Program-made: the position numbers and the translations under genes
The notes under the pieces: model-generated
Database searches by the model: none
Seen by the model: only the letters and a program-made list of their open reading frames with translations
Told to the model about the DNA's origin: nothing
Source: Nitrospira sp. ND1
Lineage (GTDB): Bacteria; Nitrospirota; Nitrospiria; Nitrospirales; Nitrospiraceae
Direction of reading: 5' to 3'
Length of the DNA stretch: 64,000 nucleotides
Assembly (NCBI RefSeq): GCF_900170025.1
Contig: NZ_FWEX01000006.1
Span: 3,277,839-3,341,838 of the forward strand
In this document: one piece after another, positions 1 through 64,000 of the stretch
How positions within the stretch are numbered: position 1 is the first letter of the stretch
How the letters are laid out: each line of letters begins with the position of its first letter

Positions 1-296
1 ATCTCGGCAACAGCGACCGGCCCACCTCATTGAAGGAGCTGGCGGATCTCGTGGTCAAGGCGAGCGGAAATCCCTCGGTTGAAATCAAATATGCCGCCGA
101 CTTTCAAGGCACCGACCGTCATGCGAGCCGTGAAATTCATCGCCGTTATTGTTCCGGCGAGAAGGCAAAACGGTTATTGGGGTTTGAATCGCGTGTCACA
201 TTGGAAGATGGCATCCGTCGTATCATTGAAATGAACAGCATTTTTGAAAAATGGGAAAGCACCGAGTTGCCGTACCTGATCGATGAGATGACCTAA
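1..296 (+). CDS. NAD-dependent epimerase/dehydratase, C-terminal fragment (5' end outside window)
   Basis: The reading frame is already open at the window edge and ends at TAA 294-296, so only about the last 97 residues are seen. The fragment has the usual end of an extended short-chain dehydrogenase acting on nucleotide sugars: an opening LGNSDRPTSLKELADLVV segment (the 'N.g....S..ELA..i' strand-helix) and a closing KAKRLLGF..RVTLEDGIRR segment, the substrate-side helix of the family. The catalytic Tyr-Lys and the Rossmann fold lie upstream, so the exact reaction (epimerase, decarboxylase or dehydratase) cannot be assigned. It sits 30 bp before the first gene of the polysaccharide cluster on the same strand and probably supplies an activated sugar to it. 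The TTG at 30 is an internal codon, not a likely start. Confidence 0.75.
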   Translation, partial: LGNSDRPTSLKELADLVVKASGNPSVEIKYAADFQGTDRHASREIHRRYCSGEKAKRLLGFESRVTLEDGIRRIIEMNSIFEKWESTELPYLIDEMT

Positions 297-326
297 CAGG
301 AGACCGCACCTCGTCCGCGCGCCTTC

Positions 327-2015
327 ATGACCCATCGTAACTGGAAAACGTCTCTTAAGCGCGTCCTTTCTCGCGTCCACGTGCTTCCCGCCGCTCGCGC
401 CCTTCAGTACCATTTTCGAAGGACTATGGATCCGGCGTTCCGTGACCGGGAGGCCGGTCTCGATCAGGCATTTCGACGGTTCGCCGCTGATTACGGGGCC
501 GCGTTTCGCCGCGCCGTGCCCCCGGAGTCCTCCGACAATCAGCGGGTGCTGGTGGTCAGTTCGGGGTCTTTGGGCCAGTTGGTTGAGATCGCTCTCGTCA
601 CGGCGTTCCGGTTGGCCGGCTATCGGCCGGTGATCTTGACGGATTACGACCGGTGGATGGAGGCCTATTACTGCGAGATCGGCGTTCAGGAGCATCTGTA
701 TTGGGACGATTGCTTCCGGCACGTGCCGATGGCTGAGGCTGTGCACTTGATGGCATCCATCGGTTCCTTCGAGCAGCTGATCAAGACCGACTATTGCGGC
801 GCCCGGGTCGGAAAGTATGCGGCCTCGACGGTATTGCGCCACTTGCGGGTGGGGAGGCTCGATCTCTCAGACCGGACGGTTCGCGACGCGCTCCTGCCGT
901 TTCTTCATCGCGCCATGTGTTATGCCAGGACAGCGGAGGCTATCGTCGAAACCCTTCGTCCGCAACTCGTGCTGTCCGTGGATACGGGGTACAGCCCGCG
1001 CGGAGAACTGTTCGATCTCTGTCTGGCCGCCGGGATCGACACGATCACGTGGAATGCCGCGCACCGAAACAATCAGTTGATGCTCAAGCGCTACAGCCGG
1101 GGAAACCGCGAAGTCCATCCGGCCTCGCTGTCGGCCTCCACGTGGGGCGAACTACAAGCCAAGCCGTGGACGGAGGCGGATCGTAATCTCCTCCGTCGCG
1201 AATTGGTCGGCAGTTATACCAGCGGCGAATGGTACAGCGAGGTCGGTACCCAGTTTCACACGAAGCTGGAAGATCCCGCTGAGGTTCGGCGCACCTTAGG
1301 CCTGGAGGATGGAAAGAAAACCGTCGTCGTCTTTCCGCACATCTTCTGGGACGGCACCTTCTTCTATGGAACCGATCTGTTCGAGAGTTACGAAGAATGG
1401 TTCGTGGAGACCATGAAGGTGGCTTACACGAATCCTTGCGTGAATTGGATCGTCAAGATTCATCCGGCCAACATCGTCAAGAACATGCGGGACGGAGTCG
1501 GGTCCGAGCCGTCCGAGCTGACGGCGATCCGTTCGCTCGGCGAGAGTCCGCCGCCGCATGTGCGCATCATTCAACCCGACAGTCGCCTGAGTACCCTTTC
1601 CCTGTATTCCGTCATGGACTATTGTGTGACGGTTCGTGGAACCGTGGGGATTGAAGCGGCCAGTTTTGGCATTCCCGTGTTGACTGCGGGGACCGGACGA
1701 TACGACCGGCTCGGGTTCACCGTCGACTCCGAATCGAGAAGTCAGTACCTGGACCGTTTAGCCCACATTCAGGATCTTCCTTCGCTCACGGCCCGGGAGC
1801 GCGAGTTGGCGGAGCGGCTTGCCTATGGCGTGTTCATCGCGCGCCCCCTGACGCTACGCACGGTGGCATTGGAATATCAGCGCGATGCCAAGGCGAGTTT
1901 GCAGACCAGGGTCTGCCTGCCGAAAGGGCAGGAATTGCACGCGGCGGCCGATCTCCGCGCGCTCGCTGCGTGGATTCAATCCGGACAGGAAGATTTTCTC
2001 TCGCCGCATGCCTAA
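327..2015 (+). CDS. Capsule/surface-carbohydrate biosynthesis protein, GT-B-like
   Basis: A 562-residue protein, probably cytoplasmic, with no signal peptide or membrane segment. The N-terminal half has a Rossmann-like start (VLVVSSGSLGQLVEIALV). The C-terminal half resembles capsule-type or CDP-glycerol-type GT-B enzymes: KTVVVFPHIFWDG, then NWIVKIHPAN, then a nucleotide-sugar-binding-like stretch VRGTVGIEAASFGIPVLTAG near residues 435-455. These fit a polysaccharide polymerising or modifying transferase, but no donor can be named. The first gene's stop and this ATG share a frame, and the only good Shine-Dalgarno (AGGAGA, 298-303) is 23 nt upstream of the ATG; there is no in-frame alternative start between. 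It is followed 48 bp later by asnB, which fits the EPS operon context. Confidence 0.7.
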   Translation: MTHRNWKTSLKRVLSRVHVLPAARALQYHFRRTMDPAFRDREAGLDQAFRRFAADYGAAFRRAVPPESSDNQRVLVVSSGSLGQLVEIALVTAFRLAGYRPVILTDYDRWMEAYYCEIGVQEHLYWDDCFRHVPMAEAVHLMASIGSFEQLIKTDYCGARVGKYAASTVLRHLRVGRLDLSDRTVRDALLPFLHRAMCYARTAEAIVETLRPQLVLSVDTGYSPRGELFDLCLAAGIDTITWNAAHRNNQLMLKRYSRGNREVHPASLSASTWGELQAKPWTEADRNLLRRELVGSYTSGEWYSEVGTQFHTKLEDPAEVRRTLGLEDGKKTVVVFPHIFWDGTFFYGTDLFESYEEWFVETMKVAYTNPCVNWIVKIHPANIVKNMRDGVGSEPSELTAIRSLGESPPPHVRIIQPDSRLSTLSLYSVMDYCVTVRGTVGIEAASFGIPVLTAGTGRYDRLGFTVDSESRSQYLDRLAHIQDLPSLTARERELAERLAYGVFIARPLTLRTVALEYQRDAKASLQTRVCLPKGQELHAAADLRALAAWIQSGQEDFLSPHA

Positions 2016-2063
2016 CACGAGTCCCTTACTCTGCAGTCCACATCACAGTTCGAGGGTGTCGTC

Positions 2064-4019
2064 ATGTGCGGCATAGCCGGTATGGCGGGGCCCGGAGCCG
2101 CTGAGGTTGTCCGCGCCATGACCGGTGCGCTGGTCCATCGTGGCCCGGACGACGGCGGTCATTACGACGATCCTGCGGCCAGGCTCTGCCTGGGCATGCG
2201 GCGGCTCGGTATTCTGGATCTCGCGCACGGCCACCAGCCGATGGCGAATCCCGATCAGTCCGTGTGGATCGTCTACAACGGAGAAATCTTCAATTCTCCG
2301 GATCTGCGACGCGGACTTGAGGAACGCGGGCACCGGTTTCACACGGCGAATTCCGATACCGAAACGCTGTTGCGATTGTACGACGAGAAGCAGGAGGGCA
2401 TGTTGGCGGAGTTGAACGGCATGTTCGCCTTCGTGCTCCACGACAAGCGGCGCAATCTCTTATTCGGCGCGCGGGACCGGGTGGGGATCAAGCCGCTGTA
2501 TTATGCCCGGCGGCCCGATGCGTTTGCGTTTGCATCGGAACTGAAGAGTCTGCTGCGGATGCCCGGCCTTGCTCGTACGCTCGATGAGAGCAGCCTTTCC
2601 CACTACCTGACGCTGCGGTTCGTTCCGGGGACGGCTTCCATCATCCGGGGCGTGTCTCGGCTTGCGCCGGGTCATTGGTTTCGCTACGACTTGAAGACCG
2701 GCCGATTCGAAACCCGCTCGTATTGGCGTCCTTCATTTGCGCCGCAAGAAGATCGGTCGGTGGGGGAATGGAGTGAGCTGGTTCGAGCCGAGTTGGGGGC
2801 CGCGGTTCGTCGTTGGAGTCTCAGCGATGTGCCGATCGGCTGCTCGTTGTCCGGTGGATTGGACTCCTCCAGCATCGTCGGACTGTTGGCCGAGAGCGGT
2901 CATCGGCAGCTCAAAACCTACTCGCTCGGATTCGTAGGGGAGGGCGCCGCTGCGCTCGATGAGTTACCGCTCGCGCGAGCGGTCGCGCAGCGCTGGGGGA
3001 CCGACCATCATGAATTGGTGCTCCAGCCGGAGGACCTGCTTCGTGACTTGCTCAAAATGGTGTGGTCGCTGGATGAACCGTACGGCGGTGGGCTGCCGTC
3101 CTGGTATGTGTTTCAGTTCATGCAGCAAGACGTCAAGGTCGGGATGACGGGAACCGGCGGTGATGAATTGTTCGGAGATTACGGGCGGTACATTCAGCTG
3201 GAACAGCGGACTTTGCCGGGGACGCAGGCCGCCCCGCTGCCGGCGTGGCTAGAGCGAGGCTGGCCGTTGGTCGCCTCGCTGGTCGACCAGCTTCCGCATG
3301 GCATCGGAGGTTTACGAAGGAAGGAGCGATGGCGTCACTATCCGCAGGTACGGCGCGATCTGTTCGGATGGGACTACGTGCAGGCCTTCTATTACCTCTC
3401 CGAGTCCATGAAACGGAACGAGGTCCTGGCGCCGCCGTCGGACGGAAGAATCATTCAGGACACGGTGGAACTGTTGCGAGAATACTACCGGGAATCCCAG
3501 AGTGAGCAGCCCCGGGATGCCGTGATGCATCTGGCGATGCGGACGCAGTTGCCGGAAGAGTTCCTGTTTATGACCGATCGGTTTTCAATGGCCCATTCGT
3601 TGGAGGCGCGCGTGCCGTTTTTGGATCACCTGTTCGTCGAGGCGGTCATGCGTATTCCGGCCCAGATCAGGACGAAGCCGGAGGACCCCAAGTATTTGCT
3701 CCGGCAGGCCGTGCGCGATCTGTTGCCCGATGACCTGCTGCATGCGCCGAAGCGCGGGTTCGTGATCCCCACGGCCCGGTGGTTACGCGGACCGCTCCGT
3801 CCGCTGGCTGAACGGCTACTTGCGCCCGCCAGGCTGGCCGAGCAGGGATTGTTCCGACCCGAGTTTTATGCGCGGTTCGTTCGCCCCCATGTTGAAGGCC
3901 GGGCGGACTACCACCCGCAGGTCTGGACGGCCCTCATGTTTCAGCTGTGGCACAATCTGTATATCGAACAGGCACTGACCGAATGTCCGAATTTCTCCTG
4001 GCAGGAGCTCTGCCGCTAG
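2064..4019 (+). CDS. asnB: Asparagine synthase (glutamine-hydrolysing)-like amidotransferase
   Basis: 651 residues with the two expected modules. The N-terminal Ntn glutaminase domain begins MCGIAGMAG; Cys2 becomes the nucleophile after Met removal, and HRGPDDGG and YNGEIFN follow. The C-terminal ATP-pyrophosphatase domain has the P-loop SGGLDSSS near residues 263-270 and GTGGDELFGDYGRY. AsnB converts aspartate to asparagine using glutamine and ATP. Homologues embedded in exopolysaccharide clusters (the PEP-CTERM/EPS-type amidotransferases) are thought instead to amidate a sugar acid or the assembly machinery. Its place inside the glycosyltransferase operon, with its stop TAG directly abutting the next ATG (4020), favours that role. 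That is inference; the catalytic residues look intact. Confidence 0.9.
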   Translation: MCGIAGMAGPGAAEVVRAMTGALVHRGPDDGGHYDDPAARLCLGMRRLGILDLAHGHQPMANPDQSVWIVYNGEIFNSPDLRRGLEERGHRFHTANSDTETLLRLYDEKQEGMLAELNGMFAFVLHDKRRNLLFGARDRVGIKPLYYARRPDAFAFASELKSLLRMPGLARTLDESSLSHYLTLRFVPGTASIIRGVSRLAPGHWFRYDLKTGRFETRSYWRPSFAPQEDRSVGEWSELVRAELGAAVRRWSLSDVPIGCSLSGGLDSSSIVGLLAESGHRQLKTYSLGFVGEGAAALDELPLARAVAQRWGTDHHELVLQPEDLLRDLLKMVWSLDEPYGGGLPSWYVFQFMQQDVKVGMTGTGGDELFGDYGRYIQLEQRTLPGTQAAPLPAWLERGWPLVASLVDQLPHGIGGLRRKERWRHYPQVRRDLFGWDYVQAFYYLSESMKRNEVLAPPSDGRIIQDTVELLREYYRESQSEQPRDAVMHLAMRTQLPEEFLFMTDRFSMAHSLEARVPFLDHLFVEAVMRIPAQIRTKPEDPKYLLRQAVRDLLPDDLLHAPKRGFVIPTARWLRGPLRPLAERLLAPARLAEQGLFRPEFYARFVRPHVEGRADYHPQVWTALMFQLWHNLYIEQALTECPNFSWQELCR

Positions 4020-5228
4020 ATGGCCTTCTCGAGATCACCAGCGGCAGAGGGCAGTGGGCCAGTGACCGATCGACCCGGATCCGCTTCCGGTCAGGTCGCC
4101 GATGGGATGAAGGGGGAACAGGGGCAGGGTGCATACAAGGTATTCGGGATATACCGTTTTGTGCTGGCCCTGCTGGTTGTGTTGAGTCACACCTGGGAGT
4201 TTGCCTTCGAAGCACCCGAGCGACATTTCCTGTCGTCTATCGGGATCGGCAACATCGGAGTGATGACGTTTTTTATTCTCTCGGGTTTTATTATTTCCGA
4301 AGCCATCGATCGGTTCTACTGGGGCCGGCCGTATAGCTTTCTGGGCAACAGGTTCTTACGGTTGATCCCCCCGTTTTGGGCTGCCATAGGCGTTTCTGTG
4401 ATCGTTCATGCGGCGCTGATCAACCACGGCGCCCGTGCTCTACCGGCTGCGTATTTTCGTGCTGACATGCTCTCCGTCGAAACCGTCCTCGTCAATTTGA
4501 CGGAGCTCATCCCGATTCTGAACGTGAATAACCTCATCGGCTTGAAGGAGTATTATCACTTTATCAGCTACGCCTGGGCCGTGTTCATAGAGGTCATGTT
4601 TTATCTCTCGGTATTCGCGATATGTCTGGTGTCCGGGCGAAGGTTTATCGGCAGGTACGCTTCTGTCGGTTTCCTGTTTTATTGCATGGGAGGGGGAATT
4701 CTTCTGGCGCATCTTTGCCATGAATATGTGCACAAGCTCTACAGACCCTTGTCGTTCGTTCCCTATTTTTTGCTCGGCGTACTCTTGTATAGACTGAGAA
4801 CACGAGCCGGTGCGGTGGAATGGACGGGTGTCGTGGTGGTTGCCCCTCTCATGCTGCTGCATTTTTCCCGCTACATTCAGGGCGAGGTGCCTCTCGATCA
4901 TGCCTGGGTCGCGAACCTCATGACAGCCAGAGGGCTGACAGCCCTCGTGCTCCTTGTGATGGCGGCAGTACTCATCTATCCTCTCTCCTATGCCGGTGCA
5001 GGACTTAGATTGAAGAACGCAGACCGGTGGTTCGGTGACCTCTCATACCCGTTGTATTTGAATCATTATGTCATCGTCGTCGGGTTCGCGACTCTGTTGG
5101 AGGCGAAAGGTGCCCGGTATCAGCTGGCGGCGATTCTACTGTCTTTGGCGCTCGCCTACGGGATGAACGTCGTGGTGGAGGCCCCGCTCAGGCGGATTCG
5201 CAACAGTATCCGTGGGGTTGCGCTCTAA
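4020..5228 (+). CDS. Acyltransferase 3 family integral membrane protein (sugar O-acylation)
   Basis: 402 residues, about ten predicted transmembrane helices. The family start is visible near residue 42: VFGIYRFVLALLVVLSHTWEF, with the conserved His of the 'R..a...V...H' motif, then FILSGFIISEA, and FLGNRFLRLIPPFW with the conserved Arg. Near the C-terminus LSYPLYLNHYVIVV matches the last helices of the family. These enzymes move acyl groups, usually acetyl, from cytoplasmic donors to exported polysaccharide. The chosen ATG directly follows the asnB stop without a gap; an internal ATG at 4107 would drop a hydrophilic 29-residue leader and is also possible. Followed by a strong hairpin (5233-5261). 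Confidence 0.88.
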   Translation: MAFSRSPAAEGSGPVTDRPGSASGQVADGMKGEQGQGAYKVFGIYRFVLALLVVLSHTWEFAFEAPERHFLSSIGIGNIGVMTFFILSGFIISEAIDRFYWGRPYSFLGNRFLRLIPPFWAAIGVSVIVHAALINHGARALPAAYFRADMLSVETVLVNLTELIPILNVNNLIGLKEYYHFISYAWAVFIEVMFYLSVFAICLVSGRRFIGRYASVGFLFYCMGGGILLAHLCHEYVHKLYRPLSFVPYFLLGVLLYRLRTRAGAVEWTGVVVVAPLMLLHFSRYIQGEVPLDHAWVANLMTARGLTALVLLVMAAVLIYPLSYAGAGLRLKNADRWFGDLSYPLYLNHYVIVVGFATLLEAKGARYQLAAILLSLALAYGMNVVVEAPLRRIRNSIRGVAL

Positions 5229-5232
5229 GTCT

Positions 5233-5261
5233 GCCGGACATCCTATTTGAGGATGTCCGGC
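5233..5261. terminator. Perfect 12-bp stem-loop between acyltransferase and glycosyltransferase genes
   Basis: GCCGGACATCCT (5233-5244) and AGGATGTCCGGC (5250-5261) pair perfectly around a 5-nt loop (ATTTG). No T-run follows, and the next ATG is only 11 nt further on. It may be a processing or partial-termination site inside the operon rather than a full intrinsic terminator. Confidence 0.6.
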
Positions 5262-5272
5262 TCGCATGTGGT

Positions 5273-6508
5273 ATGAACATTCTCCATCTCAGCACAGAGT
5301 ACAACCTGGGCGGGTCCGGCCGGGCGGCCTATCGAATTCATTCGAGCCTCATGCGGCGAGGCCATACCTCGCGTATGCTTGTCTCGGGGTTGGTGCATGG
5401 TGCGTCGGACGCGGGGCCGATTTGGGGCAGCATGCCATGGCGCGCGGCGGATTGGCTGGCGCGCCGGGCGACCGATGCCTTGAGTCTGCAGTATCTGTTC
5501 TTGCCTTCGTCCTGGCGGTTGCTGCGCCATCCCTGGTTTCAGGCTGCCGATGTCGTGCAGCTCTACAATACGCACGGCGGGTATTTCAGCCATTCCGTGT
5601 TGGGCGTCGCCAGTCGGCGCAAGCCGTTTGTCTGGCGTCTGTCGGACATGTGGCCCCTGACCGGCCATTGCTGTTATTCCTATGATTGCGAACGGTGGAA
5701 AACGGGATGCGGTGCCTGCCCGCTGTTGAATGACGAGCCTGCCTTGAGGGCGGACCGGACGGCGCTGCTGTGGCGAACGAAGCAGCGTATCTATGCCGAT
5801 GCGAACGTGACGTTGGTGGCGCCGTCGCGGTGGATCGCCGGGCTGGCTGAGCAAAGCCCGCTGGTCGGGCATTGGCCGTTGCGAGTGATTCCGAACGGTC
5901 TGAATCTGAACGTGTTTCGACCGATCGATCAAGCCTCGGCTCGAACGGTGTTAGGGCTCCCGCAGGATGAGGATCTCGTGTTGTTCAGCTCCGTGGAGAC
6001 GCAGGCCTATCGCAAGGGCGGCACCTTCGTCACAGAGGCTGTGAACGCTCTCAAGGGGAAGACCCGGAAGCCCTTCCGCCTGTTGGTGGTCGGGAACCGC
6101 GCCGGTGAGTGGGAGACCGCCGTGAATGTCCCTGTGACGGCCATCGGGACCGTGAAAGACGACCATCTGTTGGCGACCCTCTACTCGGCTGCGGATGTGT
6201 TCGTCCATCCCGCCCTGGCAGATAACTTGCCGAACGGTGTGCTGGAAAGTCTGGCCTGTGGAACTCCGGTGGTGGCCTTCAACGTGGGCGGTGTGGGTGA
6301 GGCCGTACGGCCGATGGAGACCGGTTACCTGGCGCGCGACAAGGATGCCGGCGACCTGTCGGAGGGCATCAAGTGCCTCCTGGACGATCCTGATCTGCGG
6401 CGACGACTGCGCACACGGTGTCGTGAGGTTGCGGAAGCCGAGTACGATATGGCGTTGCAAACACAACGGTTCGAGGAGTTGTATAAGACGGTGATCCATG
6501 GCCGATAG
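5273..6508 (+). CDS. Glycosyltransferase family 4-like (WcaC-type)
   Basis: 411 residues. GT-B start MNILHLSTEYNLGGSGRAAY with the acceptor-side glycine loop, and a donor domain with NGLNLNVFRP, VFVHPALADNLPNGVLESLA and CGTPVVAFNVGGVGEAV (the E-x7-E region of retaining GT4 enzymes). Between them is a Cys-rich stretch, MWPLTGHCCYSYDCERW plus TGCGACPL, like that in colanic-acid WcaC-type transferases. It should transfer one sugar to the growing lipid-linked repeat unit at the inner membrane face; donor and linkage cannot be read from sequence. The 3' end overlaps the next gene by 11 bp, so translation is probably coupled. Confidence 0.85.
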   Translation: MNILHLSTEYNLGGSGRAAYRIHSSLMRRGHTSRMLVSGLVHGASDAGPIWGSMPWRAADWLARRATDALSLQYLFLPSSWRLLRHPWFQAADVVQLYNTHGGYFSHSVLGVASRRKPFVWRLSDMWPLTGHCCYSYDCERWKTGCGACPLLNDEPALRADRTALLWRTKQRIYADANVTLVAPSRWIAGLAEQSPLVGHWPLRVIPNGLNLNVFRPIDQASARTVLGLPQDEDLVLFSSVETQAYRKGGTFVTEAVNALKGKTRKPFRLLVVGNRAGEWETAVNVPVTAIGTVKDDHLLATLYSAADVFVHPALADNLPNGVLESLACGTPVVAFNVGGVGEAVRPMETGYLARDKDAGDLSEGIKCLLDDPDLRRRLRTRCREVAEAEYDMALQTQRFEELYKTVIHGR

Positions 6509-7349
6509 CCGGGCCGTGAATTTCCCCGAAACCTCCTATGGCATCGTGAAGCGGCTGCAGACGATCGAGGCATGGACGGCCGGAGTTGCGCAGCGACTGG
6601 GCACTCCATCGCTCTCGATTCTCGATTTCGGGTGCGGCACGGGCGATCATGTGACCTATCCCCTGGCCTGTCTTGGCCATCGCGTGCTGGGGGTGGACAT
6701 GCATGAGCCGTCCATTCAGGAAGCACAACGAAGATATCCGCTGCCGAACCTTTTGTTTCGAACCGGCCATCTCGAGTCGTTGATCCAGGAAGGGGTGGCC
6801 GCCGATCTGATTATTTGTTCGGAAGTCCTCGAACATCTCCAGCAGCCACGAGACTGTCTCAGCCTCATGCGGCGTCTGTTGAAGCCGAACGGGGCGTTAA
6901 TCATTACCACCCCCAACGGCTATGGATCGTATGAAATGTTTTGCCGCCTGCAACGAGGTCTGACCAGAATCGGGATTGATCAGGTGGTTCGCCGCCTGGT
7001 GCATGCGCGGCGGGCGATGCAGGCCCGATCCGTTGAGGTGGCGGTGCCGGTGCCGGTGCAGACTTTGCTCCAACAGGAGCAGGTTGGATTCTTGAATTTC
7101 GAATCCGGCCATGTGCAGTTTTTCCGGGTGCGGCCTCTCCTGGACGTATTCGCTGCCGGCGGGTTCCGCGTGACGGAACGGCGAGCCAGGACCTTCCTCT
7201 GCGGGCCATACATCGATGTGCTGCTCCGGCTGCCGCCGTTTCGGCAGGCACTCTATAGAATGAACAATCGAGTTGCCGACTGGCTGCCGTTTTCGTGGTC
7301 CGCCGACTGGATGTTTCTCCTCGAGCCGGCTGAAAAGAGTACCAGGTGA
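6498..7349 (+). CDS. Class I SAM-dependent methyltransferase
   Basis: 283 residues. SAM-binding motif I SILDFGCGTGDHVTYPLA lies around residues 40-57, the acidic end of strand 2 is VLGVDMHE, and motif post-II is DLIICSEVLEHLQQP (a UbiE/Coq5-like 'vlEHl'). The C-terminal part is longer than the minimal fold and basic. In this setting it probably O-methylates a sugar of the exopolysaccharide. It overlaps the upstream GT by 11 bp and the downstream GT by 4 bp (GTGA), so it is a true operon member. Confidence 0.85.
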   Translation: MADSRAVNFPETSYGIVKRLQTIEAWTAGVAQRLGTPSLSILDFGCGTGDHVTYPLACLGHRVLGVDMHEPSIQEAQRRYPLPNLLFRTGHLESLIQEGVAADLIICSEVLEHLQQPRDCLSLMRRLLKPNGALIITTPNGYGSYEMFCRLQRGLTRIGIDQVVRRLVHARRAMQARSVEVAVPVPVQTLLQQEQVGFLNFESGHVQFFRVRPLLDVFAAGGFRVTERRARTFLCGPYIDVLLRLPPFRQALYRMNNRVADWLPFSWSADWMFLLEPAEKSTR

Positions 7350-8656
7350 CGCAGGACTATCCTCGAATTCTGGTGGTGACGGGGAATAATTTCAATCTCG
7401 TGACCGGCGGCGGCATCACGCTGACCAATCTGTTCCGCGGCTGGCCGGCTGATCGACTCGCCAATCTGCACGATGATGCGACTCCGGTGGACCGGACGGT
7501 CTGCCGGAATTTTTATCGCCTGACAGAGGAGGAAATACGCTGGGTTTGGCCATTTTCCCTGCTCAGACGATCCTACGGACGCTTCAAGCGGCACTCGGCC
7601 GGGCCGTCTGAATCATCCGGTGCCCGGGGCCCCTCCGTAGGCACGTCCTCCATCGAGCTGGCCAGACGAGTCATCGGTGATAGCGTGCCCAAGCGCGCCC
7701 ACCTCACGAGCGGCCTGACGGCGTGGGTGAATGAATTTCAGCCGACGCTCCTCTATGGATTTCTGGGTTCTCTGGAGCAGGTGGATCTCACGCGGCAGCT
7801 TGCGAAGCGATGGGCGATTCCCCTGGTGGTGCATATGATGGATGACTGGCCGGCGGTGCTGCACACCGGCGGCTTATTGGGGCCTGTCGTGGGACCCATG
7901 TTGCGTCGTGAACTGAAGGCGACGCTCCGTGAGGCCGTGGGTCGGTTCGCCATCTGCGAGCAAATGTGCGAAGAATATCAGCAGCGCTATGGTTATCCTT
8001 TTCTGCCGTTTCAGAACGCTCTGGATGTGGAACGGTGGTTGCCGGATTCTCGAACCGATTGGAAGGCAGGCACACCGTTTGTCCTGCGGTATGTGGGATC
8101 GATCGTGCCGGACGGACAGCGTGAAAGTCTGAGAGATATCGCTCGCGCCGTGGCCCGATTGTCAGCCGACGGCATCGACGTGCAGCTCTGGATTCATTCA
8201 CCGGCCCACGAGTCCGCGTATCTTCGCGACCTGTCCTCTCCGGCCGTTCGAATCGAAGGTCCGCCCGATCCGAAGTCGATCGCGCGGCTGCTGGCCGGAA
8301 CGGATCTGCTGGTCCTGCCGTACAACTTCGATGCGCGAAGTGCCCGGTACATTCGGCTCTCCCTTCCGACGAAGGCGCCGGCGTATATGATTTCAGGAAC
8401 GCCGATTCTAGTGTATGCTCCCGGCGACGTGGCGACCGCGCGCTATGCGACACAGGAAGGCTGGGGATATGTCGTTGCAACTCGAGGTGAAGAAGCGGTC
8501 ATGTCGGCTGTTCGAACGCTCATGCAGCATACATCGCTCCGCGAGCAGCTCGGCCGACGTGCCCGTGAGGTCGCCGTGGCGCGACATGATGCGTCGGTGG
8601 TCAAGGCTGCCTTTTGGACGGCGCTCTGCGAAGCCCCTCGACAGAGAGGTGCCTAA
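7346..8656 (+). CDS. Glycosyltransferase-like protein (GT-B fold)
   Basis: 436 residues starting from the GTG of a GTGA overlap. The N-terminal domain opens with ILVVTGNNFNLVTGGGITLTN, and NEFQPTLLYGFLGSLEQVDL fits the acceptor domain. The donor half has FVLRYVGSIVPDGQRESLRD (the 'G.l...K....' position) and LLAGTDLLVLPYNFD, then SLPTKAPAYMISGTPILVYAPG. The terminal E-x7-E motif is not canonical: the region reads LPTKAPAYMISGTP instead of the usual 'ES...G.P'. It resembles GT4-like proteins that act on undecaprenyl-linked oligosaccharides, though the acceptor is unknown. Same-strand neighbours on both sides are EPS genes. Confidence 0.75.
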   Translation: MTQDYPRILVVTGNNFNLVTGGGITLTNLFRGWPADRLANLHDDATPVDRTVCRNFYRLTEEEIRWVWPFSLLRRSYGRFKRHSAGPSESSGARGPSVGTSSIELARRVIGDSVPKRAHLTSGLTAWVNEFQPTLLYGFLGSLEQVDLTRQLAKRWAIPLVVHMMDDWPAVLHTGGLLGPVVGPMLRRELKATLREAVGRFAICEQMCEEYQQRYGYPFLPFQNALDVERWLPDSRTDWKAGTPFVLRYVGSIVPDGQRESLRDIARAVARLSADGIDVQLWIHSPAHESAYLRDLSSPAVRIEGPPDPKSIARLLAGTDLLVLPYNFDARSARYIRLSLPTKAPAYMISGTPILVYAPGDVATARYATQEGWGYVVATRGEEAVMSAVRTLMQHTSLREQLGRRAREVAVARHDASVVKAAFWTALCEAPRQRGA

Positions 8657-8662
8657 CAGCGA

Positions 8663-8690
8663 CCCGCGATCCCTGTTGCGATGTCGCGGG
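8663..8690. terminator. Weak stem-loop after GT gene
   Basis: CCCGCGA (8663-8669) can pair with TCGCGGG (8684-8690) across a 14-nt loop, just after the TAA at 8654-8656 and in the only sizeable gap (104 bp) of this part of the operon. There is no T-tract, so termination is doubtful. Confidence 0.3.
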
Positions 8691-8760
8691 GAATTTCATC
8701 GGCCCACCCTGGGACTCCTTGCGCGGGGGCGGTCGTCGTGAATCGGCTCAAGGTAGAGGT

Positions 8761-9567
8761 ATGAGCGGGGAAGGCTCGAAAGAATCTATGCGGCGATCAT
8801 CAGTGCAAGAGGATAACGAAGACGTCCGCCGGTATTGGAACCAGGAGGCTTGCGGCACCGCCCGCCCAATCGTGGGTGAGGTGCCGGAACTCAGTCGCGA
8901 GTGGTTCGAGCGGATCGAATCCTACCGCTATGAGCTGGAGCCTTTCATCCACTCGGTCGCGCAATTCACCCGTCACCACGGTCAACGTATGCTGGAGATC
9001 GGGGTCGGTGCCGGGACTGATCACCTGCAATGGGCGCGAGCCGGCTTGGACTGCCACGGGGTCGATTTGACCGAACGGGCCATCGAGGTCACACGCGCGC
9101 GATTGGCGTTGTATGGATTGACCAGCTATCTGCAACGGATCGATGCCGAAATTCTTCCCTTCCCCGATCAGTCATTCGATCTGGTCTATTCCTGGGGCGT
9201 CATTCATCATGCGGAGCATCCCGAGCGCATCATCGCCGAAGTCCGACGCGTGCTGAAACCGAATGGCCTGTTCATCGGCATGTTGTACGGGAGACATTCA
9301 CTGGTCGCCCTGAAGTTGTGGGTGAAATATGGTTTGCTTCGCGGGCGGCCGGACAGAACGCTGGCTCATGTGGTCGCCCATCATATGGAGAGCCCGGGCA
9401 CGAAGGCCTATACGATTCGTGAAGTGCGGGAGTTGTATGCGCAGTTTTCTCAGGTGACCGCCACTCCGGTGTTGACGCCCTATGACCGGCTGCGGCTTCC
9501 GGCCTGGCTGACGCAGTGGCTGCCCGCCCGATGGGGGTGGTTCATCTGCATTCATGCGGTCAAGTAA
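8761..9567 (+). CDS. Class I SAM-dependent methyltransferase
   Basis: 268 residues from the ATG at 8761. An upstream in-frame start at 8614 would run into the previous gene and encode unrelated sequence, while a purine-rich AGGTAGAGG lies immediately before this ATG. The opening NEDVRRYWNQEACGT is the typical head of Methyltransf_11 proteins found in polysaccharide clusters. Motif I is RMLEIGVGAGTDHLQWA (77-93), the strand-2 acid is HGVDLTERA, then FDLVYSWGVIHHAEHPERI and VLKPNGLFIGMLYG. Likely role is methylation of a sugar or of a lipid-linked intermediate; substrate unknown. The stop TAA directly abuts the GTG of the following GT. Confidence 0.85.
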   Translation: MSGEGSKESMRRSSVQEDNEDVRRYWNQEACGTARPIVGEVPELSREWFERIESYRYELEPFIHSVAQFTRHHGQRMLEIGVGAGTDHLQWARAGLDCHGVDLTERAIEVTRARLALYGLTSYLQRIDAEILPFPDQSFDLVYSWGVIHHAEHPERIIAEVRRVLKPNGLFIGMLYGRHSLVALKLWVKYGLLRGRPDRTLAHVVAHHMESPGTKAYTIREVRELYAQFSQVTATPVLTPYDRLRLPAWLTQWLPARWGWFICIHAVK

Positions 9568-10743
9568 GTGGAGCAAGGGCATTCGACACAGAAGATTTTG
9601 ATGGCCTGCGCCAACTACTGGACGACTCCGTTCCAAGTGGGTAGCCACCATCTGGCCCGTGGCTTCGTGGATGCCGGATGGACGGTTGGTTTCGTGTCGG
9701 ATCCCATTTCTCCGCTGCATCTCCTGGGTCATGCGCGGAAGGAACTGGCAAGCAGGTTTCGGCTGTACCGACAGGGTGGCTTCTGGGATCTCGGCAAGAA
9801 ACTCTGGGCCTACGTTCCGGCGGCATTGGCCACTCCGCGGAATGAGCCCCTGCTTCGCAGTCACGCGCTTGAGCGTGGCTGGGCCCATCTGACCTGGCCT
9901 TCGGTCGGCGGGGTGGTGCGGAACCACGGCTTCGGCGATGTCGATCTCCTGTACTGCGATAGCCCCAAGCATCTGTCCTGGCTCTCTCATGTTGCTCGTG
10001 CGCGAACCGTGTTTCGAGTTGCCGATAACACCTCGGGGTTCGGACGCACGACGCCCGCCGCCCGGGCAGCCGAACGTGAACTGGCTGCCGCCGCCGATCT
10101 GGTGGTGTACAGTGCGGAGACCTTGAAGGAATATGTGGAAGGCCTGAAGCCTCGTCGCATGGCCCATTTGCCGAACGGCGTTAATTTTTCCCACTTCGCC
10201 AGACCTGACGTGCCCGTTCCGTCCGAGTACGCCTCGATCCGACGACCCATTGCGGTCTATGCAGGCTATATGGACGCCTGGTTCGATTACGCGCTGCTGA
10301 ATCGTGTGGTGGCGGCATTGCCGGACGTTTCGTTCGTCCTCATCGGGGGAACTCCCCATGCCCATGCCAGGTTTGCACCGGCGGCCAATCTGCATCTGCT
10401 CGGGCCCCGGCCGTTTTCACGGTTGCCGGAATATTTGCGGGCTGCGGATGTGGGGCTCATTCCGTTCGACGTGCGGAACCACCCGACATTGGTTCATAGC
10501 ATCCATCCCTTGAAGCTCTATGAATACCTTGCGGCAGGGTTGCCTGTTGTCGCCACCCGTTGGCGTGAACTGGAGCGGCTGCAGAGCCCGGCGACGCTCT
10601 GTGAGTCTATCGAGCAGTTTGTGACGGCGATCGAAGGCTGCGTCACTCGCGAGCCTCAGCAGGATCTCTACCGAGCCTATGCGGAGCAAGCCGATTGGAA
10701 ACACCGCGTCTCGCGGTTGCTGCAGTTGGCGCAGTCCGGTTGA
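9568..10743 (+). CDS. Glycosyltransferase (TuaH/GumK-like GT-B)
   Basis: 391 residues from GTG 9568, immediately after the preceding stop. Opening KILMACANYWTTPFQVGSHH and the acceptor-domain segment LLYCDSPKHLSWLSHV resemble TuaH/GumK-type transferases (teichuronic acid, xanthan). The donor domain has RMAHLPNGVNFSHFARP, RPIAVYAGYMDAWFDYALL, NLHLLGPRPFSRLPEYLRAA and HSIHPLKLYEYLAAGLPVVA, the last with the glutamate that contacts the nucleotide. No membrane segment is obvious; such enzymes are peripheral on the inner membrane. Specific donor not assignable. Confidence 0.82.
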   Translation: MEQGHSTQKILMACANYWTTPFQVGSHHLARGFVDAGWTVGFVSDPISPLHLLGHARKELASRFRLYRQGGFWDLGKKLWAYVPAALATPRNEPLLRSHALERGWAHLTWPSVGGVVRNHGFGDVDLLYCDSPKHLSWLSHVARARTVFRVADNTSGFGRTTPAARAAERELAAAADLVVYSAETLKEYVEGLKPRRMAHLPNGVNFSHFARPDVPVPSEYASIRRPIAVYAGYMDAWFDYALLNRVVAALPDVSFVLIGGTPHAHARFAPAANLHLLGPRPFSRLPEYLRAADVGLIPFDVRNHPTLVHSIHPLKLYEYLAAGLPVVATRWRELERLQSPATLCESIEQFVTAIEGCVTREPQQDLYRAYAEQADWKHRVSRLLQLAQSG

Positions 10744-10761
10744 CCGAGAGGAGAGTGGCCT

Positions 10762-11859
10762 ATTCAACAAGGACCCATCACCATCGACATGCGAATGGTG
10801 CAGTCTGCGGGCATCGGGACATACCTGCAAGAACTGGTTCCACGGTTGTTCAAGGTTTTGTCCAAGCCCGCCTTTTGTCTGCTCGGTCAGGCTGACCTCC
10901 TCCGCGGATTCAGCTGGGCTCAGCATCCGAATATCAGGATCATCGATTGCCGGGCGGGGATTTATTCACTACGCGAGCAGGTTGAGCTCCCGATGCGGAT
11001 TCCCCGCGATACCACCCTCTATTGGTCCCCTCACTACAATATTCCATTGTTGTACCGAGGGCCTCTATTGGTGACGGTCCACGACACATTTCACCTGGCG
11101 ATGCCGCAATTCGTGGACGGGTGGCATCGACGGGCCTATGCGCGCCTGATGTTTCGAGCCGTAAGGGCCAAGGCGGCCGCCATTGTGTGTGTCTCTCAAT
11201 TTGCCAGGGACCAACTCCTGCAGTTCGTTCCCGAGGGACGGCAGGAAGTCATCGTGGTGCATAACGGGGTGGATGTCTCATGGTTCACGCCGGTGCCTGG
11301 CGGGCCGCCCCACGGGAAACCCTACGTACTCTTCGTCGGAAGCGTCAAGCCGCACAAGAACCTGTCCCGTCTGCTGGAGGCATTTGCCCTGGTGCAGAAG
11401 CACATTCCGCATGACCTGGTGATCATCGGTCGCCGGGAGGGCCTCATCACCGGCGACGCGTCGGCGATGGCGATGGCCTCCGCCATGGGCGATCGAGTGA
11501 TCTGTGTCGGCGAGTTGGAGCATGGAGATGAATTGCTCCGTCGCTACTATCGGTACGCGGATGTTCTGGTGATGCCCTCGCTTTATGAGAGTTTCGGGCT
11601 TCCGGCCTTGGAGGCGCTGGCGTCCGGCTGTCCGGTCATCGTCTCCCGCGTCGCGGGGTTACCCGAGGTGTATGGAGAAGGCGCCATGTACTGTGATCCG
11701 TATGACCCGTCCGATATTGCGGAGCGCATCCGACTGATGGTGAGTGATCGCGGGGTGCGAGAACAGTACCTCACTGCCGGGCAGGCTGTGGCCACGCAGT
11801 ACGATTGGGACACAACAGTAGAAAAGCTCGCTGCCGTCGTGTGCGCCTCCCGGCTGTGA
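10762..11859 (+). CDS. Glycosyltransferase family 4 (probable AUU start)
   Basis: Retaining GT4 enzyme. Donor-site motifs: KPYVLFVGSVKPHKNLSRLL, LVMPSLYESFGLPALEALAS and GCPVIVSRVAGLPEVYG (E-x7-E intact); CDPYDPSDIAERI follows. The first ATG (10789) would cut off strand 1 of the N-terminal Rossmann domain: the family motif 'I.IDaR......GIG.Y' is read in frame as ITIDMRMVQSAGIGTYLQEL, beginning four codons upstream. Between the in-frame stop at 10741 and that ATG there is no ATG/GTG/TTG. ATT at 10762 lies 8 nt after AGGAG (10749-10753), ideal spacing, and gives 365 residues. I therefore extend the gene to ATT; if only the ATG is used the product is 356 residues. The gene itself is certain, the start is inference. 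Confidence 0.8.
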   Translation: MQQGPITIDMRMVQSAGIGTYLQELVPRLFKVLSKPAFCLLGQADLLRGFSWAQHPNIRIIDCRAGIYSLREQVELPMRIPRDTTLYWSPHYNIPLLYRGPLLVTVHDTFHLAMPQFVDGWHRRAYARLMFRAVRAKAAAIVCVSQFARDQLLQFVPEGRQEVIVVHNGVDVSWFTPVPGGPPHGKPYVLFVGSVKPHKNLSRLLEAFALVQKHIPHDLVIIGRREGLITGDASAMAMASAMGDRVICVGELEHGDELLRRYYRYADVLVMPSLYESFGLPALEALASGCPVIVSRVAGLPEVYGEGAMYCDPYDPSDIAERIRLMVSDRGVREQYLTAGQAVATQYDWDTTVEKLAAVVCASRL

Positions 11860-12000
11860 GGCGCCGATGGTGAGGCATGCCGGTGAGCTTGAACTGAACC
11901 CCATCGACCCGATATCCCTGAGGTTTCCAATGCCGGCGGGAGGACGTTCGTTCAGGGCGCACATCGACGATCTGTGGCCTGCTCGCTCGCGTGTGTGGAC

Positions 12001-13233
12001 ATGAAAAAACTTCATCTCGTGGTTCTCAGCGATTTTGGATACGTGAACGGCGGCAACGCTGCCGTGGCGTTGGCGAGTGCCAGGGGGCTCGCTCGTCGCG
12101 GTCATGCCGTGACCCTGTTGTCCGCGGTCGGGGCGACGACGCCCAGCGATGATCCCGATGGGGTTCGATTGGTTTCAACCGATCAACAGGAGATTCTGAC
12201 GGATTCGAACCGAATGCGAGCCATTCTTCAAGGGACGTGGAACGTCACGGCGGCCCGGATGCTTCGCGCGCTTCTTCGAGATCTCGATCCCGCCTGTACC
12301 GTGGTGCATCTCCATAGCTGGACCCAAGCCCTGTCCTCCAGTGTGGTGCGCGCCGCGTTGGCGGTAGGGGTTCGGGTTGTGTACACTATGCACGATTACT
12401 TTTCTCTGTGCCCCAACGGGACCTTCTTCAATCATCAACAGAACGAGATCTGCCGGCTCCGGCCGATGTCGCTCTCCTGTATCGCCAGCCACTGCGACAA
12501 ACGCAGCTATTCGCATAAGCTCTGGCGAATCCTGCGACAGGCGGTGCAGGCCCACCGGGGAGGGATCCCCAATCGAATTCTTGATTTCATTGCCGTCTCG
12601 CCGTTCAGTCACGCGATCCTGGCGCCGGGTCTTCCCGCGGGGGCTCGCGTGTACCACGTCCCCAGTCCGATCGAGGTCTCACGGGACGTACCGGCGCGGG
12701 TTGCGGCAAACAGGGCGTTTGTGATGGTCGGAAAGATCACACAGGGAAAGGGCGCCATTGTGTTCGCCAAGGCCGCCCGCGCGTTGGGATGTGACGCCCT
12801 GTTCGTGGGCGACGGTCCCTGCGCTCAGGAAGTGGTGCAGGTGTATCCCCGTGCCCGAGTGACGGGATGGGTTTCCAGGGAAAAGGTGACGGAGTATCTG
12901 AAAACCGCCCGGGTGCTGGTGTTTCCCTCGTTATGGTACGAGACCGAGGGGTTGAGTGTGATTGAGGCCGCGGCGTTGGGAGTGCCGGCGATTGTATCCG
13001 GCACGTCGGCCGCGCGCATGTCCATTGCGGACGGGGTGACGGGGTTGTGTTTTGCAGGCGCCGACGAGGCGGACTTGATTCGAGCGATGCGGACACTCTC
13101 CGCCGACGATGCGCTCGTCGGGGCCATGGGGCAAGCCGCCCATCAGCGGTATTGGGAGAATCCCCGAACCTTAGACAGGCACGTGTCCGAGCTCGAAGCG
13201 GTCTATGAGCAGGCCTTGAGGGGACGGATATGA
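12001..13233 (+). CDS. Glycosyltransferase family 4
   Basis: 410 residues from ATG 12001 (MKKLHLVVLSDFGYVNGG, a typical first strand and glycine loop). A GTG nine codons earlier (11974) is also in frame but adds only a short non-conserved stretch. Middle region VVYTMHDYFSLCPNGTFFN and the cysteines around 'CRLRPMSLSCIASHCDKRSY' are characteristic of a GT4 subgroup with a Cys-rich acceptor loop, related in style to the gene at 5273. Donor half: AFVMVGKITQGKGAIVFAKA, VFPSLWYETEGLSVIEAAAL and GVPAIVSGTSAARMSIADGV. Its end overlaps the next start by 4 bp (ATGA). It should add one sugar of the repeat unit; specificity unknown. Confidence 0.85.
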   Translation: MKKLHLVVLSDFGYVNGGNAAVALASARGLARRGHAVTLLSAVGATTPSDDPDGVRLVSTDQQEILTDSNRMRAILQGTWNVTAARMLRALLRDLDPACTVVHLHSWTQALSSSVVRAALAVGVRVVYTMHDYFSLCPNGTFFNHQQNEICRLRPMSLSCIASHCDKRSYSHKLWRILRQAVQAHRGGIPNRILDFIAVSPFSHAILAPGLPAGARVYHVPSPIEVSRDVPARVAANRAFVMVGKITQGKGAIVFAKAARALGCDALFVGDGPCAQEVVQVYPRARVTGWVSREKVTEYLKTARVLVFPSLWYETEGLSVIEAAALGVPAIVSGTSAARMSIADGVTGLCFAGADEADLIRAMRTLSADDALVGAMGQAAHQRYWENPRTLDRHVSELEAVYEQALRGRI

Positions 13234-15950
13234 CGGTCGCGGGCGTCTCATCTCCCGCTCATGCGGGCTTGGTCAATCGCCTGGGCTTGTGGATTCTCGC
13301 GATGCTCCTGCTCTCGCCGGCGGTGTTCAAAGTTCGTGTGATGGGTGGCCTCGTCGTCCATCCGTTCGTGCTGGCGCTGATCGTCGCATGGGGTTGGGTG
13401 TTGTATGCGAGTGCCGATACGTTTTCTCGACGGAAACGCGGGTGGTACTCTCCCGAGTGGCAGACGTGGAACACCCCGCTGATTCTGCTGGGGCTCTCGA
13501 TCGCCGGATTGGCGCTGAGTCTCGGCATCAATTCCATTCGACTGGGATCGCTCCAATCGACCGGCTGGCTGCTCTTGCTGAAATGGGGGCTCTATCTGGC
13601 CCCGCTTCCGCTGACGGCGCTGCTGGCTCTTAGGACCGGCTTTCAGGTCGTCAGACTGGTCAGCTACCTGATTCCCGCGGTCGCCCTTCTCACGTTGCTC
13701 TATTCGTGCTTTCGAATGGGGCAGGCCCTCGATGGCCGGTATATCAATGCCTACGTCGATGCGTCCTCCACATTTTTTGCGATGGGCATGTTTGCGGAAG
13801 TTCTGTCGCCCGAGGGCCTGGTCGTACGCTCCGACACCGGTAGTCACGGGGCCTACGGCATGTACCTGGCTTTCGCATCGCTGTTCAGTCTTTGTTTGGC
13901 CTTGTTTCAAGGATGGCACGGCATAGTGAATCGCGGGTACGCGGTCCTGCAAGGGCTGATCCTTGCTCCCTTGTGCTTCATGGGCATTCTCTGGACCGGG
14001 TCGCGATCCAGCCTTGTCCTACTGCTTGGGGCCATCCTGATGTTGGGCCTCCTGACTATGGTCAATCCCGGAGGGCTGCTCGCGCGGTCCCGCCGCTTGG
14101 CGTTTGCCGGCCTGCTGTTCCTGATGCCGCTTGGTCTATTGGGACTGATTCACGTGCTTGAGGTGAAGGTCCCCACACTTGATCGGGTGCGGGACACACT
14201 GACCGCTTCCATGCAACTCGAACAAACCGTCCGCGGAGAACTGTCTCCCGTGGACGAGCGGCACGCGTCGACTCAGCGGGCGGTGCAGAACGTTCAGACG
14301 CGTGTCTGGCTCTGGGGCCAATCGTTCCGGTATCTTCTGCGGCATCCGTTCACCGTGGTGACCGGCATCGGGTATGACCGCCGCCGTTTCGTCGAAGAAG
14401 TGGTCGGGATCCCCTTCGAAGGTTTCAACTTCAACTACCAGACGGCTCATAACCTGTATCTCGATGTCCTGATCAAGGGCGGGATCGGACCGCTGCTGCC
14501 GCTCGTCGCCGCCTGTGTCTGGTTGCTGTGGGTGGGCATCAAGAGCGTCACGATTCCCGTGCGTGAGCCGAGTGCCGTCGTGCGTATCGGCGTCGGATGG
14601 ATCGCCTTGGCCTGTTGGCCGCCGCTATTATTGGTCAGCCTGACCTGTGAGGAGTTGTTGACGGACAACTTGATGCTCCATTGGACCGCCTTGTTCGGCC
14701 TCCTTCTGGGATTGTGCGGGACGGCGCTGGCGGAATGGTTGCCGAATCGTATCGTACACATGACGGCGACTGCCGGGGTGGGCGGCGGGCCGGCCTACCT
14801 GACGGCGCTGGCGGACCACCAACTCGGGTCCCGCATGCAGGTGCGCGTATTCTGTTCGGACGAGAAGCCCTATGTCGAGATCTGGCGCCGGATGCCGTTG
14901 GACCTGTCCGTGCTGCCGATGCGACGCCCCAATGCGCGCTCGGTCTGGCAGTTGCTGAAAGAGTTGTTGCGCGCGCCGGCGCCGATTCATGCGCATGGTC
15001 GCGGGGCCGCGTTTTTTGCCATCTGGGTCAAGATTCTTGTCCGCGTGCCGGTGATCTATACGCCGCACGGGCCGCACTATGCCGACAACCAGGGATGGCG
15101 CTACCTGTCTGGCTGGCTGTTCGAGTTGTGCTGTCGCCTCTTGCTGGATGCCATCGTGTATGTGTCTCCGGGGGAGCGGGAGACCGCTCGTCGGCATCGG
15201 CTGCCGACGTCGAACTCCCTTGTGGTGTTGTCGGGACTGGTTCAAGAAAACGCGCAGTCGATTCATTCCGGTGATACGGGGAAGAGCTTACGTGCAGAAC
15301 TCACGATCCCGGACGGGAGATTCCTCATCGGATGGATCGGCCGGTTTCACCGCCAGAAGGGCCTGGATATTCTCCTTGAGTCCGTGCGGATCGTGTCGAC
15401 GCAAGTACCCGAGGCCACGTGGGCGGTGATCGGGGAGGGCAGTGAAGAGGACCGACGACGGTATCGATCGATCCTGGATACCCTTCCACAGCCGGATCGG
15501 GTGCTGTTCCTCGGCGGGCGGCCGGATGCGTTTGCCTTGATGAGAGCCTTCGATCTCTTCGTCTCGACCTCTCGCTGGGAAGGGCTTCCGCTCGTCTTGC
15601 TGGAGGCGATGGAGCAGGGCATTCCTATCGTGGCCAGTGATGTGATCGGGAACCGTGATGTGCTGCAGGGGTGGGGCATGCTCTTCAATGCCAACGACCC
15701 CAAGGCGGCGGGCGAGGCGCAAATTCGTCTGGCGCTCGATGCCCCGTTGCGGGCGCGGCTGACGAAGCTGGGTCGGGAGGTCAGGCGGTCACGATTCGCG
15801 CTGAGTCGAATGTTGCGGGAAATGGATCAGGCGTATTATGAAATTCTAGGAGCCTCGATCTTCCCGAACGGTCAGCCTTCCGGATCCGTTGTCGCAACGC
15901 CGGCAGACGCGTCCACCCGGTGGTCCGCCGGGGTGTCCTTTCCGGGGTAA
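13230..15950 (+). CDS. Fused O-antigen ligase/polymerase-like (Wzy) membrane domain + GT4 glycosyltransferase
   Basis: 906 residues, unusually long. Residues about 15-510 are polytopic (ten or more hydrophobic helices such as LWILAMLLLSPAVFKV, LILAPLCFMGILWTGSRSSL, WIALACWPPLLLVSLTCEEL). They contain a long periplasmic-type loop (about 310-410) with YQTAHNLYLDVLIKGG, the 'h.HN.yl......G..g' signature of O-antigen ligases and polymerases. Residues about 510-880 are a complete GT4 enzyme: IVHMTATAGVGGGPAYLTAL, IHAHGRGAAF, VIYTPHGPHYAD, FLIGWIGRFHRQKGLDILLE, FDLFVSTSRWEGLPLVLLEA and IPIVASDVIGNRDVL. No stop, frameshift or spacing anomaly separates the halves, so this is one polypeptide. The likely job is repeat-unit polymerisation coupled to sugar addition. 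Start ATG overlaps the previous gene (ATGA). Confidence 0.85.
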   Translation: MTVAGVSSPAHAGLVNRLGLWILAMLLLSPAVFKVRVMGGLVVHPFVLALIVAWGWVLYASADTFSRRKRGWYSPEWQTWNTPLILLGLSIAGLALSLGINSIRLGSLQSTGWLLLLKWGLYLAPLPLTALLALRTGFQVVRLVSYLIPAVALLTLLYSCFRMGQALDGRYINAYVDASSTFFAMGMFAEVLSPEGLVVRSDTGSHGAYGMYLAFASLFSLCLALFQGWHGIVNRGYAVLQGLILAPLCFMGILWTGSRSSLVLLLGAILMLGLLTMVNPGGLLARSRRLAFAGLLFLMPLGLLGLIHVLEVKVPTLDRVRDTLTASMQLEQTVRGELSPVDERHASTQRAVQNVQTRVWLWGQSFRYLLRHPFTVVTGIGYDRRRFVEEVVGIPFEGFNFNYQTAHNLYLDVLIKGGIGPLLPLVAACVWLLWVGIKSVTIPVREPSAVVRIGVGWIALACWPPLLLVSLTCEELLTDNLMLHWTALFGLLLGLCGTALAEWLPNRIVHMTATAGVGGGPAYLTALADHQLGSRMQVRVFCSDEKPYVEIWRRMPLDLSVLPMRRPNARSVWQLLKELLRAPAPIHAHGRGAAFFAIWVKILVRVPVIYTPHGPHYADNQGWRYLSGWLFELCCRLLLDAIVYVSPGERETARRHRLPTSNSLVVLSGLVQENAQSIHSGDTGKSLRAELTIPDGRFLIGWIGRFHRQKGLDILLESVRIVSTQVPEATWAVIGEGSEEDRRRYRSILDTLPQPDRVLFLGGRPDAFALMRAFDLFVSTSRWEGLPLVLLEAMEQGIPIVASDVIGNRDVLQGWGMLFNANDPKAAGEAQIRLALDAPLRARLTKLGREVRRSRFALSRMLREMDQAYYEILGASIFPNGQPSGSVVATPADASTRWSAGVSFPG

Positions 15951-16036
15951 CCCGGGTACTGTGCCGCGTCCGGCGCAACCGTCCGAGGCGTCAGCAGGTG
16001 TGCGAGAGCTGGAGTATCGCATAGGGAGCGCAGTTC

Positions 16037-17404
16037 GTGAGACGAACCGGGCAGGCAGACATTCCCGAGGCCGCAACTGCCCGGGAGAGAGTAGCAGAGG
16101 CCGGTGCCCCTGCCATACCCGTCAGCCGCGCCGCGGGTCCATTGATCCTATCGGACGTCCTGCTGCAGGGGATGCGCTATCTGCTGCTGCTCTATCTGGG
16201 ATACCGTTCACTGACCTATGCGGGCGCGTTTTTGTTGGGGTCCGCCCTGGGTGCGGTGCTGGGGGGGATGGTCGATTTTGGAATCAACCAGTATTGGCTG
16301 AGACTGACCGGCCCGGACCTGTGCCTGAATCAGCGGACCTTCTCTCGTGTGTTGCGTGGCAAGGTGCTGGCGTGCCTGGGCGGACTTCTCTGTATCGGTG
16401 GAGGGATCGCGTTGGGTGCCTGGAGTCCCTCACTACCGATGGCGATGGTCGTCGGCATCGGGCTTGCGGCGACGCAGGTGCTGGCCGAAACCTGTGAGGC
16501 CGCAGGGTTGTCGCTGCACCGGTATCAGATGGTGGCGCTTTTCCGGGTGTTGATGAGTGTGGGGATGTATGGTGTGCCTCTTGTGTTGGCTTGGACCCTG
16601 CAGCAGGAAGCGAATCATGCGGGTCTCGACCTGGCCCTGCTCGCAGGACTGATGATTGGAGTGCTTCTGTGCGGTCTGTATGCGTGGAGGATGATGGCGT
16701 TGCTTCCGGGAGGGACGTACGGGAACCGCGGGTATCGCCGTGCTTGGTGGGAGGCTCGCTGGCTCGGCTTGAACCAGATCGCCATCGTGCTAGATGTCCG
16801 GGCTCCGTTGCTCATTCTTGGTTTCATGCTGGGAGCGTCGGCGGTGGGGCTCTATGGTCTGGTACAACGGACGACCGCTGTGGTGGAATTGGCGTGGGCC
16901 TCACTCTCTCGACTGCTGTTGAGATCCTATGCCGAGATGGTCGGAGAGAAGGGGTCGGATCAGATCAAGGCCCGTGTGCGCATGGCCGGCCTCGTCACGG
17001 TCGCCGTCATGGCCATCGCCTCAGCCGGCCTGTGGAGCGCCATCATCTTTTATGGGAGATTCGCGGAGGTTTCGACGGAGACCGTCGTGGCGCTCTCTCT
17101 CTTGCAGTGGGCGGTCGTGGCCATCGGGTTCAGTTCCGTCAAGCGTCCGTTTGTGTCAGGGCTGATCGCGCTGTTCCAAGAGCGGCTCGTGTGTCGGGTC
17201 AATGTGACCGCCGCGCTGATCGGACTGCTGCTGGTTCCGCTGTGCATACGATATTGGGGTATCTGGGGGCCGGTCATGGCCTGGATTGTGTTGGAGGTCG
17301 CGGCCTGTCTGGTGCTGGTGCTGTTGTTTTTCTACGTATCCGGTCAAGCAAGACCCGCGCTGGTGACGAGGGCCTCCGGCGGAATAGGTGGCTATACGAA
17401 ATGA
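16037..17404 (+). CDS. Oligosaccharide flippase, Wzx/MATE-like (polysaccharide biosynthesis protein)
   Basis: 455 residues with about 12-14 hydrophobic helices after a hydrophilic 40-residue start (GTG 16037). Early segment LLLYLGYRSLTYAGAFLLGS is followed by GMVDFGINQYWLRL, the acidic-glycine turn of Wzx-type exporters ('...D.Gi....'). Mid-protein ARWLGLNQIAIVLDVRAPLL and LGASAVGLYGLVQRTTAVVE match the second half of the flippase fold ('lG...vG.y......'). It should flip the undecaprenyl-diphosphate-linked repeat unit to the periplasm, where the polymerase-like domain encoded just upstream (13230) would act. Flippase and polymerase adjacency supports a Wzx/Wzy pathway. Confidence 0.8.
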   Translation: MRRTGQADIPEAATARERVAEAGAPAIPVSRAAGPLILSDVLLQGMRYLLLLYLGYRSLTYAGAFLLGSALGAVLGGMVDFGINQYWLRLTGPDLCLNQRTFSRVLRGKVLACLGGLLCIGGGIALGAWSPSLPMAMVVGIGLAATQVLAETCEAAGLSLHRYQMVALFRVLMSVGMYGVPLVLAWTLQQEANHAGLDLALLAGLMIGVLLCGLYAWRMMALLPGGTYGNRGYRRAWWEARWLGLNQIAIVLDVRAPLLILGFMLGASAVGLYGLVQRTTAVVELAWASLSRLLLRSYAEMVGEKGSDQIKARVRMAGLVTVAVMAIASAGLWSAIIFYGRFAEVSTETVVALSLLQWAVVAIGFSSVKRPFVSGLIALFQERLVCRVNVTAALIGLLLVPLCIRYWGIWGPVMAWIVLEVAACLVLVLLFFYVSGQARPALVTRASGGIGGYTK

Positions 17405-17418
17405 AATCGCGTCGCTGA

Positions 17419-18603
17419 ATGAAGTCGTTACGAGTTGCGATTGTCCACGATTGGCTCACCGGGATGCGGGGCGGCGAGCGCTGCCTGGAGGCGTTCTGCG
17501 AGCTGTTCCCCGATGCCGATCTCTACACCCTGCTGCACATCAAGGGGACGGTGTCGCCCACGATCGAGCGTCACCGGATCACGACCAGTTTCGTTCAATC
17601 CTTCCCGCTGGCCGCGCGGTACTATCGGTATTATTTGCCCGTATTTCCTGCTGCGATCGAGCATGTTCGCCTCCCGTCCTACGACCTGGTCTTAAGTTCG
17701 AGCCATTGTGTGGCCAAGGGCATTCGCCCGCCGGCGGGAGCGAAACATCTCTGCTACATTCATGCGCCCATGCGGTATGTGTGGGATCAGTTCGACAACT
17801 ATGCCGGCGGCGGGCGATCGGGAGTCGTGGCGAGATTGGGCATGGAACTGTTCCGGAAGCGTCTGCAGGCCTGGGATGTGGCCTCCGCCGCTCGGGTGGA
17901 TCAATTCGTGGCCAATTCTCGGAACATCGCCGGGAAGGTGCAACGGTATTACGACCGGCCGGCGGCCGTGCTGCATCCCCCGGTCGATTGGCAGACGTTT
18001 CAAGCCGCGGAACAATCGGAGGACTTCTATTTCATGGTCACGGCCTTTGCGCCGTATAAACGGGTTGATCTGGCCATTCAGGCGTGTAATGTTATGAAAC
18101 GACGACTGAAGATCATCGGCAAGGGGCAAGAGGAGGCGCGGTTGCGCAAGCTCGCCGGCCCGACGGTCGAATTTCTGGGCTGGCAGCCGGACGAGGTGGT
18201 CAGGGATCACTATGCGCGCTGTCGGGCGTTGCTCTTTCCAGGCGAGGAAGATTTTGGTATCGTCCCATTGGAAGCGATGGCCTGCGGCAAGCCTGTGCTT
18301 GCCTTCGGGCGCGGGGGAGCGCTGGAGACCGTGGTGCCGTTGACGGGTGTCGGATCCGTCGAGGGCACACCTGTGCGAGGGGGAACCGATTCTGTGACCG
18401 GTGCGGGGAACGTTGCCACGGGAGTGTTTTTCTTCACTCAGTCGGTCGAATCCGTTGTCGAGGCGATGGAGTCCTTCGAGCGTCGCCGGACGGAGTTTGA
18501 TCCGCATGCCATTCGTGACCACGTGGCCGCCTTCGACCGCCGGCTGTTCAAGGAGCGCATGAAAGCCTTCGCGATGGGGGCGTTGACCGGTACGGCTTCA
18601 TAG
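17419..18603 (+). CDS. Glycosyltransferase family 4 (WbaZ-type)
   Basis: 394 residues. Starts with the very typical RVAIVHDWLTGMRGGERCLE; then DLYTLLHIKG, LPSYDLVLSSSHCVAKGIRP and CYIHAPMRYVWDQFDNYAG, a signature of the WbaZ group of mannosyl/galactosyl transferases. Donor site: FYFMVTAFAPYKRVDLAIQA, CRALLFPGEEDFGIVPLEA and CGKPVLAFGRGGALETV. It is placed directly before the initiating transferase (8 bp gap), so it may add an early sugar. The manC and manB genes downstream make GDP-mannose a plausible donor, but this is inference. Confidence 0.88.
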   Translation: MKSLRVAIVHDWLTGMRGGERCLEAFCELFPDADLYTLLHIKGTVSPTIERHRITTSFVQSFPLAARYYRYYLPVFPAAIEHVRLPSYDLVLSSSHCVAKGIRPPAGAKHLCYIHAPMRYVWDQFDNYAGGGRSGVVARLGMELFRKRLQAWDVASAARVDQFVANSRNIAGKVQRYYDRPAAVLHPPVDWQTFQAAEQSEDFYFMVTAFAPYKRVDLAIQACNVMKRRLKIIGKGQEEARLRKLAGPTVEFLGWQPDEVVRDHYARCRALLFPGEEDFGIVPLEAMACGKPVLAFGRGGALETVVPLTGVGSVEGTPVRGGTDSVTGAGNVATGVFFFTQSVESVVEAMESFERRRTEFDPHAIRDHVAAFDRRLFKERMKAFAMGALTGTAS

Positions 18604-18610
18604 AGGGAGC

Positions 18611-20011
18611 ATGCTCAGACGCCACTCCCAATTTCTCAAAAGTCTGCTGTTTTGTATCGATCTCGGGCTGATCTGCGCCTGCTGGGTCGGAGCCTACTAC
18701 CTTCGTTTTTCAGAGATCGTGGAACCTGCCACCAAGGGCATTCCTCCTCTCCGGATCTATCTGCTGTTGTTGGTGCCGATCATCGCAGTCTGGGGCATGT
18801 CGTTCCAGGCCTTCGACCTCTACCGCCCGCGACGGATGGGCACGCGGTTGTCGGAGTTTCTCGACGTGGCGAAAGCCAATACCCTCTCCGTGCTGATTCT
18901 GGTGGCATTGACCTTTTTCTTCCGGCAGTACGAATATTCCCGACTGGTGCTCCTCTATTTCTGGCTGTTGAACCTCATCACCCTGGGTTTTTCGCGGGTG
19001 CTGTTCCGGGAGGCGCTTCGGTTCCTGCGTCGGCACGGATACAATCAACGCCATGCGCTGGTCATCGGCACCAGCCGGCTGGGACGACGGGTGGTGGACG
19101 CGCTCGCTCAGCATCCGGAGCTGGGGGTGAAAGTGCATGGGTTCTTGAGCGCCGATTCCCGGAAGGTGGGTGAGCGGATCAACGGGGTGCCGGTGATCGG
19201 GCGGTACGATGACCTGCAGGAACGTGTTCAGTCAGGTGTCGATATCGTCTTTGTCTGCCTGCCTCCGGAGGACGAGCAGTGGGCTGAAAAAATGTTTACC
19301 TGTTTGGCCACGACGATGGTCGAAGTGAAGGCCTTGCCCGCGATGTGCGAATTTGTGAGCCTGCGCGCGGAGGCCGAGATGTTCGAGGGCCTTCCGCTCA
19401 TCACGTTGCAGGGATCGCCGTTGTACGGGTGGAATCTGGTCATCAAACGGGTGTTGGATGTGGTCGGCGCATCGGCGGCGCTGGTGGTATTCTCCCCGGT
19501 GTTATGCGCGATCGCGGCCTTGGTGAAACTGACTTCGCCCGGCCCGGTCTTTTTCCGTCAACTCCGTATGGGATTGGACGGGCAGGCGTTCGAAATGTTG
19601 AAATTCCGTTCCATGAAGCTCGATGCGGAGTCGGAAACCGGCCCGGTCTGGACGCAACCCAATGACGATCGCCGGACACCGATCGGCGCGTTTCTGCGCC
19701 GAACCAGCTTGGATGAGTTGCCGCAATTCTGGAACGTGCTGCGCGGGGAGATGAGCATCGTCGGTCCCAGGCCCGAACGGCCCGAGTTCATCGCCCGGTT
19801 TCGAGAAACACTTCCGCAGTACATGCTGCGGCACAAGATGAAAGCCGGGATTACCGGGTGGGCGCAGATCAACGGATGGCGTGGCAACACGTCACTGGAA
19901 CGGCGGATCGAGCACGACCTGTACTACATTGAACACTGGTCGATCTGGTTCGACTTCAAAATCATGCTGCTCACGGTCTGGCGAGGGTTTATCCACCGGC
20001 ATGCGTATTGA
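18611..20011 (+). CDS. wcaJ: Undecaprenyl-phosphate glucose (sugar) phosphotransferase, WcaJ family
   Basis: 466 residues. Four N-terminal hydrophobic helices (about 12-125) are followed by a CoA-binding-like/Rossmann domain (HALVIGTSRLGRRVVDAL ... VDIVFVCLP), a fifth membrane helix (DVVGASAALVVFSPVLCAIA, about 280-300) and the cytoplasmic bacterial sugar transferase domain. That domain shows KLTSPGPVFFRQLRMGLDG, FEMLKFRSMKLDAE, RRTSLDELPQFWNVLRGEMS and IVGPRPERPEF, then KAGITGWAQINGWRG. These contain the conserved catalytic Asp-Glu and Pro-Arg-Pro elements. It moves a hexose-1-phosphate, usually glucose, from UDP-sugar to undecaprenyl phosphate, the first step of repeat-unit assembly, and is the last gene of the EPS operon here. 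Confidence 0.93.
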   Translation: MLRRHSQFLKSLLFCIDLGLICACWVGAYYLRFSEIVEPATKGIPPLRIYLLLLVPIIAVWGMSFQAFDLYRPRRMGTRLSEFLDVAKANTLSVLILVALTFFFRQYEYSRLVLLYFWLLNLITLGFSRVLFREALRFLRRHGYNQRHALVIGTSRLGRRVVDALAQHPELGVKVHGFLSADSRKVGERINGVPVIGRYDDLQERVQSGVDIVFVCLPPEDEQWAEKMFTCLATTMVEVKALPAMCEFVSLRAEAEMFEGLPLITLQGSPLYGWNLVIKRVLDVVGASAALVVFSPVLCAIAALVKLTSPGPVFFRQLRMGLDGQAFEMLKFRSMKLDAESETGPVWTQPNDDRRTPIGAFLRRTSLDELPQFWNVLRGEMSIVGPRPERPEFIARFRETLPQYMLRHKMKAGITGWAQINGWRGNTSLERRIEHDLYYIEHWSIWFDFKIMLLTVWRGFIHRHAY

Positions 20012-20018
20012 TATTTTG

Positions 20019-20058
20019 TGCCGCCGTGCCCAACCGGCTGCTTCCGGCCGGAGCGGCA
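20019..20058. terminator. Nested GC-rich stem-loop after wcaJ
   Basis: TGCCGC (20019-20024) pairs with GCGGCA (20053-20058), and inside it CCGGC (20034-20038) pairs with GCCGG (20047-20051). It is the first strong structure after the EPS operon's last stop (20009-20011). No T-run follows, so any termination would be weak or Rho-assisted. Confidence 0.35.
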
Positions 20059-20096
20059 TTGGGGCGCGCCGGACACTCCGACATCCCCGAGTTTTC

Positions 20097-20125
20097 TTGA
20101 GTTTCACTTGATGGCTTGTTAACAT
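20097..20125 (+). promoter_or_regulatory. Candidate sigma70 promoter for kdsC-manC-manB, overlapped by an inverted repeat
   Basis: TTGAGT (20097-20102), a 17-bp spacer and TAACAT (20120-20125) lie in the EPS/kdsC gap, giving a start point about 15-20 nt before the kdsC ATG. GATGGCTT (20110-20117) and AAGCCATC (20139-20146) form an 8-bp inverted repeat spanning the -10 region and the leader; it could be an operator or a leader hairpin. Confidence 0.4.
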
Positions 20126-20148
20126 CGGCCTCAATTGAAAGCCATCGC

Positions 20149-20679
20149 ATGCCCAGCACAACACGCCGCACAAAAACTTCCGCCAAGCCTCGTTTCTCGC
20201 TTCAAGAAACACTTCGAGGAATCCGGTTATTTGCGACGGATGTCGATGGGGTCTTGACCGACGCCGGCATGTACTATTCCGAGTCCGGCGACGAGTGGAA
20301 AAAGTTCAATACGCATGACGGGATGGGGATCAAACTCTTGCAGAAGGCCGGGATTCTGACCGCGATCATTACGCAGGAGTCGACAAAAATCGTGATGCGC
20401 CGCGCGCAAAAGCTGACGATTCCCGAAGTGCACCAGGGTGTGTATGACAAGCTCGCCGTGCTCAAGGAGCTGATTGCACGGCATGGCTTCTCGATGGATC
20501 AGGTGGCCTACATCGGTGACGATGTGAACGATCTCCAGGCCCTGGGTGCAGTCGGATTTTCAGCCGCCCCGGCCGACGGAATGCCGCCGGTGCTGAAGAC
20601 GGTTCGATATGTGTGCAAGAAAAAGGGCGGAGAGGGCGCGGTACGGGAAGTGGCCGATCTCATTCTGGCGGCTCGGTAG
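20149..20679 (+). CDS. kdsC: 3-deoxy-D-manno-octulosonate 8-phosphate phosphatase (KdsC), HAD family
   Basis: 176 residues from ATG 20149; a TTG at 20116 is in frame but its leader is non-conserved. HAD motif I is FATDVDGVLTDAGMYY (nucleophile Asp31, Asp33). The motif II threonine/serine region is GILTAIITQES, and motif IV is YIGDDVNDLQAL. The small size, the absence of a cap domain and the GVYDKLAVLKEL and FSAAPADGMPPV segments are typical of KdsC-type tetramers. It removes phosphate from Kdo-8-P, giving Kdo for LPS core or capsule. No KdsA, KdsB or KdsD is in the window, so a related keto-sugar phosphatase role cannot be excluded. Confidence 0.87.
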   Translation: MPSTTRRTKTSAKPRFSLQETLRGIRLFATDVDGVLTDAGMYYSESGDEWKKFNTHDGMGIKLLQKAGILTAIITQESTKIVMRRAQKLTIPEVHQGVYDKLAVLKELIARHGFSMDQVAYIGDDVNDLQALGAVGFSAAPADGMPPVLKTVRYVCKKKGGEGAVREVADLILAAR

Positions 20680-20729
20680 CCACGCTGAGCCACTCACAAT
20701 CACGCTATGTCGAAGATGAAGGGCGCTCC

Positions 20730-22181
20730 ATGGATATGACGGAACATCTCTATCCGGTTATTCTGGCCGGCGGCAGCGGGACGCGGTTCTGGCCGCTAAG
20801 CCGCCATCTCTATCCGAAGCAATTGCTACGGATCATCGGCGACGAGACGCTCATTCAGCAGACGATGCGACGCGTCCTCTCCTGCGCGAAGCCCGAGCAG
20901 GTCATCATCTCGACCAATCCGGGCCAGGCGGATTCGATTCGGGTGCAATTGGGAGAGTGGAAATCCGCGTTGAAAGATAACTACGTGGTCGAGCCGGTCG
21001 GTCGCAATACGGCCCCCGCCATTGCGCTGGTGGCTGCCGAGCTTCTGCTGCGCGATCCTCATGCGATGATGCTGGTCTTGCCTGCGGATCATGTCGTGAC
21101 CGGTGAGAAGGCGTTCAAGGCGGCGGTGGCGCTGGGTGTGCAACTGGCCGAACAGGGACATTTGGTGACGTTCGGGATCAAGCCGACCAGACCTGAAACG
21201 GGGTATGGGTATATACAGCCCAACCGACGGAAGTCTCTGGCCAAGAAGGGGCGGCTGACGGGTCATCCGGTCGCAAGATTTGTCGAGAAGCCGAACCGGA
21301 CCAAGGCGGCGCAATACTTAAAAAACGGTCACTTCTATTGGAACAGCGGGATGTTTCTCTGGAAGGCCGCCACTATTCTCGAAGAAATTCAGCAGCACCA
21401 GCCGCAACTGGCCAAGGCGATTCAGCGGGTCCATGCGCTTATGGCCTCGGGTGCTGAGCCGGGGCTGGTCGAGGCAGCCTATAAGAAAGTGCCCTCGGTG
21501 TCGATCGATAACGGGGTCATGGAACAGTCGGCCAATGCAGCGATGATTCCCGTCGGATTCGGATGGTCGGACGTGGGCAATTGGAGCAGCCTCGAAGAGG
21601 TCGCGCCACGCGACAAGTCCGGGAACGTCGTCAGCGGGCGCGTCATCGATATGGACAGCACCAATTCCGTGCTGTACGCCGATCGCCGGGTCGTCGCGAC
21701 CATCGGGCTTTCCGACATGGTGGTGGTCGATACGCCGGATGCGACGTTGATCTGTCCGAAGTCGCGCTCACAAGATGTGAAGCAGATGGTTGAGATCCTT
21801 AAACAGCAGGGAGCTCCTGAACACTTGGAGCACTTGACCGTGTTTCGTCCGTGGGGATCCTACACGGTCTTGGAAGAAGGCCCTGGGTACAAGGTCAAGC
21901 GGGTGACGGTGAATCCCGGAGGGCGTCTGTCGCTGCAACTCCATCATAAGCGCAGTGAGCACTGGGTCGTCATCGCCGGGACTGCGCGGGTCACGAGAGG
22001 CGAAGAGCTCCTGGATCTGCGGGTGGGGCAGAGCACGGCCATCCCGGTCGAGACGCCTCATCGCCTTGAAAATCTCGGTTCGGAGACGTTGCATATCATC
22101 GAAGTTCAGAACGGCCCCTACCTCGGGGAGGATGACATCGTGCGTTTTCAGGACGCCTACGGCCGAACCTCCGTACGGTGA
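20730..22181 (+). CDS. manC: Mannose-1-phosphate guanylyltransferase / mannose-6-phosphate isomerase (bifunctional)
   Basis: 483 residues from ATG 20730; the longer open frame (from 20613) runs inside kdsC and is not conserved. The N-terminal nucleotidyltransferase domain begins YPVILAGGSGTRFWPLSRHL, the pyrophosphorylase signature, with YPKQLL, EPVGRNTAPAIALVA, VLPADHVV, RFVEKPNRTKA, YWNSGMFLWKA and GWSDVGNWSSL following. The C-terminal cupin isomerase domain, from about residue 360, has FRPWGSYTVLEEGPGYKVKR, SLQLHHKRSEHWVVIAGTA (metal-binding His pair), VETPHRLENLG and EVQNGPYLGEDDIVRFQDAYG. It produces GDP-mannose from fructose-6-P together with the adjacent phosphomannomutase. Length and domain order match AlgA/XanB/ManC type II enzymes. 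Confidence 0.95.
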   Translation: MDMTEHLYPVILAGGSGTRFWPLSRHLYPKQLLRIIGDETLIQQTMRRVLSCAKPEQVIISTNPGQADSIRVQLGEWKSALKDNYVVEPVGRNTAPAIALVAAELLLRDPHAMMLVLPADHVVTGEKAFKAAVALGVQLAEQGHLVTFGIKPTRPETGYGYIQPNRRKSLAKKGRLTGHPVARFVEKPNRTKAAQYLKNGHFYWNSGMFLWKAATILEEIQQHQPQLAKAIQRVHALMASGAEPGLVEAAYKKVPSVSIDNGVMEQSANAAMIPVGFGWSDVGNWSSLEEVAPRDKSGNVVSGRVIDMDSTNSVLYADRRVVATIGLSDMVVVDTPDATLICPKSRSQDVKQMVEILKQQGAPEHLEHLTVFRPWGSYTVLEEGPGYKVKRVTVNPGGRLSLQLHHKRSEHWVVIAGTARVTRGEELLDLRVGQSTAIPVETPHRLENLGSETLHIIEVQNGPYLGEDDIVRFQDAYGRTSVR

Positions 22182-22262
22182 CGGGTGACTGGAAAATTGG
22201 TGACGTACGTGCCGTGAAGAATCGTCAGATCACCACATCGAACCTCGGACTCGGAGTAATGC

Positions 22263-23663
22263 ATGGCACTGTTTCGTGAATATGATTTGAGGGGCGTTGT
22301 CGGAGAAGAACTCACGGAAGCCATCGCCGAGCAGGTGGGGCGTGCCTACGCCACCATGGCACGGGAACAGGGCGCCTCGCGAATCAGCCTCGGCCGGGAC
22401 GGGCGATTGAGTTCGCCCGGCTTGCAGCAGGCCCTGCTGCGTGGCCTGCTGGCAGGCGGCCTGGATGTGGTCGACTTGGGGCTGTGCGCCTCGCCGCTCC
22501 TGTACTTCTCATTGTTCACCTTGCCGGTGGACGGCGGCATCATGATCACCGGCAGCCACAATGCCGCTGAATACAACGGCTTTAAGATCTGCATCGGGAA
22601 AGAAGCGATTCACGGAGAGGAGATTCAGCGATTGCGGCGGGTCATGGAGGCCGGTCAAGTTACCACCGGTTCAGGACGACTCTCCTCTCATCCCATCATC
22701 CCGGACTACTTGGAGCATCTCAAAACGAATTTTTCCGGCGTGCGGGCGGACCATCTCCATGTCGTGATCGATTGCGGTAATGGCGCGGCTTCGTTGGTGG
22801 CCAAGCAGGCCCTTGAGCAGATGGGGTGTCGCGTGACTGGCCTCTATGACGAGTTGGACGGGCGGTTTCCCAATCACCATCCTGACCCCACCGTCGTGGA
22901 AAATCTGCAGGATCTGATCGCGACGGTGCGGGAGAAAAAGGCGGATGTCGGCATCGGATACGACGGCGATGCCGATCGGATCGGTGCGATCGACGAGCGG
23001 GGAGAGATTCTCTGGGGTGATCGCCTCATGATTGTCTATGCGCGGGATATCCTGACCCAACGCCCGGGCACCACCTTTATCTCCGAGGTCAAGGCTTCGC
23101 AATGCCTGTACGACGATATTGCCGCCAAGGGCGGGCGTCCGATCATGTGGAAGACCGGTCATTCCCTGATGAAGGCCAAGCTGAAAGCCGAGTCCGCGGT
23201 CCTGGCCGGTGAAATGTCGGGCCATATGTTTTTTGCCGATCGGTATTTCGGTTTCGATGATGCGATCTATGCGTCCTGCCGGTTGGTTGAGATTCTGGCC
23301 AAGACCAAGCGGTCGCTCTCCAGTTTGGTCGCCGACCTTCCCCAGACCACGGTGACGCCGGAGATCCGGGTCGACTGCCCGGATACGCTGAAGTTTCAAC
23401 TGGTCGATCAGGTGCGCACGCAATTGGCCGCCTATCTCGCTGAGGGCCAGCCCGTCGGTGCGTCGAATCTTCGCATGCGCGAGTTGGTGACGATCGACGG
23501 GGTGCGCGCGATTTTCGAAGACGGGTGGGGCTTGATTCGAGCCTCCAATACCCAGCCTGCGTTGGTGCTCCGCTTTGAGGCCCCGTCGCCGGCCCGGCTG
23601 GATGTGATTCGCGCGACGATTGAAACCGAGCTCGCGCAGGCACGACGTGTGCTGTCGACGTAG
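22263..23663 (+). CDS. manB: Phosphomannomutase/phosphoglucomutase (AlgC/ManB-like)
   Basis: 466 residues, the normal length for alpha-D-phosphohexomutases. All four active-site loops are present: phosphoserine loop MITGSHNAAEYNGFK (Ser98), metal loop GYDGDADRIGAID, sugar-binding loop LAGEMSGHMFFADRYFG and phosphate-binding loop IRASNTQPALVLRFEA. It interconverts mannose-6-P and mannose-1-P (and probably the glucose phosphates), feeding ManC encoded 81 bp upstream. The TGSHN form is the one seen in AlgC-like dual-specific enzymes. The next gene begins one base after its stop. Confidence 0.93.
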   Translation: MALFREYDLRGVVGEELTEAIAEQVGRAYATMAREQGASRISLGRDGRLSSPGLQQALLRGLLAGGLDVVDLGLCASPLLYFSLFTLPVDGGIMITGSHNAAEYNGFKICIGKEAIHGEEIQRLRRVMEAGQVTTGSGRLSSHPIIPDYLEHLKTNFSGVRADHLHVVIDCGNGAASLVAKQALEQMGCRVTGLYDELDGRFPNHHPDPTVVENLQDLIATVREKKADVGIGYDGDADRIGAIDERGEILWGDRLMIVYARDILTQRPGTTFISEVKASQCLYDDIAAKGGRPIMWKTGHSLMKAKLKAESAVLAGEMSGHMFFADRYFGFDDAIYASCRLVEILAKTKRSLSSLVADLPQTTVTPEIRVDCPDTLKFQLVDQVRTQLAAYLAEGQPVGASNLRMRELVTIDGVRAIFEDGWGLIRASNTQPALVLRFEAPSPARLDVIRATIETELAQARRVLST

Positions 23664-23664
23664 C

Positions 23665-24477
23665 GTGTCCCGCTATTCTGCCTCCCTCCGTCTCAGCCTG
23701 TTCCTGGCCGTCACGATCCTGGCGACAGTCGTTGCCTCTGCCCCGTTGCTCTCTTATGCAACACCGGACGGGCAGATCCTCACTCCTGCCGCGTTGCCCT
23801 TTGCAAACGGCGAGCGATTGTCCTACGACGTGACCTGGTTGGGCATGCGCGCGGGAATCGCGACCATGATCGTTCAGGAGGGCCCGGTCGAGGGGCCCCG
23901 GCCGCAGCTCACTTTTGCCATGACGGCTCGATCGAGCCCGACCGTTACCAAGTTTTATCCCGTCGATAACCGCGGGGTATCCGTGGTCGATCGCGAATCC
24001 TTCCTGCCCCGGCACATGACGTTTGCCAGGAGGGAGGGCAAGCGGTTCAACGATTTCGACTATACGTTCCGGCATACCGAAGGGCTGGTTACTGCCGTCA
24101 AAGACGGGAAAAGCGACGAATTGCCGATCCCTTCCGATGCGCAGGACGCCATGTCGTGCCTGTATTATGTGCGCAAGGTGCTGCCCTTCGTGCCGGGGGC
24201 CTCGCTGGCAATGACGGTGCATCACGACAAGAAGAACTACAAGATGGACGTGCGGGTCGAAGCCCTTGAAACAGTGGAGGGGGCGTGGGGAAAGCGGCAG
24301 ACGGCCCGGGTGGTGGTCATCATGCCGTTTCAGGGCATTTTCCTGAACGAGGGCAATATTCGCGTCTGGTTCACGAACGATGAGCATCGGGTGCCCGTCA
24401 GAATGAAGGCCAAGGTCGTGGTAGGGTCGATTGTGGCCGAATTGACCGACGGGTACCGACCGACCTCACAACCGTAA
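23665..24477 (+). CDS. DUF3108-family exported protein
   Basis: 270 residues from GTG 23665, one base after the manB stop; the longer open frame from 23620 overlaps manB and is not needed. An N-terminal signal peptide is clear (SLFLAVTILATVVASAPLLS with a likely cleavage after YAT or similar). The mature part shows the DUF3108 pattern: FANGERLSYDVTWLGMRAGI near the start, FYPVDNRGVSVVDRESFLPR, and the closing IRVWFTNDEHRVPVRMKAK followed by VVGSIVAEL. The family is periplasmic, predicted beta-rich, of unknown function. Co-transcription with GDP-mannose genes hints at an envelope role, but nothing more specific can be claimed. Confidence 0.8.
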   Translation: MSRYSASLRLSLFLAVTILATVVASAPLLSYATPDGQILTPAALPFANGERLSYDVTWLGMRAGIATMIVQEGPVEGPRPQLTFAMTARSSPTVTKFYPVDNRGVSVVDRESFLPRHMTFARREGKRFNDFDYTFRHTEGLVTAVKDGKSDELPIPSDAQDAMSCLYYVRKVLPFVPGASLAMTVHHDKKNYKMDVRVEALETVEGAWGKRQTARVVVIMPFQGIFLNEGNIRVWFTNDEHRVPVRMKAKVVVGSIVAELTDGYRPTSQP

Positions 24478-24492
24478 CCTGCCTGCCTTGGT

Positions 24493-24521
24493 TTGCTCGT
24501 CCGGACGGAAACCGCTATAAT
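24493..24521 (+). promoter_or_regulatory. Sigma70-type promoter for fbp (consensus -10 TATAAT)
   Basis: TTGCTC (24493-24498), 17-bp spacer, TATAAT (24516-24521): the only perfect -10 hexamer noticed in the window. It lies 15 bp after the DUF3108 stop and 89 bp before the fbp ATG, leaving a leader of about 80 nt that contains the hairpin at 24539-24566. Confidence 0.6.
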
Positions 24522-24538
24522 CACGCCGAGTTCGTGGG

Positions 24539-24573
24539 GAGGGCTTCGGCTCTGTCCGAAGCCCTCTTCATTT
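24539..24573 (+). terminator. Intrinsic-terminator-like hairpin in the fbp leader (possible attenuator)
   Basis: GAGGGCTTCGG (24539-24549) and CCGAAGCCCTC (24556-24566) form a perfect 11-bp stem with a 6-nt loop, followed by TTCATTTC. It lies downstream of the TATAAT promoter and upstream of fbp. It could therefore terminate the manB/DUF3108 read-through, attenuate fbp, or both. The trailing T-run is imperfect. Confidence 0.6.
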
Positions 24574-24610
24574 CGACCGGTCGTCGTTCAGTTCACGAGG
24601 AACCCTGAGC

Positions 24611-25609
24611 ATGGCGAAATTTCCCATTACATTGAGCCGCTTTATTATCGAGCAACAGGCCGCGCATCCCGAAGCGACCGGAGAATTCTCTGTCCTGCTG
24701 ACCCAAATCGGCCTCGTCGGAAAAATGATTGCGCATGACTTACGCAGAGCCGGATTGAACAAGATCCTTGGCACCACCGGGGAGACCAATATTCAAGGTG
24801 AGGTGGTCAAGAAGCTCGATCAGATTGCCAATGATACCTTTGTTCGCGTGTTCGAGCACAGCGGTCTGGTGTGTGTCTTGGCGTCTGAAGAGATGGAAAA
24901 ACCTCTGAAAATGGTTCATGAAGGAGCCAAGTACATGCTCTTGGTCGATCCCCTGGACGGATCCTCCAATACCGATGTCAATATGCCATTGGGAGCCATT
25001 TTCTCCATCCGCAGATCGCAGCTGGGGCAGCGACAGTCTGTGGAGGACGAGTTGCTTCAACGGGGGACCGAGCAAATCGCCGCAGGGTACGTGTTGTATG
25101 GGGCGAGCACCATGCTCGTGTTTACGGTCGGCCAGGGCGTGCATGGCTTCACCCTTGAGCCGTCCATCGGTGAATATCTTCTGTCCAACGAGAACATTCG
25201 AATTCCCTCAAGGGGCAAGGTCTATTCGGTCAATGAGGGCAACTACCATCGTTGGCCTGCCGGTACACAGAAATATCTCGATTCGCTGAAAGTGCAGGAC
25301 AAGGCGACCGGGCGTCCCTATAGCGGACGATATAGCGGGTGTCTGGTCGCGGATGTTCATCGCATACTCCTGGGTGGCGGCATCTATTTGTATCCGGGTG
25401 AGACTGCCAAGCCGGAAGGAAAACTGCGATTGATGTATGAGGGAAATCCGCTTGCGATGGTCGTGGAACAGGCTGGAGGAAAAGCGACGACGGGGACGAT
25501 GCGCATTCTCGACGTTGAACCGAAAGCCCTCCATCAGAGGGTGCCATTGATCATCGGGAGTGCCGAGGATGTCGCTCAGGCGGAAGCCTATATTCAAGGA
25601 CGTGCGTAA
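24611..25609 (+). CDS. fbp: Fructose-1,6-bisphosphatase, class I
   Basis: 332 residues, the standard length of class I FBPase. Metal and phosphate site motifs are present: VLASEEMEKP (Glu ligands), LVDPLDGSSNTDVNMPLGAI near residues 112-131 (the Asp-Pro-Leu-Asp-Gly-Ser-Ser signature), YSGRYSGCLVADVHRILLGG and KLRLMYEGNPLAMVVEQAGG (catalytic-site Glu). It hydrolyses fructose-1,6-bisphosphate to fructose-6-phosphate and makes gluconeogenesis irreversible. The class I aldolase gene follows 30 bp downstream. In an autotroph using the reductive TCA cycle this pair would route pyruvate-derived carbon to hexose phosphates, including the fructose-6-P that ManC uses for GDP-mannose. Confidence 0.96.
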   Translation: MAKFPITLSRFIIEQQAAHPEATGEFSVLLTQIGLVGKMIAHDLRRAGLNKILGTTGETNIQGEVVKKLDQIANDTFVRVFEHSGLVCVLASEEMEKPLKMVHEGAKYMLLVDPLDGSSNTDVNMPLGAIFSIRRSQLGQRQSVEDELLQRGTEQIAAGYVLYGASTMLVFTVGQGVHGFTLEPSIGEYLLSNENIRIPSRGKVYSVNEGNYHRWPAGTQKYLDSLKVQDKATGRPYSGRYSGCLVADVHRILLGGGIYLYPGETAKPEGKLRLMYEGNPLAMVVEQAGGKATTGTMRILDVEPKALHQRVPLIIGSAEDVAQAEAYIQGRA

Positions 25610-25639
25610 CGACTCATGTGACTGAGGTTTGTTGGGAGG

Positions 25640-26569
25640 ATGATTATGAGCAATCGGGTTCAAGAAATTCTGAGCTGGTACGAGAGTGACAATGCCGGAA
25701 CGAAGACGAACATTGCGCGGCTGCTGAATCACGGCAAGCTGGCGGGCACGGGGAAATTGGTGATCCTGCCGGTGGATCAGGGGTTCGAACATGGTCCGGC
25801 CAGAAGTTTTGCGCCCAATGCCGGCGGCTATAATCCGCATTACCATTTCCAGCTGGGGCTCGATGCCGGGTGCAACGCCTACGCGGCTCCACTCGGATTC
25901 ATCGAGGCCGGTGCCGGCTATTTCGCCGGGCAAATACCACTCATCCTCAAGCTCAACAGCCACGATACGCTCCATGACGAGAAGGATCCGATGCCGTCTG
26001 TGACGGGCAGCGTGCGAGATGCCTTGCGATTGGGTTGTTCGGCGGTGGGATTCACGATTTATCCGGGCTCGTCCCACTGCAATGCGATGTATGAACAGTT
26101 GCGCGCGATTGCGGAAGAAGCCAAGAGTTGCGGGCTGGCCGTCGTGGTCTGGTCGTACCCGCGCGGGTCAGGATTGAGCAAGGAAGGCGAGACGGCGTTG
26201 GACGTCGTGGCTTATGCCGCCCAGATTGCGGCGCAGTTGGGCGCCCATATCATCAAGGTCAAATTGCCCACGGCCCATCTGGAGCAGGCGGCTGCCAAGA
26301 AGGTCTATGAAGCTGAAAAGGTGCCGATCTCGACCTTGGCGGAACGGGTCAAACATATCGTGCAAAGTTCGTTCGACGGGCGCCGGATCGTCATCTTCTC
26401 CGGCGGCGCGAAGAGCGACGAAAAGACGGTGTTCGAGGAAGTCCGTGCAATTCGTGATGGCGGGGGATTCGGTTCCATCATCGGCCGGAATTCCTTCCAA
26501 CGTCCCAAAGCCGAGGCCGTCAAGTTCTTGAACACCATCATGGGACTGTATGCGGGAGAGAAGCCCTAA
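25640..26569 (+). CDS. fbaB: Fructose-bisphosphate aldolase, class I (FbaB/DhnA type)
   Basis: 309 residues. Belongs to the DeoC/LacD/DhnA-type Schiff-base aldolases rather than the zinc class II type: LVILPVDQGFEHGPARSFAP near residue 40, GFTIYPGSSHCNAMYEQLR, LAVVVWSYPRGSGLSKEGET, then LGAHIIKVKLPT, where a lysine at about 205-207 aligns with the Schiff-base lysine of FbaB (IIKQK), and RRIVIFSGGAKSDEKTVFEE (phosphate-binding loop). It condenses dihydroxyacetone phosphate with glyceraldehyde-3-P. A purine-rich TTGGGAGGATGATT precedes the start; ATG 25640 and ATG 25646 are both possible. It forms an operon with fbp. Confidence 0.92.
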   Translation: MIMSNRVQEILSWYESDNAGTKTNIARLLNHGKLAGTGKLVILPVDQGFEHGPARSFAPNAGGYNPHYHFQLGLDAGCNAYAAPLGFIEAGAGYFAGQIPLILKLNSHDTLHDEKDPMPSVTGSVRDALRLGCSAVGFTIYPGSSHCNAMYEQLRAIAEEAKSCGLAVVVWSYPRGSGLSKEGETALDVVAYAAQIAAQLGAHIIKVKLPTAHLEQAAAKKVYEAEKVPISTLAERVKHIVQSSFDGRRIVIFSGGAKSDEKTVFEEVRAIRDGGGFGSIIGRNSFQRPKAEAVKFLNTIMGLYAGEKP

Positions 26570-26596
26570 CCGGCGCCTCCGTCCGCACGGATCACA

Positions 26597-28141
26597 ATGA
26601 ACGACTTTCAGATCCCAACGGAGCAGCAGCCTCCGAGGCGGTCCTGGATATTTCCCGCACTGCTCTTGATCGCGGGGGTATTGATCGGGGTCATTCTGAC
26701 CTCCGATCTCGGCTGGTTGCCGACCGGACATGCGGTTCCGGAATCGGTTCCTCCTCCGGTCGCAACCCCGGTCTCCACGGCGGTGCAGCCCACGCTGCCC
26801 GGCGCGGGTGGGCAGAGTTTCGTCGATGTCGCTAAAGTCGTGAAGCCGGCCGTCGTGAACATTTTTGCGACACGGAATGGATCCAGCGAGGAGGGGAAGG
26901 GCACCCCGTTTGAGGATCCATTTTTTAGACGATTTTTCGGCGAAGAATGGATGAAGCGGTTCGAGGCGCCGAAGGAACGCAAGGAACGAGGGTTGGGGTC
27001 TGGCGTCATCGTCGATCCGAACGGTCTCATAATCACCAACAATCATGTGGTGAGCAAGGCTGACGAGATCAAGGTCTTCCTCTCCGACAAGCGTGAGTTC
27101 AAGGCCAAGCTGGTCGGCACGGATGCCAAGACCGACGTTGCCGTGCTGAAGATCGAGGCCGGTGGATTGCCGACCGTCGCCTGGGCCGATTCCGACAAGC
27201 TGGAGGTGGGTGAGTTTGTGCTGGCAGTGGGCAATCCGTTCGGGTTGACGCAGACGGTGACGCTGGGGATCGTCAGCGCCCTTGGTCGCGCGGCCGGCAT
27301 CGCCGAATATGAAGACTTCATTCAGACCGATGCGGCGATCAACCCGGGGAACTCCGGCGGCGCTCTGGTGAATGTGCGCGGTGAACTGGTCGGTATCAAT
27401 ACAGCGATCTATAGCCAGAGCGGCGGGAACATGGGAATCGGCTTTGCCGTTCCGAGCAACATGGCTCATTCCATCATGGAGCAGCTGGTCCAGCATGGCA
27501 AAGTCGTGCGCGGCTGGTTGGGTGTCTCGATCCAGGAGTTGACGCCAGAATTATCTTCGCAGTTCGGCGTGCCGAAAGACGTGAAGGGTGTCCTCGTCAG
27601 CGACATCATGGACGACAGTCCGGCGAAGAAGGCAGGTTTTGAGCGCGGCGATGTGATCGTCGAATACGATGGGAAACCGATGGATTCTCCGGCTCACTTG
27701 CGGAATGCCGTGGCTCAGACGGTAGTGGGGAAGAAGGTGACGGTCAAGCTCATCCGCGAAAAGAAGCCCAAGTCCATCGAACTCACGATTGCTGAGCAGC
27801 CGAAGAATCTGGCACAAGCCGGGGTTGAAGAGGGCGGAGAATCGGTGGCTCCCGCCGGCTTACTCTCGGACGTCGAGGTGCGGGAGTTGAACACCGAACT
27901 GGCCGGCCGGTATGGCTTGAAGTCGAGCGATCACGGGGTGGTGGTGGTGCGGGTTAAACCGGGGAGTCCCGCGGAAGAAGCCGGTGTGCGTGAAGGGGAT
28001 CTCGTACTGGAGGTGAATCGCAAAGCCGTGGGGACGTTAAAGGCGTATGAACATGTCGCCGCGAATTTGCCGAAAGACCAGGCGGTCTTGCTCCTGTTGA
28101 GACGGCAGGGGCGAGCCATTTATCTGACGCTGAGGCCGTGA
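26597..28141 (+). CDS. degP: Do/HtrA-family periplasmic serine protease with two PDZ domains
   Basis: 514 residues. An N-terminal hydrophobic helix (about 17-36, IFPALLLIAGVLIGVI) is an uncleaved anchor or signal. The trypsin-like domain carries the full triad: His150 in TNNHVV, Asp180 in TDVAVL and Ser253 in NPGNSGGAL. PDZ1 (about 290-380) begins RGWLGVSIQELTPEL and includes GVLVSDIMDDSPAKKAGFER; PDZ2 (about 415-505) includes VVVVRVKPGSPAEEAGVREG. The LA loop between the first strands is of DegQ/MucD size. It degrades or refolds damaged envelope proteins. It follows the aldolase by 27 bp; the next gene has its own strong ribosome site. Confidence 0.94.
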   Translation: MNDFQIPTEQQPPRRSWIFPALLLIAGVLIGVILTSDLGWLPTGHAVPESVPPPVATPVSTAVQPTLPGAGGQSFVDVAKVVKPAVVNIFATRNGSSEEGKGTPFEDPFFRRFFGEEWMKRFEAPKERKERGLGSGVIVDPNGLIITNNHVVSKADEIKVFLSDKREFKAKLVGTDAKTDVAVLKIEAGGLPTVAWADSDKLEVGEFVLAVGNPFGLTQTVTLGIVSALGRAAGIAEYEDFIQTDAAINPGNSGGALVNVRGELVGINTAIYSQSGGNMGIGFAVPSNMAHSIMEQLVQHGKVVRGWLGVSIQELTPELSSQFGVPKDVKGVLVSDIMDDSPAKKAGFERGDVIVEYDGKPMDSPAHLRNAVAQTVVGKKVTVKLIREKKPKSIELTIAEQPKNLAQAGVEEGGESVAPAGLLSDVEVRELNTELAGRYGLKSSDHGVVVVRVKPGSPAEEAGVREGDLVLEVNRKAVGTLKAYEHVAANLPKDQAVLLLLRRQGRAIYLTLRP

Positions 28142-28191
28142 TCGCACCGAATCGTTCGTTCGGGGTTGGTCACAGAGAGGAGGCAAACAGT

Positions 28192-29217
28192 ATGGTAACA
28201 CGGGCCATATTTGTTCTTCTCAGCGCTCTTGCCGGCATGGCCCTGTTTCTTCGGGCCCAGGATCCAAGTCGCGAGTTTTTGTTGATGGGATTGGGAATGG
28301 GAGGGGTGGCCGGTGGGCTCATCCTGGCCGGCGAGTATGCGCTCCGCAGGCTTTCATTCGGCATTATTGTCGGCGGTGCCGTGGGGCTCGCCGGTGGTCT
28401 TATTCTGACGGGTTTGGTGGAGTGGGTCGGGAGTGCGGTCTTCGATGTGGAGACCTTCCTGTTTCATATCGGCGGGTTGGTGTTTCTTTTAGGGTTGCCC
28501 TATCTGGGGTTGGCCATGGGCGCGCGGTTCGGCAACGAACAGTTCCCCGGTCTGGACCAGGGGCCGACGGCAGCCGGGGCTTCCCATGCCAGCCTTAAAG
28601 TATTGGATACGAGCGTCATCATCGACGGCCGGGTTGCCGACCTCTGTGAGACAGGGTTTCTGGAAGGGCCGTTTCTGGTTCCCCACTTTATCTTGAATGA
28701 ATTACAGCACATCGCAGACTCGTCGGATTCTTTGAAAAGGGCGCGCGGGCGTCGCGGGTTGGATATTCTCAACAAGATTCAGAAAATGTCGGGCATCGAT
28801 GTCCGGATCATCGACGAAGATTTCCCCCATGTGAAGGAAGTGGATGCCAAGCTCGTGGTTCTGGCGAAGAAAGTCGGGGGGCGCATCGTCACGAATGACT
28901 TGAACCTGAACAAAGTCGCCGAATTGCAGGGCGTGCGAGTGTTGAACATCAATGAGCTCTGTAATGCGCTGCGTCCGGTCGTGTTGCCCGGTGAAACCAT
29001 TCGGGTCTTCGTCTTGAAGGAAGGCAAAGAGGCGGGCCAGGGCGTCGCATACCTGGATGACGGCACGATGATTGTCGTGGACAATGCTCGACGTTGTATC
29101 GGCCGTAATGTGGATGTGACTGTGACCAGTGTGCTTCAGACGACGGCGGGGCGCATGATCTTCACCCGTTTGAAGGAAGAGTCCGAGCGCGAAGAGTATC
29201 AGGTTGCGCGTGGGTAG
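28192..29217 (+). CDS. Membrane-anchored PIN/TRAM-domain protein (YacL-like)
   Basis: 341 residues from ATG 28192, preceded by AGAGAGGAGG; the longer frame from 28138 overlaps the protease gene and is less likely. Four hydrophobic segments occupy residues 1-120 (AIFVLLSALAGMALFL, GMGGVAGGLILAGEYAL, GIIVGGAVGLAGGLILTGLV, LVFLLGLPYLGLAMGA). A PIN nuclease domain follows: VLDTSVIIDGRVADLC, FILNELQHIADS, EVDAKLVVLAKKVGG and IVTNDLNLNKVA, giving the conserved acidic residues. A C-terminal TRAM domain starts LPGETIRVFVLKEGKEAGQG. This architecture matches Bacillus YacL, an RNase-like membrane protein of uncertain substrate. It sits before ispD, as in many bacteria. Confidence 0.92.
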   Translation: MVTRAIFVLLSALAGMALFLRAQDPSREFLLMGLGMGGVAGGLILAGEYALRRLSFGIIVGGAVGLAGGLILTGLVEWVGSAVFDVETFLFHIGGLVFLLGLPYLGLAMGARFGNEQFPGLDQGPTAAGASHASLKVLDTSVIIDGRVADLCETGFLEGPFLVPHFILNELQHIADSSDSLKRARGRRGLDILNKIQKMSGIDVRIIDEDFPHVKEVDAKLVVLAKKVGGRIVTNDLNLNKVAELQGVRVLNINELCNALRPVVLPGETIRVFVLKEGKEAGQGVAYLDDGTMIVVDNARRCIGRNVDVTVTSVLQTTAGRMIFTRLKEESEREEYQVARG

Positions 29218-29324
29218 TTTGGCGAGACGGAAGAGCGGTGGCCCAATGGAATCCTCCGTCCTCCGGGGAGGCGCATCGAGCTCCCACGATTGCCTAGGTT
29301 TGGCCTTGTCCCCTTGCTGCTCAC

Positions 29325-30080
29325 GTGAGTGTGCCGGTGTCCGCTCGTAACGCGAAGCCGTCGCTGGCAGGGCCGCGCACGGTGGCCCTGGTTCCGGCCG
29401 CCGGTCGTGGGCTTCGCATGGGCGGCCGTATCCCCAAGCAGTTTCTTGCGTTAGGGGGGCGGCCGATTCTCGCGCAGTCCCTCCTTGTGCTCCAAGCTTC
29501 CCCGCTCATTCACGAGATCATTCTGGCTGTGCCCCAGTCGGAACGTCAGTATTGCCTAGATCATATCGTGGCGACGGGTGAGTTCAGCAAGGTGACCAAG
29601 GTTGTACCGGGGGGAGCGCAGCGGCAGGATTCCGTGCGTCATGCCCTGGCCGAGGTGAGTCAGGAGGCCGAGATGGTCCTGGTTCATGACGCGGTGCGGC
29701 CGTTTCTCACCGAGGACATGATCCGCAGAGTCGTGGCTGCGGCTGTCGAGCATGGGGCGGCCATCATCGCGCTGCCGATGCGCGACACGGTGAAGTATGT
29801 GGGGGCCGGCGGGGTGATCGAACGGACCGTCGATCGCCGCCCTCTCTGGTTGGCCCAGACGCCGCAGGCGTTTCGTCGTGACTGGTTGGAAGAGGGGCAT
29901 CACAAGGCCTTCTTGGCCGGTGTGCAGGCGACGGATGACGCGCACCTCGTGGAATTGATCGGAAAACCGGTCGTGGTGGTCGAGGGGAGCGGAGAAAATA
30001 TCAAGGTGACGAGGCCGGAAGATCTCGTGATCGGAGAAGCGATTCTCAGCTCACGAACGGCGGCAAGGAGTCCAGAATGA
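29325..30080 (+). CDS. ispD: 2-C-methyl-D-erythritol 4-phosphate cytidylyltransferase (IspD)
   Basis: 251 residues from GTG 29325. Signature VALVPAAGRGLRMGGRIPKQ (CTP-binding loop with the conserved Arg and Lys), FLALGGRPIL, GGAQRQDSVRHAL, VLVHDAVRPFL (metal and substrate Asp) and IKVTRPEDLVIGEAIL at the C-terminus. It joins CTP and MEP in the non-mevalonate isoprenoid pathway, cytoplasm. Length and motifs are normal. Its stop overlaps the ispF start (ATGA at 30077), so the two are translationally coupled; the products feed undecaprenyl phosphate, the carrier used by the EPS locus. Confidence 0.96.
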   Translation: MSVPVSARNAKPSLAGPRTVALVPAAGRGLRMGGRIPKQFLALGGRPILAQSLLVLQASPLIHEIILAVPQSERQYCLDHIVATGEFSKVTKVVPGGAQRQDSVRHALAEVSQEAEMVLVHDAVRPFLTEDMIRRVVAAAVEHGAAIIALPMRDTVKYVGAGGVIERTVDRRPLWLAQTPQAFRRDWLEEGHHKAFLAGVQATDDAHLVELIGKPVVVVEGSGENIKVTRPEDLVIGEAILSSRTAARSPE

Positions 30081-30559
30081 CGGCTGTACGCGTGGGATGT
30101 GGATGGGATATTCATCCGATGGTGGCGGGACGAAAATTAATTCTGGGTGGACTCGAAATTCCGCACCACAAGGGGCTGCAAGGGCATTCCGATTCCGATG
30201 CGTTAGTTCATGCCATTTGCGATGCGTTGCTCGGGGCGATGGGAGAAGGAGATCTCGGGCGTCACTATCCGAGCTCGGATCAGCGGTTCAAGAATATTTC
30301 GAGTCTCAAGTTACTCGAAGACGTCGTTCAGAAGCTGCGCGCCAAGGGCTATCGTCTGGCCAATGTGGACAGCACGATCATTGCACAGGCGCCCCGGTTG
30401 AGCCCGCATCTGGCCGCCATGCAGAAGATTATTGCCGGGGTGCTTGAAGTGGATCCCGATCTGGTGAATGTAAAAGTGAAAAGCGGCGAAGGATTGGATG
30501 CGGTAGGGCGTGAAGAAGCGATTGCGGCGCAGGCGGTCTGTCTGATCGAGCGAGGCTAG
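30077..30559 (+). CDS. ispF: 2-C-methyl-D-erythritol 2,4-cyclodiphosphate synthase (IspF)
   Basis: 160 residues. Zinc-site residues are in GCGWDIHPM (Asp-x-His) and KGLQGHSDSDALVHAICDAL (His). GEGDLGRHYPSSDQRFKNIS is the flexible substrate loop, and KVKSGEGLDAVGREEAIAAQ is the C-terminal cytidine/phosphate-binding motif. That motif has the 'GLDAVGR' form found in many bacteria rather than the E. coli KATTTEKLGFTGR form. It cyclises CDP-ME-2-phosphate to MEcPP, releasing CMP, as a homotrimer. It is coupled to ispD by a 4-bp overlap. Confidence 0.96.
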   Translation: MTAVRVGCGWDIHPMVAGRKLILGGLEIPHHKGLQGHSDSDALVHAICDALLGAMGEGDLGRHYPSSDQRFKNISSLKLLEDVVQKLRAKGYRLANVDSTIIAQAPRLSPHLAAMQKIIAGVLEVDPDLVNVKVKSGEGLDAVGREEAIAAQAVCLIERG

Positions 30560-30598
30560 AGCCTATTCGCTGGTGCGCTCACGAGTCTGGTACCACCT

Positions 30599-31249
30599 AT
30601 GTTCAAGACTATCTCTCAGGACCTCCAAGCGATTTTTGACCGGGATCCTGCCGCCACCAGCAGGCTCGAAGTCATTGCGACTTATGCGGGATTTCACGCT
30701 CTGTTGGCCTATCGGCTCGCACATTGGTTGAAGGGGCATCGTGTGCCGTTCCTGCCCCGCGCGATTTCCCAATTGGCCCGCTGGTTGACGGGAATCGAGA
30801 TCCATCCTTCCGCCAAGATCGGTGAGCGATTTTTTATCGATCACGGCATGGGTGTGGTGATCGGAGAAACGGCTGAGGTCGGAGACAACGTCACCCTGTT
30901 TCAGGGCGTGACGCTTGGTGGAACGGGGAAGGAGCGCGGCAAGCGCCATCCCACGCTCGGCAGCCATGTGGTCGTCGGGGCGGGGGCGAAGATCCTCGGC
31001 GGGATTACGATCGGCGACAACGTGAAAATCGGCGCGAATTCCGTCGTCTTGAAGTCGGTTCCCCCCAATTCGACGGTGATCGGGGTGCCGGCCAGGATCA
31101 TCAAGTCGCAAGGGGAGCGGCTCCCCGATGCGACCATGGACCATACCAATATGCCGGATCCGACCGCCGATCGATTTGCCGCGCTCGAACTGGAACTGAT
31201 CGAGTTGCGAAAGAAGCTCGAAAATCGAGACCCCAACAGCCTCCGGTAG
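30599..31249 (+). CDS. cysE: Serine O-acetyltransferase (CysE)
   Basis: 216 residues, the short bacterial form. An alpha-helical start ([20 protein letters not shown]) is followed by a left-handed beta-helix of hexapeptide repeats: [80 protein letters not shown] and VGVPARII-like [10 protein letters not shown]. The [10 protein letters not shown] catalytic His-Asp region is intact. It acetylates serine with acetyl-CoA, the first step of cysteine synthesis. It is 40 bp after ispF and probably in the same transcript; a GC-rich hairpin lies 112 bp downstream. Confidence 0.93.
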
Positions 31250-31360
31250 CATCCCCTCACTCCTCCGCTGACGAACCCATCTATTCCCGTTGTGTTGAGA
31301 TACGTAACGTAGGCCTGTGGTAGACAGTGCAGGTGAATGACCGGCGGGCTGTCGAGCCCC

Positions 31361-31382
31361 GGCGCGGCCGTGCGGTCGCGCC
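31361..31382. terminator. GC-rich stem-loop between convergent cysE and psiF-like genes
   Basis: GGCGCGGCC (31361-31369) pairs with GGTCGCGCC (31374-31382), nine pairs including one G-T, across a 4-nt loop. It sits between two convergent genes, the expected place for a shared terminator, though neither side has a long T-run. Confidence 0.45.
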
Positions 31383-31394
31383 AGGGCGCTACGA

Positions 31395-31712
31395 CTAGTT
31401 GGACAGGCACTCCTTCATAAACTTCTTGCGCTCGTCGCCGGCCAGTTTCTTGGCTTTGGCATCCTTGTTACAGGTCGTCATCTTGTTCTGTTGTGAGGCA
31501 CCGGCAGCGGCTTTCTCCGGTTTAGCGGAGAGACATTCCTTCATAAATGCTTTTCGCGCGTCACCCTTGCCCTCCCCGGTGAGTCCCTTGGCATTTGCAT
31601 CGGCATTGCAGGTTTTCATTTTGTTCTGCTGTGCGCCGGCGTAGCTGAGCTGCGGCGTGGCGAGTACGGCTGCCAACATGAGAACGGACAAGGTCGTACA
31701 GAGCAGTTTCAT
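31395..31712 (-). CDS. psiF: PsiF-repeat exported small protein
   Basis: 105 residues. Signal peptide about 1-25 (LCTTLSVLMLAAVLATPQLS, cleavage near YAGA). The mature protein is two PsiF repeats, each with QNKM.TCN.DA.AK.L.G and KFMKECLS-type endings: QQNKMKTCNADANAKGL to FMKECLSA, and QQNKMTTCNKDAKAKKL to FMKECLSN. Each repeat has a spaced Cys pair, probably disulfide-bonded in the periplasm. PsiF was named as phosphate-starvation-inducible in E. coli, but its function is unknown. The start is supported by AAAGGAG 7 nt upstream. It lies 81 bp after truA on the same strand. Confidence 0.85.
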   Translation of the reverse strand: MKLLCTTLSVLMLAAVLATPQLSYAGAQQNKMKTCNADANAKGLTGEGKGDARKAFMKECLSAKPEKAAAGASQQNKMTTCNKDAKAKKLAGDERKKFMKECLSN

Positions 31713-31793
31713 GGCGGGCTCCTTTCAAGGTGAACGTGGGTTGTGTGCGGAACTATAACAAACGGCACCCGACCTGTCTCGCGGGGGAGTTCC

Positions 31794-32555
31794 TTAAGGG
31801 AGAGAGGGGATGCTCCCATCGGTATAGTCAACTCGGACGAGATAGAGCCCGTGAGCGGGGGCAGTTCTCCCGGCCGCGGCCCTCGCCCGCGCGGCAAGCA
31901 CGGTGCGCATGTCGGGGGCGGTGCGCTTGCCCTGCCCCACTTCCACCAGGGTTCCCACCATGGCACGGACCATCTGCTTGAGAAACCGGTCGGCATAGAA
32001 GGAGAGAATGATGAGATCTCCCTGGCGGCGCAGATCCGCCTGCTGCAACCGGCACTGGGGATTCTCGTTGTCGGTCGGCGCTGTTTCGAATGAGGAGAAA
32101 TCGTGCAAGCCGGTCAGGCAGGCGGCAGCTTCCGTCATGGCTGCGAAGTCGAGAGGTTTATAGAGCATCCAGGCTCGTTCCCGGAGCAGGGGCGCTCGCT
32201 CAGGCCGATTCATCAGATGATACTCGTACAGCTTCCCTTTCGCTGAGTAGCGCGCATGAAAATGATCCGGCACGGCTTCGACCGAGATGGCGCTGATATC
32301 GGCGGGGAGGTGAGCGTTCAACGCGCGAAGCCACTCGCGTTGGGAGAGCCTGCGATCGGTCCTGAAGCTGGCGACCTGTCCGAAGGCATGAACCCCGGCA
32401 TCGGTCCGGCCCGCTCCGACGAGCGTGAGCCTGGTTTGGGCGATTGCTGCGAGGGCATCTTCGACCGTTGCCTGGATGGTCGGCACGTTCAGCTGGCGCT
32501 GCCACCCAGCGTACTGTGTGCCATCGTACTCGAGGACGAGTTTAAATGTGGTCAT
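31794..32555 (-). CDS. truA: tRNA pseudouridine(38-40) synthase TruA
   Basis: 253 residues, the usual length. The N-terminal strand is FKLVLEYDGTQYAGWQRQLN. The catalytic aspartate is Asp52 in VGAGRTDAGVHAFGQVASF, and the RNA-binding/active-site segments ARYSAKGKLYEYHLMNRP and RFLKQMVRAMVGTLVEVGQG follow. It makes pseudouridine at positions 38-40 of the tRNA anticodon arm. It lies 47 bp downstream of the amidase gene on the same strand and is probably co-transcribed with it. Confidence 0.95.
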   Translation of the reverse strand: MTTFKLVLEYDGTQYAGWQRQLNVPTIQATVEDALAAIAQTRLTLVGAGRTDAGVHAFGQVASFRTDRRLSQREWLRALNAHLPADISAISVEAVPDHFHARYSAKGKLYEYHLMNRPERAPLLRERAWMLYKPLDFAAMTEAAACLTGLHDFSSFETAPTDNENPQCRLQQADLRRQGDLIILSFYADRFLKQMVRAMVGTLVEVGQGKRTAPDMRTVLAARARAAAGRTAPAHGLYLVRVDYTDGSIPSLP

Positions 32556-32602
32556 ACTCTGGAAGGAAAAGAAGGAACTCTAGCCCAACGGGAAGGCGCC
32601 TG

Positions 32603-33931
32603 TCATCTGGGGGGATTGGTGTGGAGGTAGGTCTTGACCCCTTCGAAAATCGACTCCGCAATGTGCGCCAGGAAGGGCTGTGACCGCATCTGCTCTTCTT
32701 CGGCGGGATTCGACATGAAGGCGATCTCGGCGAGAATGCTGGGCATGGTGGTGAAGCGGAGCACGTAAAATGGCGCGGTCTTCACCCCGTGATCGATCGT
32801 GCTGTAACGACCGTTGAGATTTGTGACCATCGCCTGCTTGGCCGTCCAGGCGAGTTCTTGGGAGTGTTCGATTTTCTTGGATGTCAGGAGGTCGGCGACG
32901 ATGTATTCCCAGCCCACTCCGGTATTGTTCAACGGCGTGCCGTTTTCTCGCGCGGCCACTTCCAGGGCGCGCTGATCCTTCGCTTCGCCGAAATGGTAGA
33001 TTTCCAGACCACGGACGCCCTTGTGCGGGTGTGAATTGACGTGGATCGAGATGAACAGATCCGCGTCCTTGCCGTTCGCAAATTTGGCCCGGTCCTCCAA
33101 CTCGATAAAGGCGTCGCGTTCGCGGGTCATCAGGACGCGTGTATTCGGCACGGTACTGAGCAAGGATTTCAGCAGCAGGCCGACCTTTAAGGTCACCTCT
33201 TTTTCCGTCGTCCCGTGCTGTCCGATTGTGCCGGGATCTTTGCCTCCATGCCCGGGGTCAATGACGATCGTCTGGACCGGGCTTGCCGGCTTGGGCGCAA
33301 GCGGGCGAGCCGGTTCCGTAACGGTGGGGCTTGGAATCGCCGGCGGAGTCGGCAAGGGGACGGCCGGGGCCTGTGGCGATGTCGCCGAGGTCTCGCCGAT
33401 CTGCCGGATCTGATCTTTGGGACGCTGCGTAATATCGATGACGAGGCGGTCAGGATTATCGAGCGAGAACACCTTGTAACGGGAATTCTGGTTACGCGTC
33501 AACGTGATGCTCACCACGCGCGGGCGGCTTTGGGCTATTTGAAACGATTGCGGAATCGTCCCGCCCGAGACGCGCTGCCGTGAGGATTTTCCGAGGATTG
33601 CGTTGTTCACCTCAATGAGCACCCGGTCGGGGTTGCGCAAATGAGTTTCGGAGAAGGACGTCTTGTGATTCAGGTCGAGTACGAGGCGTGTGCCATCGGC
33701 GGTGGACCAGGTGCGAAGGTCGCGGACGATGATCGGGTAACGTGATGCCCCGGCCCGCTCTTGCTTGACCAGGAGGAAACGGGGGGAGGGCTCTTCAGCG
33801 GCAACCTGGGAACCCGTCGGCCAGGAGGGTTCGGTTTGGATCTCGCCACCCGATGAGATCCCCGCGCTGAACAGGACGCAGGCGAACGCGAGCGTCAGGA
33901 GGTGACGGATCAAGGAGGCGACATGGAACAC
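32603..33931 (-). CDS. amiC: N-acetylmuramoyl-L-alanine amidase (AMIN + Amidase_3), AmiC-like
   Basis: 442 residues. Signal peptide about 1-28 (LIRHLLTLAFACVLFSAGIS). An AMIN domain (about 66-170, VRDLRTWSTADGTRLVLDLN and VFSLDNPDRLVIDI) targets septal or cell-wall glycan. A Pro-rich linker (about 185-218) is followed by the zinc amidase: IVIDPGHGGKDPGTIGQHG (His228), TTEKEVTLKVGLLL (Glu ligand), DLFISIHVNSHPHKGVRGLE (His ligand) and PSILAEIAFMSNPAEEEQMR (catalytic Glu). It cleaves the amide between MurNAc and the stem peptide in the periplasm, usually for daughter-cell separation. No C-terminal LysM is seen. Confidence 0.95.
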   Translation of the reverse strand: MFHVASLIRHLLTLAFACVLFSAGISSGGEIQTEPSWPTGSQVAAEEPSPRFLLVKQERAGASRYPIIVRDLRTWSTADGTRLVLDLNHKTSFSETHLRNPDRVLIEVNNAILGKSSRQRVSGGTIPQSFQIAQSRPRVVSITLTRNQNSRYKVFSLDNPDRLVIDITQRPKDQIRQIGETSATSPQAPAVPLPTPPAIPSPTVTEPARPLAPKPASPVQTIVIDPGHGGKDPGTIGQHGTTEKEVTLKVGLLLKSLLSTVPNTRVLMTRERDAFIELEDRAKFANGKDADLFISIHVNSHPHKGVRGLEIYHFGEAKDQRALEVAARENGTPLNNTGVGWEYIVADLLTSKKIEHSQELAWTAKQAMVTNLNGRYSTIDHGVKTAPFYVLRFTTMPSILAEIAFMSNPAEEEQMRSQPFLAHIAESIFEGVKTYLHTNPPR

Positions 33932-33963
33932 GAACCGGAACTCCTCTCGATAGGATACCCTCT

Positions 33964-34006
33964 AGGCCTTTTCTCAGATGTTTATGGTAATGTCAACAAA
34001 AGGCCT
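33964..34006. promoter_or_regulatory. Divergent promoter region with a 9-bp inverted repeat
   Basis: AGGCCTTTT (33964-33972) and AAAAGGCCT (33998-34006) are perfect inverted arms 25 bp apart in the 93-bp gap between the divergent amidase and NYN genes. On the - strand a TTGACA hexamer lies between the arms, but no good -10 is found at 17 bp. The repeat may be an operator shared by both genes or a leader hairpin. Confidence 0.35.
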
Positions 34007-34024
34007 CAAACCATTTAATTGTAG

Positions 34025-34558
34025 ATGGCAACACATCTTCTTGTCGATGGGTATAACCTTGTGGGCAGCGCCGGAATGGCCCCCCCGGCTGGTTCCGGAC
34101 GCCTTGAGGCGGCGCGCGAGACGCTCCTGAAGAACCTGGCCGGGTACCGTCAGAGAAAAGGCCATGCGATTACCGTGGTCTTCGACGGCTGGCAGGGCGG
34201 GCTGGGCGCGGAACATCGTGAATTTCAATCCGGCGTCGAAGTCGTCTATTCAAAACGAGGCGAACGCGCCGACCAGGTCATTCAACGTCTCGCCCGTCTG
34301 TACGGCAGGGACTGCGCGGTGGTGTCCTCGGATCATGAAGTGGTCAATTCGGCCAGGGCGGCCGGCGCGTTCCTCATCGGGGCGGCGGAGTTTCGCGCCA
34401 AGTTGCAGGATCGATCGTCCAGCCTGTCGACCGTCGCCTTTAAAGAACTGGATCGCGGCGATCTCGATCGCGTGAAGCGATCCAAAGACAAGGGCGGGAA
34501 TCCCCGCAAGCTGCCGAAGTCACAACGTAAACGAAACCATCAACTTAGGGAATTTTGA
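34025..34558 (+). CDS. NYN-domain RNase-like protein (YacP family)
   Basis: 177 residues. Start THLLVDGYNLVGSAGMAPP is the hallmark of the YacP/Rae1 NYN family: a Rossmann-like PIN relative with Asp and Asn at the active site. AITVVFDGWQGG supplies another acidic residue, and CAVVSSDHEVVNSARAAGAF the third. The C-terminal tail is very basic (KRSKDKGGNPRKLPKSQRKR), consistent with RNA or ribosome binding; the Bacillus homologue Rae1 cleaves mRNA on the ribosome. Its stop overlaps the convergent tatD stop by 14 bp. Confidence 0.85.
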   Translation: MATHLLVDGYNLVGSAGMAPPAGSGRLEAARETLLKNLAGYRQRKGHAITVVFDGWQGGLGAEHREFQSGVEVVYSKRGERADQVIQRLARLYGRDCAVVSSDHEVVNSARAAGAFLIGAAEFRAKLQDRSSSLSTVAFKELDRGDLDRVKRSKDKGGNPRKLPKSQRKRNHQLREF

Positions 34559-35333
34559 ACAGGCGGCGGGCGTTCTCGCTGGTACGGCGGGCCACGTCTT
34601 CAGCGGTCGAGGGGACGTTGTCGGCGGTGATCGTCGCCAGCAGTTCGGCCACATGCCTCACAAAGGCCGGTTCGTTGCGCTTGCCGCGATGCGGGACCGG
34701 CGTGAGGTAGGGGCAATCGGTTTCAATGAGCAGCCGATCCGCCGGGACCGTCTTGGCAATCTCGCGCAACATGGTGGCATTCTGAAAGGTCAGGATGCCG
34801 GAGAATGACAGATAAAATCCCAGCTCGATCGCATCCTTCGCCAGCCAGGCATCTCCTGAAAAACAGTGAAACACCCCGCCGATTTCTGAGGCTCGCTCTT
34901 CCTTCAGAATGCGAATGGTATCGTCCTGCGCTTCCCTGGTGTGGATGATGACCGGGAGCTTTAACTCACGTGCCAGCTGAATTTGCTCACGAAAGCGCGT
35001 CCGCTGTAATTCCGGATCCGAGTGGTTGTAATGGTAATCGAGACCGATCTCGCCGTAGGCCACCACCTTCTTATCACGCGCCAGCCGCCGGAACTCATCG
35101 TACCAACCGTCCTCGATGTGTTTGACTTCGTGGGGGTGGACGCCGATCGACGCGTAGACGAAGGGGTACTGGTTGGCGAGGGTGACCGCCGATCGGCTGG
35201 TGGCAAGGTCGCAGCCGATGGTGATCATCGATTCCACGCCGGCCGCTCGCGCACGGGCGATCATGGCTTCACGGTCGGATTCATAACGCGCATCGTCGAG
35301 ATGGGTATGGGTATCGATCAGCATGGGGCGCAT
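34545..35333 (-). CDS. tatD: TatD-family metal-dependent hydrolase (DNase)
   Basis: 262 residues, normal length. Metal ligands: LIDTHTHLDD (His-x-His), VVAYGEIGLDYHYNHSDPEL (Glu), LPVIIHTREAQDD (His), EIGGVFHCFSGDAWLAKDAI (His), and LLIETDCPYLTPVPHRGKRN (Asp). These match the TIM-barrel TatD DNases (3'-5' exonuclease on DNA/RNA, D-aminoacyl-tRNA deacylase-like claims in some members). The convergent neighbour overlaps it by 14 bp at the 3' ends. The start ATG 35333 or the ATG three codons later are equivalent choices. Confidence 0.94.
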   Translation of the reverse strand: MRPMLIDTHTHLDDARYESDREAMIARARAAGVESMITIGCDLATSRSAVTLANQYPFVYASIGVHPHEVKHIEDGWYDEFRRLARDKKVVAYGEIGLDYHYNHSDPELQRTRFREQIQLARELKLPVIIHTREAQDDTIRILKEERASEIGGVFHCFSGDAWLAKDAIELGFYLSFSGILTFQNATMLREIAKTVPADRLLIETDCPYLTPVPHRGKRNEPAFVRHVAELLATITADNVPSTAEDVARRTSENARRLFKIP

Positions 35334-35354
35334 CCTACCATGGTTGTCCGCTCG

Positions 35355-35534
35355 TAGGATGCTGAAAAAGTTTGCCGATGGCGCTCTCTACACCGGTGAA
35401 GCGTCTCTCGTCCGCAGAAAAGAGCCTATGGCGTATAGCTCATAGCGTATGATCCGAAATAGAGAGTGGGCGTCTTTACTACCAGCTATAAGCCATCAGC
35501 CATACGCTCTTATTCCCACCGAGATACGCTTCAC
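35355..35534. repeat. Long imperfect hairpin / MITE-like relic upstream of tatD
   Basis: Non-coding. GTGAAGCGTCTCTC (35396-35409) is inverted at 35521-35534 with one mismatch. Nested inside are imperfect arms around 35418-35448 and 35483-35512, both rich in TATAGCT and GCGTATG/CTATGGC words, so the RNA or single strand could fold over about 140 nt. A preceding ATGCTGAAAAAGTTTGCC (35359-35376) resembles the end of the repeat at 45004-45173. Confidence 0.55.
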
Positions 35535-35610
35535 GAACGACGGACGAAAGGGAAACCTCGGGAGCCACCAGCCACCAGAGCGTCCCGGTATGCCAACGCG
35601 CTCAGTTCTC

Positions 35611-38600
35611 TCACACGGATGGGATGGTCACCTCCACTGAATGCTCACCCCGGTCATCCACAAGAGAGATCGCTTGGTCGGCCTGCTGAATACCATCGAC
35701 CGTGACCGACATCGCCTGGTGCTCCGTGCCTGATTGCCGCACCGTGATGTGATACATGGTCTCCCTGAATCGGTAGTGGACCTTGAAGGTCTTCCAATCC
35801 AGAGGCAGGCAAGGAACGAACCGTAACCGGTTGTGCTCCAGTCTCACCCCCAAGAGTGACTCGACGATCAGCCGGTACATCCATCCGGCCGAGCCGGTGT
35901 ACCAGGTCCACCCGCCACGGCCTGTGTGGGGTGGGACCGCATAGACATCTGCCGCTACCACGTAGGGTTCGACTTTATACCGGTTGATATCCCCGGGTGA
36001 CTGGGCATGGTTCACCGGGTTGATCATGCGAAACAGTTCCCAGGCGCGTTCGCGGTCGCCCAGTGCGGCAAAGGCCATGGTGGCCCAGAGCGCGCCATGG
36101 GTGTACTGTCCTCCATTCTCTCTGACTCCCGGCACGTAGCCCTTGATGTAGCCGGGATTCAATGCGGACTTGTCGAACGGCGGGTCCAGCAGTTGGACGA
36201 GGGCATCGTCTCGCCGAACCAGCCGTCGATAGACTTCCTCCATGCCCGATCGTGAACGGGCCGAATCTCCCGCGCCCGACAGGACAGACCAGCTTTGGGG
36301 GATGGAATCGATCTGGCATTCGTCATTGGTGGCCGATCCGAGCGGTGTGCCGTCGTCGAAGTAGGCGCGACGGTACCACTCTCCGTCCCAGCCCTGCTGT
36401 TCGATCCGGTGTTGCAACTGCGCGGCTTCCGTCCGGCAGCGCTCCGCGAACGTCGCGTCACCTTTGGTGTCCGCCACCTCAGCAAACCGCATGAGGACGT
36501 CATAGAGGAAGAATCCCAGCCAGATGCTTTCTCCCTGGCCGCGATCGCCGACCATATTCATCCCGTCGTTCCAATCACCTGAACCGATGAGCGGCAGACC
36601 GTGTACACCCTTCGTGAGCCCCTTCAGGATGGCCCGGACACAGTGGTCGTAGAGACTGCCTGATTGCTCCGACCGGCCGGGAAGATCGTAGTAGGAATCT
36701 TCGTCGGCATTGATCGGGCGACCTTCGATGAACTGGATCGGGGTGTCCAGCACGCCGGTGTCCCCGGTTGTCATCACGTAGCGACTGGTGACATAGGGAA
36801 GCCAGAGAAAGTCATCGGAGCAGCGCGTGCGCACGCCCCGGTTTGATGGTGGATGCCACCAATGCTGCACGTCTCCTTCCTTGAACTGACGGCCGGCGCA
36901 CAGCAGTAGCTGTTCTCTCGCGAGATGCGGTTTCGCGTGGACCAAGGCCATCACGTCTTGCAACTGATCGCGGAATCCAAACGCGCCTCCCGATTGATAG
37001 TAGCCGCTGCGCGCCCAAAGACGGCAGGCGATCGTTTGATACAGCAGCCAGCCATTGGCAAGCACATTGAGCGACTGATCGGGGGTCTCCACATGGACCG
37101 CTCCCAACGTATGTGTCCAATGATGCCAAACGGTTTCCAGCGCCGCACGGCGTGCCGTCGCCCCTCTGAAGCGACGAACGAGCTGACGGGCATCCTCAGT
37201 ATCTTTTCCAACTCCCAACCGGAAGGTACAGTCGCGCTCTTGACCGACGGCGAGGTCGAAGGGCAACTGAATCGCGCCACACGGATCCAGAGCGGCCCCC
37301 ACTTTCCCGGACAGTCGTGACCGACTCATCGACGCAGGATTGCGCAGGGTGCCGTTCCGTCCGAGAAATTCGGTTCGATCGCCGGTCATGCTTCGAGTGC
37401 CCTCGTCCACATCAAAGAAAGCAATCCGCCCGGGGAAATCCGTGTTGTAGGCATTTCGCGCGAACAGCGCCCCGGTGGCCGGGTCTATTTCACTGATCAC
37501 ATGCATGACCGATTTGGGCCGCAGATCGCCCAGCACCCATTCCACATAGCCGGTCGCCGACAGGCGTCGTGGTCGGCCCGATTCGTTGCGCAGCTTCATC
37601 ACCGTAAATTTTACGGAGGCATCCAACGCTACATACACCCAGACCTCGGAGCGAATGCCGCCTTCCGTATGCTCAAAGCAGCTGTACCCGAATCCATGCC
37701 GACTGACATAGGGGCTCGTACCCCTGCAAGGCATCGGCATCGGCGACCAGACGTGGCCGCTCTCCTCATCGCGGAGATAGAAGGCTTCTCCGCTCGAATC
37801 GGTCACCGGATCGTTGTGCCAGGGTGTGAGACGGAACTCATGCGCGTTTTCGCTCCAGGTGTAAGCGAGGCCGTTCTCTGAGACGACGGTGCCGAAATTC
37901 GGGTTCGTCAGCACATTGACCCAGGGGGCAGGCGTTACCTGTTCGGCTGTCGTGGTGATGACGTACTCGCGGCCATCGGAAGAAAACCCGCCGAGACCGT
38001 TATAGAACAGCAGATCCGTTCGGGGCTCGATGGTGGCCGGCGGATCGGCGCGATGGGTACGCGTCGGTTTGAAGCGGTAGGCCGGGGCCGCGGGGGAGGC
38101 GAGGCGTGTAATCTGGTCCGCCAGCGTTCCGCGTCGATCGGTGAGGATTACGCGGGCCACCGATTGCTGCAGCAGGCGGTCTTCGACCGACATCTGTTCC
38201 GCCGTTCGCACGAAGATACCACCCGGTCGATCCATCACATTGGCCTCGACTCCGGCCGAGATCAGCCCCATGATTTGATCGTGCAACACCTGACGATAGC
38301 CGGCGTGATCTTCGTTCCAAATCACGAGGTCCACGGCCAGCCCCTTCAGTCGCCAATAGGCATGGGCCTGGACCATTTGACGGACCAGATCGATGTTGGA
38401 CGGGTCGCCGATCTGGAGCAGTACGATCGGCAGGTCCCCCGAAATCGCATAGCCCCAGAGGCCCGATTGTCCGCGGCGGTTTTTGCTCAGCACGGCCGCT
38501 TCTGCCCTGAGTGAGGCATTCGCATAGAGGATCGAGCCGGCCAGTCTGCCATACAATTGCGCATCCGCTTCGGTCGTATTGAGCTGACGCAGCACGACCT

Positions 38601-41600
38601 GGCTATGGGTCCAGGCCAGCTCAAACACCCGATCGGCGAGACGCCGGTCCTGATACTTGTCGACCAGGCGCAGGCACAGGTCGCGGGTCTCTCCGATGCC
38701 CGACACCAGATCCACCGTGACCGACTCTTCAGGTTCGAGGACGATCGGACAACGGATGGACACAATGGGGTCCAGCACGGAGCCCTGACTTCCTGAAAGC
38801 GGGCCGGAATGGTCCAGAGCCTGCGGAGCGGCGAGGGTGCGCCCCCGGCCGATGAACTGCAGGCGATCCGTTTCGTAGGAAATCTCCCCGCTGTGAGGGC
38901 CACGTACCGCCATGAGGTGGAATGCCCAGGGGGCATGTTCATCCTGCGAACGGCCACGGCGCGTGGAGAGAATGGCCTGACGTTCGCGGATGATTTCCGT
39001 CTGGACGAAGAGATTGCTGAAGGCCGGATGGAGGGCATCGGCCGCCGGCAGCGCCAGCACGACCTCCGCATAACTGGTGAGGTCGATCGTGCGTTTCGTG
39101 CCGGAACAGTTGGTGAGACGGATCCGCCGTAATTCGATGTCGTCTTCCGGCGACACGACGATTTCGGCATGTGTCTCGATCTCGTGATCGCGGCGACGAA
39201 ACTCGGCGCGCCCTTCGGAAAAGATGACTTCGTAGGTCTTGGACGGTTTCAGTGTCGGCTGATAGGCCGTGGACCAGAATTCCCCGCTCTCTACGTCGCG
39301 GAGATAACAAAACGTCCCCCAGTTGTCGCAGGTGCTGTCTTCACGCCAACGCGTGACGGCCAGGTCCTTCCATCGGCTGGACCCGCCTCCCGCGTTCGTC
39401 ACCATCACGTGGTATCGACCGTTCGACAGGAGGAGCACGTCCGGCACCGGAGTGTTCGCGGTCGTCAGGACGCGAACCGGCGTGTCTGCCGTACCGGACG
39501 TCGTGCGCAAATCCGACAGCTCGGTGCTGTGGGCATAGAAGGCTGTGGCCTTGGGAATCCGTTCTTGGAGCACCAGCGTGCTGGCCTGAAACAGCGGATC
39601 GGCTTCGAAGCGCTTCTGCATCGGGCGGTCGAGGAGCAGATAGGCCAAGGAGAGGAAACTCATCCCCACATGGTGGGCCATGTAGGAGCGAATGATGACA
39701 CGCGATTGTCCGCGGGGAAGACGCGAGGGCGTGTAATCGATCGCTTCGTACAAGCCGTATGGTCCATCGGCGCCTTCGGCGGTGAGTCGCTGGAGATTCA
39801 GACAAGCCTCTTCCGGCGCGACCATCAGGGCGAGGGAGGTGGCGTAGGGTGCAATGACCAATTCCTCGCCCAGGCCTCGCTTCAGTCCAAGGCCGGGCAC
39901 ACCGAAGGCCCGATACTGATAGTTCAACTGCGCGTCGACCATGTTGTAGCCGGATTCCGAGACACCCCAGGGAATATCTCGCTCCCGGCCGTATTCGATC
40001 TGTCGCTTCACCGCTGCGCGGTAGGTCTGATCCAACAGCGTCTGCTGGTATGTCGGCATGACGAGCAGCGGCATCAGGTATTCGAACATCGATCCGCTCC
40101 AGGACAGGAGAATCGGCTCTCCTCCCGTCGTCGTGAGCAGACGGCCGAGGGCGAACCAGCTCTCCTGCGGCAGTTGGCCCTGCGCAATCGCCACGAAGCT
40201 GCACAATCGCGCTTCGGAGGCCAGGAGGTCGTAGTAACTCGCGTCCCGTCGTCGTTCCGCGACGTTGTACCCGATGGAGAGGAGGAACCGCGTGTCGTCG
40301 AACAGGAAGTCGTACTCCATCTGGGCAAATTGATTCGCTTGCCGGGCCAAGCGGTCGAGCGAGGCCATGCGTTGTTCGGCCAGTCGGCTGGCCGCGTTCA
40401 GGTGCCGTCGAAGTTCGATCAGCCAGGTCCGCTCCGTGCCGGATGCGTCTGGTCCAAGTCGCGTGTCAATCGCCGGCAGCCATTCGCCTTCCAGTCTGGT
40501 CAGCGTCCGGAGCGTGGGGATCTGATCCAATTCTGGAAACAGACTGAGGATCTTATCGGTGGCGGCAAGACCGATCCAGGGAGCCAGAATCATCAGCTCG
40601 GCGACCGTGTCACGGCACTGTCTCGCGAAAGCATGGGCCCATCGGTGCGCCTCCGCGTTGGAGGCGGGATCGAGATGGGCGGTGACTTCATCCACCTGTT
40701 TGGTGAGCAGGGTCAAGGTGTGGTGGATTTGCCTGAGTGTGGTCGGCCTGTTGTCACAGGCTGCGGCCAGGTTTTTCTGAAGTGCGTCAACCTGAGACGT
40801 CGGAGTTTCGAGCGCCTCGCTCAGCAGCGCGAGGGTATCGCGGAGTCCTTCAAAGGTGCGCTCAGCGAGGATCTTGTCTTCCGGCAGGCTAAGGAGCCCC
40901 GAGTGCAGGGTCATGACATGCCCCGCGAGGTTTCCACTGTCTACCGACGAAATGTACATGGGGAGCAGCGGTTTCAACGTCTGGGTGTCGTACCAATTGT
41001 AGAAATGGCCTCGAAACCGCTCCAAGGTTGCCATGCTGTCGAAGGTATGAGCGGTGCGTTCGATCAGCTGTCCTGCCGACAGGTAACCGAAGTCGTAGGC
41101 GGAGAGATTGGCCAACAGCGCCAACCCTATATTCGTCGGTGACGTTCGATGCGCCACCTTCGGAGCCGGATGTTCCTGAAAATTGTCGGGCGGGAGCCAG
41201 TGATCGTCCAGGTTGACATAGGTCTCGAAAAAGGCCCAGGTCTTGCGTGCCATCTTCCGGAGAAACATTGCCTGGTCGGCCGTGAGTCTGGCCTCGCGTC
41301 GAGCGAGCGGTCTGCTGATCCACCAGGTGAACAGGGGAGACAGCGCCCATATGCTGAGAACCGGCGCCGCAATCAGGAGCGCCTCCGCGCGCGTCTGCAT
41401 CAGAATGATTGTGATGATCAGGGCCATGGCCGGACCAATCCACATCGATCGGTAGGAACCAATCAGATCCGTCCTGCTCCTGTCCGTTGCGCCTGACGGG
41501 TTCCATTCCAATAAGCCCGTGCGATTGAACCAAACACGCCCGGCGGTCCGTACGATCGCGTCCAGGCTGTAGAAGCTTTCGTAAGGCAGGCACGTGAGCG

Positions 41601-44310
41601 TGAGGAGCGCCTGGGTCAGCTGTTGTGTCATGCCCCGTGCGGTTGCGGTGAGGTGCTGGCTCATCCGCATATCCTCGGGCTTGCGGCACAGATCGACGAC
41701 GGCGCCCAGTAACGGCGCGATCAGGAACAGGCTGAGCGTGGCGAGGGTCCAGAGCCAGACAGGGGAAAGCAGAGTCCATCCCACTACGAATAAGGAGGTC
41801 AGCGTAGCGGGGACGAGGCTGCGTCGCAGGTTGTCGAAAATTTTCCAACGCGACAGGGTGGACAGTGGATTGCTGCGGGTACGTCCGTTCGGTCCCGGCA
41901 CGCGGGGGAAGGCCCAGCGCGCAATCTGCCAATCTCCGCGGATCCAGCGATAACGCCGGACCACGTCCGTGTTGTAGCGGGCAGGATATTCTTCGTAGAG
42001 CTGCACATCGCTCAGGAGCCCGGCGCGGGCATAGGAGCCTTCAAGCAAGTCGTGGCTGAGGATGCGATTCTCCGGGAAGCGATCGCTGAGCGCCTGCTCG
42101 AAGGCATCGACCTCATAGATCCCCTTGCCGATGAAGGACCCTTCTCCAAACAGGTCCTGATACACGTCCGACACGGCGCGTGTGTAGGGATCGATGCCGG
42201 GTTCGCCGGCGTTGAGCCGGGCGTAACGCGAGCGGTTGGCGCCGGGGAGGCTGACGGCCACCCGAGGTTGCAGAATCCCGTACCCCGCAGTCACGCGCTG
42301 TGCCGCAGGATCGTACTGCGGACGATTGAGCGGATGGGCCATGGCGGCCACGAATTGCCGCGCGGAATCGCGAGGCAACTGGGTATCCGTATCGAGCGTG
42401 ATCACATATTTCACCGTGGACAGGATGTCCGGTTGTCCGACGATCGTGGAAAACCGATCCGTCGACCCGCCGCGCAGGAGCCCGTTCAAGTCCGCCAGTT
42501 TGCCTCGCTTCCGCTCGTATCCCATCCAGAGCCGCTCATGGGCATTCCAGCGACGCGGGCGATGGAAGAGAAAAAACGTGTCGCCATCTTCGCCTGCATA
42601 TTTGGCGTTCAGCGCATCGATGCCTGCTCCGGCCGCCAGCACCAACTGATCGTCACCTGCCACCGTCTCTTGGTCGGCATCCTGGAAATCCGTGAGCAGG
42701 GCAAAGTGTAGATGACTGCCCCGGTTGGCGAGGAATCGGACCTCGAGGGCCTCAAGGAGGTCGTCGATACCCCGGACATCTTGGAGGAGTGTGGGAATCA
42801 CAACCAGCGTTCGTAACGCCGGGGGAAGGCCATCGGAAAAATCCATTCGCGGGAGGGGGGACGGGGTCACCAGCGCCGTGGCGATCCAGTTTACCAGCGT
42901 CACCGCCAGCTGACTGGCAGCCAAGGCCGACACGAATCCCAGCAGGGCAAGCAGCCATCCATTCCAACCTGCTGCAATGGCGAGAGCCAGGAAACATCCA
43001 GTGAATGTGGCTGTGAGGAACAGAATGGAGCCGAGATAGATTGGTACGCTGCTGGATCCGGTCCATCTCCGGAGCCTGTCGAAGGCAGAACGGCGCAGGC
43101 TCACGGCCTGTTCCAATTGCGTCTGTCCGTTGTCGATGAGATAGAAGCCGACGTGGGCGGTGCGGTGGTACGGTCCCTCTGCAGCGGCCCCTGTCTGCGC
43201 GAGCAGGATCGCTTGGCGAGCGACGTCACCTTCCGACAGGGGGCTACTCTTTGCGAGTTTCTCCACGGCATGGCGATACCGGTCACGAGTGGCAAAATCC
43301 ATCTGCCCGTACACGCCGGCCGGATCTTCATGGAACGTCTGCTCCACCAGGCTCTGCGCTTCGACAAACTCGCGCCAGTCCATCGCCGCCAGGAACCGGA
43401 GACTGCCGATGCTGTTGCTCATGGAGACTTGATCGATCGCCTGTTGTTGCGTTTCCGACTGCACCAGTTGCTCAATCGTGAGGCCGGACTCGGACAGGCG
43501 CTGTTCGATCCAGGTGAGCGGTAAGGCCAACGCCGCGCTCTGTCCTTGCAGACGGCGGGCGAGCTCTGCCACGAAGGCGCTCACCATGGGCGGATTGGAC
43601 CGCGCCATGTCCGCGATCACCAGGATGAGACTCTTGGGGTCCTTTTCAGCCGTCTCCATCATTTGGCCGGCCCATTCGTGGGCGCGATTGCGATCCACTC
43701 GGTCGCTTGCGATGCGGGCGCCGGCGCGTCGCAGGTTTTCGATCAATGCGAGGCGAATCATGATAGGGATGGCCCACAACTCGCCGAGCTTCAGGGCCGT
43801 GACCGTCTGATAGGCCGCGACGAAACCGCTGAGACTTTCCGGGTCCACCCGTCCGTCGCCATGCGAGATGATTTCAAGCGCGATGTCGTAGACCCTGGGC
43901 AAGCCGGCCGATGGACCGTTGCCCAGCCGGGGCAGTTCGCGGCTATACCCTTTGGGCAGGTGCCGCCTGGCCAGGCGAATCTGTTCTTCGATCAGGTAGA
44001 AGTTATCGAGCAGCCATTCTCCGGCCGGTGTGATGCGTCGACTTCCCTTCACCGCCTCGGCCACCAGATTCCGCACATCCAGCAGGACGGCTTCATTCTC
44101 AGCCAGTCGAGCGAGCAGCGGGTCGGGCTCGTGCTCGGCACTGACGGCATGCAACCCCGCGAGGGTCTTGCCATGCTGTTGCATTTGCTCGGCACTGAAG
44201 AGCTCCGATCGCAACGGCAGCTCATCACCGGCATAGGGCATGGTCGCCGGTTGTCCGCTCAGGCGTCCGGTCAATTGACGCCAGCTTGCAAGAATATCTG
44301 TGCGGCTCAT
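35611..44310 (-). CDS. ndvB: Cyclic beta-1,2-glucan synthase (GT84-glycoamylase-GH94), NdvB/Cgs type
   Basis: 2899 residues from ATG 44310. The longer frame to 44457 runs into an intergenic inverted repeat and encodes low-complexity Arg/Pro sequence, so the internal ATG is preferred. The N-terminal cytosolic region (about 1-415) is followed by membrane helices near 420-476, 833-873 and 953-997. Between them is the GT84 glycosyltransferase with [18 protein letters not shown] (Asp-x-Asp near 638), [14 protein letters not shown] and [13 protein letters not shown] (near 787). A glycoamylase-like domain (about 1010-1600; [40 protein letters not shown]) is next, then two GH94 beta-sandwich domains (about 1650-1900, 2080-2350). 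The GH94 phosphorylase catalytic domain carries [16 protein letters not shown] (general acid Asp, about 2580). The enzyme initiates, elongates, trims and cyclises a periplasmic osmoregulated glucan at the inner membrane. No transporter (NdvA/Cgt) is adjacent. Confidence 0.93.
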
Positions 44311-44439
44311 CTTCAAATTCGAGATTCCCTTCGATCGAGGTCGCGGAGGTGGTCTGCGGGATACAGGCAAAGGACCGGCCCAAGCCGGACGGTCCTTGCG
44401 AATGAAGGTACGGAAGCGGGCACAAGGAGGCAGTAGAGC

Positions 44440-44633
44440 CTCACCCGCACGACTCATAACGGCTTCTGCTGCAATCGCCGATCTGTCGCTGCGACAGACC
44501 TTCGTCCTGCGGACTCGCCCCTCACCCGCTCACCGCACTGCGCGAGCGGGCCCGTGGTCTTGGGACTCCGTACGCCTGGCGCAGTGCCGCTCAGTGACTT
44601 TGCGGCAGACCGTCATGAATCATGCGGGCCGAG
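44440..44633. repeat. MITE/REP-like element, copy 1 (imperfect terminal inverted repeats)
   Basis: Left end (44440-44467) and right end (44608-44633) are imperfect inverted arms sharing CCCGCA, TCAT and ACGG words. The subterminal CTTCTGCTGCAATCGCC (44463-44479) is nearly identical to CTTCTACTGCAATCGCC in the element at 49265-49476. A central hairpin CCCGCTC/GAGCGGG (44525-44550 area) occupies the same relative place as the 49325 hairpin. No coding capacity. Confidence 0.6.
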
Positions 44634-45003
44634 GAATCTGCAAGCGAACGACGATTGTGCAATCGACAATTCGGACACTTCGATGCGAGCTGTGACGCGG
44701 ATCGAACGCAGCGATAGGAGGCGTGCTGGATGCTGTCCTACTCTAGTCCTTTTAGGCAGGTGAAAGACAGACAAATATCCGCAGGCTGTGCGGCTGGAGC
44801 GTCGAAGGGAGTTCTTGAGGTGCACGACGAGCACGGGAGAAGGCTGAGCAGCCGGCGCTCAGTCAGACTCACTGGTTGGAGGCGTAGCGTGGAGGGCGTT
44901 CCTCAGCCGAGGAGCGAGTCGTCGAAACGAATCAGTCGGTGAACGGTGGGAGTGTGCACTCAAAAAATTCTGCGCAGGGCCTCCGATCGAACATGGGTAG
45001 CCT
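44634..45003. other. Intergenic stretch without a recognisable gene
   Basis: The 370 bp between the two repeat elements hold only short overlapping open frames with no ribosome site or familiar motif. The sequence is purine-rich on the + strand (GGAGGCGT, GGAGCGTCGAAGGGAG, GGAGGCGTAGCGTGGAGG) and reads like a further non-coding repeat unit, but no second copy is in the window. Confidence 0.4.
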
Positions 45004-45173
45004 GCAGGCTGTTGAGAAAGCCTGTCCGGCAAGGCCGCAGCGAGCGAAGAGGCGAATCGTTCATTCGTACCCGCCCACCCCGAGCCTGCCAAGACAGGCT
45101 CTTGTCCCGTGGCCGTACGGTGAGCCTCTGAGCGAAGCGAGAACGCCGCTGGCGGGCGTTGTCAGCAGCCTGC
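45004..45173. repeat. Inverted-repeat-bounded element abutting the aroG stop codon
   Basis: GCAGGCTGTTGA (45004-45015) and TCAGCAGCCTGC (45162-45173) are inverted ends, 11 of 12 matching. Inside is a 7-bp hairpin GAGCCTG/CAGGCTC near 45083-45102. The right end touches the aroG termination codon (complement of 45173-45175), so the repeat supplies the gene's 3' boundary and perhaps a terminator. Confidence 0.55.
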
Positions 45174-46231
45174 TAGACGGGTCGCGTCGCGAGCGACTCA
45201 GCCATGCCATAGAGCAACGCTTCGGTGTCGCTCCAGGCCAGGCAGGAATCGGTGATGGACATGCCGTAGGTCAGGGCCTTGTTGGGATCCCAGGTCTGCC
45301 GGCCACCTTGCAGGTGGCTTTCCAGCATGAGGCCCATGATGGCACGGCGGCCTTGCTGGAACTGTTTGAGGACTTCGCCGGCGACTTCTACCTGGCGTTG
45401 ATGGTTCTTGCCGGAATTGTCGTGCGAACAATCCACCATCACGCCGCGAGCCAGACCTTCGCTGGCTACGGCCGCCTCCGCGCGGGCGATATCTTCGACA
45501 CTGTAGTTGGTGCGTCCGCCGCCGCCGCGCAGCACGATGTGATGATCGGGGTTGCCGGTCGTCTTGATGATAGAGGTGATGCCGTCGGCATTCACACCGA
45601 CAAAATGGTGCGGGCTCCGGCTGGTGATCATAGCGTTGATGGCGACTTGCAGGCTGCCTTCCGTCCCGTTCTTGAAGCCGACTGGCATCGAAAGACCGCT
45701 GGCCATTTCGCGATGGATCTGGCTCTCGGTCGTGCGCGCGCCGATCGCGGTCCAACTCAACAGGTCGGCGATGTACTGCGGGGTGACCGGGTCGAGCAGT
45801 TCCGTCGCGCAGGGGAGGCCTTTGCCGTTGATGTTCAACAGAATTGTCCGGGCCAGCTGAATGCCCTGGGCAATGTCGCAGGTGCCGTCCAGATGGGGAT
45901 CGTTGATCAGGCCCTTCCAGCCCACCGTGGTGCGGGGCTTCTCGAAATAGGTGCGCATGACAATCAGGAGTTTGTCGCGGACGGCGTCGGCGACCGGCTT
46001 GAGGCGGTCGGCATATTCATAGGCGGCGTCGGGATCATGAATCGAGCAGGGGCCGACAATCACAATGAGCCGGTCCATGTCACGGCCGTGCAGGATGTTC
46101 CGGATCGCTTGTCGCGTCTGAAACACGAGCTCGGACACCTCGTCGCTGATAGGCAGCTGCGTTTTGACATCGCGGGGCGAGGGGAGCGGTTTAATCTCTA
46201 TGACATGCTGATTATCGATCGGCCTGTTCAT
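45173..46231 (-). CDS. aroG: 3-deoxy-7-phosphoheptulonate synthase (DAHP synthase, type I alpha)
   Basis: 352 residues from ATG 46231, which has AAAGGGA 6 nt upstream; the longer frame to 46348 crosses the intergenic promoter region and is rejected. Signature segments: IVIVGPCSIHDPDAAYEYAD, MRTYFEKPRTTVGWKGLIND, GLPCATELLDPVTPQYIADL, SWTAIGARTTESQIHREMAS, GFKNGTEGSLQVAINAM, GVMVDCSHDNSGKNHQRQ and MGLMLESHLQGGRQ. Metal ligands (Cys, His, Glu, Asp) are in these. It condenses PEP and erythrose-4-P, the first shikimate step. It is of the E. coli AroF/G/H type, whose N-terminal extension carries the feedback site; which amino acid regulates this one cannot be read. Confidence 0.95.
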   Translation of the reverse strand: MNRPIDNQHVIEIKPLPSPRDVKTQLPISDEVSELVFQTRQAIRNILHGRDMDRLIVIVGPCSIHDPDAAYEYADRLKPVADAVRDKLLIVMRTYFEKPRTTVGWKGLINDPHLDGTCDIAQGIQLARTILLNINGKGLPCATELLDPVTPQYIADLLSWTAIGARTTESQIHREMASGLSMPVGFKNGTEGSLQVAINAMITSRSPHHFVGVNADGITSIIKTTGNPDHHIVLRGGGGRTNYSVEDIARAEAAVASEGLARGVMVDCSHDNSGKNHQRQVEVAGEVLKQFQQGRRAIMGLMLESHLQGGRQTWDPNKALTYGMSITDSCLAWSDTEALLYGMAESLATRPV

Positions 46232-46277
46232 GCTTATCCCTTTGAAAGGTCTGTTTAGTTCACGCGTCGATTCAAGA

Positions 46278-46306
46278 TTGCCAAATAAGATATCGAATTC
46301 TATAGG
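46278..46306 (+). promoter_or_regulatory. Candidate promoter for the His-rich/TonB-receptor genes
   Basis: TTGCCA (46278-46283), a 17-bp AT-rich spacer (AATAAGATATCGAATTC) and TATAGG (46301-46306) point rightwards in the aroG/46406 divergent gap. The first ATG follows about 100 nt later. No clear metal-regulator box was recognised. Confidence 0.45.
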
Positions 46307-46405
46307 ATAAAGTCCAGTATGGACGGTTGTAGGAGGATCGGCTTGCATTCGAGGGGGCCCCTTTGTTACAACTCACGCCTCACGAATCTGTCGGCCAGGA
46401 CGGTC

Positions 46406-46726
46406 ATGTTTCGTCATTTCGCCCAGAAAAAATCCAGCTCGGTTGTCGCGCTTCTCCTCGCGTGTATGCTGCTCACGATGGCGCCGTTTGCCGCGGCGTT
46501 GGAGATCCATCACGAGCTGGCGGCGGCGGACCACGACGGGCATGAGCATTCCGATACCGACCTCTGCCAGTGGGTGCAATATCACACGGGCCATTCCCTC
46601 GCCGGCGACGTGCCGGCCCCCTGTGCATTTCTAGCCGATGCGCCGCCGCAGTCGGTGCGCGCCCCGATTCTCATTTCTCAATCGCTCCCTGCATCCCGCG
46701 CCTCCCGGGCGCCGCCTCTGACCTAA
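46406..46726 (+). CDS. Small exported histidine-rich protein, DUF2946-like
   Basis: 106 residues from ATG 46406. The open frame reaches back to 46319, but MFRHFAQKKSSSVVALLLAC is a textbook signal-peptide start and the extension is not conserved in character. After the probable cleavage (AAALEIHHEL) comes a His/Asp-rich segment, EIHHELAAADHDGHEHSDTD, and a Cys-His stretch CQWVQYHTGHSL. This looks like a periplasmic or membrane-associated metal-binding peptide; DUF2946-type proteins of this kind often precede TonB-dependent receptors for metals. The receptor gene follows 103 bp downstream. Function is inferred from composition and neighbour only. Confidence 0.55.
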   Translation: MFRHFAQKKSSSVVALLLACMLLTMAPFAAALEIHHELAAADHDGHEHSDTDLCQWVQYHTGHSLAGDVPAPCAFLADAPPQSVRAPILISQSLPASRASRAPPLT

Positions 46727-46829
46727 CCTCAACGCCATCGCTACGTTCATTTTGGCTTTCATCGCTTCGTCTGAGCCACGGTTTTGTGTCGGGCTCTGAC
46801 CTGTGCGGGATTATTTGGGGGAGGTTCGC

Positions 46830-49268
46830 ATGCTGTCGTCGGTCAGAGGTGTGTTTCATGTGTGTCTTGGAATGGTGTTGATAGCCCTCGCGCTCGGTGT
46901 TTTGCCGGTGTTCGCGCAGGAGCCGGCGGTTGCCAAAGGTCGAACGATTACCGGGACGGTGCAAAACCAGGATCTTCGGCGGGTGCCTCAGGCATCGGTG
47001 GAGGTGAAGGACCAGGAAGGGACGGTCGTGGGCGCGGCGGTCGCGAACGAGGCCGGGGAATTCTCCGTCGATCTGCCGTCCGAGGGAACCTATTCCGTGA
47101 GCGCGGTGCAGGATACCTATCGCAGTGAATATGCCATCATGAAGGTCGGGGCCGAGCCGGCCGCTCCGGTGACCTTGACCCTCTCGAAGACACAGGAGAT
47201 CGCGCTTGAAGTCGTGTCTCCGTTGGCGCCCATTCAATACAAAGCCTCCAGCGAAACCTATGCGCTCAGCCGTAAGGAGATCGAGGCCCTGCCGCGCGGG
47301 AATAACAATGAACTCCACGATGTGCTCCTCACGATTCCGAGCGCGGTCTACGGGTCGCTCAAGCAAGTGCACATCCGTCAGGACCATGCCAATCTGCAAC
47401 TCCGCATCGACGGCGTACCGATTCCGGATACCGTCTCCTCGACCTTCTCCGATGTGATCAGCCCCAGGGCTTGGGAGCGGGCGGACATCATCCTGGGCGG
47501 CATGGAAGCGCAATACGGGAACAAAGCGGCGGCGGTGCTGGACATCACGACGAAGAGCGGCACGAAGCCGTCCTTCGGGTCGGTGCAGATGATGGGCGGC
47601 TCGAACAAGACCATCAATCCGTCCTTCGAGTACGGCGGCACGATCGGCGAAAAGTTCCGGTTCTATATTTTGAACAGCCACACGGCGACGAATCGGGGCA
47701 TTGAGCCGCCGACGTTGGGCCGATCTGTTTATCACGGGCAGAGCGAGCGCAATCAAACCTTCATCCGCGGCGACTATCAACACGACAACAGAAACAACTT
47801 TACCTGGTTGTTCCTGAATTCGGTGGCCAAGTATCAGATCCCCACGTCACCTGGCGGCGAACTGGATCCGAGCGGGCAGATGTTGCCGCTGTTGCAAGGG
47901 AGTCGGCCGGGGTTCTCACCCGTGGCCTCGCAGGCAATCGACGAATTCCAGAAGGAGAACAACCAATACGGTCACATGGTCTGGCGGCATGACGTGAATG
48001 CCAACAATTTCTTCAGCCTGTCGGGCTACATGCGACATACGCGTGCCACGTTCAAGACCGATCCGCTGAACCTGTTGGCCTACACGGCCGATCCGGCCGA
48101 GCCCTTCTCAGCCGCCGATCAGGATCGCAATGCCTATTCCACCGGCGTGCGATTCGACTATACCTACGTACACAGCAAGCAACACCTCATCAAAGCCGGG
48201 TTTCAGCTCGACCGGACGCAGTCGGTGAACAAGACCCGGCTGTTCACGTTTGCCGACGACGGGGGGGGCAATCCGACCGGCGATCTGCTGAGTCTCAATG
48301 CCGACAACCGCCAGATCGGGTATCGGCAGGAGTTCTGGATTCAGGATCAGTGGAGCCCCAACGACCAGTGGACGTTCAACCTTGGCCTGCGCGGCGATAT
48401 CGTGCAATATCAGCGCAACGAGGGCCAGGTCAGCCCGCGCATCGGTGTGAGTTATAAGTACAATCCGTCGAACGTATTCCACGTGTTCTACGGCCGCATG
48501 TTCACGCCGCCGAATCTGGAAGCCATTTCTTTTGCCAAGCTCAATACGCTCGGGACCAGGGCGCAGCCGGAAGATCTCACCAACAATACGGTGCGGGCCG
48601 AACGGGCGCACTACTTCGAGATCGGTAGTTACCATGCGTTGAACCGGTATGCCACGTTGCAATTTACCGGCTGGTACAAGCTCAGCAATTTCCTATCCGA
48701 TGCGGGACAGTTCGGTACCACGCCGCTGCTGAACTATTTTGCGTTCGAGCGTGGCTGGCAGCGGGGAATCGACGGGGCCTTGAAACTGCAACTTACCGAG
48801 AATCTCACGGCGCGGGGCAATGTGGCCTGGGGTCAGTGTAAGGGGTACGGATTGCAGTCCGGTCATTTCCTCCTGGAGGCCAAGGAAATCGCGGACATCA
48901 ATTCGCAGGGCGGGGTCTTCTGCGATCACATGCAGACCCTGACGAGTTCGGCGATCGTGAGTTACCGGCTGCTTGAGCGCACGACGTTTACGGGGCAGAT
49001 GTTGTTTGCCTCAGGACTGCGCACGTCGGAGAACGAGGACGCCAAGACGAATTCCAGCCACAGCCCGTCCTATACGATCTACAATCTTTCGATTGCGCAC
49101 GTGTTTCCGTTACCATGGGAAGGGCAGAAATTCCTCCTCGGCTTCGATATCGTCAATCTGTTGGATCAACGGTATTTCATCAATCAGGGAGAGGGGAGTA
49201 TCGGGTTGGGCGTGTCGCATGCAGGGATGCCGAGGTCGTTCTTTTTCCGCGGCCAATGGTTCTTCTAG
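46830..49268 (+). CDS. TonB-dependent outer-membrane receptor with N-terminal carboxypeptidase-regulatory-like domain
   Basis: 812 residues from ATG 46830 (GGGGAGG 6 nt upstream). Signal peptide about 1-29 (LGMVLIALALGVLPVFAQ). Residues about 35-115 form a CarboxypepD_reg-like beta-sandwich (TITGTVQNQDLRRVPQASVE, NEAGEFSVDLPSEGTYSV). The plug domain follows (about 130-250: LPRGNNNELHDVLLTIPSAV, QLRIDGVPIPDTVSSTF, GMEAQYGNKAAAVLDITTKS), then a 22-strand-type barrel that ends in an aromatic residue (FFFRGQWFF), as required for barrel insertion. No classical TonB box is obvious. Ligand unknown; the His-rich neighbour suggests a metal or metal complex. The stop lies inside the left arm of the repeat at 49265. 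Confidence 0.9.
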   Translation: MLSSVRGVFHVCLGMVLIALALGVLPVFAQEPAVAKGRTITGTVQNQDLRRVPQASVEVKDQEGTVVGAAVANEAGEFSVDLPSEGTYSVSAVQDTYRSEYAIMKVGAEPAAPVTLTLSKTQEIALEVVSPLAPIQYKASSETYALSRKEIEALPRGNNNELHDVLLTIPSAVYGSLKQVHIRQDHANLQLRIDGVPIPDTVSSTFSDVISPRAWERADIILGGMEAQYGNKAAAVLDITTKSGTKPSFGSVQMMGGSNKTINPSFEYGGTIGEKFRFYILNSHTATNRGIEPPTLGRSVYHGQSERNQTFIRGDYQHDNRNNFTWLFLNSVAKYQIPTSPGGELDPSGQMLPLLQGSRPGFSPVASQAIDEFQKENNQYGHMVWRHDVNANNFFSLSGYMRHTRATFKTDPLNLLAYTADPAEPFSAADQDRNAYSTGVRFDYTYVHSKQHLIKAGFQLDRTQSVNKTRLFTFADDGGGNPTGDLLSLNADNRQIGYRQEFWIQDQWSPNDQWTFNLGLRGDIVQYQRNEGQVSPRIGVSYKYNPSNVFHVFYGRMFTPPNLEAISFAKLNTLGTRAQPEDLTNNTVRAERAHYFEIGSYHALNRYATLQFTGWYKLSNFLSDAGQFGTTPLLNYFAFERGWQRGIDGALKLQLTENLTARGNVAWGQCKGYGLQSGHFLLEAKEIADINSQGGVFCDHMQTLTSSAIVSYRLLERTTFTGQMLFASGLRTSENEDAKTNSSHSPSYTIYNLSIAHVFPLPWEGQKFLLGFDIVNLLDQRYFINQGEGSIGLGVSHAGMPRSFFFRGQWFF

Positions 49269-49476
49269 CCCACATGCGTCATGAACGCTTCTACTGCAAT
49301 CGCCCATCTCGCGGCTACGATGAACCCGGCCATTCCTGTAGAATGGCCGGGCGAGCAGGCTCGCGACTCAGTCAGTCAACGTACGTCAGTACGCCTCCTT
49401 CCTTCGCCGCTCCGCGTGCTCGTCTCGCTCGCGGCTGCGCGATTTCGTGACGAAGCGTCATGACTATGTGGGCTAG
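49265..49476. repeat. MITE-like element, copy 2, with about 26-bp terminal inverted repeats
   Basis: The left arm (49265-49292) starts CTAGCCCACATG and the right arm (49451-49476) ends CTATGTGGGCTAG; the arms match for about 22 of 26 positions when one is inverted. The left arm contains the TAG stop of the receptor gene. Subterminal CTTCTACTGCAATCGCC (49288-49304) is shared with copy 1 at 44463. Non-autonomous: about 212 bp and no open frame of note. Confidence 0.7.
49325..49351. terminator. Strong hairpin within the repeat, 57 bp after the receptor stop
   Basis: CCCGGCCATTC (49325-49335) and GAATGGCCGGG (49341-49351) pair perfectly, 11 bp with a 5-nt loop. It lacks a T-run but is the obvious place for the receptor transcript to end. 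Confidence 0.5.
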
Positions 49477-49569
49477 ACGACGCGCACGAGGCAGACACCA
49501 GACAGGATCCTCCTTCCTGGATGACCTGTTTTTTGAGCCGCATCACTTAGTAACGATTCGGGGAGTGTT

Positions 49570-50037
49570 ATGACGAACATTATCGATGTAGTAGGTTGCG
49601 TGATGGGACGTATAGTCGGGATCGGTGTATTGTGTCTGTGCCTATCGCCGGTTGGGGTGTTGGCCGTGACGGGAGATGAGGCGACGCATGAGGCGGATCA
49701 TGCGTTGGATGCGGACATCATCGAGTTGCCTGAAGTGCATGTGCACGGCCTGCCCTTGAACAAGGATCAGCAGGTGGGGCCGGTGCCGAAAGCGACGCCA
49801 TGGCCGGCCATACCCTCCTCGCTGGACGGCAAGCCGCTCGATGATTGGATGAAGGCCCGCCTGCTTGTGTCAAAAGAGGCGCTGGTGACGGTGGTGGTGT
49901 TGGAGCCGGCGAAACACCGGGAGCTGACCGTCGCCGGCATCATCGCCTTGAACAAATGGACCTTCGCCCCGCAACTCAAAGGCGACGACCCCGTCGACGG
50001 CGAACTGACCGTACGGATTCACTTCCGATCGCAGTAG
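49570..50037 (+). CDS. TonB C-terminal-like exported protein
   Basis: 155 residues. A hydrophobic N-terminal segment (about 10-33, GRIVGIGVLCLCLSPVGVLA) is a signal or anchor; the middle is acidic and His-containing (DEATHEADHALDADIIELPE). Residues about 75-155 look like the TonB/TolA C-terminal fold: VTVVVLEPAKHRELTVAGII followed by ALNKWTFAPQLKGDDPVDG and ELTVRIHF, matching the 'W.f.Pa...g.pv...v.v.i.F' ending of energy transducers. It lacks the long Pro-rich spacer of true TonB, and no exbB/exbD is nearby. It may be a minimal partner of the receptor encoded upstream, across the 212-bp repeat. Confidence 0.6.
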   Translation: MTNIIDVVGCVMGRIVGIGVLCLCLSPVGVLAVTGDEATHEADHALDADIIELPEVHVHGLPLNKDQQVGPVPKATPWPAIPSSLDGKPLDDWMKARLLVSKEALVTVVVLEPAKHRELTVAGIIALNKWTFAPQLKGDDPVDGELTVRIHFRSQ

Positions 50038-50087
50038 ATACGTATCGACAAGCGAGCCGGAAAGATTCCTTGCGGGACGAGCATCCG

Positions 50088-51575
50088 TTACTTCGGTCGG
50101 CGGCCTCCGTAGGGTTCGAACCCTTTTGGTATGGGATGGTGGAACGGTGTCGAACCAAAATTGCCGGTCCACGTGTCCGTCTTCGTGTAATCCCCACCAG
50201 GAGAGCCGACCTCTACTGCGACGACATACTGGCGGTCCGTGACAATCGGAAGGATTGCATTGCCACTGTCGGGTGAGCCTCCAACCCATACGCCATTGTG
50301 TCGAACATAGAGATGGCCTCGCGTCAAGTCCATGGCGAGTCCGATGACATCTTTGTCGCGCAGCCCGCCCACATTCCGAAGATACCGATTCACTCCGTAT
50401 GCCAATTGCCCGCCATGTGAAGTCAGTCCGCCAAATTCGTTGGCCGTCGATCGAATACCGACGTTGGTCCACGAGTTGGGGACCTCGTTGTCGGCCCCGG
50501 CATGGACGATGAATTCGGCGTACCATCTCCCCTTGCTATGCGGCATCGTGGCGATGCTTTCCGTCGAAGCGCCGCCCATGCCATATCCGACCGTCAGGCG
50601 ATCCGGGGAAATCATCTTCCGTCCGCGGAATCGTGCCGAGGATTCGCTGTCCGACTTGAACACGACCGGTTGCGTGATAGGCGCCTCAACTGGAGCCGGA
50701 AACTCCAGCGTGGTCTTTCCGTCGATCACCATCGAATTGCCTGTGTAGATGCTCTGGACGGTCACAGGCTCCACTCCGACCATCGAGCGCACATAGGCCT
50801 TAAAGTCGAGTAGTCCATCTCGTGATGTCACCAGAGTCCGAGGAAACATCTCTTCCCATTGGCCATCCTCAGCAGATGCGAGATTGATGGGAACGCTGTT
50901 GTCCAGTCCTCGAATGGTTTGACGGTAGTAGCCGCGGAGAATGACTGACCCTATCCGTGCACCAGGTGCAGCGGAGACTCTCCAGTCGACCGGGTAATAC
51001 GACATAAGAAAGAGCGTGATCGGTTCGCGGGTGCTCTCTACCTTCAGGTGAATGATGCCCTGGGGAGTCTCGATAGGATGGGAGGTAGGGCGAACGGCCG
51101 TTCCGTCGTAAACCGCCACAGCATGAAGCGTGTGAACCTGCATCTTGTCGAGCGCTGTGGAGGGCACGGTTTGCGGCATGCGGGGCTGCTTGCCCGCTTC
51201 AAGAATCTGACGCAGCACCTGCGCGAGCGGTAGGGTCGCGCCATTGTGGAACTGAACAACACTGCGTCCGAGAACGGGCTGCGTAGCCGGGTGAAGAATG
51301 GCTTCGCAGACGACGGAGTCTCTGGTCCCCCGTACAGAAATCTGCGCATCATCCGAATCCGTCCGGGTTGCCTCCAGATCCATGGCGGTGATACCGGGGC
51401 CGATCCGGATCTGTCCGACGCACTCAGATCGTTTCTCGCCAGCCCCTCTGGCTAACTCATAATGCTGAGCGGCTTGGGTCTGGCCCGAGGCATGAACAAA
51501 GCGCACGGCGTAGCCGGCGAACTGTGCCGGCAATACCAGTGTAACGGCAAGTGCGAAGGCATTTCGCATCATCAT
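50088..51575 (-). CDS. Exported SPRY-domain protein of unknown function
   Basis: 495 residues from ATG 51575, which has GAGG 8 nt upstream; the frame open to 51686 is longer but starts without a ribosome site. A signal peptide (NAFALAVTLVLPAQFAGYAV) is followed by an unrecognised N-terminal half with two probable disulfide Cys (ECVGQIRIG, VVCEAILH) and strands. The C-terminal about 140 residues resemble a SPRY/B30.2 beta-sandwich: KGRWYAEFIVHAG, SWTNVGIRSTANEFG, GQLAYGVNRYLRNVGGL, DVIGLAMDLTRGHLYVRHNG and TGNFGSTPFHHPIPKGFEPY, in the right order for the family. SPRY domains bind proteins or peptides and are unusual as secreted bacterial modules. Confidence 0.65.
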   Translation of the reverse strand: MMMRNAFALAVTLVLPAQFAGYAVRFVHASGQTQAAQHYELARGAGEKRSECVGQIRIGPGITAMDLEATRTDSDDAQISVRGTRDSVVCEAILHPATQPVLGRSVVQFHNGATLPLAQVLRQILEAGKQPRMPQTVPSTALDKMQVHTLHAVAVYDGTAVRPTSHPIETPQGIIHLKVESTREPITLFLMSYYPVDWRVSAAPGARIGSVILRGYYRQTIRGLDNSVPINLASAEDGQWEEMFPRTLVTSRDGLLDFKAYVRSMVGVEPVTVQSIYTGNSMVIDGKTTLEFPAPVEAPITQPVVFKSDSESSARFRGRKMISPDRLTVGYGMGGASTESIATMPHSKGRWYAEFIVHAGADNEVPNSWTNVGIRSTANEFGGLTSHGGQLAYGVNRYLRNVGGLRDKDVIGLAMDLTRGHLYVRHNGVWVGGSPDSGNAILPIVTDRQYVVAVEVGSPGGDYTKTDTWTGNFGSTPFHHPIPKGFEPYGGRRPK

Positions 51576-51810
51576 GGGGTTTGCCTCAATAGTGCAGGAA
51601 GGGTTGTACTCATGCTGAATGAGATAGCACGAACCGTATTCTCCACCAATCAGGAACCGGCTTTTTGTCGGGGGCCGGGGAGTCACCGAACGGCGGGTTT
51701 GGTGAGGGCGTTGTTCACCCAGTTGTTCCCGGCATGGACGTCGATATCACCCACGGGTTTGGGTTTGTCGAGAACCGGGTCGGGGGCAAGTCCGGCATCA
51801 TCACGGTCCC

Positions 51811-52543
51811 TTAGAATGGAGTTCCGGTGACCGGTGCGGGCTCCTGTACCGTCCGGCATTGCAGGCCTATCCCGATCAACGATCGAGGGTGCGTCCCGGC
51901 CCCGAAATGCAGATGACGGCGGTCGCAATCTGGCCCTCCTTCGGGCAGGGGGCCCAGCGCTTCCAATTGTCATGGCAGTTGGGCCGCTCATCTTTCGGTC
52001 CCGGCGGATGGCGTTCACCCTTCTTCCCAGGCGCATCGCGGTCGAGCGTCTGCAGCGTTCCAAAGTCTGACAGGGTTCGTCCGCGGATCTGGAATCCCTT
52101 CACCCGATCATTCTGATCGTTCATGCAGACACGATCCCCGTCACAAACGACCGCTTGCCCTAATGGGGATTGCCATATGCCGCCGTCAGTTCTGCGCTGC
52201 TGGGACTCCCGTCACAGAGCTCTTTGGTCAGGTCCTGTTGTGCACTCCAGTCGTTGATGTTTTCGCTCATCACCTTCACAAAGCAGGGATGATCTCGTTG
52301 CTCCTCCGATGCGATTCCAAACACGGCATAGTCGTTATTTCCGCTCGCGTCCGGTACGCCGACCTCAAAGGCCGTTCCTTGGAACCCGGATACGTGCTCG
52401 AAAGAAACAGCCGCGCCGGTGAACCGCGCATTCTTGGTAAATCGCTCTGCAAAGGCGAGGGTCGTAGTCAGAATGAGCGCCAGAACCACCAGCCCACAAC
52501 AACGCGTGCAGTTCGGTAGGAGAGTCGTCGAGTGTCGTCCCAT
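51811..52543 (-). pseudogene. Exported-protein gene broken by two single-base frameshifts
   Basis: Coding character runs through all three - strand frames in succession. Frame A (ATG 52543, with GGGAAAGGGACAGG upstream) gives a signal peptide (CGLVVLALILTTTLAFAERF) and FTKNARFTGAAVSFEHVSGF to ELTAAYGNPH, then a stop at 52160. Frame B continues directly with LGQAVVCDGDRVCMNDQNDR, VKGFQIRGRTLSDFGTLQTL and CHDNWKRWAPCPKEGQIATA. Frame C completes it with HLHFGAGTHPRSLIGIGLQC and ends VTGTPF at TAA 51811-51813. Adding one base near 52162 and one near 51914 makes a single 244-residue frame with an exact codon count. Cysteines and overall shape suggest a small secreted protein; function unknown. Genuine decay or sequencing error cannot be told apart here. 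A short protein-like frame downstream (51683-51859) is unassigned. Confidence 0.7.
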
Positions 52544-52709
52544 GACCCTGTCCCTTTCCCGCCCGGGGTACGATGCCTGTGCCATGTCCAGCTTGCCTCG
52601 ATTGAACTCATCGAGCACCGGTCGTGTCATCGCCACACACCGCCGTGCTTCTCCCCCAGGACGCAACGTATGTTCACACCATACGACGATGGAAGAACCA
52701 CTGAATCAA

Positions 52710-53702
52710 TTAATCGATCTTGGTATCGTTCGATTTCAAACACCCGGGCTTGGACTCGCAGAGGCGAGGGTATACCTTCACGTACTCCGACTTCACCGTG
52801 CCGATGGTACGCCAGGCATCGTCCGTTCCTAAGGTCTGGAGGCCGATCTTCACATAGGCCAGGAGGTTGTCACTGAAAGGTTCAAGATCCACCGACCAAC
52901 TATGGTGGCGATTATCCGGAGCGCAGACCGTCCCACCGAATTTTTCCGCAAGTTGAGTGTCGTCCACCCTGAAATATTGAATGCGCATGCGGGCGCAGGC
53001 CGACGCGGCATTGTTGATATGAAGGGTGCCGTTCAAGCGAGGATTGACTTGAGCACCGCTTCTGGTCCACGTCACCTCACCGGACCCGGTCGGTGCTCCC
53101 AACGCGAAGGCCTCGCTTCCGAAATCAAATCCATCTTCCGTGATTTTGACTTTGTGGTGTATCGGACTGAGGGGCTGACTCTGCGAGCCGACGATGGTCC
53201 AGTCCTTGGTGGCCGTGAGTTTCTCGATCGCGACGCGGACCTTGTCCGTTTTGCTGCTCCGGTACTCGTTCAGCGACACCTCCCATCGATGATGGGTGTC
53301 GTCCGGCGCACAGACCTGTCCCCCGTACTCGGTGTGCCACAACCGCTCGCCGACGTAGTAGTCGATCCGCATGCGGGCACAGAGATCCCGGACGTCGTCG
53401 AGATGCAAGTGCCCGAACAGGGCCGCACGCACCTGACCGTCTTCCAGATACCAGCCGAGCCAGCCGTAGCTGGTTGGGGCTCCGGCGACAAAGGTTTCTC
53501 CTCCGAAATCGAATCCCGACTCGGTAATCTTGATCGGCGACCAGCCGAGCCAGTGGGCATCGGGTTCGTGATCGGCGTGAACAACGGGCACGGACCACCA
53601 TGCGCTCCCACACAGTAGCGCTGCAACGAAGGCTCCGAAGACGATCATCCGCTGTGCGAAACGGTGAGCTGATTGTTCGCTCACAGGAATATGTCCGTTC
53701 AT
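52710..53702 (-). CDS. Exported protein with two tandem copies of an unrecognised domain
   Basis: 330 residues from ATG 53702, with AAAGGAG 5 nt upstream. Signal peptide about 18-43 (QRMIVFGAFVAALLCGSAWW). Two homologous units follow. Unit 1 (about 51-180) has IKITESGFDFGGETFVAGAP, CARMRIDYYVGERLWHTEYG and GGQVCAPDDTHHRWEVSLNE. Unit 2 (about 185-310) has VKITEDGFDFGSEAFALGAP, CARMRIQYFRVDDTQLAEKF and GGTVCAPDNRHHSWSVDLEP. Each unit has two conserved Cys (in CARMRI and VCAPD) and an HH-x-W motif. Strand-rich pattern and disulfides suggest a secreted or surface beta-sandwich; I do not recognise the family. Same strand as the neighbouring exported genes. Confidence 0.7.
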   Translation of the reverse strand: MNGHIPVSEQSAHRFAQRMIVFGAFVAALLCGSAWWSVPVVHADHEPDAHWLGWSPIKITESGFDFGGETFVAGAPTSYGWLGWYLEDGQVRAALFGHLHLDDVRDLCARMRIDYYVGERLWHTEYGGQVCAPDDTHHRWEVSLNEYRSSKTDKVRVAIEKLTATKDWTIVGSQSQPLSPIHHKVKITEDGFDFGSEAFALGAPTGSGEVTWTRSGAQVNPRLNGTLHINNAASACARMRIQYFRVDDTQLAEKFGGTVCAPDNRHHSWSVDLEPFSDNLLAYVKIGLQTLGTDDAWRTIGTVKSEYVKVYPRLCESKPGCLKSNDTKID

Positions 53703-54237
53703 GGAAACTCCTTTCATGGTGTGATGTGTGTGCGAAACACGACGTCCGGCGACGAACCGAGTGAGACAGTGCGTACATATTTTGTTCAGAGCAGGATCGA
53801 TGCCACGTCATACCAGAAATAGAAACAGCTCACCTGAGAGGCCTGTCGCGGCTCGTCGACGGTGCTGTCACAAGTGCACCTGCCTGATCACGTATCGCTT
53901 CAGATACGGCGTAGGAAAAAAAGCGATACAGGCAGATACAGTGTTGCAAGTTGAAACAGACAGCGCCGGACCTCAACGAATCCGGGCGTGGGGCGTCGCG
54001 AAGCAGAAGCCTCTGAAGCGTGGGATCGCACTCATCATGGCACCATGTTCTCTTTCACCGTCTGCGCTGGGGTAGAGCTGGGCTGCCTATTGAAGCGTCG
54101 GATAGCGGTACGACGGCGAGGTGCCTGACAGTGCGTGCCACTGCGTAGGGTTACACGACCACGATGTCAGCCAATGGCAGGGGTACGTGTTCTCAGTGCT
54201 CAGATACGGATTCGATCCGGTGCCCGCCCTTAAATGA
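53703..54237. other. Intergenic region with a possible gene remnant
   Basis: No convincing gene between the tandem-domain gene and tsaC (740 bp in all). A - strand frame of 62 codons (54087-54275) ends with a protein-like tail (CHWLTSWSCNPTQWHALSGT) rich in Trp and Pro, possibly the last part of a decayed exported-protein gene, but it has no ribosome site. Other open frames look like chance. Confidence 0.3.
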
Positions 54238-54257
54238 GAGATGTCCGGGGACATCTC
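54238..54257. promoter_or_regulatory. 20-bp palindrome (operator or stem)
   Basis: GAGATGTCC (54238-54246), two G bases and GGACATCTC (54249-54257) form a perfect palindromic pair of 9-bp arms. Its symmetry and short centre fit a dimeric repressor site as well as a hairpin; no adjacent promoter hexamers are clear. Confidence 0.4.
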
Positions 54258-54442
54258 ACTGAAAGACGGCCACACAAACTAGACTGCAGGAGGGCGGCTT
54301 CGGCGGTTTTTCGGTGAACGAAATACGTTTCCATATCCTCAAGGGCCCTCAGCTCTATGGCCCTGTCGCCTCAAAAGATTCAGGGCGCATCCGCTCATGC
54401 TGGTGTCTTGCCGCGCGGCCGTGCCGTGGAGATACTACAGCC

Positions 54443-55432
54443 TCAGGTGAGAGGCTCTGCGCAGCGTCGGAGGCGATCCATGATCGCCATGCCAAGGCCT
54501 CGTTCGTCACAAGGCTCGGCATAGAGACGATCGAATCCCTGCGCGTCCAGCCGCCGCAGCGCCGCAAATAAATGTTGTGCCGCCTCGCGCAGATCGCCGG
54601 ATGGGGAGAGCACCTCGATCGAACAGTATCTATGGCCCGAGTGGCGTGGTTCCGTCATGGCGAGCAGCCCCGCCCGTTCAGCGAGAGGCATTATGGGTTG
54701 TGCTTCTTGTTCCGTCAGGATGGTCAGAGGAGTGTGTGTGGCATAGTGACGAGCGAGCCGTCCCGGCGCAACCATCGTCAGGTTTTTGGGGGCTCGCACG
54801 ACAGGGCCGACCACCTTGCTGATCTCCTCGAGCGTGATGCTGCCTGGTCGAAGGAGCTCGGGCCGGCTTCCGACCATCGAGGCGATGCTGGATTCCACAC
54901 CAAGCTGGCAGGGGCCCCCATCGAGGATCAGATCAACACGTTCCCCGAGCCCATCCGCCACATGTTGTGCGCATGTCGGACTTACGTAGCCGAAGGGGTT
55001 GGCGCTCGGCGCGGCGACCGGAACGGCTGCTTCTCGGATCAGCCCTTGCGCTACAGGATGAGACGGCATCCGGACGGCGATGGTGGGAAGCCCCGCCGTG
55101 ACGAGATCGGGGACTTGTGCCCGCTTCGGCAGAAGCAACGTCAACGGACCAGGCCAAAAGCGCTCCATCAATAGGCGGTCATTGAGGCTGATTGTGTGTG
55201 CCAGGCCGTCGAGAGCCGCCTCGTCCGCGATGTGCACGATGAGGGGATCAAACGAGGGCCGTTGCTTGGCCTCGAAGACACGCGCCACAGCCTCGGGATT
55301 CAGCGCGTTACAACCGAGCCCATACACCGTTTCGGTCGGGAAGGCGACAAGGCCACCTTTCCGGATCACCTCCGCGGCCAACATTATCGACTCCTTCCTG
55401 GCTGCTGGGATTATCCTCCCTGTCCGAATCAT
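54443..55432 (-). CDS. tsaC: L-threonylcarbamoyladenylate synthase (Sua5/TsaC type, with C-terminal Sua5 domain)
   Basis: 329 residues. The YrdC domain (about 15-205) shows GGLVAFPTETVYGLGCNALN, VFEAKQRPSFDPLIVHIADE, RFWPGPLTLLLPKRA, TIAVRMPSHPVAQGLIREAA, VPVAAPSANPFGYVSPTCAQ and ILDGGPCQLGVESSIASMVG, the full nucleotide and threonine site. The C-terminal about 90 residues, after PGRLARHYATHTPLTILTEQ (the 'sPGm..kHYaP..P' linker), form the Sua5 domain, so this is the long form. It makes threonylcarbamoyl-AMP for tRNA t6A37. It is a housekeeping gene set among exported proteins of unknown function. Confidence 0.94.
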   Translation of the reverse strand: MIRTGRIIPAARKESIMLAAEVIRKGGLVAFPTETVYGLGCNALNPEAVARVFEAKQRPSFDPLIVHIADEAALDGLAHTISLNDRLLMERFWPGPLTLLLPKRAQVPDLVTAGLPTIAVRMPSHPVAQGLIREAAVPVAAPSANPFGYVSPTCAQHVADGLGERVDLILDGGPCQLGVESSIASMVGSRPELLRPGSITLEEISKVVGPVVRAPKNLTMVAPGRLARHYATHTPLTILTEQEAQPIMPLAERAGLLAMTEPRHSGHRYCSIEVLSPSGDLREAAQHLFAALRRLDAQGFDRLYAEPCDERGLGMAIMDRLRRCAEPLT

Positions 55433-55663
55433 CGTCGTCTTCGTAGGTCACGTTCGCTTCGAAAGAAGGGCCGAGCTGCCCGTCGATCCATGTTAGCCCC
55501 ACCGACACACGGCATCATTCGCAATCCAGATGGCTCGGTCACAACCTCTATGCTTGCCTTGGAATGACGAGAAACCAGAGTACTGATCGTCTTAGAGCGT
55601 CAACAGATCTGCGAGGCGTTCGAGCTCGTTTGCTGACTCTCACTGGCTGACGTCTTTATTTCT

Positions 55664-57376
55664 TCAATCAGGTCTGTTGTACTTCCAATAATCCCTGTCC
55701 GGCAGACCTTTGGCCTCGATGGTGAACTGCCCGGCTTCCACGCTCAACCATTGTGTTTGAGTACAGCAGGTGTCGTTCGGAAGGATGTCCCAGGAGCCGC
55801 GCCGGATGACAAGCGGTCCGGTAGCGAGGTTGTCAAAAAACTCGCCCTTCTTCCCGACGCCATAGAGATTGCGATGGGGTACCCGTACCACGATCTGGGT
55901 GTCGCCCCAGGACTCAACTATAGCGGCGATTCCGTTGAACAGCACTTCCGTGCGCGACACATTCGACACCACGGCATCACCTTCCGTTTCATTAAGGGCA
56001 ACATCTCCGCGTTTATACACTTTTTGATTGATCCCCAGATGTGTGTGCTCTGCGGTCTTCAGGAAAGAACCAAACCCCCGACCTTTGATGGTGACTACCT
56101 CATCTAAGCCGGCCGACGTCGGTTGATACGACTCGATCACCGGGGTCACAAGTGCAAACTCTCCCGCCTCGGTCGCCACGCCACCTTGTTCAAGACAGCA
56201 GGACCCGTCGGGATTCGGCTTGTTCCCGTTTCGATACACCACGACTTTCCCGCTTTTCGCGCTGAAGGGGACCCAGGCATCGATCCGGTCGTCGTCCCAG
56301 CGGTAGATCACGGCCGGCACGCCACCGATCTCCACCCGGTTCTCGCCTGTATTGAAGTCCATGAAGTTGTACGGAGTCGCGCCGTTCTCCGAGTAGAACC
56401 CAAAATGCTCGCCGCTGATGCGAAGCAACGTGCCGATCGGTGCGCTGGCCGGAGCGATGTTCGTGACCTTGGGGGTATGAACCGTGAAGTGGGCCACCGT
56501 CCGCTCGCGTCCCCAACTCTTGATCGTCACGGGGCCAGACTTCGCGCCCAGGGGCACATGGACGACAATTACATCGTCTTTCCACTGGGCGATTGTGGCC
56601 GGCTGCCCTGCGATGAGCACAGCGTCGTTCGTCCGCCTGTCGGCGCCAAACCCCTGCCCGAATAGCACCACCTTTGTCCCAACCGGCCCGCTCAGAGGAT
56701 CGACGCGGACAGTCGGGATCAACGAGAGTGAAACCGCATTGCTGAGCACGTATTCGGCCGGTCTGCAGCAGGACCCGTCCGGGAGCGGATCGGACGAGGC
56801 TAATCGAACGACGACATCACCCGAGACGGCGTTTGATGGGATCTCGACTTCAATACGGTCGTGTGTCCATTGCTGCGGGCGCACTACGCCGCCGCCGATC
56901 ACCACATCATTCACTCCAAACATGGTATTCGGATCGCGCCCGCCCGCCGTCTCACCGAAGTGTTCACCGATGATCGTTAGGATGGTACCGCGTTCGGCCT
57001 GTCTTGGGGTGAGGGAGGAGATATGCGGCGTGACTACGGTGAAGGTCCCGGCAGAGAGCCTCTTCTTACCGACTAGCATTTCGATCGGACCAGTTGTCGC
57101 TGTGAAAGGCACCTTCACTTCGACCAGATCAGATTCCCAGCGCTGGATCAGCGCCGGCACTCCGGCGAAGGTGACCCTATTGAACCTCGCGGACTTGAAT
57201 GAGCCCAACCCCTTACCCCGCAAGACGACAGTCGCGCCGGGAGGGGCATGATCGGGTTTGGATGTGATCTGTTGCGCGAATACATCAAGGTCCGGAAGGA
57301 AGCTGGCAAATCCAAGCGTGATGCACATAGCCATCAGGCTCCACGGTCTGCGGAGGAGACACATTGATCGATTCAT
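55664..57376 (-). CDS. Exported protein with five IPT/TIG repeats and recurring Cys-Cys inserts
   Basis: 570 residues from ATG 57376, supported by GAGGAATT upstream. Signal peptide (about 8-35, WSLMAMCITLGFASFLPDLD). Five IPT/TIG immunoglobulin-like repeats follow, each opening with P-x-G-x6-G-x-x-F/L-G: GATVVLRGKGLGSF, GTILTIIGEHFGET, GTKVVLFGQGFGAD, GTLLRISGEHFGFY and DEVVTIKGRGFGSF. Each has a W/D-x-I-x-V-x-V-P strand (WESDLVEVKVPF, WTHDRIEVEIPS, WKDDVIVVHVPL, WDDDRIDAWVPF, WGDTQIVVRVPH). Three of the five (2, 4 and 5) carry an inserted loop with PDGSCC or PNDTCC. TIG repeats are surface or extracellular binding modules. Ligand unknown; there is no membrane anchor after the signal. Confidence 0.85.
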   Translation of the reverse strand: MNRSMCLLRRPWSLMAMCITLGFASFLPDLDVFAQQITSKPDHAPPGATVVLRGKGLGSFKSARFNRVTFAGVPALIQRWESDLVEVKVPFTATTGPIEMLVGKKRLSAGTFTVVTPHISSLTPRQAERGTILTIIGEHFGETAGGRDPNTMFGVNDVVIGGGVVRPQQWTHDRIEVEIPSNAVSGDVVVRLASSDPLPDGSCCRPAEYVLSNAVSLSLIPTVRVDPLSGPVGTKVVLFGQGFGADRRTNDAVLIAGQPATIAQWKDDVIVVHVPLGAKSGPVTIKSWGRERTVAHFTVHTPKVTNIAPASAPIGTLLRISGEHFGFYSENGATPYNFMDFNTGENRVEIGGVPAVIYRWDDDRIDAWVPFSAKSGKVVVYRNGNKPNPDGSCCLEQGGVATEAGEFALVTPVIESYQPTSAGLDEVVTIKGRGFGSFLKTAEHTHLGINQKVYKRGDVALNETEGDAVVSNVSRTEVLFNGIAAIVESWGDTQIVVRVPHRNLYGVGKKGEFFDNLATGPLVIRRGSWDILPNDTCCTQTQWLSVEAGQFTIEAKGLPDRDYWKYNRPD

Positions 57377-57458
57377 AGGAATTCCTCGATAGTGGTGCGT
57401 GTTGTAACTCATCTTTCCCTATTTCAAGCCGGTACGCATTGTTGCCTCCGGTGGTCAA

Positions 57459-57674
57459 TTATTCGCATCCCCCGGTGATGTGAACAGATCGATAGGCCCG
57501 GACGCTTGATTTGGCGTTGGCATTGCGCGGGAGCTCCGAAACTGGCGAGTCGTCCGCTGGCCGAGTTCGCATGATGCAGGGGGCAAGTTCGCCAAGAAAG
57601 TCTACGATCTCCTCATAGGAGGAGAAGGACAAGGTCCGGTATAGGGTAAGAGTTTTCGACTCCTTGTCCGACAT
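57459..57674 (-). CDS. Small hypothetical protein
   Basis: 71 residues from ATG 57674 (MSDKESKTLTLYRTLSFSSY), with CGAGGTGA 4 nt upstream, a near-perfect ribosome site; the frame opens at 57689 in-frame with an alternative ATG. Helical N-terminal half (EEIVDFLGELAPCIM), no signal peptide, two Cys. It lies in the 550-bp gap between the lectin-like and TIG genes on the same strand. I do not recognise it; the ribosome site is the main support. Confidence 0.4.
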   Translation of the reverse strand: MSDKESKTLTLYRTLSFSSYEEIVDFLGELAPCIMRTRPADDSPVSELPRNANAKSSVRAYRSVHITGGCE

Positions 57675-57925
57675 ATTCACCTCGTTCACGTACGCCGCAG
57701 TCTAGTAGGCCGCCTCGCCCCTCGCGACACAACCAAGAGCGGCGGCGAGGAACCATCCAGCGGCACCCGAGGAAGTCTGTTGAGAGAAACGAGTCATGCG
57801 GCCACCGCACGTCCCCATTCCGAAACAAGTTCTTCCGCAACACCGGCGCGGATGCTGACCTTTCAGGCCGGGTTAACGGGAGGGCGTGAAGATGTTGTAC
57901 GGCCTCCTCCCGTCACCTGCCGCAT

Positions 57926-60304
57926 TCAATAAGCTGCGTGGCCGGATAGCGGTCGATTCGAGACCAGATCCAGCACATGTAGGCTGTCGAACTTTGCCGT
58001 TGTCCGCCCGAATGTGACCAGTCCGATGAACCCGCCTTCCGGAAGCAGCGTGTCGTCGACGGCAGTGACTTGCGCGCCGTCGACAAACACGCCCAGCCGT
58101 CCGCGATCAAGATGAATGAAGTTGATCCGCTGGACGCGTAGGCTGTGCCAGGGCCGATGAGATAGCTTGACCGTGGTTTCCCCCAGAACCGTCGTGCGCC
58201 CATCAAGCACGCGCCTGGTGGTCAGCCGGCCCGTCGAGGCATTGAGGGTGACGGCATAAAAGTTCTTGTTGTCGTGCGCGGCCAGCGCGATCCCGGCCTC
58301 GCCGCCGCCATCCGCCGAAAGATCCTGAATCTGCACGACGATGTCCGGGTAGGTGGTACGAGCGCCGTCAGCCAGAAGGAGGTGCGCGCACTCGCCTGTC
58401 TCGCAAGGACGATCCTGAACGACCACTTTGCCCCGCGTGGGGGACTGATCGTCGGCGATTACCCGCCAGCCGGATGGCTCCGCTCCAGAGGTGCTCACGG
58501 TCACGAATCCCACTGGTAGCGCATTGGGAGCATCCTTCTCGAAGTTCCACTGCCAGACGATATCTTGCGGTGGTGGTTCGGCGTGGATTTCAACGTTGCT
58601 CACGTCCGAGGCGCGAACCGTCCGGGGTAACATGACCTGGCCACCGTCCGGCACTAAGGCCTTCACGACATCGTTCCCGATGAGATAGGGCCAGACGCCT
58701 GCAGTTCCGGAGATACGGTCATGCCATGTTTTAACGATGTGCAATTGATCCTGCAGATGCGCTGGTTCGCGAGGCACGCGCAAGGCTTCCACCAGAACCA
58801 GCGCATAGGCTGCCATGAGTTTATCGACGGGTTCCTTCACCTCCTGGACGGCTTGCTCTGCTTCCTGCCGGGCTTGCTCCAGCCACGGATGTTCATATCG
58901 TCGTTCCCAGGATAGCCACTGAATGCGGTCCCAGGCGAGATCGGATAAGACCCGGCCGTGCAGAGAGTCTGCCGAGGTGGTGTCTTTCAGGAGCGCTTCA
59001 TGCACTGCCAGCGCGGCGGTTGCATCGTTGTTCCATCGATAGAGGACGCCGAGCTGCCGCCGCTCTTCAAGAGCCATCTGTCCGCCCGCCGTCACACGTT
59101 CAAAGGATTCAATGGCTTGATAAAACGCCTCCGCTGCTGCTGAGTGACCCATGGCCACGTCGGTGAGTTCCTGCCGCCAGGTCTGCGCCTGGAGATTCCA
59201 GTACAGTTCGGCCAATCTCGCCGCCACTGCTTCACCTGACACCGATATCCCACTCTTAGTCAGTCCTTCCCGGAGAAAGGTCTGTAGCCGATCGTAGGCA
59301 ATGAGCCGGTGCAGGGTGGGATCGGCTTGATCAATCAGCGTGAGTCGGGTCAGCAGGCGTGTTCGCTCCGGAGAACTCGGCATCTGTTGTGCCCGGGCCA
59401 GTGCCGCGGTAAAGGCTTGGTTCGCGTCCTTTCTGTCCCACCAGCGAGCGGAGCCTAGGACCAGTCCCCCTGCTCCCAAGCGATTCTTTACCGCATCATT
59501 TTGGCCCCCGCCGGGATCGCTCGCCTGCGGAAGGCGGCCGTAGTGAATGCCGACTTGAACCGGCGAACCAGGAAGGGCCTCGTTCACGACGGCGTGATCG
59601 AGTGGATAGCCCAGCTTTCGTAATCCTGAAACCACTACAAAACGGACCGTCACTTCCCTGACAGGCCCGTACCGCCGCAACACACTGCTGGCCCACCAGA
59701 TCTCTCCCGGGCGAAGCGCGAGAGGAGCCGTCAAAGGATCCAAATATGTCACCCGAACCGTGACGGTCTGGCCGGAAACCCTTACTGGTTCCAGGCCGGT
59801 GAGATTCCGGAGGGCGAATGGCCTGACGGGCGAGACGTCCAGGACCTCGAGCCCTGGACTCGGTCCCACGTCTGTACCGAGTACTGCAGGAGAAATCAGC
59901 ACGGCCGGCATATAGTCCTTCCAGTACTCTGCATGGCGGTGTGTTTCGGACAGCAAGCCGAAACCGACGCCGCGTCCCACTGCCTCGAATATGCCGGTTT
60001 CCGGCTGATCCTGGACCAGTTCACGATGGACCTTCAGCGTGTCGTCCCAGCAGGCCCTATCGGTTTGTTGGGATATGCCTCGGGCCCGCCTGAGCGTCAA
60101 GCAACCCAGGTCGAGGGCAGCCCATTCCTCCACTCGGCCACCGGCCAGCGCCGCGCCATATTGCAACACAATGCGACTCGCGCGCTCTTGCCCCGCCGTA
60201 GCCGGTTTGGGCACGGCGGCAGCAGAGAAGGCGTGAGCTATTGTCGGCCCGGCCAGGGTGAGCAGCACCAATATTCCCTTCGTGAGATGATTGTACGTTC
60301 CCAT
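57926..60304 (-). CDS. Large exported protein with C-terminal concanavalin-like (LamG/DUF1080-type) domain
   Basis: 792 residues from ATG 60304, with AGAGAGG 4 nt upstream; an ATG at 60328 overlaps the upstream stop (ATGA) and is a coupled alternative. Signal peptide HLTKGILVLLTLAGPTIAHA. Residues about 40-200 are an unrecognised N-terminal module. The middle (about 250-560) is helical, resembling a tetratricopeptide-like or alpha-solenoid region (YWNLQAQTWRQELTDVAMGH, LGVLYRWNNDATAALAVHEA). The last about 160 residues are beta-rich: VVVQDRPCETGECAHLLLAD, GGGEAGIALAAHDNKNFYAV and PWHSLRVQRINFIHLDRGRL, then a GGFIGLVTFG strand typical of LamG-like jelly rolls. Probably a surface or extracellular glycan- or protein-binding protein; enzyme activity not shown. 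Confidence 0.65.
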   Translation of the reverse strand: MGTYNHLTKGILVLLTLAGPTIAHAFSAAAVPKPATAGQERASRIVLQYGAALAGGRVEEWAALDLGCLTLRRARGISQQTDRACWDDTLKVHRELVQDQPETGIFEAVGRGVGFGLLSETHRHAEYWKDYMPAVLISPAVLGTDVGPSPGLEVLDVSPVRPFALRNLTGLEPVRVSGQTVTVRVTYLDPLTAPLALRPGEIWWASSVLRRYGPVREVTVRFVVVSGLRKLGYPLDHAVVNEALPGSPVQVGIHYGRLPQASDPGGGQNDAVKNRLGAGGLVLGSARWWDRKDANQAFTAALARAQQMPSSPERTRLLTRLTLIDQADPTLHRLIAYDRLQTFLREGLTKSGISVSGEAVAARLAELYWNLQAQTWRQELTDVAMGHSAAAEAFYQAIESFERVTAGGQMALEERRQLGVLYRWNNDATAALAVHEALLKDTTSADSLHGRVLSDLAWDRIQWLSWERRYEHPWLEQARQEAEQAVQEVKEPVDKLMAAYALVLVEALRVPREPAHLQDQLHIVKTWHDRISGTAGVWPYLIGNDVVKALVPDGGQVMLPRTVRASDVSNVEIHAEPPPQDIVWQWNFEKDAPNALPVGFVTVSTSGAEPSGWRVIADDQSPTRGKVVVQDRPCETGECAHLLLADGARTTYPDIVVQIQDLSADGGGEAGIALAAHDNKNFYAVTLNASTGRLTTRRVLDGRTTVLGETTVKLSHRPWHSLRVQRINFIHLDRGRLGVFVDGAQVTAVDDTLLPEGGFIGLVTFGRTTAKFDSLHVLDLVSNRPLSGHAAY

Positions 60305-60324
60305 AGTGCCTCTCTGTTCCTTCT

Positions 60325-60786
60325 TCATGGAGCGACGGGATAGTCCGGCTCTCCACCATGCGGATAGGTCCGTTTGCATTTGACGACTAAGGTTCGTGTG
60401 CCTCGTCCTTCCACGCATTGATTGAGCGATCGCGCATACTGCAGCGTGCCATCTGTTGTGACCTCAAATGGAAAGTCGAAGGTGAAGCTGACGAACTTGT
60501 AAGCCCCTGGCTTTAATGGCACCTCGCGCGATTCAGATGTCCGATACGCATCGGACGTTTCTGGGTCGTAGGTCCATATTGAAGGCGTCACGCCTGGTAC
60601 CTGCCACCAGCTCGGCGACACCAACGACCTGGCATCAATGGTGATGGAATAGAGCGTCGCCTGCAACTCGCGCGGTTCTGCCATCGCAACAGCGCCTGGC
60701 CATGGAATCCATGCGACGAAGCCGCACATGAGGATTGCGAACCGGACTGGCAAAGTGACACGCGGCCTGTACTGGGGAAAGAGCAT
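60325..60786 (-). CDS. Small exported protein, unknown
   Basis: 153 residues. A hydrophobic segment (RFAILMCGFVAWIPWPGAVA, about 15-35) is a signal peptide with probable cleavage near AMAEP. The mature protein is about 115 residues with regular strands (LQATLYSITIDARSLV, VPLKPGAYKFVSFTFDFPFE) and two Cys (CVEGRGTRTLVVKC) likely forming a disulfide. Starts four bases after the stop of the upstream phosphatase-like gene and overlaps the downstream start candidate by ATGA, so the three are translationally linked. No family recognised. Confidence 0.55.
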   Translation of the reverse strand: MLFPQYRPRVTLPVRFAILMCGFVAWIPWPGAVAMAEPRELQATLYSITIDARSLVSPSWWQVPGVTPSIWTYDPETSDAYRTSESREVPLKPGAYKFVSFTFDFPFEVTTDGTLQYARSLNQCVEGRGTRTLVVKCKRTYPHGGEPDYPVAP

Positions 60787-60790
60787 GGCT

Positions 60791-61780
60791 TCACCGTTCC
60801 TTTGTCGAAATAGCCGAGATGGGGCCGGTGTCGCGAAAGATCTCTTCTATTGCGCGACTGTCCCACTCGGTATGTGTCGTAAGCCGAAACGCTCGCAGTA
60901 CCGTTGCACCGGTATCGACAATGGAAACCGGTTGATGGATGCTGTGGCCCGCTTTGATTCCGACTCCGGAGGCAATCCATGGGACGAGTAGCGAGTCTGC
61001 TGTGGAAGGTCCCTGTGTCCTGCCGGTACCGCTTAAGGCGGTGACAAACACCGTCGTGCTTGTCAGGAGTCCATGCTCTCGATAGATATTCAGCACGGCC
61101 CCTATGGCCTGGTCCACCGCGTGCAACGCGGTGCGATAGTTGTTCGAATCCCAACCTTGGATGGACGCGGCGCGCGCGCCCTCCGGCAAGTGCACGATCA
61201 GAAAATGTGGCAAGGACAGAATGGCGTGGCCGTATCCATGGCCGCTCGATGCCTTATGAACGTATTGTCTGATATAGGAGACCAGCCGCTCCGGACTGCA
61301 CTCGGGCCTCAGAGGTCCGCATAGCTGATAATCGGTATACGGTTCGGGTTTCGCCAACTGATACAACGATTCGTCCATGAAGAAGATGGCGCTGTCCCGC
61401 CCGCCGCTGAGGTCAAGATAATCAAAGACTGTTGGAGGCCGGGGATACCCTCGGCTGAACTCAAACGCGTCCCATGTAATGCCGTGTTTCTCAACCGGTA
61501 GCCCGGTGAACAGAGAGGCCATCGCCGGTAGCCGGAGCGGAGGCGTGACGGTTGTGGCCGACCAGGTGACCGATCCAGTTTTTACAAGGCGATCCAACAC
61601 AGGCATAGGTCCCGCTTTGAGTGCCTGCCGGTCGATTCCTTCCAACACAAACAAAATGACATGTTCCGGAACTGTCTGTTCGGACGGTGGTGAGTTGGTC
61701 TTCGAAATGGCATGAGCCATTTGCGATGGGACGGACAGGCCCGTCAGAAGTAGGACAATGACCAAAGACGAAAGTTTCAT
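60791..61780 (-). CDS. Alkaline-phosphatase-superfamily-like exported protein with missing metal ligands
   Basis: 329 residues. Signal peptide (LSSLVIVLLLTGLSVPSQMA). The fold is recognisable: HVILFVLEGIDRQALKAG near residue 40, TPPLRLPAMASLFTGLPVEK with HGITWDAF (the 'vTpP....asl.TG..p..HGi' block), HFLIVHLPEGARAASIQGWD and YRTALHAVDQAIGAVLNIYR (the second-domain helix). The last strands are TTVFVTALSGTGRTQGPSTA with VPWIASGVGIKAGH. Active members have Asp and His in the 'D..gH' and 'sDHG' positions and a further late His. Here these read EGARAAS, LSGTGR and STADSLLVPW, so most ligands are absent and catalysis is doubtful. Likely a binding or structural relative; it heads the - strand exported-protein run. 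Confidence 0.7.
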   Translation of the reverse strand: MKLSSLVIVLLLTGLSVPSQMAHAISKTNSPPSEQTVPEHVILFVLEGIDRQALKAGPMPVLDRLVKTGSVTWSATTVTPPLRLPAMASLFTGLPVEKHGITWDAFEFSRGYPRPPTVFDYLDLSGGRDSAIFFMDESLYQLAKPEPYTDYQLCGPLRPECSPERLVSYIRQYVHKASSGHGYGHAILSLPHFLIVHLPEGARAASIQGWDSNNYRTALHAVDQAIGAVLNIYREHGLLTSTTVFVTALSGTGRTQGPSTADSLLVPWIASGVGIKAGHSIHQPVSIVDTGATVLRAFRLTTHTEWDSRAIEEIFRDTGPISAISTKER

Positions 61781-62385
61781 GGGTCACACAGCCTCTCCAG
61801 TTGTTTGCTGAACCCACTGCAAATAAAGTTCCAGGCTCGCGGGGCAGGAAACTTAGAGCGGAGCACGGTCTAACTCGTTGCACCAGCTCACGAATCTGCA
61901 ATGAACGGCGCATCAGAGAATCGGCGTGAAGAGGTTTTCTTTGTGTGCCGTTCATCACGCCGTGTGTATCTGCACAGAGCGCACGCCGATCGTGCAGGAC
62001 CGCACCACCTACTGCTTGCCGCGGCGTTTGCTAGTTGAGAGGATCGGTTCTTTGTTTGTCTTGTATGGCAGGCTGTCTTTCCAGGCAGTCATTTCGGACG
62101 TGAACAGGGGAAGCAGTGTTGGGTGCGTGAACGTGGACAGCGAAGCAAAGCTCAGTAATAGGGGCGGCTGCCCAGTCTTGAAAAGTGAAAAATGGGGGGC
62201 GAACGATCGGGCGAGGAGTGGGGAGGAGGTGGTGCCCTTCAATAAACCTCAACACCGGGCCTAATGAGTTGGTTGCACCAAGTCAGGGCAACCAATCGTC
62301 GAAGAAGGGGCACTGTCTTGGTTAAGAGTTGCGTCGCAAGGAGCGCCCCATCAGGCAGGCGTTATGTGCGGGGCAATGGATACAT
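61781..62385. other. 605-bp intergenic region
   Basis: No convincing gene. A 112-codon + strand frame (61926-62264) has no ribosome site or familiar motif and is treated as chance. Inverted arms interlock at 61901-61962: ATGAACGGC (61901-61909) pairs with GCCGTTCAT (61947-61955), and CGGCGTGA (61922-61929) pairs with TCACGCCG (61955-61962). Below the RND stop no terminator with a T-run was found. Confidence 0.4.
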
Positions 62386-64000
62386 TTACAGCGGAAACGG
62401 ATCTGTTTTGGAGGCCGCCAACGCTTCCTGTTTCAGCGGTTCATCGTGCCTGATCAGCTTGCGGCCCGAGAGCATGCGCAGGCCGACGTAAAACACCGGG
62501 GTGAGAAACAGGCCGAACAGGGTTACGCCGATCATGCCGGCGAACACGGTGATGCCTGTGGCCGAACGCACTTCCGCACCGGCGCCATGTGAGAGCACGA
62601 GGGGAATCGTGCCGGCGATAAAGGCGACCGAGGTCATCACGATCGGGCGCAACCGGAGGCGGCAGGATTCGAGGGCCGCCTCAACAATGCCCTTGCCCTG
62701 CAATTCTAATTCGCGCGCAAATTCGACGATCAGGATCGCGTTTTTGCACGCCAGACCCATCAGCACGACCAGGCCCACCTGCACGAAGGTATTGTTGTCA
62801 CCACCCGTGAGTTTGACGCCGGCGAGCGCGCAGAGCATGCACATCGGCACGATCAGGATCACCGCCAGCGGCAGGGTCCAGGACTCATACAGCGCGGCGA
62901 GGACGAGGAAGGCCAACAGGATGGCCACCGGGAACACCAGCAGTGCCGCCTTGCCCTGCGAGGCCTCCTGAAAGCTCAGGTCGGTCCATTCGATGGTTAT
63001 GCCGTTGGGCAGCACCTTCGCGGCGATGTCGCGAATATTGTCCATTGCCTGTGCCGAGGACAGTTTGGTCGGGTCTGCCTCTCCCATGAAGTCGGCGGCT
63101 GGATAACCGTTGTAGCGCAGCACCGGATCGGGGCCGTAAGTTTGGCTGAATTTCACCATCGAGCCGATCGGGACCATTTCTCCGCGGTCATTACGCGTTT
63201 TGAGGTTGGCGATGTCCTCTACCTTGCCGCGGAAGTCGCCGTCGGCCTGCGCATACACGCGCCAGGTGCGGCCGAACAGGTTGAAGTCGTTGACATAGGC
63301 CGAGCCGAGGTACACCTGTAGCGTGTTGAAGAGCTCCGTCAGCGCGATGCCCTGCGTCTTGGTCTTGACGCGATCCACTTCGGCGTCGAGCTGCGGCACG
63401 TTGGCCTGATAGCCGGAAATCGGGTAGCCCATCCCCGGCGTTTGCATGACCGCCCCTTGCAGGGCACCGACGGCATTTTGCAGTGCCCCGAACCCGAGCC
63501 CCGCCCGGTCTTCCACGAAGAGTCCGTACCCCGCGCCGTTGCCGAGTCCGAGAATCGGCGGCGGCATCAACACAAAGGTAATGCCTTCCTTGATGGCGGA
63601 GATCTTCTGATTCATCTCCTCGCTGATGTCCTTGGCGCTGCGATGACGCTCGTCGAACGGTTTCAAGATCAGGAAGGCGATGCCGTAATTCGGCGTATTC
63701 GTGAATTGCAGAGGATTCAAACCCGTCATGGCCACGACGTGGGCGATGCCGTCCACGGTTTTGCTGATCGCGACGACCTGCCGCAACACCGCATCTGTGC
63801 GATCGAGCGAGGCGCCTTCCGGAAGTTTCACCCCGGCCATCAGATACAACTTGTCCTGGGTGGGAATGAAGCCCCGAGGTACCGCTTGGAAGAGCATGCC
63901 TGTGACGACCAACAGCAGGGCATACACGGCAAACACAGAACCGCGATGTTTCAACGTACGCGAGACGGTGCCCTGATACCGGTCGGAACTGGCCTTAAAG
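62386..64000 (-). CDS. RND efflux transporter permease (HAE1, AcrB/MexB-like), C-terminal half; gene continues past window
   Basis: About 538 residues from the window edge to the stop at 62386; the frame is open at 64000, and the ATG-like codon at 63954 is an internal TTG. It covers the second half of an AcrB-type protomer: a transmembrane helix (VFAVYALLLVVTGMLFQ), the large second periplasmic loop (GVKLPEGASLDRTDAVLRQV, VLMPPPILGLGNGAGYGL, LFNTLQVYLGSAYVNDFNLF, GRTWRVYAQADGDFRGKVED), and the last six helices with the conserved LVFPVAILLAFLVLAALYES and LACKNAILIVEFARELELQG plus AALESCRLRLRPIVMTSVAF blocks. It exports drugs or other hydrophobic compounds using proton force with a membrane-fusion protein and an outer channel. 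It is preserved to the normal C-terminus. Confidence 0.95.
   Translation of the reverse strand, partial: FKASSDRYQGTVSRTLKHRGSVFAVYALLLVVTGMLFQAVPRGFIPTQDKLYLMAGVKLPEGASLDRTDAVLRQVVAISKTVDGIAHVVAMTGLNPLQFTNTPNYGIAFLILKPFDERHRSAKDISEEMNQKISAIKEGITFVLMPPPILGLGNGAGYGLFVEDRAGLGFGALQNAVGALQGAVMQTPGMGYPISGYQANVPQLDAEVDRVKTKTQGIALTELFNTLQVYLGSAYVNDFNLFGRTWRVYAQADGDFRGKVEDIANLKTRNDRGEMVPIGSMVKFSQTYGPDPVLRYNGYPAADFMGEADPTKLSSAQAMDNIRDIAAKVLPNGITIEWTDLSFQEASQGKAALLVFPVAILLAFLVLAALYESWTLPLAVILIVPMCMLCALAGVKLTGGDNNTFVQVGLVVLMGLACKNAILIVEFARELELQGKGIVEAALESCRLRLRPIVMTSVAFIAGTIPLVLSHGAGAEVRSATGITVFAGMIGVTLFGLFLTPVFYVGLRMLSGRKLIRHDEPLKQEALAASKTDPFPL

Follow-up and report, generated by a model that had tools for sequence, protein, structure and literature searches.

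The enzymes that assemble, flip and polymerise repeat units in Wzy-dependent pathways are thought to act in concert, and physical coupling among them is difficult to demonstrate. A covalent link between a glycosyltransferase (GT) and a Wzy/WaaL-type protein would point to a GT standing beside the polymerase, probably adding the sugar that the polymerase recognises, and such a fusion offers one protein on which to test trans-membrane coupling. The closest system described to date is WadA of Brucella, presented in its report as the first O-antigen ligase to be bifunctional and as the first bifunctional enzyme that spans the membrane and has sites on both sides (PMC9938171). WadA is described elsewhere as a bimodular GT25-GT121 protein present in five genera, and the same source places two Arg and a His of O-antigen ligase on the outer side (PMC10920833).

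We analyzed the window, a 64,000-nucleotide stretch of the genome of Nitrospira sp. ND1, for which a first-pass annotation had noted a polymerase/ligase module fused to a GT and had held that these functions are normally on separate polypeptides. That generalization stood only in part. Such a fusion has been published in Brucella WadA, by the passages cited here (PMC9938171, PMC10920833). Among titles, abstracts and passages of the open-access literature, no Wzy-GT4 fusion was listed, and WadA was the only Wzy/ligase-GT case.

As described for WadA, the Nitrospira protein is predicted to combine in one polypeptide a sugar transferase in the cytosol with a WaaL-type domain of 12 TM helices that would act in the periplasm (PMC9938171, PMC10920833). 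WadA, however, is reported with GT25 first (aa 1-266) and the ligase second, whereas the Nitrospira protein has the membrane module first and then a GT4 (GT-B) enzyme; Pfam did not find in it the WadA architecture of an N-terminal GT25 followed by a ligase. The O-antigen handled by WadA is described as exported by Wzm/Wzt, while a WcaJ-type starter and a flippase-like protein are encoded in the Nitrospira cluster. What is new here compared to WadA is the reversed order, a GT4 in place of a GT25, and probably a role as polymerase.

A genuine and conserved fusion gene

The fused gene (13230..15950, plus strand; ORF, Pfam, homologues) is a single open frame of 906 codons with an ATG start in the ORF list of the window, exactly as first annotated. 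Its ATG overlaps by 4 bases (ATGA, 13230-13233) the stop of a GT4-type glycosyltransferase gene (11974..13233, plus strand; Pfam), and because of this start/stop overlap the two genes are probably translated together. The membrane module (approximately aa 9-503) joins the GT4 enzyme (approximately aa 505-876) without a break. In Pfam, Wzy_C was matched at aa 248-419 (E 1.8e-11; 44.5 bits against a curated cut-off of 31.7), and the GT half matched Glyco_transf_4 at aa 517-662 and Glycos_transf_1 at aa 687-850 (E 2e-27), both above cut-off. All three families were matched in 11 of 11 full-length homologues, our own included, with Wzy_C taken at E <= 0.001.

The region between the halves was searched for a frameshift or a start site, and no frameshift and no conserved internal start were found. 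A frameshift or assembly artefact is ruled out by the presence of fused homologues in 11 separate genomes. It is very improbable that the gene yields two separate proteins, by internal initiation or processing, and so no functional fusion. An in-frame ATG does occur at codon 511 in 7 of the 11 homologues, but the codon is CTC, CTG, GTC and CTG in the other four, which rules out an internal start as a general explanation. Furthermore, the ATG has no obvious ribosome-binding site ahead of it, and the helix-to-GT junction is well conserved in the alignment of the 11 proteins. Recent foreign acquisition of one half was also rejected, as the G+C contents of the halves (60.6 and 62.8%) resemble those of the neighbors and of the window (59.9%). 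The gene is a genuine, conserved natural fusion.

A full-length fused homologue was present in 11 of 29 Nitrospira genomes, our own included, and in 0 of 32 examined genomes from elsewhere in the family and order (61 genomes, our own and relatives). The search for the same fusion in related genomes was successful within the genus, with identities of the 10 homologues to the window protein of 98, 97, 84, 56, 56, 55, 55, 54, 54 and 51%. When 395 genomes of the phylum were searched with the membrane half and junction, full-length matches were found in 10, all Nitrospira, and weak partial matches alone in 11 more (E 3e-6 to 4e-4). A scan of a contig collection with two short peptide patterns, which distant fusions could escape, returned 6 relatives covering most or all of the query, and 0 of 422 matching records in a plasmid search covered 80% of the query.

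To place the architecture in the phylum, we considered 109 Wzy_C matches over cut-off in 61 sampled phylum genomes, in which our own genome was the sole one with the fusion; only the match of the window lay in a frame longer than 773 codons. Nineteen Wzy_C frames were scanned from the first start codon, namely all 16 further frames listed in that sample with at least 600 codons outside our own genome and three weak matches of the search in 395 genomes, two of the 19 being shorter than 600 aa from that codon. A GT domain was found in 0 of these 19 frames; most carried TPR repeats and one carried Wzy_C_2, and the long Wzy_C frame of our own genome (L001) carried TPR as well. These two results indicate that the architecture is rare in the phylum. 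The fusion shares the Pfam Wzy_C core with proteins extended by TPR or Wzy_C_2, but its own extension is a GT.

Fold, topology and conserved residues of the two halves

Both AlphaFold models were built on 11 sequences only. The model of the whole protein (mean pLDDT 74.5, pTM 0.75) and that of aa 1-545 (mean pLDDT 74.0, pTM 0.77) each contained 12 long membrane helices, and the GT began at about residue 505 in the former. In the models, the helices of the WaaL/Wzy-type membrane module (aa 1-503; 13230..14738, plus strand) are predicted at aa 9-27, 47-67, 81-105, 110-136, 138-167, 206-225, 235-256, 259-278, 286-309, 419-441, 447-469 and 479-503. Since a fold search with the whole protein gave only GT-B rows among the matches listed, the membrane half was modelled alone. 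That model matched WaaL (7tpg) with Z 20.6 and an rmsd of 5.1 Å over 388 of 403 residues (model 12-502), and SEDS proteins ranked well below (FtsW Z 13.2, RodA 10-12). A PDB sequence search with the membrane half gave no WaaL at E 10 or better (best 0.26, unrelated), and the kinship to WaaL is therefore based on Pfam and fold comparison. The complete GT4 (GT-B) glycosyltransferase (aa 505-876; 14742..15857, plus strand) was modelled with a fold matching HepE (4xsu; Z 35.7, 349 aligned, 2.7 Å). Taken together, these data support a WaaL fold for the first half and a complete GT-B enzyme for the second.

The membrane half carries R200, R259, R358, R384 and H407 as invariant residues in 11 of 11 proteins. 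The last three lie in a long predicted periplasmic loop (aa 310-418; 14157..14483, plus strand), where H407 is part of the motif QTAHNLYLD, and the predicted topology puts R200, R259 and H407 on the outer face; the His loop is of low confidence in the models, with aa 397-407, which include the His, at pLDDT below 50 in the full-protein model. The initial description of a Wzy/WaaL-like polytopic module with an HN-containing loop agrees with Pfam and with the modelled fold, and that of a full GT4 enzyme agrees with the two GT domains over cut-off and the GT-B fold. Mapping of the WaaL catalytic residues onto the fusion by way of L002 or L004 was not obtained; L004 aligned locally, with its own MHN His opposite H407. 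The Arg and His residues may have the catalytic roles described for WaaL, an assignment by analogy to the part of the ligase work cited here (PMC10920833).

The modelled fusion resembles WaaL (7tpg) in its whole-chain fold, and its long predicted periplasmic loop with a conserved His and its conserved arginines on the predicted outer face may correspond to those of WaaL. The fusion differs in sequence (15% identity), in the fused GT that 7tpg does not have, and in the variable polymer cluster around it. The GT half resembles HepE and other GT4 enzymes in its GT-B fold and in what we take to be the EX7E motif (E784/E792), but those enzymes are free-standing. No close free-standing relative of the GT half was seen, the GT-only matches listed being 24-36% identical.

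Twelve helices would place both ends of the protein on one side of the membrane. In all 11 proteins, the predicted inner loops hold 11-17 Lys/Arg and the short outer loops 5-7, the long loop being left out of the count, and by the positive-inside distribution that side would be the cytosol. We infer from these predictions that the GT half is cytosolic and the conserved His loop periplasmic. Helix count, charges and models therefore agree with a GT on the cytosolic side rather than in the periplasm.

R705, K710, E784 and E792 of the GT half are invariant in 11 of 11 proteins, and presumably have the catalytic-type roles of such residues in GT4 enzymes. In 7 of 7 pairs computed, dN/dS ranged from 0.107 to 0.219 in the membrane half and from 0.105 to 0.173 in the GT half, which indicates purifying selection of similar strength on both. 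The pairwise identities of the two halves correlate at 0.93, a descriptive figure given that the sequences are related. In one exception, the protein from G003 (L016), identity to the window protein is 63% for the GT half but 47% for the membrane half, and divergence of the two halves is thus not always parallel.

A contig of G017 starts inside a homologue of the membrane half, 40-60% identical over the matched pieces, that has its stop at the junction and no GT after it within the 5.2-kb contig. Because of this stop, an unfused form of the membrane half probably exists, although the fragment could be a broken gene. This relative, apparently without a GT half, could suggest that the GT half is catalytically unimportant, or a regulatory or scaffold domain that has retained its fold. 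We consider that improbable, since the four residues are invariant throughout and the GT half matches the membrane half in its low dN/dS.

The surrounding polysaccharide cluster

The fusion sits in a variable surface-polysaccharide cluster. Around it are several GT4 enzymes, a methyltransferase, and mannose-1-phosphate guanylyltransferase and phosphomannomutase-type genes. Farther upstream are two heptosyltransferase-domain proteins, a sulfatase-fold protein, a 459-aa Wzy_C protein and a Pfam-supported flippase. Downstream lie a polytopic protein with 11 hydrophobic segments (16037..17404, plus strand), a GT4-type glycosyltransferase conserved in the genus beside WcaJ (17419..18603, plus strand; Pfam, relatives' loci), and a WcaJ-type undecaprenyl-phosphate glucose phosphotransferase, the initiating enzyme (18611..20011, plus strand; TIGR03023, 509.5 bits against a cut-off of 410.75).

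The first-pass annotation had the flippase gene following directly. A polytopic gene does begin 86 bp after the fusion, but the flippase label found no support in sequence, as its product had no flippase family match in Pfam, NCBIfam or PDB sequences. A profile comparison with the Pfam-supported flippase encoded upstream likewise detected no similarity. The gene occurs in 13 of 29 genus genomes, namely the 11 with the fusion, G006 (where a contig end truncates it) and G023 (where a remnant of 33 residues is left). Its position, hydrophobicity and co-occurrence make it a plausible candidate for a Wzx flippase.

In G023, the locus is on one contig with neighbors 93-97% identical and in the same order, and three genes are absent together, the upstream GT and the fusion in full and the flippase-like gene almost entirely. 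Approximately 100 bp from the end of the flippase-like gene are still in place, a remnant that reads as the scar of a deletion of this three-gene unit. The same three genes are missing at the same place in G008 and G013, without a scar. Other genomes have different genes at the locus, one of which is an ABC exporter in G024. The G027 copies of the fusion and of the 16037-17404 gene are found among otherwise different upstream genes. Between alleles, the fusion is 51-58% and the flippase-like gene 43-54% identical, whereas WcaJ is 87-100% identical in the same genomes. Such variable genes beside a constant WcaJ are as expected for the polymerase and flippase of a variable polymer.

Polymerase or ligase

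A ligase cannot be told from a polymerase by Pfam Wzy_C or by the WaaL fold, and the fold matched best is that of a ligase; the argument is made from gene context. The second Wzy_C protein (459 aa) lies 33 kb upstream of the fusion, downstream of the heptosyltransferase-domain genes. Of the 29 genus genomes, 26 have it at 59% identity or more, among them all 11 that carry the fusion; in G005 the only match is 31% identical, and none was found in G006 and G012. A near-constant enzyme near core-LPS genes suits a ligase, and a variable one beside a flippase-like gene suits a polymerase. The 459-aa protein is accordingly the better candidate for the constant ligase, and the fusion is more likely a polymerase than a ligase, which also sets it apart from WadA. 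A second Wzy_C protein nearby does not prove a division of labor, however, because a waaL homologue is present in Brucella and is reported, in the portion cited here, not to be the main ligase (PMC9938171).

On balance, by a modest margin over even, we favor a bifunctional inner-membrane enzyme of a Wzx/Wzy-type pathway, in which the GT4 half finishes the unit and the membrane half polymerises it. In the scheme that we infer for the sugar added, the catalytic residues, the flippase and the polymerase activity, the WcaJ-type enzyme would start the repeat unit on undecaprenyl phosphate and the cluster GTs would extend it. The cytosolic GT4 domain of the fusion would add a sugar late in the assembly of the unit, most likely the one at its non-reducing terminus, which would later be the acceptor for the polymerase. 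A flippase, probably the product of 16037-17404, would move the unit across the membrane, and the WaaL-fold domain of the same polypeptide would join units in the periplasm, where R200 and R259 may bind pyrophosphate and H407 may activate the acceptor.

Alternatively, the protein could be a ligase in the manner of WadA, its GT4 half supplying the final core or adaptor sugar in the cytosol and its membrane half ligating polymer, in the periplasm, onto lipid A-core that bears this sugar. WadA, with 12 TM helices, is described as working in this way (PMC9938171), and the closest fold is that of a WaaL ligase. We regard this as rather unlikely, though well short of negligible, since the gene is part of a variable cluster that has a WcaJ-type starter, and many relatives lack it or show its deletion, whereas a core-linked ligase should be constant, and since the near-constant second Wzy_C protein lies near the heptosyltransferase-domain genes.

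The polymerase reading can be extended, tentatively and at less than even confidence, to a naturally occurring polymerase acting across the membrane, whose single chain would complete the lipid-linked unit in the cytosol and polymerise it in the periplasm, with the fusion and the flippase-like protein forming a swappable specificity unit and the principle of WadA reached independently for Wzy-type polymerisation. If true, that principle would have had two or more origins, each from different parts.

Deletion and replacement at the fusion locus

Different genes occupy the fusion locus in Nitrospira genomes that lack the fusion; one of these, in G024 (L095:593-2437), codes for an ABC exporter whose domains are of the membrane and ATPase types. 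The G023 locus (L093, reverse complement) is a deletion scar between the orthologues of window 10789-11859 and window 17419-18603. The upstream glycosyltransferase (GT) gene (11974-13233, +), the fusion (13230-15950, +) and most of the flippase-like gene (16037-17404, +) are absent, while the final ~100 bp of the latter are retained, and the flanks are 93-97% identical to the window.

The two halves in other proteins

A homologue of the membrane half in G017 (L062:3-380, on contig G017:C26, which begins within the gene) ends where the fusion junction would be, and no GT was found downstream of it on this contig. The fused gene of G003 (L016) encodes a protein sharing 63% identity with the window protein in the GT half vs 47% in the membrane half, a disparity possibly reflecting recombination or uneven divergence within the gene. 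The top plasmid match to the GT half (L106:1996-4110, Nitratidesulfovibrio vulgaris DP4) is itself a two-part protein with an N-terminal part that, judged by eye, resembles a GT2 enzyme; GT4 enzymes of this type may therefore be fused elsewhere.

A long reading frame in the window

A very long ORF of 2948 aa lies at window 35611-44457 (-).
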